Made by a program: the position numbers and the translations under genes
In this document: piece after piece, positions 1 to 51,919 of the stretch
Numbering within the stretch: position 1 is the first letter of the stretch
Layout: every line of letters starts with the position of its first letter
Notes under the pieces: model-generated
What the model was told of the DNA's origin: nothing
Database searches by the model: none
The model's input: only the letters and a program-made list of their open reading frames with translations
Virus record (IMG/VR): IMGVR_UViG_3300035158_001105
Coordinates: 1 to 51,919 of that record
Reading direction: 5' to 3' (one strand)
DNA from: a virus
DNA: 51,919 nt

Positions 1-177
1 TCTTGGCCAGAATACAAAGGAACAATAATAGAAGCAGCAAAAAGAGGTTATTATGATGCTATTGAAAGACTTGATCCTTCTTGGCCAGAATATAAAGGAA
101 CAATAATAGAAGCAGCAAAAAGAGGTTATTATGATGCTATTAAAAAATTTGATCCTTCTTGGCCAGAGTATAAAGAA
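1..177 (+). repeat. 78-bp in-frame tandem repeat encoding SWPEYK units
   Basis: Two nearly identical 78-base units begin at 1 and 79, and a third, partial unit begins at 157. Each encodes 26 residues containing SWPEYK and a basic, helix-prone stretch ending in AIERLDP. The near-identity at DNA level suggests recent duplication. The array probably extends left of the window. Confidence 0.9.
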
Positions 178-2688
178 ATGTTATCTGAAATTACACCTGA
201 AGAAAAACAAAAGTTTGTTGAAAAAGGGTTTAAAGGAAAATATTTTTTTCCACATAGAGTGCAATATTTGAAAAAAAATGTTCCAGGTTATATCTGGGAG
301 TTACCAAAACAAATGGAAAATTGGCAAAACAATGTATATGCTTCTGTTCTTGAAGATTTCCCACATGATATATTTGAAAATTTAGATGCACATGGTCAAG
401 CAACTATTGAAAAAGGTTATCTTGGCTGGATTGGAGGTAAAGTAGATCGTGAAAATAGTATTCTTTATATAACTGAAATACAATCAGATATGATGCAAAA
501 TATATTTTATTTAGCAGATCCAAAAAGATTAATCGAAACAAATAAACAAAAAATTGAGCAATTAAAGCGACAAAATGCACCTGAAGATCAACTTGCAAAA
601 TTAGAAAAAAGAATTAGCCAAATAGAAAGTGAAATGGCTAGATATGAACCTTCTTGGGCACAATATAAGTCAAGAATAGAAAATAGATTTCATGGTTGGG
701 CAAAGATGTTTGTCAATTCAGCTATGAGAAAAGCAAGAGATGAAGGCTTAAAATACGTTTATTGTGTTGATGCTAAAACGGCACAAACAGGTGAACATAC
801 AGGAACAGGTACATTATTTGATAGAGTTTATGATGAAACAATGAAGCATTACGTAACAACAAAGCAAGGTAAATGGTGGATTATTGATGTAGAAGCAAAC
901 TTAGGTAAAATAGCAAAATTGTTAGGGAGAAAAATAAGTAAGTATGCAGGTTGGAAAAAGGATTGGTCTGAAGCTATGGGCAGAGGTGAATGGGAAAAAG
1001 CAACAGAAATAGCAGAAAAAGAAGCAGCAAGAAGTGTGTTTGATACTGAATTGCCTAGCGCTCCTGAAGAACGCGTTAGGGAAGCAAAGCGCAGAATAAT
1101 TGAATGGCATAAACATATGCACAAGGATTTACCAGAAGGCTTCGAGGATAGAAGTGACAGTGCGATATTGGGAATGTATCATGGAATGAGAAATAGATAT
1201 AAGAAAGCGGAGGTTTCAACAATGAGAATAATAAGTGCGCAAATGGGACGTACTTACAAAGAATATATTCTTGATAAAGCAGAAAGAGGTCACCGCGAAG
1301 CTATCGAAAGACTCGAACCTTCTTGGCCAGAAACAATACCTCTTCTTGCACGTTTAATAGACCTTGGTAAAATTAGCTTTAAGGATCTTGGATTTACTTA
1401 TTATAAACCTATTATGTTATATAAGGCAAGAAAAGGTGAACGCTGGCCACTTAAAAGGCTTGATCCTACTTGGTCAGAGACTAGGGAAATAATAATGAAT
1501 GCTGTAAGAGAGGGTAAGGTTTATCTTATACCTAAAATCAATCCTTTTTGGCCAGGAGCTAAAGAATTGTTAACGGAATTAGCAAAAAAATATCCTTTAG
1601 CAGCTGAGCAACTTAGAAAACTTGAAATAGAAGCTGCACCAGGAGAAATACCAGAGGAAAGAGCCATTGTGCCAAAAGAAGAAATAGAAGAATTTATGGG
1701 TAGACCAATGACAGAAGAAGAATGGATTGATAAGCAGATTGAAATGCGAAAAAGATTAAGAGGTTCAGCAGCAAAAATAATGAGTAAACATGCACAGGAT
1801 GGAATTTGTGAAGAATGCGGCGAGTATGCACCTATATTGTTTAAGCATCGTATATTACCAGGCATGTTTGGAGGAAAATATGTTCCTGAAAACATTAAGA
1901 TGGTCTGCCACGTGTGTCATACAAAGGAAAATGGTGGCGAATATTCTTATGGTGGGAAATGGCACCATCAAAGATTGAAGGAGGAATTAGGTCCGGAAGG
2001 GTATCGGGCTTATCAACGTGATTTGGCAAGTTTACAACAACAAGATTTGAAGGATGAGATGGGAATAGATGAGTATAATGATTTTATGAGTTTGAAGGCA
2101 TTAAGGAGATGGTGGCCAGGAAGAACTGAAGAAGAATTAAAAAGGATAAAGCAGCTTAAGAAAAGATATCCTGGTATAACAAAGAAAGAAATATTAGAAG
2201 TATTGGAACCTTTCGCGGTTGCAGTTAGCAATAGAATGTCAAAACTTACAAAAGTTGCTAATACAATTGCAAACGATACAAGTATTTTAGTGCAATTGGC
2301 TCAACAATTTGATCCTTCAATGGTAGCAACAACACCAGCAAGTATTGGTAATATAAATATTGATACTACTTTAGATACTAAAAAGATTAAAGAAGGGCTT
2401 AAAAAACTATACGAAAAAGATCCTTCACAGTTTGCAAAAGCAAGAGATTTTGATTATATAATTTCGGATGTAACTGCAAGAAGATTAGGTTTGATTGTTC
2501 CGCCTAGTGCAAATGCATGGTTTAATTCAGCATACCCTGATACTTGTTTTTTGGTTAAGGATTATACAGATAAAGCTTCAGAAGAAGATATTGCTAGTAC
2601 AATTTTACATGAGTCAGTACATGAGAGATATCCTGGGTATGGTGGCGAATTTGCGGCTGAGGAGGCAGAAAGGAGACTTGCATTATAA
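1..2688 (+). CDS. Polyvalent-type multidomain protein, 3' part (repeats, EIQSD region, HNH-like cluster, HExxH)
   Basis: The frame is open at the left edge, so the N-terminus is missing and 895 residues are visible. Residues 1-59 (counted from base 1) hold copies of a 26-residue repeat with SWPEYK at residues 1, 27 and 53. Degenerate copies recur near bases 1315-1560 (EPSWPE, DPTWSE, NPFWPG). An EIQSD motif at residues 159-163, followed by a conserved-looking W...M..R.A..EG segment, resembles a domain common in phage polyvalent proteins. Residues 603-640 carry C..C, an HRILPG motif and CHVCH, as in HNH nucleases. HESVH at residues 870-874 fits a zinc metallopeptidase HExxH motif. Such large proteins are often delivered with phage DNA; that role is inferred. 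An ATG at 178 lies in frame, but the repeats upstream make an internal start unlikely. Confidence 0.7.
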   Translation, partial: SWPEYKGTIIEAAKRGYYDAIERLDPSWPEYKGTIIEAAKRGYYDAIKKFDPSWPEYKEMLSEITPEEKQKFVEKGFKGKYFFPHRVQYLKKNVPGYIWELPKQMENWQNNVYASVLEDFPHDIFENLDAHGQATIEKGYLGWIGGKVDRENSILYITEIQSDMMQNIFYLADPKRLIETNKQKIEQLKRQNAPEDQLAKLEKRISQIESEMARYEPSWAQYKSRIENRFHGWAKMFVNSAMRKARDEGLKYVYCVDAKTAQTGEHTGTGTLFDRVYDETMKHYVTTKQGKWWIIDVEANLGKIAKLLGRKISKYAGWKKDWSEAMGRGEWEKATEIAEKEAARSVFDTELPSAPEERVREAKRRIIEWHKHMHKDLPEGFEDRSDSAILGMYHGMRNRYKKAEVSTMRIISAQMGRTYKEYILDKAERGHREAIERLEPSWPETIPLLARLIDLGKISFKDLGFTYYKPIMLYKARKGERWPLKRLDPTWSETREIIMNAVREGKVYLIPKINPFWPGAKELLTELAKKYPLAAEQLRKLEIEAAPGEIPEERAIVPKEEIEEFMGRPMTEEEWIDKQIEMRKRLRGSAAKIMSKHAQDGICEECGEYAPILFKHRILPGMFGGKYVPENIKMVCHVCHTKENGGEYSYGGKWHHQRLKEELGPEGYRAYQRDLASLQQQDLKDEMGIDEYNDFMSLKALRRWWPGRTEEELKRIKQLKKRYPGITKKEILEVLEPFAVAVSNRMSKLTKVANTIANDTSILVQLAQQFDPSMVATTPASIGNINIDTTLDTKKIKEGLKKLYEKDPSQFAKARDFDYIISDVTARRLGLIVPPSANAWFNSAYPDTCFLVKDYTDKASEEDIASTILHESVHERYPGYGGEFAAEEAERRLAL

Positions 2689-2690
2689 TA

Positions 2691-3443
2691 ATGAATAATT
2701 TTAAAAAGTTTTACGTGTATTCGTTATTAGATTGTGAGGGTAAACCGTTTTATGTAGGCAAGGGTAACGGCTACAGGTGCCGCGATCATTTTAATGAGAA
2801 GCGCATGAAAAGAGACACAAATAGGTATAAGGTAAGTAAAATAAAAAAAGTTATGGCAGAAACAGGTTCTTATCCCAAAATACAATTTGTTAAGATAGGT
2901 TTAAGTGAAAATGAAGCTTTTAGTTTGGAAATTAAAACAATTAAAAGAATAGGCCGTAATAAATTAACAAATTATACAGATGGTGGTGAAGGCATTTCTG
3001 GATTTAAACTATCTGAAGAAACAAAAAGAAAAATAGGTAAAGCAAACAGTGGTAAAAATAGTCCAAATTATGGGAAACCTCTTGCTGAAGAAATTAAAAA
3101 AAAGGTGAGTGAATCTTTGAGTGGTGAAAAACATTATCTTTATGGTAAATATCGTTCTGAAAAAACAAAAGAAAAAATTCGTAGAAAATTAAAAGGTTTA
3201 GAATTTTCTGAAGAAACAAGAAAGAAAATAAGTGATGCAATAAAAGGCGAAAAACATTATAATTATGGTAAGCATCGTTCTGAAGAAACAAAAAGAAAAA
3301 TAAGTGAAACGCAAAAGGGTCGAACACTTTCTAGTGAAACAAAAGAAAGAATAAGTAAAAAGTTAAAAAACAGGAAGTTTTCAGAAAAAACAAAAAGAAA
3401 AATGAGTGAATCACAAAAAAGAAGATTTGCCCAGGCGGCATAG
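2691..3443 (+). CDS. GIY-YIG endonuclease with NUMOD3-like repeats
   Basis: The 250-residue protein starts with the GIY-YIG nuclease signature: YVY at residues 8-10 and YVG at 21-23, followed by KG and a basic region. From about residue 100 to the end it carries repeated SEETKRKIS and GEKHYxYGK units. These match NUMOD3-type DNA-binding modules of phage homing endonucleases such as the Seg family. It starts two bases after the previous stop. It is probably a free-standing homing endonuclease that cuts DNA at a long recognition site. The target cannot be seen. Homing activity is inferred from the family. Confidence 0.85.
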   Translation: MNNFKKFYVYSLLDCEGKPFYVGKGNGYRCRDHFNEKRMKRDTNRYKVSKIKKVMAETGSYPKIQFVKIGLSENEAFSLEIKTIKRIGRNKLTNYTDGGEGISGFKLSEETKRKIGKANSGKNSPNYGKPLAEEIKKKVSESLSGEKHYLYGKYRSEKTKEKIRRKLKGLEFSEETRKKISDAIKGEKHYNYGKHRSEETKRKISETQKGRTLSSETKERISKKLKNRKFSEKTKRKMSESQKRRFAQAA

Positions 3444-3481
3444 CCGAAAGACGTCTTGGTCTAACTTAAAGGAGGTCATTA

Positions 3482-3718
3482 GTGGAATTAATTGAAGCTG
3501 CACAAGAGATAAGAAAATATGATAGAGTATTAGCAAAAGCGCTCAGAGAGCTTGCTATGATAAAGTTAGGTTCAACTAGATATGCATGGTGGACTAAAGA
3601 AGAATTAGAAAAATTAAGAAAGAAGCTTAAGAAGCTTAAAGAAGAGAAAGGGCTTGACAAACCTTTTAGTGACGTTGTTGAAGAATTTTTAGAAACAAGA
3701 AAACCTGAAGAAGCATAA
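3482..3718 (+). CDS. Small charged helical protein, unknown function
   Basis: A 78-residue protein starting with GTG after a strong SD (aaaggaggt). It is rich in Lys and Glu and predicted to be helical, with WWTKEELEKLRKK in the middle. The first 27 residues (LIEAAQEIRKYDRVLAKAL...) loosely resemble the helical module found repeatedly in the structural genes at 41-50 kb. No domain is recognised. Placement after an endonuclease gene and before the phosphoesterase gives no clear functional hint. Confidence 0.65.
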   Translation: MELIEAAQEIRKYDRVLAKALRELAMIKLGSTRYAWWTKEELEKLRKKLKKLKEEKGLDKPFSDVVEEFLETRKPEEA

Positions 3719-3728
3719 AGAAATTACA

Positions 3729-3917
3729 ATGCACCTTATCAGTAAAACTGCTGTTTTATACAAAGAGGCACCATTCAAAACTCCAGAACAAGAAGCAGCT
3801 ATGTTCGCAAATCCAGAAACACGCGAGATTGCGAAACGTTGGAGAAAACAATATGGGGATGCCCCGGGATGGAAGGCTTACATAAGGCGCCGCAGAAAAA
3901 GAAGATCGCGCCGCTAG
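3729..3917 (+). CDS. Small basic protein, unknown function
   Basis: A 62-residue frame in a gap that would otherwise be empty, ending in an Arg-rich tail (RRRRKRRSRR). The ATG lacks a strong SD, so the start is uncertain. The basic tail would suit nucleic-acid binding, but this is inference only. It has no recognisable domain. It lies between the GTG-start helical protein and the phosphoesterase, all in the same direction. Confidence 0.5.
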   Translation: MHLISKTAVLYKEAPFKTPEQEAAMFANPETREIAKRWRKQYGDAPGWKAYIRRRRKRRSRR

Positions 3918-3947
3918 TGCCTTATTCAAATATCCAGGAGGAAATGT

Positions 3948-4790
3948 ATGCAAATATTACGTAAGGATATAGTCTGTGGGAAGAGCGCTAAGATCAGGAT
4001 TGTTCCAATCGGCGATATTCATTATGGAACAAAAAATTGTGAAGTAGAAAAACTTAAAAAATTAATAGAATGGGTTAAAAACCAAAAGGATACTTATGTA
4101 ATATTGATGGGCGATTTATGTGATTATATTAACTTAAATGATAAACGATTCGATTTTAGTAATTTGGATCCCGCAATAGCAGGCAGGATAGATGATTTAA
4201 CAAGAGTCCAAGCAGACGAAGTAATTAAAATGCTTAAACCAATTTCACATAAAATTTTAGGTTCAATTGAAGGCAACCATGAGCAAGTTATTCATCAAAG
4301 GTATCATGATAATATTCAGGCTTATGTTTGTCAAAAACTTAAAATTAAAGATTTAGGAGCAACTTGTTTTATAAAATTGCATTTTACTAGAAGAGGTTCT
4401 CAAGAAAGACGCAGGGTAACTATATATGCCACTCATGGTCATGGTAGTGGAAGAATGATAGGTGGGAAAGTTAATAATTTAGTACGTTTAGCTATGGGTA
4501 TTGAAGCAGATGTTTATTTGATGGGCCATGTTCATGATTTATTCGGTACTTCTACAATTGTAATAAGTCCTGCGCATACAGGCGAACATATAATACAAAA
4601 GAAGAGGGTTTTCGGTTATACGGGTACCTTTTACCAGAGTTATAAGAAAGATACTGATAGCTATTCTGAAAGAAAAGGTTATGCACCGAATAAAGTAGGT
4701 GTATTGAAAGTATCAATAATACCTTTTGTACAGTATAAGCAGGGTGGAGAAAATCGTTCTTTACCTGCAGATATACACATAAGTGAATAG
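3948..4790 (+). CDS. Calcineurin-like metallophosphoesterase
   Basis: The 280-residue protein shows the ordered metal-binding motifs of the calcineurin-like superfamily: GDIHYG near the N-terminus, GDLCDY, GNHE, a THGHGSG segment and GHVHD. These normally bind two metal ions and hydrolyse phosphomono- or diesters. The substrate cannot be deduced; phage members are often small phosphatases or nucleases. A good SD (aggagg) precedes the ATG. It sits two bases before the HExxH protein gene and is probably co-transcribed with it. Confidence 0.88.
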   Translation: MQILRKDIVCGKSAKIRIVPIGDIHYGTKNCEVEKLKKLIEWVKNQKDTYVILMGDLCDYINLNDKRFDFSNLDPAIAGRIDDLTRVQADEVIKMLKPISHKILGSIEGNHEQVIHQRYHDNIQAYVCQKLKIKDLGATCFIKLHFTRRGSQERRRVTIYATHGHGSGRMIGGKVNNLVRLAMGIEADVYLMGHVHDLFGTSTIVISPAHTGEHIIQKKRVFGYTGTFYQSYKKDTDSYSERKGYAPNKVGVLKVSIIPFVQYKQGGENRSLPADIHISE

Positions 4791-4792
4791 AG

Positions 4793-5203
4793 ATGCGATT
4801 CAAATATCAGAAGGTTTTGTCTTTTTGGCGTAAGGTGTTAAAATTACGCGATTGGGCTGTTACTTATAAAACGCGTATTGAATTGCCGAGCGACAGAAAA
4901 GATGAAATTATTTATGCAACAGTTGATTTTGAAATGCAAGAATCGAAGGCCAATATTAATTTTTCAAATGAATTTTCCCACAAATTGGATTATGTTGAAA
5001 AGGAAAAAACGGTTATACATGAGCTTTTACATATTAGAGAGCGTGCTTATTGGAAAATAATTGAAGAGATTTTAGAGAAATATAAGGTTGATGATATAAC
5101 ACAGACACTTTTAGGTGATGAGCGTGAAATTTTTATAAACGGGCTTTCTGATGTATTATACGATTTAAGGAAAAGTAAATTAGCAGGTGACAAACATATT
5201 TAA
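4793..5203 (+). CDS. Small putative zinc metallopeptidase (HELLH)
   Basis: The 136-residue protein has HELLHIRE near residue 79, matching the HExxH zinc-binding motif of metallopeptidases, within a helix preceded by a basic and acidic beta-rich segment. The third zinc ligand is not obvious. It could be a SprT-like or minimal zincin domain, or a catalytically dead relative. It starts two bases after the phosphoesterase gene. Function unknown. Confidence 0.65.
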   Translation: MRFKYQKVLSFWRKVLKLRDWAVTYKTRIELPSDRKDEIIYATVDFEMQESKANINFSNEFSHKLDYVEKEKTVIHELLHIRERAYWKIIEEILEKYKVDDITQTLLGDEREIFINGLSDVLYDLRKSKLAGDKHI

Positions 5204-5271
5204 ACCTTATTTGCCTACCACTATTTCTAAATTTCCTGGTGTCTTTCCGCAGTATTTTTGGTATATGTTTC

Positions 5272-5279
5272 TATAAATA
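5272..5279 (+). promoter_or_regulatory. Candidate T4-late-like promoter (TATAAATA)
   Basis: The octamer TATAAATA, identical to the T4 late -10 consensus, lies in the 99-base gap before the DUF366/folE2 cluster and 23 bases upstream of its ATG. The gap holds no gene. In AT-rich DNA the octamer also occurs by chance in coding regions, so the call rests on its position and on a second intergenic copy at 27670. Confidence 0.4.
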
Positions 5280-5302
5280 TTACACTGGATAAAGGGGGTT
5301 AG

Positions 5303-5863
5303 ATGGAAAGTCTCGCCTATCGGGGAAATTTGGATTATCATGGTGATGAACTACACAGCCTTTTCGCTTATGGAATTACCAAAAAGCAAGGCGACAGTAT
5401 CATTTCTTTTATTGGCAAATGTAATGTAAAAGAGCATTTGGTTGATGTTGAGGACATCTTGAATAAAGATTACATTTATTCGGAAAAGATGTTGCATTTT
5501 ATTATAGAACATTTTCCAGCTGATTTAGAATTAATGGTTACAAGGCAACGGTTATTGATGTGTATTATCCAAGGTTTACTAGCAGATGAAGGCATTCGTA
5601 GAGATGGCGATGATCTTATCAGTAAAGATGGAGGAAAATTATCAGTTAGTATCGCAACTGTGTCACATGTTAGCAGTTTGATGCATGTGGGATTGAACGT
5701 CGTTAAAGAAACTAAAGCACCTGTTAAAACTTGTTCCTTGGAAGAATTAGGAATGAAGTACGATGAACAAATTGAAAGCTTTGCAACCAATATAAAAGAT
5801 TCATATATAGAAGAAATAGAGAGTATTAAAAAAGCATGTTATAAAGTAAGAGGAGTAAATTAA
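5303..5863 (+). CDS. DUF366-like protein
   Basis: The 186-residue protein fits my recollection of the DUF366 family, mostly archaeal and of unknown function. Recognisable stretches are YHGDELHSLFAY, QGDSI, VDVEDI, LHFIIEHF, RQRLLM, a GDD then KLSVSIAT, HVGLNV and a terminal KVRGV. Length fits the family. An SD (aaaggggg) precedes the ATG, and the gene's stop overlaps the folE2 start as TAATG. Tight coupling to FolE2 suggests a role in pterin or 7-deazaguanine metabolism. That role is inferred from position only. Confidence 0.65.
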   Translation: MESLAYRGNLDYHGDELHSLFAYGITKKQGDSIISFIGKCNVKEHLVDVEDILNKDYIYSEKMLHFIIEHFPADLELMVTRQRLLMCIIQGLLADEGIRRDGDDLISKDGGKLSVSIATVSHVSSLMHVGLNVVKETKAPVKTCSLEELGMKYDEQIESFATNIKDSYIEEIESIKKACYKVRGVN

Positions 5864-6702
5864 TGGAAAATAATTTGCCAGATATACAAGCATCAGAGGA
5901 TGCGCGCGGTTTAAATATTAGCAGGGTTGGTGTTAAGGATATTGATTTTCTTATGGACGTCAAAACGAAGCACGGCGAATCACAAGTAGTTTCTTGTAAA
6001 GTTAATTTGTATGCTTCTTTGTTGCATTCGGTAAAAGGTACAAATATGTCGCGTTTTGTAGAAGTATTGATGAATTGGCGGGGTAGGCCAATATGTAGCA
6101 ACAACATTAAAGAATTTTTGTTTGAGCTTAAGAAAAGAGTCGAAGCTGATGATGTATTTGTCGAAGTGTCTTTTAAATATTTTATTGATAAAGAAGCGCC
6201 AGTATCAAAGAAACGAAGTGTAATGGGTTACAATTGCAGTTTTATAGGTCATTTGAATGCCGAAGGCGAAAAGGATTTTGTTTTAAAAGTAGAAGTTCCT
6301 GTAACGGCACTTTGTCCTTGTAGCAAACACATAAGTGATTATTCAGCTCATAACCAACGTAATCTTGTTACAGTAAATTTAAAATCAAAGAATAGTGCGA
6401 TTATATGGATTGAAGATGTCGTAAGCTTAATAGAAGAAAGTGGTTCTTGTGAGGTTTATCCATTGTTGAAAAGAGTTGATGAAAAATATGTAACCGAAAA
6501 GGCATATGATAATGCAAAATTTGTTGAGGATATCGCCAGAGATGTTGCATTAAAATTACAAAAGATAGAGAGTGTAGTTGATTTTAGAGTAAAGTCAGAA
6601 AGTTTTGAATCTATACATAATCATTCCGCGGTAGCTTATATATCGCGTGCTAGAAGAAACAATGAATGGCAAGATAAACCATTCAAAATTATGAGTAGAT
6701 AA
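5863..6702 (+). CDS. folE2: GTP cyclohydrolase IB (FolE2)
   Basis: The 279-residue protein matches the GTP cyclohydrolase IB family: N-terminal DIQ...D.RG, VGVKDI, GTNMSRFVE, the catalytic and metal region ALCPCSKHISDYSAHNQR, YPLLKRVDEKYVTEKAYDN, FVEDIARDV and ESIHNHSAVAY. The enzyme opens the GTP imidazole ring to give 7,8-dihydroneopterin triphosphate, the first step of both folate and queuosine/preQ0 synthesis. In phages it usually feeds 7-deazaguanine base modification. Its start overlaps the upstream stop and its stop overlaps the next start, indicating translational coupling. Key Cys and His residues appear intact. Confidence 0.93.
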   Translation: MENNLPDIQASEDARGLNISRVGVKDIDFLMDVKTKHGESQVVSCKVNLYASLLHSVKGTNMSRFVEVLMNWRGRPICSNNIKEFLFELKKRVEADDVFVEVSFKYFIDKEAPVSKKRSVMGYNCSFIGHLNAEGEKDFVLKVEVPVTALCPCSKHISDYSAHNQRNLVTVNLKSKNSAIIWIEDVVSLIEESGSCEVYPLLKRVDEKYVTEKAYDNAKFVEDIARDVALKLQKIESVVDFRVKSESFESIHNHSAVAYISRARRNNEWQDKPFKIMSR

Positions 6703-7181
6703 TGCCCAAAATTGTATCCATTTCTTGGGATAAATATATCAAAGATATTTATTTTTTGATAGAATTAATCAAGAAAAGGCATGAAAAATATGATTTTGTT
6801 TTAGGCGTTGCTCGAGGCGGTCTTTTTCCTGCAGTCATTGCTAGCCATGCTCTAAAAATCCCTCTTAGAATAGTTTTTGCAGAACGTAGAAAAATAGCTA
6901 AGAATAAGTATTCTGCGATTATACAAAATATGCCTGTTGTATGCTATAAGGATAAAATACTTATTATCGATGATGTTTACGATGAAGGGGTTACAGCAAA
7001 GACTATTCTAGATGAACTCTTAGCAATAGACGATGGCAGTGAATTATCTTTTGCCTTTGTTTATAGTAAAAGTAATTTTGACGAAAAATTAATTGCAAAT
7101 ACAAAAAGTATCATTTGTGGAACAAAGTTTACAAAAAACGAATGGATTAAATACCCTTACGAAATAGAAACGGAGGTATAA
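6702..7181 (+). CDS. Type I phosphoribosyltransferase
   Basis: The 159-residue protein contains the PRPP-binding signature KILIIDDVYDEGVTAKT preceded by GVARGGLFPA, the arrangement seen in type I phosphoribosyltransferases such as hypoxanthine/guanine or xanthine enzymes. It would transfer ribose-5-phosphate from PRPP to a base; the base is not known. Position between FolE2 and a kinase suggests purine or deazapurine salvage, which is inference. TAATG overlaps at both ends show translational coupling. Confidence 0.85.
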   Translation: MPKIVSISWDKYIKDIYFLIELIKKRHEKYDFVLGVARGGLFPAVIASHALKIPLRIVFAERRKIAKNKYSAIIQNMPVVCYKDKILIIDDVYDEGVTAKTILDELLAIDDGSELSFAFVYSKSNFDEKLIANTKSIICGTKFTKNEWIKYPYEIETEV

Positions 7182-9115
7182 TGGATAGTTTTTATATTGC
7201 GTTATCGGGTGCACAAGGTACGGGAAAGTGTGTTAAAAAGGGTTCTATATTATTTACGCAACATGGTATGGTACCTATTGAATATTATTTTGGTAAAAAC
7301 AATATTGAAGATACAGTAAAAAGAAAAAAAATAGAGCTTTTTACAAATGAAGGAATTAAAAATACTTCTCATACTTATGAAGGCGGTAATAAAAATGGAT
7401 ACGAGATTATTACAAGATCAGGATACAATTTGGGAGGTACGTCAAAACATAAGATATTAATTTGGAATAAAAATTGTGAATTTGAATATAAAAAGTTAAA
7501 AGATATCAAAAAGGGTGAATATGCAGTTATACAACGCGGACAAAATTATTTTGGACAAGAATTTAAAATTAAATTTAATTTTAAGAAAAAGAAACACACC
7601 AGCAATTTTCAAGATTGTAAAGTACCTAGGATTCTAGATAAGGATTTAGCAGAATTACTAGGTTGGTTAGTAGGAGAAGGATACATATATGGTAATAGCG
7701 TCCGTTTTTCAAATAAGGATGTTAAAGTAGTTAAAAGAATACAGAAGCTTTTTAAGAAAAAATTCACATTAAAACTCCATGCGTGCAGTAAAGAGAGTAT
7801 TGATTATGTAATTACAAGTGCCATGTGCAAGGAGTTTTTAATTTATTTAGGCTTGAAAGATGTGATTTCATGTAAAAAGGAAATACCATATAGTATTTTA
7901 AGATCACCTAAAAATATTATTAAATACTTTATAAGAGCAATTTTTGATGCCGAAGCATATGTTTCTAAAAAACATTGTGAAATAGAATTTGCTTCAGCAT
8001 CAGAAAAATTAGTAGATCAATTAATGATGTGTTTGCTTAATTTCAATATTGTTTGTTTTAAGAGAAAAAGACAAAAAATGGCAACAAATGGTAAGTGGAT
8101 AAAACGTAATTATTACTCATTGTTTTTAAACAAGAGCAATTGTGAAATTTTTGCAAAAGAAATAGGGTTCGGTTTAGAAAATAAGAAAAAATTGCTTGAT
8201 ACTTTTTCAAAAAAGAATAATTGTCCTAAATATGATTATATACCTTATATAAAACAGATGGTTGTAAACATAAGAAATAAGTATTGTGACAAAAAAGGTT
8301 ATTTGTTAAATCCCTTAACAAATAGTAAAATTGCTAAAATAGTTAAAACATTGTGCAGAAGTTTTAAATGGAACAATAGAAAAGAAGTAAATTATCAACA
8401 TCTTAAAGAAATATTTGAGTATCATCAATATAGTATAAATGAAGATGAAAAAGAAAAAATACAATATTTATTATCAAAACATTATTTTTTTGACCCCGTA
8501 TCTGAAAAAATAAAACAAAAAATGGAAGTATATGATTTAACAGTGCCAAAAATTAAAAATTTTATTTGTAATGGTTTTATTGCACACAATACAACCTTGG
8601 GCGATAAATTAGAGGAATATTTAAAAGAAAAGGATAATACAGTTTACCGTATTAAAAACGTTAGTAGAAGATTGGCCGAGCAAGGCGTACTTATTGATGA
8701 AAAAGGTACTATAGAATCACAAATTAAGATAACAACAACTTATTGGCAGGAAGAAATTGAGAACGATGGAAAATTTGATGTTATTATTTCTGATCGATGT
8801 TTTGCAGATCAATATGCGTATGCAATAGCGAATGAATTACCCACAAGTATGTTAGAATGGTACGGAGGATTTTTGAGGCATGCACTTGCGAGATACAATA
8901 GGATTATATACGTTCCAGTTGAATTTGGTATTGAAGATGATGGAGTTAGAAACATTGATGAAAATTACCAGAAAAAAATAGCAGAGCTTATAAAGAAATT
9001 ATTAGATGATTATGCCACCGTAGTAAAGGTTTCCGGTACAGTTAATGAAAGATTAAACGGAATCATTTTACGTCTTCCACATGAAATATTAAAGGTAGGA
9101 GAAAAAAAGAAATGA
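7181..9115 (+). CDS. P-loop NTPase/nucleotide kinase interrupted by an intein in the P-loop
   Basis: The 644-residue product contains a 454-residue intein (residues 17-470). Without it, a 190-residue P-loop protein remains: GAQGTGK joins TTLGDKLEEY to restore Walker A (GxxGTGKTT). The rest, with SDRCFADQYAYA and an RxY/PVEF segment, resembles small phage AAA_28 or deoxynucleoside-monophosphate-kinase-like proteins. The host protein cannot bind ATP normally until the intein splices out. A related kinase follows at 9900, with the transglycosylase-like gene between them. The start overlaps the previous stop (TAATG). The substrate is unknown. Confidence 0.82.
   Translation: MDSFYIALSGAQGTGKCVKKGSILFTQHGMVPIEYYFGKNNIEDTVKRKKIELFTNEGIKNTSHTYEGGNKNGYEIITRSGYNLGGTSKHKILIWNKNCEFEYKKLKDIKKGEYAVIQRGQNYFGQEFKIKFNFKKKKHTSNFQDCKVPRILDKDLAELLGWLVGEGYIYGNSVRFSNKDVKVVKRIQKLFKKKFTLKLHACSKESIDYVITSAMCKEFLIYLGLKDVISCKKEIPYSILRSPKNIIKYFIRAIFDAEAYVSKKHCEIEFASASEKLVDQLMMCLLNFNIVCFKRKRQKMATNGKWIKRNYYSLFLNKSNCEIFAKEIGFGLENKKKLLDTFSKKNNCPKYDYIPYIKQMVVNIRNKYCDKKGYLLNPLTNSKIAKIVKTLCRSFKWNNRKEVNYQHLKEIFEYHQYSINEDEKEKIQYLLSKHYFFDPVSEKIKQKMEVYDLTVPKIKNFICNGFIAHNTTLGDKLEEYLKEKDNTVYRIKNVSRRLAEQGVLIDEKGTIESQIKITTTYWQEEIENDGKFDVIISDRCFADQYAYAIANELPTSMLEWYGGFLRHALARYNRIIYVPVEFGIEDDGVRNIDENYQKKIAELIKKLLDDYATVVKVSGTVNERLNGIILRLPHEILKVGEKKK
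7229..8590 (+). mobile_element. Intein with LAGLIDADG endonuclease, inserted in a P-loop
   Basis: The intein starts at Cys (CVKKGSILF) and ends at FICNGFIAHN, with Thr as the first C-extein residue, giving the canonical Cys1, His-Asn and +1 nucleophile. Two LAGLIDADG-type helices are visible: LLGWLVGEGY at about protein residues 159-168 and IRAIFDAEAY at about 251-260. Together they form an intein-encoded homing endonuclease. A His in GGTSKHKIL fits block B. Length (454 residues) is usual for endonuclease-containing inteins. The insertion site, between the Lys and Thr of Walker A, is a classic highly conserved target. Confidence 0.92.
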
Positions 9116-9903
9116 GATTAGCGTTAATTGGCCCTATATCTTGTTTGGATGATTTTTGTTCGCAATGTGATATGCATTTAGTTTTAGCGCACAAAGTCCT
9201 GGAAGATGAAAAATACTGTGAATTTTATCGTAAGATGAGAGCTCGAGGCGATCATATAATAATGGATAACGCCGCATTTGAATTAGGCAGTGCAATACCA
9301 ATGGATAAATTGTTGAAAGCTGCAGAAATGGTTAATGCGCAGGAAGTCGTTCTTCCCGATGTATATTTGAATGGTAAAGCTACTTTAAGAAGAGTTAAAG
9401 AAGCAATTCGCGATTTATATAAAAGGGATTTAATAGGCAAATACATATTACAAGCGGTTCCGCACGGAGATAGTATAAGAGGGTATAAAAAATGTTTTAA
9501 TATTATTTCAAGTATGAAAGAGATTAAAGTTATAGGGTTGTCTTTTGGTGGTATTTATAATGCTTGTAAAGAAGAATGGGGTTATCGTAGTGATGTGCAT
9601 TGTACTCAGTATCGTGCAGAGCTTTTAGAAAAAGAAATCGAACTAAGAAAAGATAAAGAATATCATGCATTGGGTATTTTAGATAATCCTATAGAAATAA
9701 AGAGTTTAGCGTACCTTGGATTTATTAGATCCAATGATACAAGTTCACCAATTTGGCACGGAATTCACGGAATAGCATTTGATGAGGAAAGGGGTCACTC
9801 ACCCAAACTAAAAACGAAGGTTGATTTTAATGCTTCGCTTAATGGTAAAGGTAATATTATTCAGAACAACATTGATATTTGTAAGGGTTGGTCGAAAGTA
9901 TGA
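9112..9903 (+). CDS. tRNA-guanine-transglycosylase-like protein (DpdA-like)
   Basis: The 263-residue protein resembles phage proteins related to queuine tRNA-ribosyltransferase/DpdA. Visible segments are IIMDNAAFELG, EVVLPDVYLNGKATL, LQAVPHGDSIRGY, KVIGLSFGGIY, YHALGILDNP and RSNDTSSPI.HGIHGI. In this fold the conserved Asp residues carry out base exchange, and DpdA enzymes insert 7-deazaguanines into DNA. It starts by an ATGA overlap with the kinase gene. FolE2 a few genes upstream supports a DNA-modification role. The family assignment is from motif memory, not a search. A tRNA-modifying role or an unrelated TIM-barrel remains possible. Confidence 0.6.
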   Translation: MRLALIGPISCLDDFCSQCDMHLVLAHKVLEDEKYCEFYRKMRARGDHIIMDNAAFELGSAIPMDKLLKAAEMVNAQEVVLPDVYLNGKATLRRVKEAIRDLYKRDLIGKYILQAVPHGDSIRGYKKCFNIISSMKEIKVIGLSFGGIYNACKEEWGYRSDVHCTQYRAELLEKEIELRKDKEYHALGILDNPIEIKSLAYLGFIRSNDTSSPIWHGIHGIAFDEERGHSPKLKTKVDFNASLNGKGNIIQNNIDICKGWSKV

Positions 9904-10466
9904 TTATTGGTATAATGGGTGCACCATGTACAGGTAAGAGCGTTCTGAGTAAAGGACTTTGCCATAAAATGGCCGCAGTTGATTATTCTGTTGAATTGGT
10001 TCAGGAATACGCTACAGATTTTATTAGAAAATATGGTGCACCTAAAGATATAAGTGATCAATTAAAAATTGTTAGGAAGCAATTAGAATTAGAAAATCTT
10101 ATTCCAGCTGAAATACATATTGTAACAGAATGTCCTTTACCCCTTTGTTTAATGTACGGTATAAGATTGGTCGATTATACAAATAGTAGAGATCTTATGT
10201 ACTTGAATGATTTTACAGCATTTGTTAATAAAAATTTACGCAGATACAATGTATTTTTTTATTTACCACCGGAATTCCCACCACAAGAAAATGGGACTAG
10301 AATACACCTTAGTGAAGAAGAACAAACAGGTATTGATTTACAGATAAGGGGATTTTTAGATTTATATGAATTATCTTATTTTGAAATTAAAGGCGACTAT
10401 TACGAAAGACTAGAACAATGTATAAAAATTGTTAAGAAGATAGAGGAGAGTAATGAGCGAAATTAA
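9900..10466 (+). CDS. P-loop NTPase/nucleotide kinase (AAA_28-like)
   Basis: I choose the ATG at 9900, which overlaps the preceding stop as ATGA, over an upstream TTG at 9888; this gives 188 residues. Walker A is GAPCTGKS at the N-terminus. TECPLPLCLMYG and the NGTRIHLSEEEQ segment fit small ATP-binding kinase-like proteins such as the AAA_28 family. It is related in layout to the intein-split kinase at 7181. It probably phosphorylates a nucleotide or cofactor precursor; the substrate is unknown. It overlaps the ribonucleotide reductase start by 14 bases. Confidence 0.75.
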   Translation: MIIGIMGAPCTGKSVLSKGLCHKMAAVDYSVELVQEYATDFIRKYGAPKDISDQLKIVRKQLELENLIPAEIHIVTECPLPLCLMYGIRLVDYTNSRDLMYLNDFTAFVNKNLRRYNVFFYLPPEFPPQENGTRIHLSEEEQTGIDLQIRGFLDLYELSYFEIKGDYYERLEQCIKIVKKIEESNERN

Positions 10467-12690
10467 GTTATCAGAAAACCAAATGAAAGTTTTGGAAAAA
10501 CGTTACCTTATGAAAGATGAAAATAGAAAGGTAGTCGAAACACCAGAACAAATGTTTAGAAGAGTTGCAAACAACATAGCACAAGCAGAAAGATTGTATA
10601 TAAAAGAGAAGAAAAGTGTGGTTGAGAAGAAGGTAAATGAAACAGCTGATATGTTTTATGAGATATTGTCTTCGTTAGATGCATTGCCTAATACACCTTG
10701 TTTAGTTAACGCCGGCAGAGAAATACAACAGCTTTCTGCGTGTTTTGTTATCGAAATATCTGATTCTTTAGATGGAATATTTAAAGCAATATATAATGCA
10801 GCAATGATATTTCGTACCGGGGGTGGAGTAGGATATAGCTTCAGTAGATTGAGGCCGAAAGATGCAGTGGTAAGTTCTACTATGGGAACTTCGAGTGGTC
10901 CGATATCTTTTATGCGAGCTTTTAATGCAGCAACTGAGGTAATAAAGCAAGGTGGAGTACGCAGGGGCGCAAATATGGGTGTTATGCGCGTTGATCATCC
11001 TGATATAATGGAATTTATCCATTGTAAGGATCAACCGGGCGAACTTGAAAATTTTAATATATCTGTGGCTTTAACGCATAAATTTATGGAAGCAGTTGAT
11101 AAAAATGAAGATTATGAATTAATTGCACCACACACTAAAAAAGTTATGAGAAAACTGAATGCGAAAAAAGTTTTTGATGAAATTGTTAAATCAGCATGGG
11201 AAAAGGGCGATCCGGGTGCAATTTTTATTGATAGAATTAATGAATTTAACCCAACTCCAGAAGTAGGTGAAATAGAATCAACGAATCCTTGTGGTGAAAT
11301 ACCCTTATTACCTGGAGAATCGTGTAATTTAATGAGTATCAATTTGTTAAACCATATTCATTCTAAACAAGTTAATTGGGTAAAATTAGAAGGAACGACT
11401 AGGACATGCGTACGTTTTCTTGATAATGTTATTGATATGAATAAGTATCCTCTCGGGATAATAGAGGAAATGTCGAAAGCAAATCGCAAAATCGGCGTCG
11501 GCGTTATGGGGTTTGCAGATGTATTAATTAAATTGGGAATACCTTACAATTCTGAGAAAGCAATTGCACTTGCGAAGAAGATAATGAAATTTATTGATGA
11601 AAAAGCTAAAGAAATGTCGATAGAATTAGGGAAAGAAAGGGGTAGTTTTCCAAACTTTGGTAAAAGTGTTTATAAGGGTGAGTGTAAACATTTAAGAAAT
11701 GCAACAAGAACAATGATAGCGCCAACTGGTAGCATCGGTATGATAGCTGGTGTATCAGGAGGTATAGAACCCCTATTTGGTGTTACTTGGGTTAAAAAAG
11801 TAATGGAAGGAACAGAAATAAAAGAGGTTCATCCTTTATTCAAAGAAATAGCTGAAAAAGAAGGATTTTATACAGACGAATTAGGGGAAGAAATAAGCAA
11901 AACAGGAACACTTAAAAATAATGATAAGATACCAAGACATATACAAGATCTTTTTGTTTGTGCACACGATATATCTCCTGAATGGCATGTAAGAATGCAA
12001 GCTGCTTTTCAAGAATACGTAAACAATAGTATTTCAAAAACAATTAATTGTAGAAATTCGGCAACGGTTGATGATGTAGCTCGTGCGTATCTTTTAGCTT
12101 ATAACACCGGTTGTAAGGGAATTACAGTTTTTAGAGATGGAAGTAAAGCTGATCAGGTATATTATTCAGGTAATAAAGTAAAAGCTGAAGAAAAGGAAGA
12201 AGATAAAATTAAAACTCCTGTACCGAGACCAGATAATGTTCCTGGAGAGACAAGGCGAATTAAAACAGGCTGCGGTAATTTGTTCATTTCGCTTGGGGTG
12301 TTGGAGGATAAACTTTTTGAAACAATAATAAGATTAGGCAAAAGTGGTGGTTGCGCAACAGCATATTCCGAAGCATTGGGCAGGCTAATTTCTTTGTGCT
12401 TACGTTCTGGAATTAATTATTCTGAGATTGTTGAACAATTAAGTGGGATAAGGTGTCCGCTGCCTATATCAAAAATGGAAGGTCATGGTAAACAAGTTTT
12501 ATCATGCCCAGATGCTATAGGCATTGTTGTTGAAGAATATCTTCAAGTACTTACGAAAGGCAAAGTTAAAATTAAAACCCCAGAACCTAAAGTTCCCGTA
12601 AGAATGTGCCCGGAATGCAACAGTATTCTTGTTGCGGAAGAAAAATGTTTGAAATGTACTAACCCCGCTTGCGGGTATTCTGTTTGTTGA
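10453..12690 (+). CDS. nrdJ: Adenosylcobalamin-dependent (class II) ribonucleotide reductase
   Basis: The 745-residue protein has the ribonucleotide reductase barrel: PNTPCLVNAG, FRTGGGVGYSFSRLRP, GGVRRGANMGV, the catalytic NPCGEIPL, APTGSIGMIAG and CKGITVFRDGS. The C-terminal TSCPD-like region (TGCGNLFIS...GKSGGCATAY) and a terminal zinc-ribbon-like CPEC...CLKCTNPACGYSVC identify the vitamin-B12-dependent type. It reduces ribonucleotides to deoxyribonucleotides without oxygen or a separate radical-generating subunit. This supplies phage DNA synthesis and works with the dUTPase downstream. No intein is present, though reductase genes are frequent intein targets. Confidence 0.93.
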   Translation: MSEIKLSENQMKVLEKRYLMKDENRKVVETPEQMFRRVANNIAQAERLYIKEKKSVVEKKVNETADMFYEILSSLDALPNTPCLVNAGREIQQLSACFVIEISDSLDGIFKAIYNAAMIFRTGGGVGYSFSRLRPKDAVVSSTMGTSSGPISFMRAFNAATEVIKQGGVRRGANMGVMRVDHPDIMEFIHCKDQPGELENFNISVALTHKFMEAVDKNEDYELIAPHTKKVMRKLNAKKVFDEIVKSAWEKGDPGAIFIDRINEFNPTPEVGEIESTNPCGEIPLLPGESCNLMSINLLNHIHSKQVNWVKLEGTTRTCVRFLDNVIDMNKYPLGIIEEMSKANRKIGVGVMGFADVLIKLGIPYNSEKAIALAKKIMKFIDEKAKEMSIELGKERGSFPNFGKSVYKGECKHLRNATRTMIAPTGSIGMIAGVSGGIEPLFGVTWVKKVMEGTEIKEVHPLFKEIAEKEGFYTDELGEEISKTGTLKNNDKIPRHIQDLFVCAHDISPEWHVRMQAAFQEYVNNSISKTINCRNSATVDDVARAYLLAYNTGCKGITVFRDGSKADQVYYSGNKVKAEEKEEDKIKTPVPRPDNVPGETRRIKTGCGNLFISLGVLEDKLFETIIRLGKSGGCATAYSEALGRLISLCLRSGINYSEIVEQLSGIRCPLPISKMEGHGKQVLSCPDAIGIVVEEYLQVLTKGKVKIKTPEPKVPVRMCPECNSILVAEEKCLKCTNPACGYSVC

Positions 12691-12691
12691 A

Positions 12692-12973
12692 GTGAAAAAG
12701 AAAACAAATAAATTTTGTAAGGATTGCAAGAGAGTTGCGTGTTTTCCTTACGACAAAGGAGGATATATTTGTAGTGGTATTTCTTTAAAACCAACGAGAC
12801 CGTACGATAAAATTAGATTGTGCATAAACGGCACCGACGGCCTTGATGTAGATGATTATGCTGTTGAGGAAGCTTTAGATATAACTGCAGCATTATCTAG
12901 TGTTTGTTCTGTAGTGATTACTAATGATAAATTTTATAAAAAAGTTAGACACAACCTTAAAAAAGGAGGGTAA
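12692..12973 (+). CDS. Small cysteine-containing protein, unknown function
   Basis: A 93-residue protein starting with GTG directly after the reductase stop. The N-terminal CKDCKRVAC and a further Cys in GGYICSG suggest a small zinc site. The C-terminal half looks alpha/beta with VDDYAVEEALDIT. No family recognised. Coupling to nrdJ suggests, without proof, a link to nucleotide metabolism. Confidence 0.65.
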   Translation: MKKKTNKFCKDCKRVACFPYDKGGYICSGISLKPTRPYDKIRLCINGTDGLDVDDYAVEEALDITAALSSVCSVVITNDKFYKKVRHNLKKGG

Positions 12974-12974
12974 A

Positions 12975-13223
12975 ATGAAATGGTTGTTGAAGCTCATTTT
13001 TCGTAAAGGCGTTACTGATAAAATTACAAGAATGATTAAAGGTCAGTTTAAAGATGCGTCGGTTTCGGTAGAGTTTGTTTTAAATGTTAAGGTTAAAGAT
13101 GTTCCTTCCTATGCGGACAATGCACTCGAGAAAGTAGAGAGTATTGTCAATGATTGCGTAGATAAACGCATTGAACCGTTTTTGGGAGGCGCTGAGATAA
13201 CTGTTAATGTTGATACTGTTTAA
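12975..13223 (+). CDS. Small hypothetical protein
   Basis: The start is set at ATG 12975 because an SD (aaaggaggg) lies just upstream, although the frame is open further back. The 82-residue product has a basic, hydrophobic N-terminus (MKWLLKLIFRKG) and a regular C-terminal half with VSVEFVLNVKVKD and AEITVNVDTV, probably beta strands. The N-terminus could be a short membrane-associated helix. No family recognised. Confidence 0.65.
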   Translation: MKWLLKLIFRKGVTDKITRMIKGQFKDASVSVEFVLNVKVKDVPSYADNALEKVESIVNDCVDKRIEPFLGGAEITVNVDTV

Positions 13224-13235
13224 GTAGGAGGAGGT

Positions 13236-13769
13236 ATGTACAAAAAGGGAGTAGACCCTCTCGTGGTAGAGCAGACCAAAACTATTTTGGCTCTTATTAA
13301 GGATGACATTCTATGTGAAACAGATAGTGTTAAATTGCAAATACAAAAAGTTCATTCTGAAGCCGTGGATCCTGAGTTTGCGCATCCTGATGAAGACGCT
13401 TGTTTTGATTTGTTCGCTGTTGAAGAAGTAGTAATAGCTCCTGGTGAAAGAGAAGAAGTGCATTCTGGATGGAAAATGGCTGTTCCGCAAGGTTGGGAAA
13501 TTCTTGTTAGGACACGTAGTGGGATGGGATTTAAAAAAGGATTAAGAGCACACCCTGGTACTGTAGATAGCGGTTTTAGAGGTGAAATTTCTGCAATGGT
13601 TTACAACCTTTCAAATGAAGAACAAGTCATTGAAAAAGGTCAGGGATTTTGTCAAGTAGCAGTTAGACGTGTGCCTAGAGTGGTTATAGAAGAGGTAGAA
13701 GAATTACCTGAGTCGAAACGTGGTGAAGATGGTTTTGGTTCTTCGGATGATGCAGAAGAAATTGTATAA
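13236..13769 (+). CDS. dut: dUTP diphosphatase (dUTPase)
   Basis: The 177-residue protein carries the five trimeric dUTPase motifs in order: DACFDLFA, RTRSGMG, GTVDSGFRGEI, a GQGFCQVAVRRVP segment and RGEDGFGSSD. It hydrolyses dUTP to dUMP and pyrophosphate, which keeps uracil out of DNA and feeds thymidylate synthesis. An N-terminal extension of about 35 residues precedes the core. A good SD (aggaggagg) precedes the ATG. A family-4 uracil-DNA glycosylase gene at 33144 makes a functional pair. Confidence 0.95.
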   Translation: MYKKGVDPLVVEQTKTILALIKDDILCETDSVKLQIQKVHSEAVDPEFAHPDEDACFDLFAVEEVVIAPGEREEVHSGWKMAVPQGWEILVRTRSGMGFKKGLRAHPGTVDSGFRGEISAMVYNLSNEEQVIEKGQGFCQVAVRRVPRVVIEEVEELPESKRGEDGFGSSDDAEEIV

Positions 13770-13781
13770 GTTTTAAAATAG

Positions 13782-14050
13782 CGGGCAAGTTAAGATCCAT
13801 AATAATTCTGAGGGGGAAGGAGGAATTTATGGATGACCAACCTAAAAATAATTCAATAGATATTGAGCAACGGATGATGGAAATGTCTACGCGACAAGAA
13901 ATGTTGCGCAGGGCAATGGAGACTGCTAATCTTTGTGTGAAGACAGAGTATGGTAGCAATTTTAAGACAGAATTGGAAAAAACGATGAAAATGGCTAACA
14001 GTAAGCTTCAAGAAGAAATTGGTAAAATGTAATTAAGATAAACTTGCCCG
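13782..14050 (+). repeat. 10-bp inverted repeat flanking a small gene
   Basis: CGGGCAAGTT at 13782-13791 is the exact reverse complement of AACTTGCCCG at 14041-14050. The two arms sit in the gaps on either side of the 67-residue gene at 13829. They may be operator sites, borders of an inserted cassette, or coincidence. Confidence 0.5.
13829..14032 (+). CDS. Small helical protein, unknown function
   Basis: A 67-residue, Met- and Glu-rich, probably all-helical protein (IEQRMMEMSTRQEMLRRAME). A very strong SD region (gggggaaggagg) lies upstream, suggesting high expression. It is flanked by a 10-base inverted repeat. No family recognised. Confidence 0.7.
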   Translation: MDDQPKNNSIDIEQRMMEMSTRQEMLRRAMETANLCVKTEYGSNFKTELEKTMKMANSKLQEEIGKM

Positions 14051-14072
14051 TTATTTTTTAAGAAACAATTTG

Positions 14073-14081
14073 TATATATAA
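14073..14081 (+). promoter_or_regulatory. AT-rich promoter-like element
   Basis: TATATATAA lies in the 60-base gap between two genes, about 12 bases before the next ATG and just before the SD aaaaggagc. It is similar to, but not identical with, the TATAAATA elements at 5272 and 27670. AT-rich background makes this weak. Confidence 0.2.
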
Positions 14082-14092
14082 AAAGGAGCTTT

Positions 14093-14443
14093 ATGAGCGA
14101 AGAGGTAAAATATGAGTTTGAAATTGATAATACACCTGAAAAGGTAGCATACGCAAGAAATAAAAGAGAAGAACAATTAAGAGAAAGGTTAATTAAATTA
14201 GATCCTAGTGTAACAGATATTTTAATTGTAAGGGTGGGAACATCAGAAGATCCTAATCCAACTGAGAAAGATCTTGAAGAAGCTAAGAAAATTTTTGCAC
14301 ACTTGTTGTCGCCCACGAAGTGTCGCGTAATTGTTGTTCCTTATGCAACTGAGTTTTGCAAAAATTGTGATGTATTTAATAAACATTTTGAAAGAGAAAA
14401 AATAAAAGAAGAGGCCAGAAATAAATCTTTCACAACGTATTAA
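14093..14443 (+). CDS. Hypothetical protein with C-terminal cysteines
   Basis: A 116-residue protein with an SD (aaaaggagc) well placed before the ATG. The N-terminal half is charged and helical. The second half has a beta-rich DILIVRVGTSEDPNP and ends with CKNC before a basic tail. No recognised domain. It is followed two bases later by a small membrane-protein gene. Confidence 0.7.
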   Translation: MSEEVKYEFEIDNTPEKVAYARNKREEQLRERLIKLDPSVTDILIVRVGTSEDPNPTEKDLEEAKKIFAHLLSPTKCRVIVVPYATEFCKNCDVFNKHFEREKIKEEARNKSFTTY

Positions 14444-14445
14444 AT

Positions 14446-14583
14446 ATGAAATTCATTATATTTTTATATATTTTACGCATAGTAATCGTTTTAGCATTTG
14501 CTTTAAGAAGTTGGTTAGAAGATAATAATAATGAGAACGACTTTTTTGGTAATGGTAGTAATTATTTAGGGATAGGATCATAG
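14446..14583 (+). CDS. 45-residue single-pass membrane protein
   Basis: ATG at 14446 opens a 45-codon frame. Its N-terminus is one hydrophobic helix (KFIIFLYILRIVIVLAFAL), followed by an Asn-rich polar tail. It begins two bases after the preceding stop, and its stop overlaps the GTG of the next gene (TAGTG), so the whole gap is used, which supports a real gene. Function unknown. Confidence 0.6.
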   Translation: MKFIIFLYILRIVIVLAFALRSWLEDNNNENDFFGNGSNYLGIGS

Positions 14584-15359
14584 TGATTAGACATATAACA
14601 AAAAACATTTGGTGGAGTTATCATAGAGATAGCAAGAAGAGTGGTAGATTTTTTTTGTATTTTAGTAAATCAGGATCATCACATATTTCTTTTGAATGGG
14701 TGGTTTGGACTGATTTAGGAATATCTTTTAGTATTAATAATGAGCAGGCTACTTTTGGTTTAAACCTTGGGCTTTTTGGATTTTATATTTCGTTAGATCA
14801 TCCAGCGGTTTCAAGATTTTGTTATAAACATTATAAATATGAAGAACGAGAATTTCGTCTTCATATTTTTGAAAAATCAATTTGGTTAGATTTATGGTGT
14901 GCAGATATGTGGCGTCATAGACCGGGTGATAAATGGTATAAACCTTGGACATGGACCCCTTACAATAGAAAATGGAGCTTTAACCCTTTCGATTTCTTTT
15001 TAGGACGGCGAAAGCATTTTGAAAGAACCTTGTATGAAGTAAGAGAAAACATTCCAATGCCAGAAGGTAATTATGAAGCCAAAATTAGATTTTTTGAATC
15101 TACATGGAAAAGACCACGATGGCCTTGGCCTGAAAAATTAATACGAGCTGACATTACACCGAAATATCCTATTCCCCACCCTGGAAAAGGTGAAAATTCA
15201 TGGGATTGTGATGAAGATGCTTCGTATTCAATGACATGTCCTGCTAGTACTACTGCTGAAGCTGTTGAAAAAATGAGAGATAGCATTATGAGGAGTCGTA
15301 AAAAATACGGTAGTGGTGAGCATTACCGACCAGAAAAACAATATGAAGCGCAATGGTAA
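14583..15359 (+). CDS. Conserved-type phage protein, unknown function
   Basis: A 258-residue protein starting with GTG overlapping the previous stop. It is very rich in Trp, Tyr and Phe (WWSYHRD, WLDLWCADMW, KPWTWTPYNRKW). Near the C-terminus it has PHPGKGENSWDCDEDA, which recalls a family of uncharacterised phage proteins. No catalytic motif or membrane helix is clear. The aromatic-rich first half alternates in a way consistent with a beta-sheet domain. Confidence 0.75.
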   Translation: MIRHITKNIWWSYHRDSKKSGRFFLYFSKSGSSHISFEWVVWTDLGISFSINNEQATFGLNLGLFGFYISLDHPAVSRFCYKHYKYEEREFRLHIFEKSIWLDLWCADMWRHRPGDKWYKPWTWTPYNRKWSFNPFDFFLGRRKHFERTLYEVRENIPMPEGNYEAKIRFFESTWKRPRWPWPEKLIRADITPKYPIPHPGKGENSWDCDEDASYSMTCPASTTAEAVEKMRDSIMRSRKKYGSGEHYRPEKQYEAQW

Positions 15360-15368
15360 GGAGACGGA

Positions 15369-15797
15369 ATGAAAATAAAGCGTGATTTTGTTACCAATAG
15401 TTCTTCTGTCAATTATCTTGTCGATAAAAAGAAAATGTCAAAAAAAGACTATGCAAAATTATTAAAAATTTTGAAAGATTGGGCTTTTGAAAAGGTTGAT
15501 ACAAAAGGGCAATTAAGGGACCCATATGATTATTATGCTGGTCCGACTTATGTTGATTTAGGCGATACTTTAATTTTTCGAGGAAGAGATGATGGCGGTA
15601 TTTCTGATGAATTATGGAACATGGTAGAAAAGTATAAATTCGTAGAAATGGGAGATGAGGATGTGTGTACAGCAGCGCTTAACAATAGATTAATTGAAAG
15701 AACCACCGATAGGATTGTAAAGGAATTAAATTTAAATGAATTACAAAAAAATAGGGTTGCCACTATATTAAGTGATGCAGGGCTAGGAGATTTATAA
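15369..15797 (+). CDS. Hypothetical protein with FVTNSSS-type N-terminus
   Basis: The 142-residue protein begins KIKRDFVTNSSSVNYLV, matching a widespread N-terminal signature (R.DFVTNSSSSSF) of uncharacterised bacterial and phage proteins. The remainder is charged, with a Gly/Asp loop (FRGRDDGGISDELW). An SD (aaggag) precedes the ATG. The stop overlaps the next start (TAATG). Function unknown. Confidence 0.75.
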   Translation: MKIKRDFVTNSSSVNYLVDKKKMSKKDYAKLLKILKDWAFEKVDTKGQLRDPYDYYAGPTYVDLGDTLIFRGRDDGGISDELWNMVEKYKFVEMGDEDVCTAALNNRLIERTTDRIVKELNLNELQKNRVATILSDAGLGDL

Positions 15798-16267
15798 TGA
15801 AAGAAAAAACAATAGGTGATGAATTACACGAAACTTTTCCCGATGTGCCTTCTAAAAGATTGAGCGAAATAAGACGAAAAATTATAGACGATTTTCAAAG
15901 ACCTTGGAATCCTAAAAGACATCGTGTGGAATGTATATGCCATGATGATGATTGTGAAATAAGATTAACTTTTGATGATGAAGAAAAATGGTTTTATTTT
16001 TCAGGTAAAATAAATAGATTTCCAGGTTGCCAATGGTATAAAATTACTTTTAGTGGACGCGATAAATGGTATGTTAAATTTGGGAAACATGTAAAATTAA
16101 GATATTGTAGGCTTAGAAATTATTTAAAGGGTGTATGGTGGGCAATAAAGGGTAGGCCTCAATGGTATGAATTTGATAATATAATGGATCTTGTTGAGGC
16201 AAAAAAGTTGGTTAATTTTATAAACGAGGTTATGGAAGAAGGTGAACTAAATGGTGACAAGGCGTAA
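15797..16267 (+). CDS. Hypothetical protein
   Basis: A 156-residue protein with a central segment rich in aromatic residues and an ECICHDDDCEIRLTFDDEEKWFYF motif that looks like alternating beta strands, then a basic WWAIKGRPQW segment and a helical C-terminus. It overlaps the AAA ATPase gene by 17 bases. I recognise the layout from uncharacterised phage proteins, but no function can be assigned. Confidence 0.7.
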   Translation: MKEKTIGDELHETFPDVPSKRLSEIRRKIIDDFQRPWNPKRHRVECICHDDDCEIRLTFDDEEKWFYFSGKINRFPGCQWYKITFSGRDKWYVKFGKHVKLRYCRLRNYLKGVWWAIKGRPQWYEFDNIMDLVEAKKLVNFINEVMEEGELNGDKA

Positions 16268-17603
16268 TAGACCGGCGATAATAACAACAACTCATTCAAA
16301 GCCTAGTTGTTGTGAAGGGAAGGACCAGTTTATGCTGTATAAAGACAGAAAAATAGATTTTGATACCCTACAAATAGATGTTGCAAGTCATATTGGAAAT
16401 ATCATAAAAAGTGTTGATAATTATGAAGATTTAATAATACCAGATGCAAAATTCAACTGTTTTTTTAAAAAAGTCATAGGTGATGATAGACCTATGGTTT
16501 GTTTTACAGTGTTTTTAAGTACAGAAAGATTGGAAAATTACATAAAAAGTCATCCTGAATATGTGTTAGTACATGGAGATGGGTCTTTTAATGCACACAG
16601 AAGGCACAGAAGTTTTACAAATTATAGTTGTATATATCGTTTAGATGAAGATTTTTATTTTGTTAGATACGTCGAGCAACTATTAGAACAAAGCTATACT
16701 CATGGTTATTGTGTTTTTGTTGGCGAATGGACAAAAGAAAGAGTGGTCGAAACAATAGTTAAGGTTTCCGAAAAATTATATAAGAAATTTTTAGAAACAC
16801 TTGAAAAAGAACAAGAAAACAAAGAAGATCCCATGAAAAGAGTGTTTCTGCGGGAAAATTTGTTAAACAATATTTTAAAAGATGTTGAAAGTTTTTTAGA
16901 TTCAGCTGATTTATATAGAAATGAACTTGGGTTACCTTGGAAAAGAGGTTTAGTATTCTATGGACCACCAGGAAATGGTAAAACATTATTAATTCGTTCT
17001 ATTTCAGAAAAATATAACCTTCCCAAAACAGACCTTAAAGAATGCATAACACAAGATGGTGGTTTAAGTTTTGACAGAGCAGTACGTCAAGATCATGTGG
17101 ATGAAATTTTGTTTCCTATTGCAAGAAGGCCCGCATTACTTTATGTAGAGGATTTAGATAAATTTGTTGTGGATGAGCATAAAGGAGGTTCAGGAACAAT
17201 TACATCACAGGAGTTAACAAAAGCTTTAGACGGGGTTGAAAAAGTTGACGGGGTTCTTTTAATTGCAACTACGAATTATCCCAACGAATTAGCAGAATGC
17301 ATTATGAATAGACCAGGTCGTTTTGATTCTATATATGAGTTTAAAAACCCGGAAAAGACAGAAATAAAAAGTTTTTTAAAATATCATAGAATGGAATGTG
17401 ATATAGATTTTGTTGCTAAAGAATTAGGTACTCTTAGTATGGCGTATGTGGAAGAGTTTGTAAAAAGTGCGAAATCGACTTATCGAAGAAATAAAATAAA
17501 CGATAAAGAGGCAAAGATAATATTGGACAAGATAAATGAACATGCAAGAAAATTTGGGAACGAGTTTAAAAGCGGTCGTTCACCAGGTTTTGGAAAGTCT
17601 TAA
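16251..17603 (+). CDS. BCS1-like AAA ATPase
   Basis: The 450-residue protein has an unrecognised N-terminal region of about 200 residues, then a AAA module: FLDSADLYRNELGLPWKRG leading to Walker A GPPGNGKT (238-245), Walker B ALLYVEDLD, sensor-1 IATTN and the arginine-finger region NRPGRFD. The approach to Walker A (pre-helix plus pWKRG) is typical of BCS1-type AAA proteins, which thread or remodel folded proteins. Phage members have unknown substrates. The start overlaps the previous gene by 17 bases; a GTG three bases on is an alternative. Confidence 0.85.
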   Translation: MVTRRNRPAIITTTHSKPSCCEGKDQFMLYKDRKIDFDTLQIDVASHIGNIIKSVDNYEDLIIPDAKFNCFFKKVIGDDRPMVCFTVFLSTERLENYIKSHPEYVLVHGDGSFNAHRRHRSFTNYSCIYRLDEDFYFVRYVEQLLEQSYTHGYCVFVGEWTKERVVETIVKVSEKLYKKFLETLEKEQENKEDPMKRVFLRENLLNNILKDVESFLDSADLYRNELGLPWKRGLVFYGPPGNGKTLLIRSISEKYNLPKTDLKECITQDGGLSFDRAVRQDHVDEILFPIARRPALLYVEDLDKFVVDEHKGGSGTITSQELTKALDGVEKVDGVLLIATTNYPNELAECIMNRPGRFDSIYEFKNPEKTEIKSFLKYHRMECDIDFVAKELGTLSMAYVEEFVKSAKSTYRRNKINDKEAKIILDKINEHARKFGNEFKSGRSPGFGKS

Positions 17604-17612
17604 GGAGGATCG

Positions 17613-18032
17613 ATGTTTAAAAAAGTGTTTTTAATATTGTTTTTAATAACTTTTGTTAATTCTGCTAGTATAAATTATGGTGATGTTTTAATTTCAAGAA
17701 TAATTTCTGTTTACGACGGAGATACCTTCAGGGCAGACATTAATTCTTATCCCGATATATTAGGAAATAATATATCTATAAGAGTTAATGGCGTCGATAC
17801 GCCTGAAATGAGAGGAAGTAAACCTGAAATTAAAGAATTAGCAATAAAAGCTAGAGATCTTGTAAAGGATAAATTAATGAATGGCAAAGTTATAATTCTT
17901 AAAAATATACAAAGAGGCAAATATTTTAGAATAGTAGCAGATGTTTATATTGACGGAGTGGATTTGAAAGAGATATTGTTTGAAGCTGGTTTAGCAAAAC
18001 CTTATGATGGAGGTACCAAACAGCAGTGGTAA
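17613..18032 (+). CDS. Exported staphylococcal-nuclease-type thermonuclease
   Basis: The 139-residue protein starts with a signal-peptide-like segment (MFKKVFLILFLITFVNSAS) followed by the SNase fold. YDGDTFRADI holds a calcium-binding Asp. RVNGVDTPEMRG holds the catalytic Arg, Asp and Glu region. A helix with KARDLVKDKL follows. Such enzymes cut DNA and RNA with calcium. The signal peptide indicates action outside the cytoplasm, for example on released host or competing phage DNA; that role is inferred. A strong SD (aaggagg) precedes the ATG. The protein is shorter than typical SNases at its C-terminus. Confidence 0.85.
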   Translation: MFKKVFLILFLITFVNSASINYGDVLISRIISVYDGDTFRADINSYPDILGNNISIRVNGVDTPEMRGSKPEIKELAIKARDLVKDKLMNGKVIILKNIQRGKYFRIVADVYIDGVDLKEILFEAGLAKPYDGGTKQQW

Positions 18033-18313
18033 GGAGATCTTGGAATAAATATTTTCATTGTAATGCAAAAGAAGGGGATTGCCAATTAGTAACGGCTATG
18101 AATGCTTATTATTTAACAGGAAAAATTTATTGCAAACAAGATTTCGACAGGGAAACAAATTCGAACGGATGGATATTTCGAGATGATTTGTTTTGGTATT
18201 TTGAAGGAGGAATGCCTCATCACCCTGTTCTTGAAATGAGATGGACATATCGTTTATTTGGGTTAAAAGGAATGAAGAAATTACATATCCCAAAAAATCC
18301 ATGGAGAAAATAA
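18026..18313 (+). CDS. Small protein with GDCQLVTAMNA motif, unknown function
   Basis: A 95-residue frame with no ATG near its start; the GTG at 18026 overlaps the nuclease stop. The motif GDCQLVTAMNAYYLTG resembles the active-site Cys helix of papain-like or C39-type peptidases, with a downstream HHPVLEMRW that could supply a His. The protein is short and a catalytic triad cannot be confirmed. The start is uncertain because an SD-like aaggag lies after the GTG. Confidence 0.6.
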   Translation: MVRRSWNKYFHCNAKEGDCQLVTAMNAYYLTGKIYCKQDFDRETNSNGWIFRDDLFWYFEGGMPHHPVLEMRWTYRLFGLKGMKKLHIPKNPWRK

Positions 18314-18314
18314 A

Positions 18315-18968
18315 ATGAGTAGTTTAAGGGAAAAGGTTGATAAACATTATTACCCATATACTAATGAGTGCCCAATAGATGGAAGGAAATGTAAAGAACA
18401 AGAATGCAAGTTTTTTATTGAATCTAAAAGGTGTTGGCTTCAAGAATTTAATAAAATACCACAAGAAATATTCGGAGACGATATACTTTGTGATTATGTT
18501 CATATTAGAGATAAAAGTAATAATTGGTTCCGAGGTGTCGAACATCTTAAAATAGATATGCGTTCGAGCAATTGGTCTGATGAAAAGAGAGGTTGGGTAA
18601 ATGAAGGAGACATTTATATACAATTAGAATGGCTTTTTAGTAGTTGTCGTCTTGCTGAAAAAATTAAAGAGAGATTTGATAAATTCAAAGATTGGAAAAT
18701 TGAGGGGCATTGTTGGGACGGAGGGGACGACCATACTTTAGAAACTATGATTCTTGGTGGGTATGAAAGAAAAAAAGAAATTGTAAAATATATTACAGAA
18801 TTAAAAGAAATGATTCCTGAAATAATGCAAGCTGTGAGAGAAATTGATACGTGCCAAATTTGTCATGAACGTCGCGAACAATTAAAAGAATATGGTAAAA
18901 TAGCAGCCTGCTATGGTTGTAGAGAAAAAATTGTAGAAGAAAACATAGAAAGATATTATAAAGAATGA
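18315..18968 (+). CDS. Hypothetical protein with zinc-finger-like cysteines
   Basis: The 217-residue protein has Cys clusters at both ends: CPIDGRKCKEQEC...C near the N-terminus and CQICHERR...CYGC near the C-terminus. These suggest zinc binding. The middle holds DGGDDHTLETMILGGY. The final ATGA overlaps the PHP-domain gene start, so it is probably co-translated with the polymerase genes. No family recognised. Confidence 0.7.
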   Translation: MSSLREKVDKHYYPYTNECPIDGRKCKEQECKFFIESKRCWLQEFNKIPQEIFGDDILCDYVHIRDKSNNWFRGVEHLKIDMRSSNWSDEKRGWVNEGDIYIQLEWLFSSCRLAEKIKERFDKFKDWKIEGHCWDGGDDHTLETMILGGYERKKEIVKYITELKEMIPEIMQAVREIDTCQICHERREQLKEYGKIAACYGCREKIVEENIERYYKE

Positions 18969-19903
18969 ATTACGTTTCGCTTCATATTCATACTGAATAT
19001 TCCTACCTTGATGGTCTTATTCGTATACCAGCTTTAATGGAGAGAGTTAAAAACTTAGGGCAATCAGCTGTTGCTATTACAGAACACAATCACCTTGCGA
19101 GTACTTATGAGGCTTTTAAAGAAGCCAAAAAACAAAATATAAAGTATATTCCAGGTGTTGAAGCGTATTTTGCAGAAGATAGGAGAGTAAAATCGAGGGA
19201 TATTAAAGATCATCATTTGATTTTATTGTGCAAAAATGAAAGGGGTTATAAGAATCTTTTACAGATGAATTTCGAAGCATTTCAGACAGGTTTGTACAGA
19301 GGGCATGCAAGGGTAGATTGGGATTTACTAAGTAAATATCACGAAGGATTAATATGTACTTCTGCATGTCTTGCGGGGCCTATTGATCAAGCATTTATGA
19401 ACAATGATGAAAAAGCAGCAGATAAGCTAACTGAAAAATTTTTAGCTATTTTTAAAGAAGATTTTTATTATGAATTACAGTCCAATAAAATGGCTGACCA
19501 AAAAAAAGTAAATAAATGTTTGTTGAATAAATCAAAGAAAAACAGTATACCAATATATATAACGACAGATGCACATTATTTAAACAAGGAAGATTTTAAA
19601 GTACATGATATGTTGTTAGCGATACAAGTTAAAAAACCATTAAATGATCCAGACAGGTTTCGTTTTGATGACGATGAGTTTTATATTAAATCAGGTGAGG
19701 AAATTACACAATTATCTGGGCCAGAAGGTTTACCTGATTCGGTTATAACAGATACAGTTGAAGTAGCTGAAAAATGTGAATGGCCATATTATTTAGAATC
19801 GAAAGGCTATCATTTACCAGAATACCCCGTAGAGGAAGCAGAAGATTATCAAGATTTTTTAGAATGGAGAAAGAAGAAAAATGCAAAAACAAGTGTTGCC
19901 TAA
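18965..19903 (+). CDS. dnaE: PHP domain of DNA polymerase III alpha as a separate gene
   Basis: The 312-residue protein matches the N-terminal PHP domain of bacterial DnaE: SLHIHTEYSYLDG, AITEHNHLAST, IPGVEAYF, HHLILLCKNERGYKNL, STSACLAGPI-like TSACLAGPI, and YITTDAHYLNKED. In normal DnaE this domain continues directly into the polymerase core, but here it ends after YPVEEAEDYQ. The palm and finger regions begin in another gene at 20769, after two unrelated small genes. The PHP domain binds metals and can proofread in some polymerases. The start overlaps the previous stop (ATGA). Confidence 0.92.
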   Translation: MNYVSLHIHTEYSYLDGLIRIPALMERVKNLGQSAVAITEHNHLASTYEAFKEAKKQNIKYIPGVEAYFAEDRRVKSRDIKDHHLILLCKNERGYKNLLQMNFEAFQTGLYRGHARVDWDLLSKYHEGLICTSACLAGPIDQAFMNNDEKAADKLTEKFLAIFKEDFYYELQSNKMADQKKVNKCLLNKSKKNSIPIYITTDAHYLNKEDFKVHDMLLAIQVKKPLNDPDRFRFDDDEFYIKSGEEITQLSGPEGLPDSVITDTVEVAEKCEWPYYLESKGYHLPEYPVEEAEDYQDFLEWRKKKNAKTSVA

Positions 19904-20192
19904 AGAGAAAATACCAGAAAAGGTTGATCATCGTTATTTTGAAGCCGCAGAACGACTGTGGCAAATTCTTGACAATATAGATGCACTCAGCGATATGATT
20001 AAACCTACGAGTTTAAAAGGATATGCCGCTTTTTACCAAGGTGTAATGAATCGCGTAGGCGAACGTTTTAAAATACTGATTAGCGATGGTTATAATTTAT
20101 TTCTTCCAAAAGAAGATAATCTTACGATTAAAGAAGAACAACCCAAGGAAGAAAAACAACCTTGTGATGCAAATGCCAGGGAGGCAATGTGA
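19881..20192 (+). CDS. Small helical protein between dnaE fragments
   Basis: A 103-residue protein overlapping the PHP gene by 23 bases, with an A/G-rich SD-like stretch before its ATG. It looks helical (YFEAAERLWQILDNIDALSDMIKP) with a charged, Pro/Glu-rich tail. No family recognised. It is one of two genes that separate the PHP domain from the polymerase core. Confidence 0.6.
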   Translation: MQKQVLPKEKIPEKVDHRYFEAAERLWQILDNIDALSDMIKPTSLKGYAAFYQGVMNRVGERFKILISDGYNLFLPKEDNLTIKEEQPKEEKQPCDANAREAM

Positions 20193-20776
20193 TATTAGAT
20201 AAAATACCAAAACCAGAGACATTTTGGTATGAGGATAAAGATGGGAATAAGATATTTTGTAAGCCAGGTGATATGCCATCGGGACCTTGGGAATATCAAT
20301 ATTTTATTACTACAGAGGTTTCTGAATCTGTTTGTACTAGTGCAAAAGAAACACCAAAATGGTTAAAATTTATTGATAAGATATATAAAAAAATTTTTGG
20401 TAGATGGGCAGGGTATAATAGTCAAATAATGAAAAGTGGAAATTCTGTAAATTGTATTACACCCATTGTAAAATACCTAATAGATAAAGGATGGAACGTA
20501 GATGAAGCATGTATCATAGGCTCTGGGTTGTGTGAAAGATGCTTAAATATTGTACTATGGGAAGTAGAAGGAGGAGAACCTGACAGACACTACTTAAATA
20601 CTGTTCATACCGAGTGTAAATACTGCAAAATAGTGGATCCCAAATACGCCAAGTGGAGATATAGTGTATCTGAACGTATGGATAAAACAAAAGAATGGTT
20701 TGTTGAGGCTAAAAAGCATTTTAAAAGACCAAAATATGGTAGTTGGAAAGCAATAAAGATAGGTTTTGATGGATAA
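20189..20776 (+). CDS. Hypothetical protein with CxxC pairs, between dnaE fragments
   Basis: A 195-residue protein that starts with GTG in a GTGA overlap with the previous stop, preceded by agggagg. It contains CERC and CKYC, about 30 residues apart, suggesting a zinc ribbon. It ends eight bases inside the polymerase-core gene. No family recognised and no similarity to DnaE is visible, so it does not fill the gap between the polymerase fragments. Confidence 0.65.
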   Translation: MILDKIPKPETFWYEDKDGNKIFCKPGDMPSGPWEYQYFITTEVSESVCTSAKETPKWLKFIDKIYKKIFGRWAGYNSQIMKSGNSVNCITPIVKYLIDKGWNVDEACIIGSGLCERCLNIVLWEVEGGEPDRHYLNTVHTECKYCKIVDPKYAKWRYSVSERMDKTKEWFVEAKKHFKRPKYGSWKAIKIGFDG

Positions 20777-22538
20777 TCGTAAAGAACTTTTAGATGATTA
20801 TTTAGCGTTTCTTTGTTATAAAGGTTGGAAAAAGAGAATCGAACCTTTTTATAAAGATACTCCTCAATACCAAGAATATAAAAATCGCCTTGCTATCGAA
20901 TTAGAAGTTATCCAAGGCAAGAATTTATCATCTTACCATTTGATCGTTGCCGATTATGTTAATTGGGCGATAAAGCAAGGAATATTAGTAGGTCCTGCAA
21001 GAGGTTCCGCAGCAGGAAGTCTTGTCTGTTATCTTATTGGTATAACAAGAGTGGATCCTTTGATATACGATTTGTTATTTGAAAGATACATTAATCCAGA
21101 AAGAGAAGCATTATCTGATATCGATTTAGATTTTGAAGATAGAAGAAGAGATGAAGTGAAAGATTATCTCAAACAAAAATACGGCGATGATAGAGTAGCT
21201 GGTATTGCAACTTTATCTCGGTTAGGCGCCAAGTCAGTGATTAAAGATGTAGCAAGATCTCTGCAGATAGCGGGTAAGGATACTTTTACTTTAGCAAATC
21301 AAATTACGAATACAATACCCGGTATAGAAACGGCATTAGAAGAAGCACAAGATATGTCAGAGGCATTTGTGAAATACATGACGCAATTCCCACAACTTTG
21401 GAATTATGCAAAAGGCCTTGAAGGAATTATTAGACAACCTGGAATGCATGCAGCAGGGGCTATTATCTCAGATAAACCATTAGCAGAACATATGCCATTA
21501 CAAGTACAAAAAGAAGTTATTACAACACAATATGATAAGGATATTTTAGAAGAAGCAGGATTTTTAAAAGTAGATTTGCTAGGGTTAAAAAATTTAACCA
21601 TTATACAGGATACAAAACGAAATATTAAAAAGTTATATGGTAAGGAATTAAAGAAAATACCCCTTGGTAATGAAAAAACATATCAATTATTAAGAGCAGG
21701 TCAAACATCAGGCGTTTTTCAATTAGAATCGCAAGGTATGCGAGTACTTCTGCGAGATATTGCTGTTAGTGATATTAACGATTTAGCAGCGGTTTTAGCA
21801 CTGTTTCGACCAGGTCCATTAGACGCAGGAATGGCAGCACAATATGCAGCAAGAAAACATGGTAGAGAACCTATTATGTATGATCATCAACTACTAGAGG
21901 GTGCATTAAAAACAACTTTTGGACTCATTGTGTATGAAGAGCAGATACAACGGATAGCATGTGATCTATGCGGATTTACGCTAGGTAAAGCTGATACAAT
22001 GCGTAGAGCTTGTAAGAAGAAAGATCCTAAGATAATGAGAAGCTTAGAAGATGAATTTGTAGCAGGTGCGGCTAAAAATTATGTTCCTGCTCAATTATCG
22101 AAAGAGATTTTTGAGAAAATTGTGTTCTTTTCAGGATATTCGTTTAATAGGTGTTTATCAGGGGATACTGAAATACAAAATTCAAGAACAGGTAAAAAGT
22201 ATAAATTAGAAAATTTAGCAAATAAGCCTTTACCTGAAGAAATAACCCTGTATTCTAAAGATGAAAATGAAAATTTAATAGAAAATGAATTAGTAGAGGT
22301 ATTTTCTACGGGAGAGAAAGAAGTATTTGAGGTAGAATTTGATAATGGTGAAACAATTAAAGCAACAATGGATCATAAGTTTTATTGTGAGGATAAGGAA
22401 TATCATACTTTAAGAGAAATTTATGAAAAGGGTTTAGAAATAAAGGATTTTACAGAGGATGCAGAATATTTTGAAGAAATGAAAATGTGGCACCAAGCGA
22501 GTGAAGAAAGTTTGGCCAATGTAGAAAGAGAAGTTTAA
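20769..22538 (+). CDS. dnaE: DNA polymerase III alpha core fused to split-intein N-half
   Basis: I use ATG 20769 rather than the adjacent TTG, giving 589 residues. Residues 1-461 are the DnaE polymerase region: GPARGSAAGSLVCYLIG, DPLIYDLLFERYINPER, the catalytic SDIDLDFEDRRR pair of Asp residues, the third Asp in LKVDLLGLKNL, GVFQLES and RACKKKDP. The extein stops at FSGYSFNR. The final 128 residues are a split-intein N-fragment. The product must be joined in trans to the protein from 23845 to make a full-length alpha subunit for phage replication. Catalytic residues appear intact. Confidence 0.95.
   Translation: MDNRKELLDDYLAFLCYKGWKKRIEPFYKDTPQYQEYKNRLAIELEVIQGKNLSSYHLIVADYVNWAIKQGILVGPARGSAAGSLVCYLIGITRVDPLIYDLLFERYINPEREALSDIDLDFEDRRRDEVKDYLKQKYGDDRVAGIATLSRLGAKSVIKDVARSLQIAGKDTFTLANQITNTIPGIETALEEAQDMSEAFVKYMTQFPQLWNYAKGLEGIIRQPGMHAAGAIISDKPLAEHMPLQVQKEVITTQYDKDILEEAGFLKVDLLGLKNLTIIQDTKRNIKKLYGKELKKIPLGNEKTYQLLRAGQTSGVFQLESQGMRVLLRDIAVSDINDLAAVLALFRPGPLDAGMAAQYAARKHGREPIMYDHQLLEGALKTTFGLIVYEEQIQRIACDLCGFTLGKADTMRRACKKKDPKIMRSLEDEFVAGAAKNYVPAQLSKEIFEKIVFFSGYSFNRCLSGDTEIQNSRTGKKYKLENLANKPLPEEITLYSKDENENLIENELVEVFSTGEKEVFEVEFDNGETIKATMDHKFYCEDKEYHTLREIYEKGLEIKDFTEDAEYFEEMKMWHQASEESLANVEREV
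22152..22535 (+). mobile_element. Split DnaE intein, N-terminal half
   Basis: The 128-residue segment begins with Cys (CLSGDTEIQ) and continues with EVFEVEFDNGETIKATMDHKF, the block B region with its His, and then TLREIYEKGLEIKDF. This is strongly reminiscent of cyanobacterial DnaE IntN sequences. It ends at a stop codon with no endonuclease or C-terminal splicing block. The tail (AEYFEEMKMW...) is longer than the usual IntN by about 25 residues. Confidence 0.93.
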
Positions 22539-23794
22539 AGCAGGTGTTTGATTTTATCATGTTTTCTTTTAAGATAAATAGTAGCATTTGAATAAATAAA
22601 TTTTAAGAGATCGAGTGCATGTGCATAATTATACCAATGAATAACATAAATTGTTTTATTTTTACATGTAGATGATTTTAGAATTTTTTTTGTTATTAAA
22701 TAATTATCTATATCTTGACATAATTTCAGTGTACCGGCTATTTGTACATTGACATATTTTGGTTTTTTGAAATAAATACAGCCATCTCCATCAATAATGC
22801 CTCTTAACAGATGAGGCATTAAATGATTAGGTAAAATAGGTAAGAAAGTTTTAAAAGATTTACGAGGTACGATACCATATTTTGCAAGGGTGGTTTTTAT
22901 TTTGGCAGAAAAGAAAGTTAGGCGGTACATTTGGCTTTTGTTGTATTTTTTATGATATATGGGTCCCATTATTTGATTATTTGTTTTAACTAAGTTTTTA
23001 AGATTTTCTAAAATGTATTTATCTTGTTCTTGTAATTGTATTCCGATTTCATTGTTGCAATTGTTATTTTGTACCCAACCATCAGTAATTAGCATACCAA
23101 GCCAGTATGCTTGTTGTTCTGTTGTTATGTTTTCAAAAGTATTATGATCAACGGAATTATAAGAAGATTTACCGTTAGAGGAAATATTGTGTTTTCGAAG
23201 AATATCGTAAATTGTTTTATGGGTTTTAAAACCAAGTTCTTTTTTAATTAAGGCAGGAGATAAACCCTGCTTTGTCATAGTTATGATCGCTTGCTCTTTT
23301 TTTTGAGTCATACGTTTGTTTGGAGGTTTGAAGGAGCGATGAGTTTGTTTGGTAGGAATATTGTGTTGATTTAATAAGTGATGAACCATGTTAAAAGTTA
23401 GTTTTTTGAATTGTGGCCGTTTGTGTAATAATTCTAATAGGTGTGGAACATTGATAGCAAGTTTGCTATAGACTTTAATAATGAACTTAATTTGTTCTTC
23501 TGTGAATTTGAAACGAAAATCGTGCGTTCTTTTAATTCTATATTGTTTTTGAAGTTTTAAAATAGTTTTTTCACCTAAATGAATATTTTTGTATTTCGTT
23601 TGTATTTTTTGGGTGTGAAGTGGGCGATCGATTACATTTTTGTATAATATTTTCAATATGTGCTTAGTTCGTAACCAATGGTCGTAAGGCGATAATATTT
23701 TGTTGATACGATAATAGCTGATATTGGTATGTTGACTTATTTTTTCAAGTGTTAAAAGGTGCCTTGTGTACAGATGTTTAATTTTAGATTTCAT
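22535..23794 (-). CDS. Free-standing LAGLIDADG homing endonuclease between split-intein halves
   Basis: The 419-residue minus-strand protein has two LAGLIDADG motifs, WLGMLITDGW (231-240) and LLRGIIDGDG (330-338). Upstream are helix-turn-helix-like segments (KISQHTNISYYRINKI and SPALIKKELGFKTHKTIYDI). It lies exactly between the polymerase gene carrying IntN and the gene carrying IntC. Its stop overlaps the stop of the upstream gene tail to tail at 22535-22538. It probably cuts intein-less dnaE alleles to spread the split-intein unit. It is the only credible minus-strand gene here. Its own promoter is not evident, though 23795-23844 is very AT-rich. Confidence 0.9.
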   Translation of the reverse strand: MKSKIKHLYTRHLLTLEKISQHTNISYYRINKILSPYDHWLRTKHILKILYKNVIDRPLHTQKIQTKYKNIHLGEKTILKLQKQYRIKRTHDFRFKFTEEQIKFIIKVYSKLAINVPHLLELLHKRPQFKKLTFNMVHHLLNQHNIPTKQTHRSFKPPNKRMTQKKEQAIITMTKQGLSPALIKKELGFKTHKTIYDILRKHNISSNGKSSYNSVDHNTFENITTEQQAYWLGMLITDGWVQNNNCNNEIGIQLQEQDKYILENLKNLVKTNNQIMGPIYHKKYNKSQMYRLTFFSAKIKTTLAKYGIVPRKSFKTFLPILPNHLMPHLLRGIIDGDGCIYFKKPKYVNVQIAGTLKLCQDIDNYLITKKILKSSTCKNKTIYVIHWYNYAHALDLLKFIYSNATIYLKRKHDKIKHLL

Positions 23795-23844
23795 AGTATT
23801 GAATACGCACTAATATTATAATAGTAAGGAAAAGTTAATAGATT

Positions 23845-23949
23845 ATGAAAATAAAAAAAATAAGAAGTTTAGGTAAGCAGAAAACATATAATTTGACAAT
23901 GAAAGATCCATATCATAACTATTTGATAAATAACAAGATAACGCAAAAC
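23845..23949 (+). mobile_element. Split DnaE intein, C-terminal half
   Basis: The 35 residues begin MKIKKIRSLGKQKTYNLT and end NKITQN, with Ser as the first extein residue. The LGKQ.TY and terminal Asn fit known DnaE IntC sequences of about 35 residues. The penultimate residue is Gln rather than the usual His, a variation also tolerated in cyanobacterial DnaE inteins, where it is Ser. Confidence 0.93.
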
Positions 23950-24951
23950 AGCCATGCTGTTTCTTATGCACTGATCTCGTATCAAACAGCGTTTCTTAAG
24001 GCTAATTTTCCTATAGCTTATATGGCAGCACTTTTGAGCAATGAAAACGATGATGATAAGAAATTAGAGTATAAAAAAGAGTGTCAAATCATGGGTATTC
24101 AATTATTGCCGCCTAATGTCCAGTCAAGTAGCTATTTATACGAGCCAACCACTGAAAATTCAATACAAAGAGATTTAGCCTCTATCAAAAGAGTGGGCTC
24201 TAAAGCTGTAAAAATCATACAAGAGAAACAACCATTCAAAGATATCAATGAATTTTTGATGTCAATCGATGGTCGTACGGTGAATAAAACTTCACTTGGT
24301 AATCTATGTAAAGCTGGTGCGTTAGATTGTTTCGGTATTGATCGCCGTAATTTAATTGATTATTTAGTGGATTATAGAGAAAAGTTAAAGGCATTCGTAA
24401 AGAAAGGTGGGAATCCAGGCGATTTTGAGTATAATTTTCCTAGTGCAATCCCATTGTCGCTAGAAGAAAGGATGAATTATGAGTTTGAGGCAACGGGTGA
24501 ATATATTTCCGGAAATAAGAGCGATATATACACAGGGTTTTTTAATCAGGAACGAAACATTAAGTACGCTCGCGATCTCCAAAATATGTGTAATAACGCA
24601 TTGATTAATATGGAGTTAATTGTCAATAGATGTAGAATGAAAAGGCCAATTAAAGAAGGTAGAAACCAAGGCAAGCTATGGGCAATATATGAAATGGAAG
24701 ATGTGTGGGGAGACATTGTTAATATTATAATGTGGCCAACACAATTAGAAAAATTTGGCAAACATATGACACCAGGAGAGGCAATTAAAATAGAAGGACA
24801 AGTTAGTGTAAGAAATGATGAATCATCTGATAGGCAAGTTAAAATAAGGAAGATAAAAGATACTTATTCTGCTTTTAAAGAACGATCAACAACAGTAAGT
24901 GTAACGAATCAAGGGAACAATGTACAAGTAACCCTTGAAACATTGAATTAA
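23845..24951 (+). CDS. dnaE: Split-intein C-half fused to DNA polymerase III alpha C-terminus
   Basis: The 368-residue protein begins with a 35-residue IntC, then SHAVSYALISYQTAFLKANF, the exact continuation of DnaE after GY.FN(K/R). It continues with SIKRVGSKAVKIIQ (tandem helix-hairpin-helix region), LCKAGALDCFG and an OB-fold part (LINMELIVNRCRMKRP, WGDIVNIIMWP). After trans-splicing with the upstream product, Arg from GYSFNR joins Ser. No clear clamp-binding motif is seen. A modest SD (aaggaaaa) lies upstream. Confidence 0.95.
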   Translation: MKIKKIRSLGKQKTYNLTMKDPYHNYLINNKITQNSHAVSYALISYQTAFLKANFPIAYMAALLSNENDDDKKLEYKKECQIMGIQLLPPNVQSSSYLYEPTTENSIQRDLASIKRVGSKAVKIIQEKQPFKDINEFLMSIDGRTVNKTSLGNLCKAGALDCFGIDRRNLIDYLVDYREKLKAFVKKGGNPGDFEYNFPSAIPLSLEERMNYEFEATGEYISGNKSDIYTGFFNQERNIKYARDLQNMCNNALINMELIVNRCRMKRPIKEGRNQGKLWAIYEMEDVWGDIVNIIMWPTQLEKFGKHMTPGEAIKIEGQVSVRNDESSDRQVKIRKIKDTYSAFKERSTTVSVTNQGNNVQVTLETLN

Positions 24952-24955
24952 ATTC

Positions 24956-25390
24956 ATGTCGCATCCAACTTCTTTTAACGTTCCAAAAGAAAAACTCCCT
25001 CCCGGAGTTATCGATATTGATATTGTCGTTGATAATAATATGTCTTTGGGCCAAGTTGCAATACCAGGACGTCAAACGCTGGCTGTAGATATTAAATTGC
25101 AGCAATCCTTAGGAATAAAATTTTTGAAAAAATATCAAACTGGTAATTCAGTTGCGGGTTTAGGATATATTACTGCGTTTGATTCTACTGCTACAGAGGT
25201 GAATGTTTCAATGGTTATAAACAAGCTTGACCCAAAAACTAAATTAAGGCCGTTAATGAAATTGTTTGAGTTATTGGGTAAAACAAAGGAACAAATAATT
25301 AAATATGATGATAAAGAAATTCAGAAAGAAATAAGAATAACAAATATCAACGATAATAAAAATTCATTAGAATATGAGTTTGAAATGTGA
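24956..25390 (+). CDS. Hypothetical protein, tandem partner A (C-terminal NSLEYEFEM)
   Basis: A 144-residue protein with two beta-rich segments (DIDIVVDNNMSLGQV and EVNVSMVINKLDP) and a C-terminal NKNSLEYEFEM. The neighbour at 25399 ends with a nearly identical KKNSLEYEFEL. Both also share a Gly-rich GLGYI/GVGCI segment followed by valine-rich strands, so they are probably divergent duplicates. No clear SD precedes the ATG. Function unknown. Confidence 0.7.
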   Translation: MSHPTSFNVPKEKLPPGVIDIDIVVDNNMSLGQVAIPGRQTLAVDIKLQQSLGIKFLKKYQTGNSVAGLGYITAFDSTATEVNVSMVINKLDPKTKLRPLMKLFELLGKTKEQIIKYDDKEIQKEIRITNINDNKNSLEYEFEM

Positions 25391-25398
25391 GGTAAATT

Positions 25399-25878
25399 AT
25401 GGCAACAGGCGATCATTATTTCGGTACTACTAGTACTGGTACCATTGCAGTTGATGGTAATAGTTATGTTTATAATACTGACACGGATAATCTTAATATT
25501 TGGACAGAAACTGGTACTACCAGTGGACCAGTATATGTAACACCTCCTGTAACATCTCCTGTTTCTACAGGTACTTGGACGACAAATATTACTTATGAAC
25601 AAACCAAAAGCATTATGGAAATAAAAGTGCATGAATCTGTAATGGCTGACATTAAAGCAGGAGACAACATAAAAGGAGTTGGCTGCATTTCGAGTGTTGA
25701 TAAATCCGGAAAGGAAGAGGTAGTAATTAAGATAGAATTAGATAAAGTGATTGACCCTGAAGAGATGCGAAAATTACTTGACGCTAAGATAAAAAGCAAA
25801 CTAATGGCTGTTGAAGAAGCGATAATTAAAAAAGTAACCGATAAAAAGAATTCGTTAGAATACGAATTTGAATTATAA
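25399..25878 (+). CDS. Hypothetical protein, tandem partner B (C-terminal NSLEYEFEL)
   Basis: A 159-residue protein. The first 65 residues are rich in Thr, Ser, Gly, Tyr and Pro, like a low-complexity linker or a beta-structured virion segment. The rest parallels the preceding gene: IKGVGCISSVDKSG, EVVIKIELDKVIDPEE, a helix and the shared KKNSLEYEFEL end. It has an SD-like gaggt before its ATG. No catalytic motif seen. Confidence 0.7.
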   Translation: MATGDHYFGTTSTGTIAVDGNSYVYNTDTDNLNIWTETGTTSGPVYVTPPVTSPVSTGTWTTNITYEQTKSIMEIKVHESVMADIKAGDNIKGVGCISSVDKSGKEEVVIKIELDKVIDPEEMRKLLDAKIKSKLMAVEEAIIKKVTDKKNSLEYEFEL

Positions 25879-25887
25879 GGAGGTAAC

Positions 25888-26241
25888 ATGGTCAAAGCAA
25901 GAATTATTTGTCAACATATTTCTTGTCATGCGGATTGCAGAGAACAGAATATAGAGATATCAGATGAAGAATTTGAAAAAAGAAAAGCCCAAGCACGTGC
26001 AATGCATCCGCTTGACAATAGACCTTTAATGATTTTTGCCTGTAAGCTCTCAGGTAACCAATTATTTGAAATAACTACAATTGATGAAAAAATAATTGAA
26101 GCCCAAATGGGTGGTGAGAAGGCACGTTTAAAATCACTCAAATCAAGATTGGAACAAAAGAGAAGGGATTTTCTTAGAGAGGAAAAACAATTAACAGAAG
26201 AAATAGCAACATTAGAGACAGCTCTTGAAAAAAATAAGTAA
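25888..26241 (+). CDS. Hypothetical protein with N-terminal cysteines and C-terminal coiled coil
   Basis: A 117-residue protein with CQHISCHADC near the start, possibly a metal site, and a charged heptad-like C-terminus (KSLKSRLEQKRRDFLREEKQL). A strong SD (aaggaggt) precedes the ATG. The stop overlaps the HU-like gene start (TAATG), suggesting coupled translation. Function unknown. Confidence 0.7.
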   Translation: MVKARIICQHISCHADCREQNIEISDEEFEKRKAQARAMHPLDNRPLMIFACKLSGNQLFEITTIDEKIIEAQMGGEKARLKSLKSRLEQKRRDFLREEKQLTEEIATLETALEKNK

Positions 26242-26540
26242 TGGCAGATATAGATTATAAAAATTTTATAGACATAATCGCGGAGACGGGGTTTGTCACC
26301 AAAAGAGACGCCAGAAAAATATATTATACTTTAATGGATAAAATGTTTGACGCTATTGTAAGTGGAGATACAGTTACTTTAAAAGGAATCTGTAAACTTA
26401 CAACCAAAGTATGGCCTGAAAGAAGAGCATTTAACCCTAGTACCAGGGAAGTAATTACAATTAAACCAAGAAGACAATTTCAAACTATTGTCAGTAGAAA
26501 AATAAGAAATGCAATTTGGAAAGTGGATGGCGTAAAATGA
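26241..26540 (+). CDS. HU/IHF-family DNA-binding protein
   Basis: The 99-residue protein matches the HU/IHF fold: an N-terminal helical dimerisation part (TKRDARKIYYTLMDKMFDAI), VTLKGICKLTTKVWPERRAFNPSTRE in the beta-arm region, and TIKPRRQFQTIV in the C-terminal strand. Family members bend DNA. In phages they may organise or package the genome. The canonical G.F is replaced by G.CKL, so it is divergent. It overlaps both neighbours by a few bases. Confidence 0.82.
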   Translation: MADIDYKNFIDIIAETGFVTKRDARKIYYTLMDKMFDAIVSGDTVTLKGICKLTTKVWPERRAFNPSTREVITIKPRRQFQTIVSRKIRNAIWKVDGVK

Positions 26541-27013
26541 AATGTTTAACCCTTGTTTTGGTCGCTTTGTTTTTAAATTGTTCTAACCCAAAATTAATTA
26601 AGCAACAATTAAGAGGTTGTGATGCGAAAATTGAGAAACTAGGTTTAAAAATAGATAAAGCCATTAATAGTCCGGCTGCAAAAATAATTACATCACAACT
26701 TGATACAGTTTATGATCAAATTAAAATTTTTGAAAAAGATACTACTTTACATAAATACGTTGAAAAGCTTGAACAGAGAATCCAAAATACAGCTGCTTTA
26801 CACAAATACGTTGAAAATCTTGAACAGGGAATTCAAAATACAGCTGAATACGTTGAAAATCTTGAACAGCGAGTTCAAAATACAACCAATCAAATACAAA
26901 ATGCCGGTAAGATAGGCATAGGAGGATTATTATTTTCTTTTATCATATGGCTTGGTAAAAAGTTTTATAACCGAAGACGTAAAAAAAGCGAGGAGGAAAA
27001 TGAAGTGCATTAA
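26537..27013 (+). CDS. Probable lipoprotein or membrane protein with coiled-coil repeats
   Basis: I use ATG 26537 (ATGA overlap with the HU gene), giving 158 residues. The N-terminus MKCLTLVLVALFLNCSNP resembles a lipoprotein signal, though Asn before the Cys is not a standard lipobox. A central coiled coil contains three copies of YVE(K/N)LEQ.(I/V)QN, and IGIGGLLFSFIIWLG is a C-terminal membrane helix before a basic tail. Two membrane contacts with a coiled coil between would suit an envelope-spanning or lysis-related protein; this is inference. Confidence 0.65.
   Translation: MKCLTLVLVALFLNCSNPKLIKQQLRGCDAKIEKLGLKIDKAINSPAAKIITSQLDTVYDQIKIFEKDTTLHKYVEKLEQRIQNTAALHKYVENLEQGIQNTAEYVENLEQRVQNTTNQIQNAGKIGIGGLLFSFIIWLGKKFYNRRRKKSEEENEVH
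26756..26890 (+). repeat. Imperfect coding tandem repeat (YVENLEQ units)
   Basis: Three units begin at 26756, 26807 and 26849 (spacings of 51 and 42 bases). Each encodes YVE(K/N)LEQ(R/G)(I/V)QNT. DNA identity between units is high, so they arose by duplication and lengthen the coiled coil in whole numbers of residues. Confidence 0.85.
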
Positions 27014-27611
27014 TTGCCAAGGCGAAATTAATAGCGGCATGGTGCACGCTATTAAAAACAATACATGTCCTTTTTGTGGTCGTGTTATAATGTCACAAGA
27101 TAAGATGAATCAAATGATGGCTTTAAGTGATTATTTGAAAGTATTACAGTTTACTGATAATCCAGCACTTGATGAACAAATAAGGGAAAAAGTGGTAAAT
27201 GCAGTAGTATCTAAATTTTCTATATCGTCAGATGTTATTACAACGCAAACGCCTGTAGTAAGAACACAAGCTTCAGGAACTCCTGCTCAAGCGGCACCAC
27301 AACCTAAGGAAAATGTGTCACCCACAGTGTATCAACAAGCTGCTGATGATATGTATCGCACAAGCGATAATTCTCAACAAGTAGAAGTAGAAGAACGTGA
27401 GCTTTCACAGGAAGAGCGTGCTTTTTTAAAAGCAAATAATGTTGATCCTAGTGAGGTTAACACAGGGGAAGCTGTAAAGCACCCGCCTATTGATACAGGG
27501 CAAACAGCAGGGAATCCCGTTAATAAAGCTGAAAGGTTAAAAGGTGTATATAAAGATTTCCAAGCGAAAAAGGCTAATTATGTACCGAAACCAATTGCCA
27601 GGTCGCAATAA
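27000..27611 (+). CDS. Hypothetical protein with N-terminal zinc ribbon
   Basis: The ATG at 27000 is chosen because gaggagg lies ten bases upstream, although the frame is open earlier. The 203-residue product starts with a CxxC...CxxC ribbon (KCINCQGEIN...TCPFCGRVI). It then has a helical DYLKVLQFTDNPALDEQIREK region and a long polar, Gln/Pro-rich, probably disordered tail. It may bind nucleic acid or protein. It overlaps the membrane-protein gene by 14 bases. A gene-free gap of 83 bases with a promoter-like element follows. Confidence 0.7.
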   Translation: MKCINCQGEINSGMVHAIKNNTCPFCGRVIMSQDKMNQMMALSDYLKVLQFTDNPALDEQIREKVVNAVVSKFSISSDVITTQTPVVRTQASGTPAQAAPQPKENVSPTVYQQAADDMYRTSDNSQQVEVEERELSQEERAFLKANNVDPSEVNTGEAVKHPPIDTGQTAGNPVNKAERLKGVYKDFQAKKANYVPKPIARSQ

Positions 27612-27669
27612 TAATGGGTGGAGGTTTCGTTCTAGGTTTTGTATAACATTAACATATTTAAACATATCA

Positions 27670-27677
27670 TATAAATA
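27670..27677 (+). promoter_or_regulatory. Candidate T4-late-like promoter (TATAAATA)
   Basis: TATAAATA, the T4 late promoter consensus, lies in the 83-base gap before the gene at 27695, with 17 bases to its ATG. It is the second intergenic copy in the window after 5272. It may begin the transcript carrying the DNA-binding protein, RuvC-like and RecA genes. Confidence 0.4.
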
Positions 27678-27694
27678 AATATCAAGGATATATT

Positions 27695-27937
27695 ATGGGT
27701 CAATTTGGAAAAGTCATTAAAATCACACCACATTATGGAGAAACAGTCCAATGGGGCAGTGATTATAAGAAATACAATGTTTCGGCAGAAGTTGAATTAA
27801 TCGATTGCAGTGTTGAAGAAATAGAAGAAAAGTACAAATATATGTGTAAAATGTTAAGGGATGCTGTTAGAAGGAGAATAGACGAAGATTTACTTGCTCC
27901 AGCAAGGGCATCTGCAGTACAGGGACAAACGAAATGA
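27695..27937 (+). CDS. Small hypothetical protein
   Basis: An 80-residue protein that looks like a beta-alpha domain: GKVIKITPHYGETVQWGSDYKKYNVSAEVEL followed by a helix with YMCKMLRDAVRRRIDEDL. It is preceded by aaggat and a promoter-like element, and its final ATGA overlaps the next start. No family recognised. Position at the head of the recombination gene block suggests a DNA-metabolism link. Confidence 0.7.
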   Translation: MGQFGKVIKITPHYGETVQWGSDYKKYNVSAEVELIDCSVEEIEEKYKYMCKMLRDAVRRRIDEDLLAPARASAVQGQTK

Positions 27938-28425
27938 ATCGACCCGTTAAAGCAAGAGAATTCATTGGCGTGCCTGTTGGGTTTAACCCTGATGAAGTTG
28001 ATGTTACTGAAATAGAATCATTGAGTTGTGAAATACCAAGAATTGAATCTGCAGATATTAATACCGTAGAGGTTTTAGCCGCAAGGTTTTTAGCAGGCGC
28101 AGATAGATGTAGTGATTTAATGGCAAAAGCAGAGCGGTGGACAGGTTATACAAAGTCATTAAGAGAAAAGGAACACAGTGAAGCGTGTATTCAAAGATCA
28201 GGCGAAAGTAGTAACGCAGCACAAAAGGTATATGCAACAGGTGATGAAAAGTATGTTAAGGCTAGCAATACTTTTATTACAGCTGCAGCTTTTACAAAAT
28301 GGGTAGAGAGAAAACATGATAGTTTAATGACCGCACATTATTTATGTAAAGAATTAATGAAAAGATTTAGACCAGGAGAACAAGCAAGTGGATGGGGTGA
28401 TGCACCTGAGGGAGCATTTAAGTAA
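27934..28425 (+). CDS. Hypothetical protein
   Basis: A 163-residue protein with an ATGA start overlap. The first 50 residues are acidic. The rest is helical, with a central GYTKSLREKEHSEACIQRSG and an AAAFTKWVERKHD segment. The helix pattern and position just before the single-stranded-DNA-binding gene recall small recombination mediator-like phage proteins, but there is no recognisable motif. Function unknown. Confidence 0.68.
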   Translation: MNRPVKAREFIGVPVGFNPDEVDVTEIESLSCEIPRIESADINTVEVLAARFLAGADRCSDLMAKAERWTGYTKSLREKEHSEACIQRSGESSNAAQKVYATGDEKYVKASNTFITAAAFTKWVERKHDSLMTAHYLCKELMKRFRPGEQASGWGDAPEGAFK

Positions 28426-28495
28426 AGGAGGTCTCATAATAAGATAACAGTTTGCCATTAACAAAAATAAACAATTAAATATTTTAGGAGGTTTT

Positions 28496-29380
28496 ATGAC
28501 TTTTCAAGTTGGCGAAGTTGAATGGAATGCTGGAGCGGTAGGCTCTGGTCAATCAGATTTTCTTCAGTTGCAAGAAGGAGATAACGTAGTTAGAATTTTT
28601 TCGAAGCCTTATCAATATTGGGTACATTGGATGAGAGATGTAACTCAACAGTTGAAAAGGATACAATGTGCTATTAATAATTGTCCTTGTGAGGCCGCTG
28701 GAGATGAAGCTAAACCACGTTGGCTGATTAAAGTATTGTTTAAGAAAAGTTCTCAAAAGCCAAATGGTCCGGTTCAAGCATGCTTGTTGGATATTGGAGA
28801 TCAAATTTATCAAGGAATTTTGAAACTTGTTAATATGCCAGAGTGGGGCGGACCGGCTAAAAATGCTACGGATTTTGATATCAATATTGTAAGAGGGCCG
28901 AAAGGTTCTCAACCATTGTATACTGTAATTCCAGTAGCTAAAGGTCCTTTTACTGAAGTAGAAAAGGATATGTGTATCAAAGCCAATGAAAAATTTAACA
29001 TGGCAAAATTAGTTGCTCCTTCTACTCCAGAAGCAATTATGCAGAAGTTGGGATGGACTTCTATACCTACGCAAGTTGCACAAGCAGCTCCTCAAGCGCC
29101 TCAAGCAGCAACAACGACTACAATGGCTAGCGGTGCTGCAGTTGTTAATCCGCCACAAGCTGCTCCATCTCCAGCTCCGGCTGCTCCAGCCTATGGTCCA
29201 GCTCCGGCTGCTCCAGCTGCTGCTCCTGCTCCAGCTGCTGCTCCTGCTCCAGCTCCGGCTGCTCCAGCTCCGGCTGCTCCAGCTGCTGCTCCTGTATCTA
29301 ATGTGTCTAATGATTTTCAAGCTCCGGCGCAACCAGTACAAAATCAACCGAAAGCAAATGTTGAATTCTTAGATATTTAG
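28496..29380 (+). CDS. Probable single-stranded-DNA-binding protein with Pro/Ala-rich tail
   Basis: The 294-residue protein starts after a strong SD (aggagg). Its first 170 residues resemble phage OB-fold ssDNA-binding proteins: EGDNVVRIF, HWMRDV, a CAINNCPC cysteine cluster, RWLIKVLFKK, DIGDQIYQGI and FDINIVRGPKG. A long Ala/Pro linker follows (about residues 220-265), ending with VEFLDI, which could act like the acidic-hydrophobic tip of bacterial SSB. Neighbouring RuvC-like, RecA and primase genes support a role in replication or recombination. The call is by pattern, not by search. Confidence 0.7.
   Translation: MTFQVGEVEWNAGAVGSGQSDFLQLQEGDNVVRIFSKPYQYWVHWMRDVTQQLKRIQCAINNCPCEAAGDEAKPRWLIKVLFKKSSQKPNGPVQACLLDIGDQIYQGILKLVNMPEWGGPAKNATDFDINIVRGPKGSQPLYTVIPVAKGPFTEVEKDMCIKANEKFNMAKLVAPSTPEAIMQKLGWTSIPTQVAQAAPQAPQAATTTTMASGAAVVNPPQAAPSPAPAAPAYGPAPAAPAAAPAPAAAPAPAPAAPAPAAPAAAPVSNVSNDFQAPAQPVQNQPKANVEFLDI
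29161..29290 (+). repeat. Low-complexity Ala/Pro-coding repeat
   Basis: Short GCTCCAGCT and GCTCCGGCT units repeat many times here and encode the Ala/Pro linker of the single-stranded-DNA-binding protein. Base composition is much more GC-rich than the surroundings. The irregular unit number suggests slippage or unequal recombination. Confidence 0.85.
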
Positions 29381-29388
29381 GAGGCTGA

Positions 29389-29781
29389 ATGGTAAAAGTC
29401 AAAAGAGTAAGTGAAGAAATACCATTGAGTCGATTTAAAACAAAAACAGAAGCAGAGCAAAGAGTTAAACAGTTAGAGCAGAAGATTGCTGTTTTAGAGC
29501 GTGATTTAGATCAAATAGTTGGAGGAATTAAAAGACATTTAGATACTATAATCGGCGAAGAGGATGCGTTAAAGAAACGTAAGCAGATGTTGATAAGTAT
29601 TCTAAATACAATTACCAATGGCGTATTTGAAACAGAGGAACTTAAAAACGATTTAAATCATTGCTTTAGTTCTTCTGGTCCAACAAGTGTTTCAACAAAT
29701 GCAGAAGTAATTAGAGATTTTCATATAAGTAAAGCGCAACCTAGGAAGAAGAAAGGGAGCCAGAAAAAGAAAAAGAAATAA
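29389..29781 (+). CDS. Coiled-coil protein with basic tail, unknown function
   Basis: A 130-residue protein with a heptad-like N-terminal half (EAEQRVKQLEQKIAVLERDL) and a Lys-rich C-terminus ending KKKGSQKKKKK. An SD (aggaggc) precedes the ATG. It ends directly before the RuvC-like gene. The basic tail suits DNA or nucleoprotein binding; the role is unknown. Confidence 0.7.
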   Translation: MVKVKRVSEEIPLSRFKTKTEAEQRVKQLEQKIAVLERDLDQIVGGIKRHLDTIIGEEDALKKRKQMLISILNTITNGVFETEELKNDLNHCFSSSGPTSVSTNAEVIRDFHISKAQPRKKKGSQKKKKK

Positions 29782-30381
29782 ATGCGCGAAGAGTTTGATG
29801 ATTTAGTACTAGCGCTCGATATCAGTAGCACAAGTACTGGTTGGGCGCTTTTTAATTATACAACAGATACTCTTTTTGAGTTTGGGGTGATTCAACCTAA
29901 AAGTAAAGACATGGTTGAGCGTCTTAAAATCTACAAAGACGAGCTGCTTGTCTTATTGGACAAACATAAACCAAAATACGTTTGTCATGAAGAATTGAAT
30001 TACGCAAGGAATATTAAAACTGTAAAAGCACTTTTCTGTTTTATCGGAGTAACAAGTTTAATAGCTTATGAGTATAATAAGATTAAGTCAGAAGCTTTTG
30101 AGACAACTATGATTCGAAAGTGCATGATGGGCCCAGGCTATGGTGGAGTTAAAAAAATTGAGATTCAAGTTTTTGTTTGTAAATTTTTCAATCTAGTACC
30201 TCTTGAAAAACTTGAGCCTTATGAAAAAGAAATTGCATTGTGTAAGCTACAAAAGAAACAAGCACCAAAGATTTTCAAAAAGAAAATGGAGAATTTATCA
30301 AAAGAATTCAGTAAAGAATTAATGTGTGAAGATATATGTGATGCTATTGCTTTAGCATATACTTTTGCACATCGTACTTAA
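29782..30381 (+). CDS. RuvC-like Holliday-junction resolvase
   Basis: The 199-residue protein has a RuvC/RNase-H-like fold signature. LALDISSTSTGWALF provides the first catalytic Asp, HEELNYARN a catalytic Glu, and EDICDAIALAYTF the C-terminal Asp. These enzymes cut four-way junctions during recombination and DNA maturation. The gene starts immediately after the previous stop and lies before recA. It is longer than some phage RuvC-like proteins because of a Lys-rich insertion near residue 165. Catalytic residues look intact. Confidence 0.82.
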   Translation: MREEFDDLVLALDISSTSTGWALFNYTTDTLFEFGVIQPKSKDMVERLKIYKDELLVLLDKHKPKYVCHEELNYARNIKTVKALFCFIGVTSLIAYEYNKIKSEAFETTMIRKCMMGPGYGGVKKIEIQVFVCKFFNLVPLEKLEPYEKEIALCKLQKKQAPKIFKKKMENLSKEFSKELMCEDICDAIALAYTFAHRT

Positions 30382-30390
30382 GGAGGGGTA

Positions 30391-31719
30391 ATGGCAAAAG
30401 CAATTACTATGGCAGAAGCCATGGAAAGGATTAGAAAACAACACGGGGAGGAGTCTGTTTTTACTGCTGATCAAGAAATGCCTACAGAACAAGTACAGGG
30501 TACCATACCAACGGGCAGCTTAAGTTTGGATTTAGCAATAGGGGTAGGAGGTTTACCAAAAGGTCGTTTAATACATTTAGCAGGATTTGAAAGTAGTGGA
30601 AAATCACTTTTAAGTCTTTGTATAATTGCAGCAGTACAGAAAATGGGTGGATGTGCTTATTATTTTGATGCAGAGTATACTTTTGATAAAACTTGGGCCC
30701 AAAAATTAGGTGTTGATTTAAGTCGTTTGTTTATAACGCAGGATGATGATGCTAAAAAGATTTTTGAGATATTATCTGGTAAACCAAATAAGCAAGGTGT
30801 TTATCAGGGAGGGATTTTAAGAGAACAAATATTTAGAGATTTAGGATTAGCTGTAGTTGTTATAGATAGTATAGCTGCTATAGTTCCACCTTTAGAAATG
30901 GCTTCAGAAGTAGGAAAATCGAATGTGGCTTTATTATCACGATTTTTGCCACCGGAATTGAGAAGAGTGACGCCATTATTAAATGAATCAGGCATTACTT
31001 TTATAGGGATTAATCAAGTAAGAGATGTAGTAGGTCAAATGTTTGGTAATCCAATCTCATCACCTGGAGGCAGGGCTCTAAAACATTCCTGCTCTGTGAT
31101 GATTGAGGTTGCAAAAGCCCAAGGTGTAAAAGCAGGCGATGAAGATATTGGGCATATAGTGCGTGCGAAAATAACAAAAAATAAAGTGGCTCCACCTTTT
31201 AAAAAAGCTGAGTTTCCTGTTTATTATGAGAAAGGCATTGATCAAACAGCAGAAGTTGCAGATGTTGCTATTGCAATGGGGATTGTGTATCCTGAAAAAG
31301 CAGGCGGTCATACATATTTGTTTAAAGGAAATCAAATAACGAAAAACGGGATGAAAGGTGTTAGAGAACTTCTTATGGAAGATCTTGCTTTGAACGAAGA
31401 GATAAGACAAGCTGTTTTAAAAGGGGAATTACCACAAGATAACGAAGTCAAAGAAGAAATACAAAAGCAAGAAAAGAAAGAAGAACAAGCACCTGAAACA
31501 CAAGCTATAGAAGAACAGATACCAGGAGAGGAAAATTTAAATGCAATGACAAGACCGGAGTTAGTAAGTACTGCTAAAAAGTATAAGCTGGGAAGTGAAA
31601 TTTATCATATGAGTAAGGAAAAAATAATTGAAGCTATCCAGGAAAAGAAAAAGGGTGTTCAAAAACCGGAAGATAACAAACAAACAGGCCAAGTAGAATG
31701 GGGCCAAACAGGAGGTTAA
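30391..31719 (+). CDS. recA: RecA recombinase with extended C-terminus
   Basis: The 442-residue protein is a bacterial-type RecA: GTIPTGSLSLDLAIGVGGLP, Walker A GFESSGKS (65-72), the YYFDAEYTFD segment, Walker B VVVIDSIAAIVP and the L2 region with QVRDVVG.MFG and SPGGRALKH. It catalyses ATP-dependent strand exchange. After the core there is a Gln/Glu-rich linker and a short helical NAMTRPELVSTAKKYKLG segment resembling SAP or Rho-N helices. That would be an extra DNA-binding tail not found in typical host RecA. A strong SD (aaggagggg) precedes the ATG. Confidence 0.95.
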   Translation: MAKAITMAEAMERIRKQHGEESVFTADQEMPTEQVQGTIPTGSLSLDLAIGVGGLPKGRLIHLAGFESSGKSLLSLCIIAAVQKMGGCAYYFDAEYTFDKTWAQKLGVDLSRLFITQDDDAKKIFEILSGKPNKQGVYQGGILREQIFRDLGLAVVVIDSIAAIVPPLEMASEVGKSNVALLSRFLPPELRRVTPLLNESGITFIGINQVRDVVGQMFGNPISSPGGRALKHSCSVMIEVAKAQGVKAGDEDIGHIVRAKITKNKVAPPFKKAEFPVYYEKGIDQTAEVADVAIAMGIVYPEKAGGHTYLFKGNQITKNGMKGVRELLMEDLALNEEIRQAVLKGELPQDNEVKEEIQKQEKKEEQAPETQAIEEQIPGEENLNAMTRPELVSTAKKYKLGSEIYHMSKEKIIEAIQEKKKGVQKPEDNKQTGQVEWGQTGG

Positions 31720-31720
31720 A

Positions 31721-32047
31721 ATGTTAGCGCACTGTACTAATAAGAGTTGTAACACTACAACAGAAATTAAACTTGATCCTGATACCAAAGAACCCGTTTG
31801 TACGACATGTGGCGGAAAGGTTGATTTAAATAGTTTTATGATTAAAACTATGATGGCAAACGGTGATTATCTTGTGAAAGCAAAGAAAGGTTTTCAATTT
31901 CATTGCCCTAAGTGCAATAAACAACAAAGTTGCATTATAGATGCAGGGATTTGTAAATGTACCGTTTGTGGAGGTGAAGTACCTATAACGCCACAAATGA
32001 AAGAGGTAATGAAGAATCTTGATCAAACAGATTCAGTAGCGAAATGA
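31721..32047 (+). CDS. Double zinc-ribbon protein
   Basis: The 108-residue protein has four CxxC-type pairs arranged as two zinc ribbons: a C....C then CTTC near the start, and CPKC then CTVC near the end. It overlaps the primase-core gene by an ATGA. Bacterial DnaG needs an N-terminal zinc domain, which that neighbour lacks. The ribbon pattern differs from the DnaG CHC2 type, so a role as its missing domain is only a suggestion. Confidence 0.72.
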   Translation: MLAHCTNKSCNTTTEIKLDPDTKEPVCTTCGGKVDLNSFMIKTMMANGDYLVKAKKGFQFHCPKCNKQQSCIIDAGICKCTVCGGEVPITPQMKEVMKNLDQTDSVAK

Positions 32048-32814
32048 TTTTTGATGAAGTTGCCCAATATTTCAAAAAGAAATTAAGGGAGTACCAGAAT
32101 GTCTATCAATATTTGATTGATAGGGGTTTTAGTGATGAGATAATAGAGCGATTTGATTTAGGTTATTTCCCTGTACCCATTAACAAGTTATTTGAATATT
32201 TCGATCCCACCCAACTTAAAGCATATGGTATTGTTAACGACGCCTCTTATAGTGTAATACAAGACAGATTAATTTTCCCTATTCGTAGTTTACATGGCAA
32301 TGTAATCGCTTTTGCTGGCAGAACGCTGTTGTCTGAGCAAGATCGAAAAGCGAAAAAGATACCAAAATACATCAATACATCTTATTTAAAAGGTAAGCAT
32401 GTTTATGGACTTTACTATGCAAAAGAAGAGATGAGAAGAAAGGATGCCGTTGTTATTACTGAAGGATATCCTGACGTGGTGATTAGTAATCAGTTTAGTA
32501 TAAATAATATAGTATGTACAGGAGGAACAGCTTTTACACAACACCAAATTGGTTTACTGGCAAGATATGCAACAGTTTTTTATTTAGTGTTTAATTCTGA
32601 CGAAGCAGGGATTAAAGCAAGAGACAGGACACTCGATTTATTAAAGGGTAAGGATAAAATTGTAGTTAGACAAGTACCGTTACCGTTTGAATCAGATGTA
32701 AAAGATATTGATGATTTTTTACATAAATATGGAAGAGATACATTTTTGAAGCTATTTGAAGAAAAACAAGATAATCAATTTGAAAATTTAGTAAAACAAA
32801 TAGCAGGGAGTTAA
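32044..32814 (+). CDS. DnaG-type primase catalytic core without zinc domain
   Basis: The 256-residue protein matches the DnaG RNA-polymerase core: FDLGYFPV and NDASYSVIQDRLIFPIRS, then the basic KYINTSYLKGKHVYGLY and the TOPRIM domain with VVITEGYPDVV (Glu140) and FNSDEAG (Asp186). Neither the N-terminal zinc-binding domain nor the C-terminal helicase-binding domain is present. It would make RNA primers for the phage DnaE polymerase. The ATGA overlap with the zinc-ribbon gene suggests the two proteins are made together. Confidence 0.88.
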   Translation: MIFDEVAQYFKKKLREYQNVYQYLIDRGFSDEIIERFDLGYFPVPINKLFEYFDPTQLKAYGIVNDASYSVIQDRLIFPIRSLHGNVIAFAGRTLLSEQDRKAKKIPKYINTSYLKGKHVYGLYYAKEEMRRKDAVVITEGYPDVVISNQFSINNIVCTGGTAFTQHQIGLLARYATVFYLVFNSDEAGIKARDRTLDLLKGKDKIVVRQVPLPFESDVKDIDDFLHKYGRDTFLKLFEEKQDNQFENLVKQIAGS

Positions 32815-32815
32815 A

Positions 32816-33154
32816 ATGAGATGCACACAATTCATTGGGTTAAATGAAAGAGCAAGTAAGTTTTTAAAGAAGAATGCAACTGAAAGACCTGCAATAGTTT
32901 GTAAAAAGTGCGGTGAAGTAGTATCAAAAGAAATGGATAGAAGTGTATATGACCATGCATTTGGAATGTTTGATGAAAAAATACCTTTACATTCTTACAA
33001 ATTGAAAGATGGCAGAACAGTTAAAGAATATGTACAAGCAGATCCTTGGTCCAGTGGGCCATGTATTTTTACAGCACTTAAGGATGCAAAAACAAAAAAG
33101 GCCATAAAAGGTACACTTTGGAAAGTAGCAGAGATACGAGAATATGCCGGATAA
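32816..33154 (+). CDS. Small hypothetical protein with CxxC
   Basis: A 112-residue protein starting RCTQFIGLNERASKFL, a beginning I associate loosely with uncharacterised phage proteins, followed by CKKC. Its last 11 bases overlap the uracil-DNA glycosylase gene. No catalytic motif is visible. Function unknown. Confidence 0.65.
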   Translation: MRCTQFIGLNERASKFLKKNATERPAIVCKKCGEVVSKEMDRSVYDHAFGMFDEKIPLHSYKLKDGRTVKEYVQADPWSSGPCIFTALKDAKTKKAIKGTLWKVAEIREYAG

Positions 33155-33698
33155 AATAGAACAATTGCGTAATCTTTATGACCAAAACAAAAATTGTACT
33201 AGGTGTGAGTTATGTAAAACCAGAACAAATTTTGTTTTTGGCGGCGGCAATCCTGATTCGTTTGTTTTATTTGTAGGAGAGGCGCCAGGAGCTGACGAAG
33301 ATTTGCAAGGTAAACCTTTTGTAGGAAAGAGTGGCCAATTACTCAATAATCTATTATATTATATAAATAAAAAGCGGCAGGAGGTATTCATTTCGAATAT
33401 TTTGCACTGTCGCCCTGAAAATAATCGTGATCCGCTGCCACATGAAATACAGGCTTGTAGACATATTGTTGAAAGGCAAATTGAAATTGTCAAGCCAAGG
33501 GTGATTTGTACATTAGGAAGAATAGCGGCTCAAATATTACTTAATACAACGGAGGCTCTTGGTACACTGCGGATGAGTATACAGAGATATCACAGTATTG
33601 ATGTAGTAACAACTTACCATCCTTCAGCTATTTTGAGATTTTCTAAATATTCTTTCCCAACACAACAAGATTTTGAGCTTCTGAGGAAATACCTGTAG
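33144..33698 (+). CDS. Family-4 uracil-DNA glycosylase
   Basis: The 184-residue protein matches iron-sulfur type-4 uracil-DNA glycosylases. It has N-terminal cluster cysteines CTRCELC, GEAPGADEDLQGKPFVGKSG (uracil-binding pocket), ISNILHCRPENNRDP with another cluster Cys, CTLGRIAA and the catalytic-loop TYHPSAILR. It removes uracil from DNA. With dUTPase at 13236 it limits uracil in phage DNA. The start overlaps the previous gene by 11 bases. Confidence 0.9.
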   Translation: MPDKIEQLRNLYDQNKNCTRCELCKTRTNFVFGGGNPDSFVLFVGEAPGADEDLQGKPFVGKSGQLLNNLLYYINKKRQEVFISNILHCRPENNRDPLPHEIQACRHIVERQIEIVKPRVICTLGRIAAQILLNTTEALGTLRMSIQRYHSIDVVTTYHPSAILRFSKYSFPTQQDFELLRKYL

Positions 33699-33722
33699 TT
33701 TTTGTTCAGAGGAGGCGACAGG

Positions 33723-34424
33723 TTGGATGGCGAAATTGCCCCTATGGGCTCATATGCGTATCAGTATAAAATTAGGGAAGTTGCTTTTGATTCATCGGTG
33801 GTAGAGAGTTTTGCTGTTTACCCACCAAGTATTTCCGAACGTTTAGCAATATGTGAAGAAGCCTTAATTAAAGCTCTATGTAAATTGGTAGAAGGCAACA
33901 TATTAACTCCACACCAACGAGAGGTAGTTAAAATGCGCTTAGAGGGGGAAACAGTGGCTAGTATTGCCAAAAAGAAAAATGTTTCTCAGTCAAATATCAT
34001 TAAAACGCTGATTGGCAATGATGTACATTATAGCGAAGGGTATTTTCGCCAAGGTACCGTTAAATCTGTAAACAACAACAAACGTTATGGAGGAGCATAT
34101 AAGAAACTTAGGAAATATTGTGAAAAAAGTTGGCATATGCGGCAGTTATTAGATCTGTTTAAACGGGTACAAAAAGCAGACGGGAAAGCAATGGAAAATG
34201 GTTTTTCTGCTCCCGAATGTGATTGCCGCATTGGTACAGTATTTTTTGTCACCCCGCAATATCTACATATAATCCTCGATGAAGATAAAGCTGTATTGAC
34301 AAACGTAACTATCAGAGGCAATTGGAAGTGGAAACCTTTAGATAAAACAATTGTTTACTTAACCGACAGTGGTAGTTTCGTTGAAGAGTTTGAAGAAGAT
34401 AGAAATATCGATGATTTTCGATAA
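33723..34424 (+). CDS. Helix-turn-helix protein, possible sigma-like transcription factor
   Basis: The start is TTG 33723, in frame after the SD gaggagg, giving 233 residues; an upstream TTG and a downstream ATG (33744) are alternatives. LTPHQREVVKMRLEGETVASIAKKKNVSQSNII strongly resembles the sigma-70 region-4/LuxR-type helix-turn-helix. The C-terminal half is unrecognised, with CDCRIGTVFFVTP. It could direct phage gene expression. No sigma region 2 is recognised, so it may instead be a repressor or activator. Confidence 0.6.
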   Translation: MDGEIAPMGSYAYQYKIREVAFDSSVVESFAVYPPSISERLAICEEALIKALCKLVEGNILTPHQREVVKMRLEGETVASIAKKKNVSQSNIIKTLIGNDVHYSEGYFRQGTVKSVNNNKRYGGAYKKLRKYCEKSWHMRQLLDLFKRVQKADGKAMENGFSAPECDCRIGTVFFVTPQYLHIILDEDKAVLTNVTIRGNWKWKPLDKTIVYLTDSGSFVEEFEEDRNIDDFR

Positions 34425-34446
34425 AATCTATTAATTTTCGCTTATC

Positions 34447-34454
34447 TATATAAG
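34447..34454 (+). promoter_or_regulatory. AT-rich promoter-like element before the structural block
   Basis: The 67-base gap 34425-34491 contains CTATATAAGG and, further on, CGTATATCTATCG before a strong SD (aaggagg). TATATAAG is close to, but differs from, TATAAATA. It lies where the replication genes give way to probable virion genes, so a promoter here would be sensible. Confidence 0.25.
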
Positions 34455-34491
34455 GCATACCGTATATCTATCGTCTAGAAGGAGGCTAGCC

Positions 34492-34968
34492 ATGAGAAAC
34501 GCAGTGGTTGATTGGAATCAATTATCTGATAGAGTGTCAAATACACAAGAAGAAAAAAGATTGTTTTCTGAATATCACGATAAAATAACAAAAGTAGCAT
34601 TTGATGTTTGGAAAACAAATGAAGATAATGCTTTTTGGAAAGTTGAAAAAGGTGAGGATGGTGAAGAATATCTTGTTCGTATAAAGGGTTTAGAAGATCA
34701 AGACACTGATGATACACAACCGATTACTACTCCTACAGGATGGACTGCAGAAGCTGATGGCGCTGGTAAAAATATTACTTTAAGTTACCTTGGAATTCCC
34801 CTTTGTAAATTCGCTAGTGAAAGATTTGGTTTTGATAGTACTAATGCAGAAGATTTTAAAAACTTTGTAGTAACAAAAACAACTGATTCTGATTTTGTCG
34901 ATCGTTTATTGACTATCATTCCAGAAGAAACAAAAGCAATTCTTCTTGAGAAAATGACATCAGCGTAA
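34492..34968 (+). CDS. Hypothetical protein at the start of the probable virion block
   Basis: A 158-residue acidic protein with a strong SD (aaggaggc). The first 60 residues are helical (EYHDKITKVAFDVWKTNED). A polar Thr/Pro/Asp region follows, then TAEADGAGKNITLSYLGIPLCKFA and a final helical part. No known domain. Position before the long coiled-coil gene suggests a virion or assembly role by context only. Confidence 0.7.
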   Translation: MRNAVVDWNQLSDRVSNTQEEKRLFSEYHDKITKVAFDVWKTNEDNAFWKVEKGEDGEEYLVRIKGLEDQDTDDTQPITTPTGWTAEADGAGKNITLSYLGIPLCKFASERFGFDSTNAEDFKNFVVTKTTDSDFVDRLLTIIPEETKAILLEKMTSA

Positions 34969-34970
34969 TT

Positions 34971-37772
34971 ATGGGCAAAGAAACTATCGCAGTAACTGAT
35001 TCTGCTAAGCGTTTTGTTAGTCGCCTTTTGGGTAAAAAAGACGTCTTGCAAAGAGAAAAAGAAAAGGAAAAAGGCAGAGCTGTTCTTGAAGAACCGATTG
35101 GCGTTTTTAAAGAATTGGACACCTTGACAAGAGCAGCGCGTGTGTGGGATGGTTTAAAAGATACGCCTTTGGGTACTCCAGGGGCGGTGGAATATTATGT
35201 AAGGCTAATTGGTGTAATAGCAGGGCCAGGGGGCGTTAACCAATATGTGCAACGGAAAGCTAAAGAATTACAAGATTTTAGATATGATTATTTTGCAGAT
35301 TTGGTAAATCAATTAGCAACTGTGCTACAAGGTTTGGGAGAAACGCTTTTGACATTTATTTCCAAGACAGAAAGAAAAGTAGACATAAGAACAATTCCCT
35401 TAGCTTTTGTTCCTTACCCAACGGTATCGCCTCAAATTAAAGGGTATCTCCAAGAAACCAGATTAAAGGTTAAGAAAGCAATCGATTCCATTGTCGCGTA
35501 CGAAAATGAAGCACGAGCGCAGGGTATTATACCCGATTTTGATAAATACGGCAAAATAGTTAATGAGGCCTTTAACAAGATCACCTCTATTATTAATACC
35601 CCAAAATTTGAAGATGTGATGATTAAAAATATACTGGAAAGACAAAAAGCGCAGTTTGCAATTCGAACAAAATTAATGGCATTAAGCGAATTTATTGAAA
35701 AGATTAGGGCGGGAGATAAAACTGTCTTAGAGAAACCTATTCTTGAACAGTTAACTCCAAAGCAGCAGCAAATATATCATTCGTATAATAGTAAAATAAA
35801 AGAATACAAGAGAGTGAGAAAAATTGTTTGGAGAGCTTGGAATATAGAAAGCAAAGGCCACATATCTATGAAATTACCTCCTGATGAACCTAGAGATGCA
35901 GGAGAACGTGCCATGGTCAATCCACGTCCAGGGCAGGAATTAAATCCAACTGCAGGTTGGCATGTAATGAAGTCTCCAATATCCGGTAAGACCTTTTGGG
36001 TTTCAGATAGTCTTCCTCTCATACAAGAGATAGACATTCAGTTTTATAATGTAGAAGAAGTAGATAAAGGGATCGAAATGTTGGAAGACGAAAGAGATCG
36101 AAAACTTCTCGAATTCAAGAGGATGGCTTTTGAAGAACAAAAAGAAAAAGAATTAGCAAAGTTCAAGAATGATGTAGTGTTAAAAAAGCTTGAAATTTTG
36201 AGAGGAAGTGTACACGAAAATAAATTACTTGCTCAGGATTTTGAAGAAACACGTAAAGAGATTACTAGTCTTTTTGATAAGATTTTACGTTTGTTAGGTG
36301 CTAAGTCCGCAAGTGTTACTAAAGAAGCAATTAAATTACCATCGCCTATAGAAAAAATAAAGGGTCGACTCGGGATTACAGCGCCTGTAAAACAAACAAT
36401 AAGTGAGATAAAAGGATTGTTAAAAGCTTCGGAAAGAGCGCGTAGAGTGGCAAATGCTTTGTATAGTTCTATTAGTAAGAAAATAGCGAGACTTTATAAA
36501 GCTGGCGGCGGTGCCATGAAAGATGTCATCGACGCTGCGGAAAGGTATTTGGGGAGTGTTGAAGAAATACGTAACATTTTTCGTGAATATACATTTCTTA
36601 CTACTAACTTATTAGGTAGTGCGCAAAGATTAATAGAAATGGAAGAAAGAGGGAAAGAAGAAGCAAGAGAGAGGCGCCTAGAATATTTGAGAGAAAGAGG
36701 CAAAACACGTAGAGAACGAAGACTAGAAGAGAGACGCTATAGAGAAAATTTTGAAAAAGCTAAAGAAGAAATTAGAAGTTTTTTTATGAGAGTACCTGAA
36801 GAAAGGCGAAGACTCACTAGAGAACAAAAGGAGCGACTATCAGGGAAATATCGTTTGTCGATGAAAGATTTAGAAAAAATGCTTCGAGAAATGGAAGGCA
36901 GTATGGCTGTTGCAATACTATATAGCGAATTAGTGAGATATGCGCAGGCGAGAGAAAAAGCAATGGTAGAACTGTTGAGTGATTTGTCTGAAGATCATAA
37001 AAGACTAATAGAAAGTTTTGGTAAAGGTGGCACAGCAATTAGTGATGTTGTTGAAGGCGCCAAGAGATTAAAAGAAAAGGCTAAAGATGTAAGAATGGAT
37101 TATCGAGGTAGAGGTGAAAAATTTGAACCTGCGTTACGTTTTCTTTCTGAAAAAATCGAAACAAAACTTGAAGAAGCAACATCTCAATATCTTGAAGATA
37201 TTGCTGTAGAAGCAGGTGAAGCCGATTTTTCATTTAAGAATGCTAGAAATATAATGCAAAGAGGAGGATTTCGGGTTGAGGATATAACTCCTGAAGAAAG
37301 ACAAGAAATGTTAGGAGTGTTTAAAGAAAAATTAAGAAAAGCTATCCTTAGCCAAATAAATACTTTACTTGGAAGCCTAAGAAACAAAGCAAAAGAAATT
37401 GATAGAGAAAACATATATCAAGGTAAGATACCTGCGGCGCGAACTAAAAAATTACAACCAATGGGCTTTTTCTTTAGGAATTTTACAAGAGGGATTAGAA
37501 AAGGCGTAGACAGGGCGGTAGACAGCGCTGTGAAAAGAGGCCACTATGTGCCAACGATAGGTGATTTTGAACCAATGTTTGCTCAAGCTGTAGGTAGAAT
37601 AGATACCACAGAAGATTACGGAAGACAATTAGCAGATACATTTAGAGAAGAGTTAAACAATTTTTTTGAGCGAATATTGGATCAAGTGGTACAACAGGAA
37701 AGGCGAAGACAAACGAGTACAGCAGCAGTTAAAACAGAATCGAAAAGAATAATAGCAAAAACAATAAATTAA
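34971..37772 (+). CDS. Large helical protein, probably structural
   Basis: The 933-residue protein is very rich in Lys, Glu and Arg with long predicted helices, for example EEARERRLEYLRERGKTRRE and many RxxEE and KxxE runs in residues 520-640. No enzymatic motif is seen. An internal head protein, scaffold or tail component are all possible; no tape-measure signature such as long hydrophobic tracts is evident. The start ATG is two bases after the previous stop. Function unknown. Confidence 0.8.
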   Translation: MGKETIAVTDSAKRFVSRLLGKKDVLQREKEKEKGRAVLEEPIGVFKELDTLTRAARVWDGLKDTPLGTPGAVEYYVRLIGVIAGPGGVNQYVQRKAKELQDFRYDYFADLVNQLATVLQGLGETLLTFISKTERKVDIRTIPLAFVPYPTVSPQIKGYLQETRLKVKKAIDSIVAYENEARAQGIIPDFDKYGKIVNEAFNKITSIINTPKFEDVMIKNILERQKAQFAIRTKLMALSEFIEKIRAGDKTVLEKPILEQLTPKQQQIYHSYNSKIKEYKRVRKIVWRAWNIESKGHISMKLPPDEPRDAGERAMVNPRPGQELNPTAGWHVMKSPISGKTFWVSDSLPLIQEIDIQFYNVEEVDKGIEMLEDERDRKLLEFKRMAFEEQKEKELAKFKNDVVLKKLEILRGSVHENKLLAQDFEETRKEITSLFDKILRLLGAKSASVTKEAIKLPSPIEKIKGRLGITAPVKQTISEIKGLLKASERARRVANALYSSISKKIARLYKAGGGAMKDVIDAAERYLGSVEEIRNIFREYTFLTTNLLGSAQRLIEMEERGKEEARERRLEYLRERGKTRRERRLEERRYRENFEKAKEEIRSFFMRVPEERRRLTREQKERLSGKYRLSMKDLEKMLREMEGSMAVAILYSELVRYAQAREKAMVELLSDLSEDHKRLIESFGKGGTAISDVVEGAKRLKEKAKDVRMDYRGRGEKFEPALRFLSEKIETKLEEATSQYLEDIAVEAGEADFSFKNARNIMQRGGFRVEDITPEERQEMLGVFKEKLRKAILSQINTLLGSLRNKAKEIDRENIYQGKIPAARTKKLQPMGFFFRNFTRGIRKGVDRAVDSAVKRGHYVPTIGDFEPMFAQAVGRIDTTEDYGRQLADTFREELNNFFERILDQVVQQERRRQTSTAAVKTESKRIIAKTIN

Positions 37773-37791
37773 CTAAATGGGAGGTTCACAC

Positions 37792-38979
37792 ATGAACAAA
37801 CAAGCTCTTCAAAAGATTCAGGAGCTTGGCGGACTAATTGTGGAGAATGAAAGTAAAGTATATAGTGCTCCACAATTAGCAAAAATGCTCGCTGAAGTTG
37901 GCGAGAATCCATTGTATCGTCATGATCTGGTAATCAGGGAAATGGGTCGGATTACTGGAAAAATGGCATATGATGATCCTCACCGATTAATTACTGCCAA
38001 AGAAATACAGGATATATACGGTGAAATTATTGGTATGTATCCTGAAAGCCAATTCAAAGAAGTTTTTGGTGAATTGTTGTATTTGACAACAGAACCAGAA
38101 AAAGATGAAAGACCTCGTATGTTAGGTGCAGATTATCGTGAAGAAGTCAACAGAAATATTGAGAATGCTAACGAAGTAGGAAAAGAAGTTCAGGCTGATG
38201 AGAAAGAAATGGTTCAGATTGATAAGGTTGAGACACCAGAAGAACTCAAACCTTTCGTAGAATCATTAGAGGAAAATCTGAATTTAGTGAATTCGAGGTT
38301 TTCGAAAGAACATATAATAACAGGTAGCAAGCTTGTTAGAAATGAGCTTTCAAAACTTGGTTGTATTTGTTCTTACATTAAATTTGCTAAAAGCAATGAC
38401 CGCGCCATGATGTATGAAGCTTCTATTGATACTGAAAAAGGAAAACTTAAGATTAATGTACCAGTAGAAGTTAAAAATGGTTCAGTGTTGTTTCCTATCG
38501 TTTTTGCACTTGGAGAAGATGTTTATAATCTTGATAAGGAAGGTATGCAGAATTTTATGCAAAAACATAGCGGCGACTTTCAAATGATACGTTATGATGG
38601 TCGTATGTTGGATGTACCTTACAATGAATTGAAAAAGTCGTTGCATGCTGCAGCAGTAAGTAAGGATCATGCTACAGCAGAGGAAATATTGAATGTTGTT
38701 GAGGATAGATTCGGTACAGAAAAGCATAGGGTTCTTTTTGCGGAGTATCATGGTTGGTTACATGGTTTGAGCAGAACCGCTGCAGCTAAGTGTGTTGGAT
38801 GTCCTTATTACGACAGTAGTGGATGCACAGTTGGTAGATGCATTAGGTTAGGTACAACTGTTGACAAGATTGAAAAGATAGGTAAACATTGCTACATAAA
38901 GAAAGCAAGATATAATGATGAAGATGACATGTTGTCAGCACAGGTGTCTATTTCTAATTCTAAAGTTTACTTAACCTAA
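37792..38979 (+). CDS. Hypothetical protein, probably structural, with C-terminal cysteine cluster
   Basis: I choose ATG 37792 (SD ggaggt just upstream) over ATG 37777, giving 395 residues. The first half is helical and acidic. The middle has a beta-like GKLKINVPVEVKNGSVLFPIV. The C-terminal CVGCPYYDSSGCTVGRC resembles a small metal-binding knuckle. No family recognised. Position suggests a virion or assembly protein. Confidence 0.75.
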   Translation: MNKQALQKIQELGGLIVENESKVYSAPQLAKMLAEVGENPLYRHDLVIREMGRITGKMAYDDPHRLITAKEIQDIYGEIIGMYPESQFKEVFGELLYLTTEPEKDERPRMLGADYREEVNRNIENANEVGKEVQADEKEMVQIDKVETPEELKPFVESLEENLNLVNSRFSKEHIITGSKLVRNELSKLGCICSYIKFAKSNDRAMMYEASIDTEKGKLKINVPVEVKNGSVLFPIVFALGEDVYNLDKEGMQNFMQKHSGDFQMIRYDGRMLDVPYNELKKSLHAAAVSKDHATAEEILNVVEDRFGTEKHRVLFAEYHGWLHGLSRTAAAKCVGCPYYDSSGCTVGRCIRLGTTVDKIEKIGKHCYIKKARYNDEDDMLSAQVSISNSKVYLT

Positions 38980-38989
38980 GGAGAACAAA

Positions 38990-39454
38990 ATGAGAATAAT
39001 GGTTAAAAAGGCACAAGCGAGGGTGCCTGGAAGAACAGAGGGTGTTGGGCTGTTTGGAACTCCAACAGTTCAAACGCGCCATTGTCCTGATCATCCAGGT
39101 ACTCAAGTTGCAAGGATTGGACCCAAGTCCTATCAGTGCCCGATAGATAATAAAGTTTACAATTATGCTGAGGGGTTTACAAAAGAGAATGGCGAACAGG
39201 TTTCGGGCGGCGGTGTTGGTTTACAAATTCCTGAAGATCCTAGTTTCTGGATTCCACCTCATGATTTGTTAGTTTTAGAAGGTGAAGCAAAGAAACTTAT
39301 GGAAAAGCAAGCTGAACTGCCAATGGGTACTGAAGTTAGAGATGTTCGAACATTAGAAGAAGCTGCAGAAAAGTTAGGCGGTGCAGTAAAGGATACTTGG
39401 TATAGGTTAAAAAGTATTTTAACTACCAAGGCAAGAGAAGAGGAACGAGCATAA
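38990..39454 (+). CDS. Hypothetical protein with zinc-ribbon-like segment
   Basis: A 154-residue protein with an SD (aaggag) and basic N-terminus. HCPDHPGTQ and YQCPIDNKVYNY form a CPxH/CPxD pair that could bind zinc. The remainder is polar and ends in charged helices. The stop overlaps the next start (TAATG). Function unknown. Confidence 0.7.
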   Translation: MRIMVKKAQARVPGRTEGVGLFGTPTVQTRHCPDHPGTQVARIGPKSYQCPIDNKVYNYAEGFTKENGEQVSGGGVGLQIPEDPSFWIPPHDLLVLEGEAKKLMEKQAELPMGTEVRDVRTLEEAAEKLGGAVKDTWYRLKSILTTKAREEERA

Positions 39455-40194
39455 TGGCAGCAGGTAGTCGAGTTTTAAAACACCCCGACAGAGAAGAAAT
39501 CGATCAACGTTTACTAAACGGCGAACCTCCCATTGCAGTTAGTAAATGGTTGAAACGAGTTCATCCTAAGGAATCGCGTAAGCATTTAAGCTCGATTACT
39601 TTACAGCATTATCGTTCTAATTATTTGAATGTTAAAGGTGATGTTTTGAAAGATTTAAAAGCAGCTAATCGTGAAATTATTTCGAAAGGCAAGTTCGAGG
39701 AAGAAAAAGCGTTAGTTAATACTAATTTAGAGGTAATGGAAAAGAAAAAAGAAGTGATGGATGACATTATAGATACGAACAAAGAGATAATGAAAGTACA
39801 CGATTTGATTTGGGAACGAATAGAATTAATGAAGCAACAAGAAGTACATTACCAAAATGATAGAGTTATTGCAGATTATATTTCACAAGCCAGAGCATTG
39901 ATGACGGATTACCATAAATTAGTTAAAGGCATGGCAGATCAGCGCATTGAACATACAATAAAAATAGAGGAAGTTAGAGGACACGTTAATGTTTTGAAAG
40001 AAGCAATACAAGAAACGCTGTGCGAGATAAACAATCCAGCATTGACTTCATTGTTTTTAGATAAGATGAATAAAAAAATCAAGGAACTAGAAGAACCTAC
40101 AAAGATAGATGAAAAAGAATTTTTCAACAATTTTGAAGAAGTAAAAGGAAAAGTAGGGAAAGTTGAAACTAGTATGGTAGTCGAGAATGCGTAA
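39454..40194 (+). CDS. Helix-turn-helix and coiled-coil protein, possible terminase small subunit-like
   Basis: The 246-residue protein begins with a compact helical region (REEIDQRLLNGEPPIAVSKWLK...LSSITLQHYRSNY), a pattern seen in phage small-terminase or helix-turn-helix domains. A long coiled coil follows to the end (EVMEKKKEVMDDIIDTNKEI). The terminase large subunit lies about 8 kb away, so this is only a weak suggestion. TAATG overlap with the previous gene. Confidence 0.55.
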   Translation: MAAGSRVLKHPDREEIDQRLLNGEPPIAVSKWLKRVHPKESRKHLSSITLQHYRSNYLNVKGDVLKDLKAANREIISKGKFEEEKALVNTNLEVMEKKKEVMDDIIDTNKEIMKVHDLIWERIELMKQQEVHYQNDRVIADYISQARALMTDYHKLVKGMADQRIEHTIKIEEVRGHVNVLKEAIQETLCEINNPALTSLFLDKMNKKIKELEEPTKIDEKEFFNNFEEVKGKVGKVETSMVVENA

Positions 40195-40417
40195 GAGAGA
40201 CAGACAAGAACGCGAAAAAAGGCGTCGTAGAATTCGTAGATTAAAGTTAACGGAAGACGAAAGTTATAATTTTAAGGGAGAAGATACCAGCGCAGATGAT
40301 GTTAATTTATTTGAAGACAAAGATCGTGTTAAAGAAAAAACATGGGAAGAGATGAAAAATTTAAGGCAAGAAGAAATGCAATACAAAATTAGACAACCTG
40401 ATTGGGTAACAGCATGA
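40187..40417 (+). CDS. Small basic protein, unknown function
   Basis: A 76-residue protein overlapping the previous gene by eight bases. The first 20 residues are strongly basic (RKRDRQEREKRRRRIRRLK), then an acidic segment and a charged helix. Its stop overlaps the next start as ATGA. Nucleic-acid binding is possible but unproven. Confidence 0.65.
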   Translation: MRKRDRQEREKRRRRIRRLKLTEDESYNFKGEDTSADDVNLFEDKDRVKEKTWEEMKNLRQEEMQYKIRQPDWVTA

Positions 40418-41322
40418 AAAAAGAAGCGTACCCGCATGGATTACAATCCGTAATGGATTTAGAGGAACCAGAATACAATAAAGAGAGATGGCTTGATACA
40501 TTAAAAAAAATATACGCAAGTACAGAATATGATACAGAGGATCTTGTAGATAAGTATACTAAAGATTGGGAAGATAAAGAAAAAGAAGCTTTTAGAAGAT
40601 GGATGGAATATTATGAAGATGGTGAGCACAAAAAATATAATGTTAGGCCATCGGAGGTGTTTGCAATGGAAAAGGAAGCACAATTTTTAGATAAAAACGA
40701 AGTGCAGACGAAGGTATATCATTTAGATACATTTCAAGAAAAAGCTTCTAAGCGTCTTGAGGCGTTATCTAAAATGATCAGAGAGTATCGCAAAACGCTT
40801 GGTTCAGAAAAAATAGAATTTTTATTAGCGGAGATAAATAAACTTAGGACAGTAATTTTACAACTTACTCCACAATTAGCTACTGCAACAATAAAAGATG
40901 TTTTGATTAGGACTGGTAATCTTTTGCAAAAAAATGATATCAAAGAAGGGGCAAGTATTGTAAAAGATATAATAAAAGATGCTGAAATATGTTCTAAAAC
41001 TATCATTAAAGAAGGCGTAGCGGCAGATACCGCAAGAGGTAAATTGGAAAATGTTTTTGTTATGTTAGGACAGAAAAGAATAATTAGAGAATTGCAAAAG
41101 GCAATTTTACTTTTAGACCAATCAGGTGTTGCAGGTTCTTATCCTGAATTAGATAGCGCGCAATCAAAATTAGTACAAGCATATTCTTCTGCTGCGACAT
41201 CTGTCAATGATGTGTTACAAAAAATGAGATCATTAGAAGAATATCGGACACAAAGAGCAGTGCCAAAAGGGAAAGCGGAGTTTGATCCTGGAAAATTAAA
41301 GTTTGTAGAAAAAGGGCAATAA
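40414..41322 (+). CDS. Helical hypothetical protein, probably structural
   Basis: ATG 40414 overlaps the previous stop (ATGA) and is preferred over TTG 40402, giving 302 residues. Mostly helical, with KEAQFLDKNEVQTKVYHLD and a long amphipathic region EKASKRLEALSKMIREYRKT. No catalytic motif. It is in the run of probable virion genes and directly precedes the 460-residue protein. Confidence 0.72.
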   Translation: MKKEAYPHGLQSVMDLEEPEYNKERWLDTLKKIYASTEYDTEDLVDKYTKDWEDKEKEAFRRWMEYYEDGEHKKYNVRPSEVFAMEKEAQFLDKNEVQTKVYHLDTFQEKASKRLEALSKMIREYRKTLGSEKIEFLLAEINKLRTVILQLTPQLATATIKDVLIRTGNLLQKNDIKEGASIVKDIIKDAEICSKTIIKEGVAADTARGKLENVFVMLGQKRIIRELQKAILLLDQSGVAGSYPELDSAQSKLVQAYSSAATSVNDVLQKMRSLEEYRTQRAVPKGKAEFDPGKLKFVEKGQ

Positions 41323-41323
41323 A

Positions 41324-42706
41324 ATGATAACTGCGGCAGGAAAAGAATTAACAGCGGAACAAATGCAGCATATTTTTGCGTCGCGTTTTCCAGGAGGTAT
41401 TTTAAATCATGGTTATCATGAGTCTTCGCCTTATCGTAAAGCAGAAACAGAAGCACAAAAGTTTTATGGCGGTAACAATATTTTAACTTATGGTCCGGAT
41501 TCCGCAGGTCTTTATGGCAAAACAAAACGTATCACTTTAGCACCAATGAAAGGTGTAGGGATGTTTACATTTCGAGGTGTTTTACCAAGTGGTGAAGGAT
41601 CTTTATATCTTCGAATGTATAGCCCTATTTTTGGGATGAGAAAGGATTTATTAGGAGAAATTAAATTAACAAGCGCGGGTGAAGCAGGTTGGTTAGGAGA
41701 TGTTCAAGTTAAGAAAGATAGGACTTTTGCAGTTGAATTAAAATTTCGTTCAATAGAAGAACTAATTGAGAGATTGCAAAATGTTGCGAAAACCATTAGA
41801 GAAAAAGAATTAAATACAAAAGCTGCGTGGCCAATACAACTTGAAATTTCTGAAGAAAAAATAAGTGAAAATCCTATAGATTTTATGTCACCGGCAGAGA
41901 AAGAAAAATGGGAAGAGTTGACAGCATTTTCATCTGAGGAAGAGTATCAAAAAATGAGTGGTACTTTAAAGGAAGAATTTAAAGAGCGCATGGCCGCACA
42001 ATTAATGATAACCAGAAAGATTGGAGAAAAGATAAGGAAGTTGAAAGAAGGCGCATATAAGCATGGTGTGGTTGCTAATTTGGAATATCCCAACACTTGG
42101 ATTGAACATCTCAATATGCAACTCAATGAAATAGATAGAGTGGTTAACGATTTAAAAACTTATATAGCAGGTAAACCTGTTCGTATATCAGTAAAGCAAA
42201 CAGTATCATTAGTTGAAAAACCCGCAGTGCCAGTTAGTGAAGAAGAAGTAAGAAAAGTAGAAGAATTAGGCTTAGATGTAGGTCGTATAAATTTAGACAT
42301 AGAAGATGAAAGTATAGTGGATTTACGAGGTCAAGATTCTCGAAGAAGCGTTTATGCACAAATTATTACTTCAGAAGATGTCTGGGATGAAGATTTAGCT
42401 AGCGACATAGCTGCGTTCCATAACAATTTTGAAAGATTAAAAGTGTTATATACTACTTTGAAACCAAAAGTTGAAGAGATGAAAAAAATCGTTGTTGAAG
42501 AAGAACCAGAAATAGAACCCGAAATAGAGCTCGAAGAAGTAGAAGAAATACCTGGTTATGTTCCTTTGCCTATTGCAGCTAAGGTAGATATAACAAATAG
42601 ATTAACAAAGGTAGCAGATACTTTAGAAGCAAGAGGAATGCGCAATATTATTAAGAATATAGATAATATCTTAGAATTCTTTGCAGAGGTACACAAAGTT
42701 GATTAG
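41324..42706 (+). CDS. Hypothetical structural-type protein with C-terminal helical module
   Basis: A 460-residue protein. The N-terminal part is mixed alpha/beta (FTFRGVLPSGEGSLYLRMY), the middle helical, followed by an acidic linker (EEEPEIEPEIELEEVEE). The last 35 residues, LTKVADTLEARGMRNIIKNI..., match the helical module shared by the proteins at 46848, 47473 and 49867. The acidic linker separates that module, as if it were a detachable or packaging tail. Function unknown. Confidence 0.75.
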   Translation: MITAAGKELTAEQMQHIFASRFPGGILNHGYHESSPYRKAETEAQKFYGGNNILTYGPDSAGLYGKTKRITLAPMKGVGMFTFRGVLPSGEGSLYLRMYSPIFGMRKDLLGEIKLTSAGEAGWLGDVQVKKDRTFAVELKFRSIEELIERLQNVAKTIREKELNTKAAWPIQLEISEEKISENPIDFMSPAEKEKWEELTAFSSEEEYQKMSGTLKEEFKERMAAQLMITRKIGEKIRKLKEGAYKHGVVANLEYPNTWIEHLNMQLNEIDRVVNDLKTYIAGKPVRISVKQTVSLVEKPAVPVSEEEVRKVEELGLDVGRINLDIEDESIVDLRGQDSRRSVYAQIITSEDVWDEDLASDIAAFHNNFERLKVLYTTLKPKVEEMKKIVVEEEPEIEPEIELEEVEEIPGYVPLPIAAKVDITNRLTKVADTLEARGMRNIIKNIDNILEFFAEVHKVD

Positions 42707-44276
42707 AAAAAATGAAGCAGATAAATGCCCTTTTGGTTTAAGTATACCTAAAGCATGCCAAGAAGTTGGTATTGCCATTGACGGCATGGTGCCAGTTGAT
42801 AGAAAGTTTTTGCCAGAGGGTTTAAAGGAAAAAGATGGCAAGTACATCAGAGAAGGTAATTTAAAGATATATGAAAGACATAAAAATGGTGGGAGATGTC
42901 CTTATGCAAAAGAAATAATGGTGGATGAAAAAGTTGTTAATTGTAATTTTGATGATACAGCGGAAGGTATGCCCGATATAAAATGGTTTAAAGGGTCAAC
43001 CGATGCTTTTAAATATTGGCAAGGTAATGTATGGGGTGATTATTTTACACCCTTAGGCAGAGGTTGGTCCGGTGCAGATTATTATGTTCCAGGTACTAGC
43101 CCTATGGGTTATTTAAGTTTGAATGCGAAAGAAAATATCAAAAACACAAAACAGAACGAAGGAGGAATTGACATGAATAAGAAAGCTCAATTCAACGAGT
43201 CAAATTTGGTTATTGTTGAAGAAGAACCAACAGGAGCACAAGTAACAGTAATGGATCCGCCAGGTGAAGGTGATGTTGGTGTTGCGACCTTTGAAGTTTC
43301 TGAAGAGGAAGCCATACCTCAGGAAAACCCTGAAACGGTAGTTGTTGAAGAAGACGCCCAATATGGACCAAAAGAGATGGTGTTTAATCATGAAGAAGAA
43401 TTAGCTGCCGCCGAAGAAGATCTTAAAAGGCGTCAGGATGAAAAAGCAGAAGATGTAAAATGGGATGGCAATCTTAAAACTTTTATGGATTATATGAGAG
43501 ATGCTTTACAAAATGAAGTGCCAACATGGGTTAGAGATATTATGACAGAAGGTGATATTGGTGGGTACGATCTTAGACAACGTAAAAGATTACTAAGCGC
43601 GGCAAAAGATTGGTGGGATGAAAGAGCAAAAGAGATGCAAAAAGCGATGAAGCAGTATAATAACAAAAGAAGAGATCGCAGAGAAAACATTTTAGGCGAA
43701 GCCGATGTTGAACAAATTGCTAGTTGGCAAGAAATAGCAGAGAAGACGCTGAATGTTTTTGACAGACTTTTGCATCCAGAACAATATGAAGGTGGTAAGA
43801 AAAAGGCTGCTGATGAAGGCAAATTAGAAAAAACCGCTATTGCAGAAATAGAGAAAGAAGAAGAAAAAATTTCAAAAGCAATTCAAGAAGCAGAAGATCT
43901 TAGTCTTACTGATATAGTTGCTTTTGATGAAAAACGAAAAACAGCTAAGGCATATGCATTGCATTTGAGAAAGAAGTTTGCAGAAATTGATAGAGAAAGA
44001 CGCAAGGCCAAAAGGGAAGCATTGGTTAAAGAAGCTTATACACCAGACATAACAGTTGTGCCTGACAAGTTTTTATGGGATCTGACGCGCGACTTGATTA
44101 ACCATGTTGTTGCAAATAACGGTAATATTGAAGAAACTTTTGAAGTTGCTTCAAGGGAATTTAATTTAGATAAACGCGAAGCTTACCAGATAAGAAACTT
44201 GTTAAAAGATGCTGGTTATCCAGTAAGATGGAGTTCTCGTTTATTCTGTAGACTTCCAGAAAATTATCAAGCATAA
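42699..44276 (+). CDS. Hypothetical protein with probable nested internal start
   Basis: The frame has no ATG near its start; TTG 42699, eight bases before the previous stop, is the best choice (525 residues), with TTG 42681 as alternative. Residues 1-158 hold cysteine motifs (KCPFGLSIPKAC, RCPYAKEI) and an aromatic YWQGNVWGDYF region. At 43173 a strong SD and ATG lie in frame. The C-terminal part is acidic and coiled (LAAAEEDLKRRQDEKAED) and then helical. Without homologues it is unclear whether both forms are made. Function unknown; possibly scaffold-like. Confidence 0.7.
   Translation: MIRKNEADKCPFGLSIPKACQEVGIAIDGMVPVDRKFLPEGLKEKDGKYIREGNLKIYERHKNGGRCPYAKEIMVDEKVVNCNFDDTAEGMPDIKWFKGSTDAFKYWQGNVWGDYFTPLGRGWSGADYYVPGTSPMGYLSLNAKENIKNTKQNEGGIDMNKKAQFNESNLVIVEEEPTGAQVTVMDPPGEGDVGVATFEVSEEEAIPQENPETVVVEEDAQYGPKEMVFNHEEELAAAEEDLKRRQDEKAEDVKWDGNLKTFMDYMRDALQNEVPTWVRDIMTEGDIGGYDLRQRKRLLSAAKDWWDERAKEMQKAMKQYNNKRRDRRENILGEADVEQIASWQEIAEKTLNVFDRLLHPEQYEGGKKKAADEGKLEKTAIAEIEKEEEKISKAIQEAEDLSLTDIVAFDEKRKTAKAYALHLRKKFAEIDRERRKAKREALVKEAYTPDITVVPDKFLWDLTRDLINHVVANNGNIEETFEVASREFNLDKREAYQIRNLLKDAGYPVRWSSRLFCRLPENYQA
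43159..43175 (+). promoter_or_regulatory. Strong internal SD and ATG (nested in-frame start at 43173)
   Basis: AAGGAGG at 43159-43165 is seven bases before ATG 43173, in the same frame as the larger gene. A protein from here would be 367 residues, beginning MNKKAQFNESN. The spacing and strength equal or exceed those of most true gene starts in this window. Confidence 0.6.
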
Positions 44277-44282
44277 GCGCAA

Positions 44283-44558
44283 ATGAGAATTATTTACGCA
44301 TGGAACCCAGACTATACTTGGGTCATAGATAAGGATCTTTGGAAACATTGTCAAAAACGTATTGGCGAGAAGCCGGAGCCGAATACGGAAGCATCTGATG
44401 AATATTGGCGCAAGGTAGCTTGGTTGTACAAATTAAGAGGTGGTAAAATAAAAGAACCTCGATTTGACAGAAGAAGATACAGAAGAGAGCAATGGCGTAA
44501 AGAAAGAGAAAGAAGACAAGAACGCAGCAGCGCTTTGCAAAATATTATGACTAAGTAA
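44283..44558 (+). CDS. Small basic hypothetical protein
   Basis: A 91-residue protein, aromatic at the N-terminus (IIYAWNPDYTWVIDKDLW) with an Arg-rich C-terminal half (RRRYRREQWRKERERRQE). It has no convincing SD. It lies between two larger probable structural genes. Function unknown; the basic tail suits nucleic-acid or protein contact. Confidence 0.6.
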   Translation: MRIIYAWNPDYTWVIDKDLWKHCQKRIGEKPEPNTEASDEYWRKVAWLYKLRGGKIKEPRFDRRRYRREQWRKERERRQERSSALQNIMTK

Positions 44559-44575
44559 CTTACAAGGAGTGATAA

Positions 44576-46819
44576 ATGATTGGGCGTATATCTTCAACAA
44601 TACCGATATGGTTACAACGATCATTAGATGATCCGTTGTTTAAGCAAGCATTTAAAAAGGTAGAGGCTAACTTTTTAGACAACGTTAGAAAAATTATGGA
44701 TGGAGATAGTACGCTAACTGTCGTTGATGCAATTGCGGAATTGAAACAAAGAGTTGGTTTGGACGACGAAATTGTTGATATGTTGATTAAAACAGCACAA
44801 GCAGCAGATGAGGGTGAAAAGAAAGAAGAGACGGAAGATATTACGCTTCAAGAAGTACCAGTTACAGAGATTCAAAAAACACCTCCAGGATCTCGTAGAG
44901 AATTTGCTTTACCGAGATATAATGAAAATGATATTGCAGTAGCTATTACGCAAATTTTTAAAGATTTATGGTATAAAGCTCCTGGCTTAAGAAAAATTGA
45001 AATTGAACAAAAGCCAGAATTGAAAGACAAGATTGAATTAAAAGATAACGAAACTTATTGTTTTGTTTACGATAGTGTTGTAAGTAGGGATAAAAGAGAT
45101 CCCAATCGACGTGCTTGTTCTGAATGCTTTAAACAAAATTGTGATATTTCTCCATCACACATGTTTCAAGAAGCAGTTCAAACGATTGCTACAAAGTTTA
45201 AAAACACCACAAAAATTAGTGAATTAACAGGCAGGCCTCTCAGAAGATCTGTTATTCCACAACAATGGATTTTAAAAGCAAGAGATATTATAAGTGGCAA
45301 TATTAAGCGAGATTTTAAAGCTCTCGACGAAAGCGACAAGAGACTTAAAACTAAGATACTTAAAGCACGTAGAGGGATGACCGATGTAACATCACTAGGA
45401 ATGAGTTCTTGTAGCGTGGCTGGAGGGGAAGTAACAAACTGGAGATTAGGCCACAATAAACCTTTAAGGGAAGAAGAATTAATAAAAGGAATTATACAAA
45501 GAGCGAAAGATAATTATATCGATCTTGATCCATCGGATGCACGAACAATATTGGCTACCATCAAAGAACAAGTTGACATTGATCCAGAAACTGATTCCTA
45601 TATTGTTCCCGTTGAAATGATGGAAAAGATAAGAGACGCATTTAATTTTATTACACAACGACCACAAGACATTATTTCAACACATATTCAGCGTGGTATA
45701 GGTAAAGGTACATGGGAAGATATTTTAGGTCCAGCTTTCAGTACATTAAGTAAAGTACAAAGAAGGATTAATCACGATGAACAAAGAGCAAGATATTTAC
45801 GGGATATAGCAGAAGGTAAGATTCTTGGTAGAGATTTAGACCCTGCTTTAGCTTATATGGGACCAAAAGAAGTTAGGGAAAGTCCCATTTGGAGAGAAAA
45901 GCGAAAAATTGATTTGGCCAAAATACCAAATGTTGAAAATAAAAAAGAGATGTATGATTTATTCCTTAATTTGGCAACGGATCCTAGCCCCACAGTAAGA
46001 GAAACACTCGCAGGGAACCCTACTATTTCTGAAGACGTTATGGAAATATTAAGTAAGGATACAGAACCTAAAGTGCTCGAAGCATTGGAAAAAAATAGAG
46101 CATACCAAACATATAAAAAGTACGAAGAAGTTAGACCTGAGCAAATAACAAAACAAATTTTACTTGCTGATTTTGCAACACTTAAAGCTAATGTAGTTGA
46201 TTTTCCAGAGGATATAACTGATCCTACCCAACCATTACCATATGAAGTAGGTGATGTGCTTACCTTCAGAGATGGCAGCAAATATGAAATACTCGGTATA
46301 GACAGGCCGCTTAGAAGAGTTACACCAGAAGGAAAAGTAAAAATTATAGGGCCTAGACAAAATAGATTGAGATTAAGAAGAGTTTCACAAAATTTAAAAC
46401 AGATTAAAAGAGCGCGTAGGTTAAGAACATTAGCGCGTCAAGTAGGCACTATCGGTGAAGAATTTGAAAGGAAAGATTTCGATAGAAATATAGCAGATCC
46501 TTTTAGAAGAAAAGAAATGTTAAGAAAACAAAGAGAGAAACGTTTAGGTAGAACCAAAAGAAAGTCTCAATTGGAATTTAATTTGGTGAGACAAGCTTTT
46601 GTAATACCTTTTGAACAGTGGCTTGAAAGCACACAAGAGCAATACAATAAGATAACTGCTGGACAACCATCAGTAAATGTTGACGAAGCGTTCAATAAAG
46701 CATGGATCGCCACAGTGGAGGATGTAAGCGATACTTTTGGTTATAATTTGGAAAATGAGGTTAGTAATCCAGAAGAACTAAAAAATACAGTTAGAAAATT
46801 TATAAGCGTTAAACCATAA
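44576..46819 (+). CDS. Large hypothetical protein with a leucine-rich-variant-like segment
   Basis: The 747-residue protein starts after an SD (aaggagtg). It contains a Cys-rich patch (RACSECFKQNC). A stretch near bases 45960-46090 (LATDPSPTVRETLAGNP and LSKDTEPKVLEALEKN) resembles the ~24-residue LRV repeat. The last part is basic (RRVSQNLKQIKRARRLR). Residues 1-60 are helical and hydrophobic. No enzymatic motif is clear. Context suggests a virion or assembly protein. Confidence 0.72.
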   Translation: MIGRISSTIPIWLQRSLDDPLFKQAFKKVEANFLDNVRKIMDGDSTLTVVDAIAELKQRVGLDDEIVDMLIKTAQAADEGEKKEETEDITLQEVPVTEIQKTPPGSRREFALPRYNENDIAVAITQIFKDLWYKAPGLRKIEIEQKPELKDKIELKDNETYCFVYDSVVSRDKRDPNRRACSECFKQNCDISPSHMFQEAVQTIATKFKNTTKISELTGRPLRRSVIPQQWILKARDIISGNIKRDFKALDESDKRLKTKILKARRGMTDVTSLGMSSCSVAGGEVTNWRLGHNKPLREEELIKGIIQRAKDNYIDLDPSDARTILATIKEQVDIDPETDSYIVPVEMMEKIRDAFNFITQRPQDIISTHIQRGIGKGTWEDILGPAFSTLSKVQRRINHDEQRARYLRDIAEGKILGRDLDPALAYMGPKEVRESPIWREKRKIDLAKIPNVENKKEMYDLFLNLATDPSPTVRETLAGNPTISEDVMEILSKDTEPKVLEALEKNRAYQTYKKYEEVRPEQITKQILLADFATLKANVVDFPEDITDPTQPLPYEVGDVLTFRDGSKYEILGIDRPLRRVTPEGKVKIIGPRQNRLRLRRVSQNLKQIKRARRLRTLARQVGTIGEEFERKDFDRNIADPFRRKEMLRKQREKRLGRTKRKSQLEFNLVRQAFVIPFEQWLESTQEQYNKITAGQPSVNVDEAFNKAWIATVEDVSDTFGYNLENEVSNPEELKNTVRKFISVKP

Positions 46820-46847
46820 ATTACAAATAATTTAAAAGGAGGAGGTT

Positions 46848-47462
46848 ATGGATTTTATTGCCGAACTCATCAAGGTTGCAAATGCTGTTGATGTTGCCGG
46901 GCTTTGTGATGAGGCTAGCCAATTGGATGCGATTATTCGCAAAGCCAAGACAGAAAACGCTGGTGAGGAAAAAACACCAGTAATTAGTGGAGATGAATTG
47001 GCCGATATTTCGTTTGAATTAGAGGAAGCAGGGTTACAAAATCAATCCGATATAATAGATGCTTTCCTTAAAGAAGGTGAGGTAGAAACAGATTCATTGG
47101 TAGAAATTTCAAATGAAATTGACGAAACTGGAGCTACCGCAATTGCTGATAAGCTTGATGATATAATTAAAAAGAATACAGGACAAGAAAGCGTTGCAAT
47201 CAGTGAAGTTGTGGTGGAAACAGATGAAAATTTAGAAAAAGAGGGACAGATTAAAATACAACCAGGGAAGTTAAAGGGTTGGAAAAAAAGCCTACCAGCA
47301 GGTAGAAGGCGTAGTATTTTAAACGGCTTGGTGAGATCTGATGGCTACGCTACAGTTATTAGAAGATTGAATGCATTAAGAAACATTTCTAAAGACCCCG
47401 GTACTGATCGGGCAGTTAATGCCGATATTAAATATTTACAAAAGAAGCACAGAGGAAGATAA
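46848..47462 (+). CDS. Protein with three copies of the shared helical module
   Basis: The 204-residue protein starts after a strong SD (aaaggagg). It carries three copies of the L..IA..LD..G....AD.LD.I pattern: residues 5-33 (ELIKVANAVDVAGLCDEA), about 49-76 (LADISFELEEAGLQNQSD) and about 83-110 (LVEISNEIDETGATAIAD). A basic C-terminal part follows, ending KYLQKKHRGR. No catalytic motif. A virion-associated role is inferred from context. Confidence 0.78.
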   Translation: MDFIAELIKVANAVDVAGLCDEASQLDAIIRKAKTENAGEEKTPVISGDELADISFELEEAGLQNQSDIIDAFLKEGEVETDSLVEISNEIDETGATAIADKLDDIIKKNTGQESVAISEVVVETDENLEKEGQIKIQPGKLKGWKKSLPAGRRRSILNGLVRSDGYATVIRRLNALRNISKDPGTDRAVNADIKYLQKKHRGR

Positions 47463-47472
47463 GGAGGGATAA

Positions 47473-48093
47473 GTGGATAAGAAACTTCTTAAAAAAATTG
47501 CAGAAGTAGCCAATTCAGTAGATGAAAAAGGCTTGGCAAAGGAAGCCGATGAGTTGGATACTGTTATGCAGGAGTTGGGCAAGGAAGTAGAGCCTGAGAA
47601 ACCAGAAGTGAAGCCCGAAGAAGAGACAAAGTCAATAGAGCAGACCGCTGCGGCTGAAGAAAAACCAGAAGCAAAAGAAGAAGGAGAGTCTAATCTTTCC
47701 AATAAGCAAAAAAATGCTTTAAGGGGTTTTGCAAAAGCAGCAGAAAGAGTATTAGATACGCTTACATTAAGTACTAGAACTTTTCCAGATGATGATGATT
47801 ATGCGGCTGCATCTAACTTGATAACAGCTATACGTAGTCTCAGGAAATTTCTTAACAAGTTCAAAGACGAGATTCCTGGTATAGCAACTGCCAAGTTGGA
47901 TATACAGGAATTAGTCAAAATAGCTAATGATTTGGATGAAAAGGGTTTAACGAAAGAAGCTGATGAGCTTGATTTAGTACTTAACCAATACATGAATACT
48001 GATTCTAAAGAAGTTGATAAACAGAAAAGACAGCTTGCTAGGGAAAAACTGTTAGAAAGAAAAGAAGACGTAAAAGATAGCGTTTCGGCATAA
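47473..48093 (+). CDS. Protein with two copies of the shared helical module
   Basis: A 206-residue protein starting with GTG after aaggaggga. Two clear modules are present: residues 4-35 (LLKKIAEVANSVDEKGLAKE...ADELD) and about 142-172 (IQELVKIANDLDEKGLTKE...ADELD). An acidic, Glu-rich low-complexity stretch and a further helical region lie between. The modules are the best-conserved pair in the window. It stops two bases before the terminase start. Confidence 0.78.
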   Translation: MDKKLLKKIAEVANSVDEKGLAKEADELDTVMQELGKEVEPEKPEVKPEEETKSIEQTAAAEEKPEAKEEGESNLSNKQKNALRGFAKAAERVLDTLTLSTRTFPDDDDYAAASNLITAIRSLRKFLNKFKDEIPGIATAKLDIQELVKIANDLDEKGLTKEADELDLVLNQYMNTDSKEVDKQKRQLAREKLLERKEDVKDSVSA

Positions 48094-48094
48094 T

Positions 48095-49864
48095 ATGAAA
48101 AATGAAAATAGCTTACTGGGCCAGATGAAGCATGAACTGCTGAATTTGGACCCAGTAAGCTTTGTCGAAAACAATCTGACCGTAAAAGGCATGGATTTTA
48201 AACTCCGTGATTGTGGCAGGGAGTATCTTCACGATATTTATCGTTATGCTGCATTTCAAGCTATAACTCCCGAAAGCAAGCCAGCTGTTTTTGTTAAAGG
48301 TCGTCAAGTAGAAATGAGTACAACTGCAACTGCTATTGCTTTATATTTTATGACTTCCGGTAGATTCGATAACATGACAGGTCTTCATACGTTTCCCATT
48401 ATTGAGCAATCACGCAGATATAGTGTTGAAAAGTTCGATCCTATGGTGAACCTTTCAAAAACAAGATATGGTGAGTCGACAGGTTTTGTTGCAACAAAGA
48501 AATTAAAAACTGGAGTTTTTTCTGTTAGCCACAAACAGTTTGAAGATAGCAATACTTTATTTATTGAAGGTGCATCAAATGAAGCAAATCGTTTGAGAAA
48601 CATGTCTCTTGATTTTATTATGTTTGATGAAGTTCAAGATATTTTAGATGCGGCACTTGATAATGCGGGAGAAGCATTATCACATAGCAGTTGGGGTCCT
48701 CCTGGTGAAGGAATAAGTTTGTTTTTTGGTACACCTAAAAATACAGGAACACGTTTTGAAGAAATGTGGAGATTGTCTGATCAACGAATTTACCATCTTA
48801 GATGTATTGATTGTAAAAGTTATTTTCCTTTGTACGTACCAGGTTCTGAAAGTTGGAAAGAAGTTTGGTTAATGAAATTTGTAATTAGGTGTCCAAATTG
48901 CGGATGTCAACAAGACAAGAGACAAGCTATTGCAGGAGGAAAGTGGGTACCAACAGTCCATGGAAATACTGAATATCTCGGTTTTCATTTTAACCAGCTG
49001 ATGGTACCACATATGACTAAAGAAGCTATTGAGAAGAAAGAAAGAAGGTATGGTAGCAAATCAAGAAGATTTATGAATGAAGTTTTGGGAGAATTTTTTG
49101 CAGGAATTGCAGCACCACTTAGTTACCAAGAAATATATGCCAAGTGTGCTAATGTGCATGCTTATTTTCCCGAACGTATTAGTCCTTCTGAGAGAATTTG
49201 TTATATGGGCATTGACTGGGGTGGTAAAGTCGAAGAGGACGAAACAGAAGGATCATGGACTGTTATTACAATAATTTCTGTTAAAGAAGATGGTTCTTTT
49301 AGATTAGAATATACACAGAGAGTTATGGATGCAGATATTGAAAAACAAATGGCATTGATACAAGAATTATCACGTAAATACGCCGTAATAGATATTGTTG
49401 TTGACATGGGTTACGGGCATGTGCAAACACAAAATTTACAAAAAATATTCATGGACAGATGTAAAGGGTGTTGGTTTAGTGGTAATGCAAAATCTATATT
49501 GTCTTATAATCCAAAATCATGGTTAGTTACAGCAAACCGTGATGTTATTATTGAAGATGTGGTTACTTTACTCAAAAATGGGAAGGTTGAAATTCCTTGG
49601 GGTAATCCAGAGGCTGTTGAGTGGTTTGCAAGACAATGTTCATCTATGGATTTAGAAAGTTCAGTTACTGGCGGGACAATTAAGAAACACTTTGTAAAAA
49701 GTTCAGGGCCTTGTGACGCATTAATGTCCTTGGTTTATGCGTATGTTTCTTACACATTTAAGAAAACAGGTGGATTCAAATCATTAATGGGCAATAGTAG
49801 CGCAGTCAGTACACGCAATAGAAACATGCCAATGCCAATAGGCGCGAGAATTGCAAGGAGATAA
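48095..49864 (+). CDS. Terminase large subunit
   Basis: The 589-residue protein has a packaging ATPase followed by an RNase-H-like nuclease. An atypical P-loop region GRQVEMSTT is at 69-77, where a GKS/T element would normally be. Walker B is FIMFDEVQD (174-182). A CxxC pair of a zinc ribbon (CIDC...CPNCG) and the nuclease Asp in MGIDWGG (about 371) follow, then VVDMGYG and PCDALMSLVYAY. It cuts concatemers and drives DNA into the head through the portal encoded next. The P-loop Lys is replaced, so a nearby residue may serve. Confidence 0.9.
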   Translation: MKNENSLLGQMKHELLNLDPVSFVENNLTVKGMDFKLRDCGREYLHDIYRYAAFQAITPESKPAVFVKGRQVEMSTTATAIALYFMTSGRFDNMTGLHTFPIIEQSRRYSVEKFDPMVNLSKTRYGESTGFVATKKLKTGVFSVSHKQFEDSNTLFIEGASNEANRLRNMSLDFIMFDEVQDILDAALDNAGEALSHSSWGPPGEGISLFFGTPKNTGTRFEEMWRLSDQRIYHLRCIDCKSYFPLYVPGSESWKEVWLMKFVIRCPNCGCQQDKRQAIAGGKWVPTVHGNTEYLGFHFNQLMVPHMTKEAIEKKERRYGSKSRRFMNEVLGEFFAGIAAPLSYQEIYAKCANVHAYFPERISPSERICYMGIDWGGKVEEDETEGSWTVITIISVKEDGSFRLEYTQRVMDADIEKQMALIQELSRKYAVIDIVVDMGYGHVQTQNLQKIFMDRCKGCWFSGNAKSILSYNPKSWLVTANRDVIIEDVVTLLKNGKVEIPWGNPEAVEWFARQCSSMDLESSVTGGTIKKHFVKSSGPCDALMSLVYAYVSYTFKKTGGFKSLMGNSSAVSTRNRNMPMPIGARIARR

Positions 49865-49866
49865 GT

Positions 49867-50247
49867 ATGAATTTCCTAGATGTTAATTTTATGACACCAC
49901 CTAAGGAAAAACAAATCAAAGACAAAGATCCTAATATCAATGTATTAGAGCAGAATGAAGATGCGTTTCAACGAGATAAAGATATAAAAGATAAAACACC
50001 TTCTACTGTTAATAATCCTGGTGTTTATGGTCCAGGGATTCCTGGTAATTTAGGAGAACCAAACACAAGGGTAAATCCAGTATTGCAACAAAGAATTGAA
50101 AAAGTAAAAGAAGATGTTAGGCAAAATACACATGAATTTTCAAGTACTCTTATAGGAAAATTGAATAATGTAATTAAAAGTTTAGAAAAAAAAGGGTTTA
50201 ATAATTATGCGGAAAGAGTACATAATATAATACAAGGAATGAGGTAA
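49867..50247 (+). CDS. Hypothetical protein between terminase and portal, with C-terminal helical module
   Basis: A 126-residue protein with a polar, Pro/Gly-rich and probably disordered middle (NNPGVYGPGIPGN). Its last 34 residues (LIGKLNNVIKSLEKKGFNNY...) match the helical module shared with the neighbouring probable virion proteins. It starts two bases after the terminase stop and ends just before the portal start. Function unknown. Confidence 0.72.
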   Translation: MNFLDVNFMTPPKEKQIKDKDPNINVLEQNEDAFQRDKDIKDKTPSTVNNPGVYGPGIPGNLGEPNTRVNPVLQQRIEKVKEDVRQNTHEFSSTLIGKLNNVIKSLEKKGFNNYAERVHNIIQGMR

Positions 50248-50248
50248 T

Positions 50249-51847
50249 ATGCCAGCAGGTCGAATAAGTAAAACGAATCTTAGTTCTGTACGACAAGATC
50301 AGATTAAACAGGGCGATGGTAATTTTGCTCGACCAGTACATACCAATAGGTATGGCGTAAGCGAACAACGTGAGATTCAAATGCGTGAACAAATGCGCCG
50401 GTCTGGCGTGCTTAAAACAAACGATCTTAGCAGTGGACATACAGCTATGGCACAAGCTGCAACTGTTACTCGTGTAGCGCCACGTGTTTACAGTCCTTTG
50501 TTTGAATTATCCAATCTTCAGTTACCGCGTGATCGAAGGACAATGAATTCATGGGTAAGGTATTTTTATGATTGCTATGATATGGAGACAGAGACTTTAA
50601 CAAATAAAGGATTTTTGAAGTGGAACGAAATAATAGAGATTGAAGAAAATGAGGCATTGGGCGTCAATATAGCAAAAGGATTAAAAGATCCTGAAATTGA
50701 AATAGCGTGCTTTAATCCAGATACTGAATGTATTGAATATCGTTCACCATTGTCTTGCTCAGTGTATAATTTTAGCACTATGGGAAGTGGCGATAAAATG
50801 GTGCATTTTCAAACGAAAAAGATAGATATGTGTGTTACCCCAAATCATCGGATGTATGTTGATACTATTGGCAATGCAAAATGGAGAAATGATTGGAAAA
50901 TCATTAAAGCTAATGATGTTAAACCGAAAGTTTCTAGATTTAGATCACGAGTTAATTGGGAAGGTGAAACGGCACCGCCTATTGTGAAAATAGGTGATAA
51001 AGAGATTACAACCATAGCTTATTTAAAATTGCTAGGTTATTATGTAAGTGAAGGTAGTTTAACACACCATTACAAGAATGGCGTTAAAGATAAAGCTTAT
51101 GGCGTATTAATAGCACAACAACAATATCGAAATAATGTTGAGCAAAAAGCGTTTATAAAAATAGGAAAAGATCTAGAAATGCTGCGCTATGGCATTTGGG
51201 TCTCAGGAGCACAAGAAGGGCTTAAGAGAGGTAATTTCAAAGATGGCAAATTAGGTGTTAAATATTTTGGTATTACCGATAGTGATTTGGCGACTCATTT
51301 AAAGCAAGAGTGTGGCGATAATTCAAAAAATAAGCGAATACCAAGTTGTGTTAAAAGCTGGAGTAAGACGGATTTAACAGTTCTATTAGATGCGTTGTTA
51401 CGCGGCGATGGTACAGAAAGATATTCTGATAGCTGGAATTTGCAAGGCACCAATCATGTTAAGGCAAATATTTATACTACTTCTTCCAAACAATTAGCAG
51501 ATGATGTTTATGAGATAGCTTATAAATGTGGTTACGTACCAACTTTATATCAATATACTAATGCGGCCGGTACTTTAATGCACATTGTATCTTTTACGGA
51601 AAGTAGCATAGGGCATTTTCCGGTACTTAAAACACAATCTAAGCAATTGAAAGGAAGAGAAAAAGAGTATGTGAATTATGAAGGCATAGTATATTGTTTT
51701 CATGTTCCACCTCATAATTTGTTTGTTACAAGACGTAATGGTAAAGTAACTATTCAAGGAAATACCAATCCCATTGTTCGAAATTCTATTAATCTTCATG
51801 CGACTTATCCTGTTTCCAAATTTAACGTTGTTTGTGAAGATAAATAA
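50249..51847 (+). CDS. Portal protein N-terminal part interrupted by an intein; frame ends early
   Basis: The 532-residue frame contains a 397-residue intein (residues 109-505). The remaining sequence joins RTMNSWVRYFYD to TNPIVRNSINLHATYPVSKF and VVCEDK, which matches the N-terminal part of phage portal proteins. A stop follows directly, only 27 residues into the C-extein, where a portal of about 500 residues would be expected. The frame may continue beyond an intron, a frameshift or a sequence error near 51848-51870. It follows the terminase gene, as usual for portals. Confidence 0.75.
   Translation: MPAGRISKTNLSSVRQDQIKQGDGNFARPVHTNRYGVSEQREIQMREQMRRSGVLKTNDLSSGHTAMAQAATVTRVAPRVYSPLFELSNLQLPRDRRTMNSWVRYFYDCYDMETETLTNKGFLKWNEIIEIEENEALGVNIAKGLKDPEIEIACFNPDTECIEYRSPLSCSVYNFSTMGSGDKMVHFQTKKIDMCVTPNHRMYVDTIGNAKWRNDWKIIKANDVKPKVSRFRSRVNWEGETAPPIVKIGDKEITTIAYLKLLGYYVSEGSLTHHYKNGVKDKAYGVLIAQQQYRNNVEQKAFIKIGKDLEMLRYGIWVSGAQEGLKRGNFKDGKLGVKYFGITDSDLATHLKQECGDNSKNKRIPSCVKSWSKTDLTVLLDALLRGDGTERYSDSWNLQGTNHVKANIYTTSSKQLADDVYEIAYKCGYVPTLYQYTNAAGTLMHIVSFTESSIGHFPVLKTQSKQLKGREKEYVNYEGIVYCFHVPPHNLFVTRRNGKVTIQGNTNPIVRNSINLHATYPVSKFNVVCEDK
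50573..51763 (+). mobile_element. Intein with LAGLIDADG endonuclease in the portal gene
   Basis: The 397-residue element starts with Cys (CYDMETETLTNKGFLKW) and ends with IQGN before Thr. Splicing blocks: a TPNHRMYV segment with the block B His, and YCFHVPPHNLFVTRRNGKV at the C-terminus. Endonuclease motifs LKLLGYYVSEGSL and LLDALLRGDGTE are the two LAGLIDADG helices. The penultimate residue is Gly rather than the usual His. Confidence 0.9.
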
Positions 51848-51853
51848 TTTGAA

Positions 51854-51870
51854 TTTTTTTTTTTTTTTTT
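51854..51870 (+). repeat. Run of 17 T just after the portal stop
   Basis: Seventeen consecutive T residues lie seven bases after the TAA at 51845-51847. There is no convincing hairpin before them, so an intrinsic terminator is unlikely. Homopolymers of this length are prone to sequencing and assembly error. The remaining 49 bases to the window edge show no confident gene. Confidence 0.9.
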
Positions 51871-51919
51871 ATCTTTGAAGATTAATTTAGTATGAGTAAT
51901 ACAGGGTGTTGCACTAGAA

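Follow-up and report, generated by a model that had tools for sequence, protein, structure and literature searches.

The halves of the split DnaE intein of cyanobacteria are encoded far apart on the chromosome, and this intein has become a much-used protein-ligation tool; we know of no settled account of its origin. A further arrangement, referred to as "fractured genes", was reportedly described in 2009 by Dassa et al. for environmental phages in ocean metagenomes; it reportedly covered eight types of enzyme, and Vsr-like nucleases are said to occur in about half of these loci. The "fractured genes" work of 2009 is cited in two articles (PMC3653736; PMC10448857). The window analyzed here is a complete IMG/VR record of 51,919 bases and carries phage genes, including those for a large terminase, a primase, and a UvsX-like recombinase. 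Its dnaE locus fits the fractured-gene arrangement, in which a split intein breaks a conserved enzyme gene and a free-standing endonuclease gene separates the two halves, and, as in those loci, the broken gene encodes a DNA-replication enzyme and the carrier is a phage. In contrast to the fractured genes, the endonuclease in the window is of the LAGLIDADG type and is encoded antisense, and dnaE has an additional, intein-free break. The fractured-gene arrangement is already known; the antisense endonuclease is unique among the loci examined. The window intein shares with the cyanobacterial Npu and Ssp inteins the host protein, the position of the split, the length of IntC, oppositely charged halves, and probably the clade of the HINT sequence, whereas the cyanobacterial insertion lies four residues upstream (Y|CFN), has Cys at position +1, and is devoid of an endonuclease. 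By its site, the window intein falls outside the cyanobacterial DnaE intein family; it would nonetheless work like one of its members. We hold with considerable confidence that the phage dnaE is fractured at FN[KR]|S by a naturally split intein, that class-1 trans-splicing would yield a 794-aa polymerase with the PHP domain kept separate, and that the homing endonuclease gene (HEG) in the gap would serve homing into empty alleles.

The dnaE of the window is divided into three polypeptides, namely the PHP domain, the polymerase core joined to IntN, and IntC joined to the C-terminal part. The first piece (312 aa; 18965..19903, plus strand) matches Pfam PHP (E 2.5e-44). The core N-extein (461 aa from the ATG at 20769; 20769..22151, plus strand) matches Pfam DNA_pol3_alpha (2.9e-82) and its finger domain (1e-50), and contains the motifs DIDLDF and VDLLGL, which correspond to the catalytic Asp motifs known from E. 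coli alpha. The C-extein (333 aa; 23950..24951, plus strand) opens with SHAVSYALISYQT and comprises HhH (Pfam HHH_6, 3e-17) and OB-fold parts. The pieces tile the family profile phrog_405 at 42-346 (PHP), 333-793 (core), and 794-1083 (C-extein), indicating that nothing is lost at either break. The two exteins are thus contiguous along the profile, in agreement with the earlier note, in which the second extein was described as the natural DnaE continuation, and the junction context without the intein is TTTAATAGG|AGCCATGCT. No intact or second dnaE, the presence of which the earlier note had regarded as counter-evidence to trans-splicing, was found in the 51.9-kb record, which is possibly incomplete. 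The record is a metagenome contig for which no near relative was found, and a chimeric assembly joining dnaE pieces of two phages might be envisaged; the probability of such an artefact is negligible, given that the exteins follow each other without a break along a single family profile and are equal in GC content (0.35), that the concatenated IntN and IntC group with split DnaE inteins, and that many other contigs share the arrangement.

Both intein halves agree with their earlier description. In the ORF of the core and IntN (20766/20769-22538), the DnaE part closes with GYSFNR at 22151 and is followed by an IntN of 128 aa with its own stop codon, TAA (22152..22538, plus strand), which begins with Cys1 at 22152 (CLSGDT) and comprises block B (TMDHKF) and an acidic tail of 30 aa. 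In the ORF at 23845-24951, a 35-aa IntC ending in ITQN precedes SHAVSYALISYQTAF. This IntC (MKIKKIRSLGKQKTYNLTMKDPYHNYLINNKITQN; 23845..23949, plus strand), with block F and the terminal Asn, was delimited by its sequence and by alignment with the IntC of relatives, and the start codon of its gene is fixed because an in-frame TAG lies at 23839-23841. A C-junction pattern gave a single hit in the window and none in 100 shuffles. Comparison with known DnaE inteins, as had been suggested, related IntN to the solved cyanobacterial ones (E 8e-10), and the match to Pfam Intein_splicing is below the Pfam cut-off. The best PDB matches of the AlphaFold (AF2) model of IntN are Npu DnaE inteins (4kl5_A, E 6.7e-6; 4qfq_A, E 1.6e-5, TM 0.83 on the target). 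IntN thus resembles inteins in both sequence and predicted fold, with Npu and Ssp DnaE as the nearest.

The defining residues of a class-1 intein (HINT) are present, i.e., C1, TMDH as the block B TxxH, the block-F His in YHNY, N35, and S+1. The block-F Asp is replaced by Asn (TYNLTM) and the penultimate His by Gln (ITQN); these two residues are common in class-1 inteins and are not universal. Asn is also found in block F of L128, L138-L142, and L056, and Gln, Ala, or Ser is penultimate in L039 (Gln), the Acidobacteriota inteins, and Npu. The intein is naturally split, in that two genes encode halves fused to matching extein halves and no frame runs across the gap. Judged from these sequences, trans-splicing of the phage DnaE is very likely, and it is strongly supported by halves that are complete and in register, by the presence of Cys1, TxxH, the block-F His, Asn, and Ser+1, and by homologous split pairs in Acidobacteriota genomes, in which no further DnaE C-terminal gene was detected. 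The net charges are -19 for IntN and +7 for IntC. Mean charges of +2.7 (IntN part) and -3.8 (IntC part) were obtained for 20 cis mini-inteins at FN[KR]|S, and the charge signs in bacterial and cyanobacterial split relatives are as in the window. The opposite charges are consistent with partner recognition. Across a broader sample, the charge pattern recurs in three cis relatives (L138, L257, and L260) and is absent from some split relatives, so that charge segregation is a trait of the clade and was rejected as proof of trans-splicing.

The 1.3-kb gap between IntN and IntC is filled by an intact LAGLIDADG HEG on the minus strand (419 aa; 22535..23794); of the 57 features counted in the window, no other gene is on that strand. 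It matches Pfam LAGLIDADG_3 (7e-9) and the endonuclease family phrog_4645 (1.9e-46), and has a helical/HTH region at its N-terminus. One chain carries both LAGLIDADG motifs with the catalytic Asp (YWLGMLITDG and LLRGIIDGDG), whose Asp and Gly do not vary across 29 aligned sequences, and its AlphaFold model (pLDDT 81) matches I-Tsp061I, I-SceI, and PI-PfuI. The HEG is convergent with the IntN gene, the stop codons of the two overlapping, and divergent from the IntC gene, from whose start its own start is 50 bp away. The antisense orientation would require a promoter for the HEG itself, and, for the IntC gene, either a promoter in this 50-bp spacer (23795..23844, GC 0.22) or transcription through the HEG. 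The promoter scan yielded no clear promoter, and promoter-like sites were not more frequent than in shuffles; a weak sigma-70-like match reaches into the spacer, and ribosome-binding signals are weak for both genes. We infer that the antisense gene is expressed. Joining of the halves by frameshift or read-through was rejected since each of the three forward frames of the gap contains 30-44 stops.

The phrog_4645 LAGLIDADG enzymes of Staphylococcus Kayvirus (I-MsaII) and Alicyclobacillus phage MMB025 belong to the same endonuclease family as the window HEG at about 30-35% identity; unlike the window HEG, their genes are sense and are located inside pieces of recA or polymerase genes or between such pieces, being annotated as intron-encoded in Kayvirus. 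These closest relatives from isolated phages, either annotated as intron-encoded (I-MsaII in the Staphylococcus phage rec) or located between two polymerase pieces, would suit a self-splicing RNA intron that contains the HEG and leaves a mature mRNA for a cis intein. We regard such an intron as extremely unlikely, because no Rfam family was matched at E up to 1 within 18.5-25.5 kb, the endonuclease is antisense, and IntN is closed by a stop of its own while IntC opens with a start of its own, at the position usual for split inteins. In the trans-splicing reading, by contrast, the Pol-core/IntN and IntC/DnaE-tail proteins would come from separate genes, IntN and IntC would associate, probably aided by their complementary charges, and class-1 splicing through Cys1, Asn35, and Ser+1 would link the 461-aa and 333-aa exteins into a single polymerase of 794 aa, the PHP domain remaining a separate subunit. 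The free-standing antisense HEG occupies the place where the endonuclease domain of an intein normally lies; the endonuclease would probably cut intein-free dnaE alleles, and IntN, HEG, and IntC could spread as one unit via gene conversion. The IntN-HEG-IntC block has a GC content of 0.283, against 0.35 in the exteins, and ranks among the lowest 1.8% of windows of its size, a composition that agrees with an incoming mobile unit.

Scans of IMG/VR with the single proteins (IntN, core, C-piece, and HEG) returned no near relatives; relatives were therefore sought by patterns and profiles, including a profile of window-type IntN, whereas a profile of the C-junction showed no conserved stretch. With the pattern FN[KR]|C..GDT, 24 phage contigs were found with an intein at exactly the DnaE site of the window, nearly all of them cis, and a profile scan of 84,980 bacterial and archaeal genomes gave 95 matching stretches, 85 of which were confirmed. 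FN[KR]|S is hence an ordinary, frequently occupied insertion site for inteins in the DnaE of phages and bacteria, and it is not new. Split pairs were found in one locus of the first phage set (L044, with a nuclease domain fused to IntN) and twice in the scan of bacterial genomes (L080 and L128). The IntN-profile search added 12 phage contigs split at the window's site (L255, L258, L259, L261, L262, L264, L269, L278, L284, L286, L313, and L321), and with L044 a total of 13 distinct phage contigs carry a split DnaE intein at FN[KR]|S. In 10 of the 13, the gap or the stretch directly after IntN contains an ORF, always sense; according to Pfam, it is a LAGLIDADG gene in L258 and a NUMOD3/DUF559-type nuclease in L262, and the remaining ORFs are nuclease-like by eye only. 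The gaps of L284 and L286 are short (about 100 bp). Like the window, contig L258 (IMGVR_UViG_3300002514_005018) has a split DnaE intein at FN[KR]|S and, between the halves, a LAGLIDADG gene that is homologous to the window HEG (27% over 278 aa, pairwise E 1e-28); unlike in the window, the endonuclease is sense, and PHP and Pol are encoded in one ORF. The window is therefore an inverted version of the L258 arrangement. In three further virus contigs (L285, L308, and L311), the split DnaE intein sits at the site used in cyanobacteria.

At the window's site, Acidobacteriota carry a cis intein (L138), a split intein in nearly adjacent ORFs (L139), and a split intein with a Uma2 gene between the halves (L128), and in Chloracidobacterium-like genomes (the name is inferred) the halves are 0.7-1.4 Mb apart. 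The split inteins of Acidobacteriota (L128, L139, and L140-L142) share with the window the clade and the replacement of both the penultimate His and the block-F Asp, the best of them being 44-45% identical to the window HINT sequence. They differ from the window in that they are chromosomal, with a gap that is empty or holds the Uma2 gene, or with distant halves. Each Acidobacteriota genome with such inteins has one DnaE C-terminal match, which is borne by the split pair; if the DnaE with the intein is the only replicative polymerase, these inteins must splice despite lacking the block-F Asp and the penultimate His. Their residue set is the best, albeit indirect, support by analogy that the residue set of the window would work. 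The same comparison bears on the question of whether the HEG entered a cis mini-intein gene in reverse orientation and disrupted it, leaving a decaying, non-splicing remnant in a phage that uses the host polymerase. The antisense orientation, the weak translation signals of the IntC gene, and the two replaced splicing residues all fit a remnant, but we consider it improbable: all three frames and the core polymerase motifs are intact, the 30-aa tail and the stop of IntN and a separate start of IntC are present, Acidobacteriota show similar replacements in the one DnaE C-terminal gene that was detected in them, and homologous split pairs are widespread.

Kinship with other split DnaE inteins emerges from three trees of the splicing domain, which are unrooted, comprise about 130 columns, and were sampled by similarity to split IntN. 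In the first tree, the window grouped with L080, L128, L056, Npu, and Ssp (support 99/94); after addition of the Acidobacteriota, it grouped with split DnaE inteins (97/96), and of the Npu, Ssp, and outgroup sequences of this tree, that of Npu was checked against PDB 2keq. After addition of the phages, a group of 29 members, 23 of which are split, included the window (100/96) and held the split DnaE inteins of phages, Acidobacteriota, Saccharibacteria, and cyanobacteria. Within it, the window falls into a subclade with L080, L255, L257, L258, and L260 (95/87), and the cyanobacterial inteins group with virus contigs L285 and L311 (100/99). Placement of the window subclade with the other site-S inteins was not rejected (AU test, p 0.148), whereas one common origin for every split state was rejected (AU p 4e-79), L044 lying beside cis GDT-type inteins. 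The window intein is probably related to the cyanobacterial DnaE split inteins.

This kinship bears on the insertion site. The window junction is FNR|S with Ser at +1, and that of the cyanobacterial split intein is Y|CFNK with Cys at +1; the distance (Y|CFNK|S) is four residues and not three, as the earlier note had counted. Its suggestion of an independent site is unsupported, given that FN[KR]|S is crowded, that the window intein groups with the cyanobacterial inteins in a split-rich clade of the trees, and that a close cis relative (L260) lies two residues further downstream (FNRAH|S). L260 demonstrates that insertion positions vary slightly among related inteins, and neighboring sites therefore do not imply separate origins. 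A tentative and rather doubtful scenario is that the cyanobacterial split DnaE intein descends from a phage-borne, endonuclease-fractured lineage, in which HEGs would have split the intein, the inteins would have moved by a few residues in the vicinity of FNKS, and bacteria (cyanobacteria, Acidobacteriota, and Saccharibacteria) would later have lost the endonuclease, some of them scattering the halves; the window would be a still-mobile relative. The series of phage relatives with a gap endonuclease, cis relatives, and bacterial relatives with empty gaps or distant halves lets the splitting be traced, and the split pairs are candidate new trans-splicing tools.

The second break of dnaE lies upstream, between PHP and Pol, and is intein-free, the PHP piece being a separate ORF with no intein at its end. 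Because the PHP piece must act non-covalently, and intein-free DnaE breaks exist in other phages, the core and C-terminal parts could be imagined to act in the same manner, with intein halves that associate without splicing in a multi-subunit enzyme. Such an enzyme is very improbable, since Cys1, TxxH, the block-F His, the terminal Asn, and Ser+1 are all kept and a non-splicing scaffold would not need them; trans-splicing remains the preferred reading for the intein-bearing break. Between the PHP and Pol pieces lie two small ORFs on the plus strand (19881..20192 and 20189..20776), for which searches of Pfam and PHROG gave zero matches. Rossellomorea phage phiT1 was considered as a case of a similar break and rejected, as it presents a small ORF and no intein. 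The upstream break and the antisense endonuclease gene are both additions to the earlier note, from which they were absent.

The PHP and polymerase parts of the window DnaE are encoded by separate ORFs, with two small ORFs lacking Pfam and PHROG matches in between (18965-20776), and there is no intein at this break; the phage polymerase therefore comprises three polypeptides. Multiple fractures per dnaE are also observed in four of the compared phage loci (L261, L284, L257, and L313). The second split intein of these genes is located at GRG|S in L261 (721-5785), at ARG|S in L284 (3391-7192), which matches the GRG|S site of L261, at NFG|S in L257 (3843-7852), and at GVFQ|C in L313 (4300-7198). 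The FN|S-site intein is also present in all four, in the split form in L261, L284, and L313 and in cis in L257. Furthermore, dnaE is broken without an intein near LDK(I/V/L)M in L261 and in two other loci, L259 and L264.

The cyanobacterial site, Y|(C/S)FN, is the position of the split DnaE intein in virus contigs L285 (2840-5776), L308 (6908-10728), and L311 (with L336). IntN and IntC are separated by a laminin-G-like gene in L285, and IntN in L311 is followed by tail-fibre-like genes, with IntC located approximately 8.5 kb away. Among bacteria, the halves of the FNK|S split DnaE intein in Chloracidobacterium-like genomes (L140/L158, L141/L157, and L142/L159) are encoded on a single chromosome at a distance of 0.7-1.4 Mb, and those of the cyanobacterial split DnaE intein are likewise distant from each other. 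A Uma2-family gene, encoding a putative endonuclease, is located between the split DnaE intein halves on a Blastocatellia chromosome (L128, 7437-8147). An intein-like domain is also found in a "hypothetical protein" of Bacillus phage SP-15 (L027, 2674-4293), and the window IntN shares approximately 31% identity with this domain.

Elsewhere in the window, a second homing-endonuclease-like gene (2691-3443) carries NUMOD3 repeats and a GIY-YIG domain, and an 836-aa ORF (178-2688) contains a weak HNH motif at approximately residues 544-585. A very AT-rich ORF of 644 aa (7181-9115) is thymidylate kinase-like in its C-terminal part and has a terminase-like profile match in its N-terminal part.
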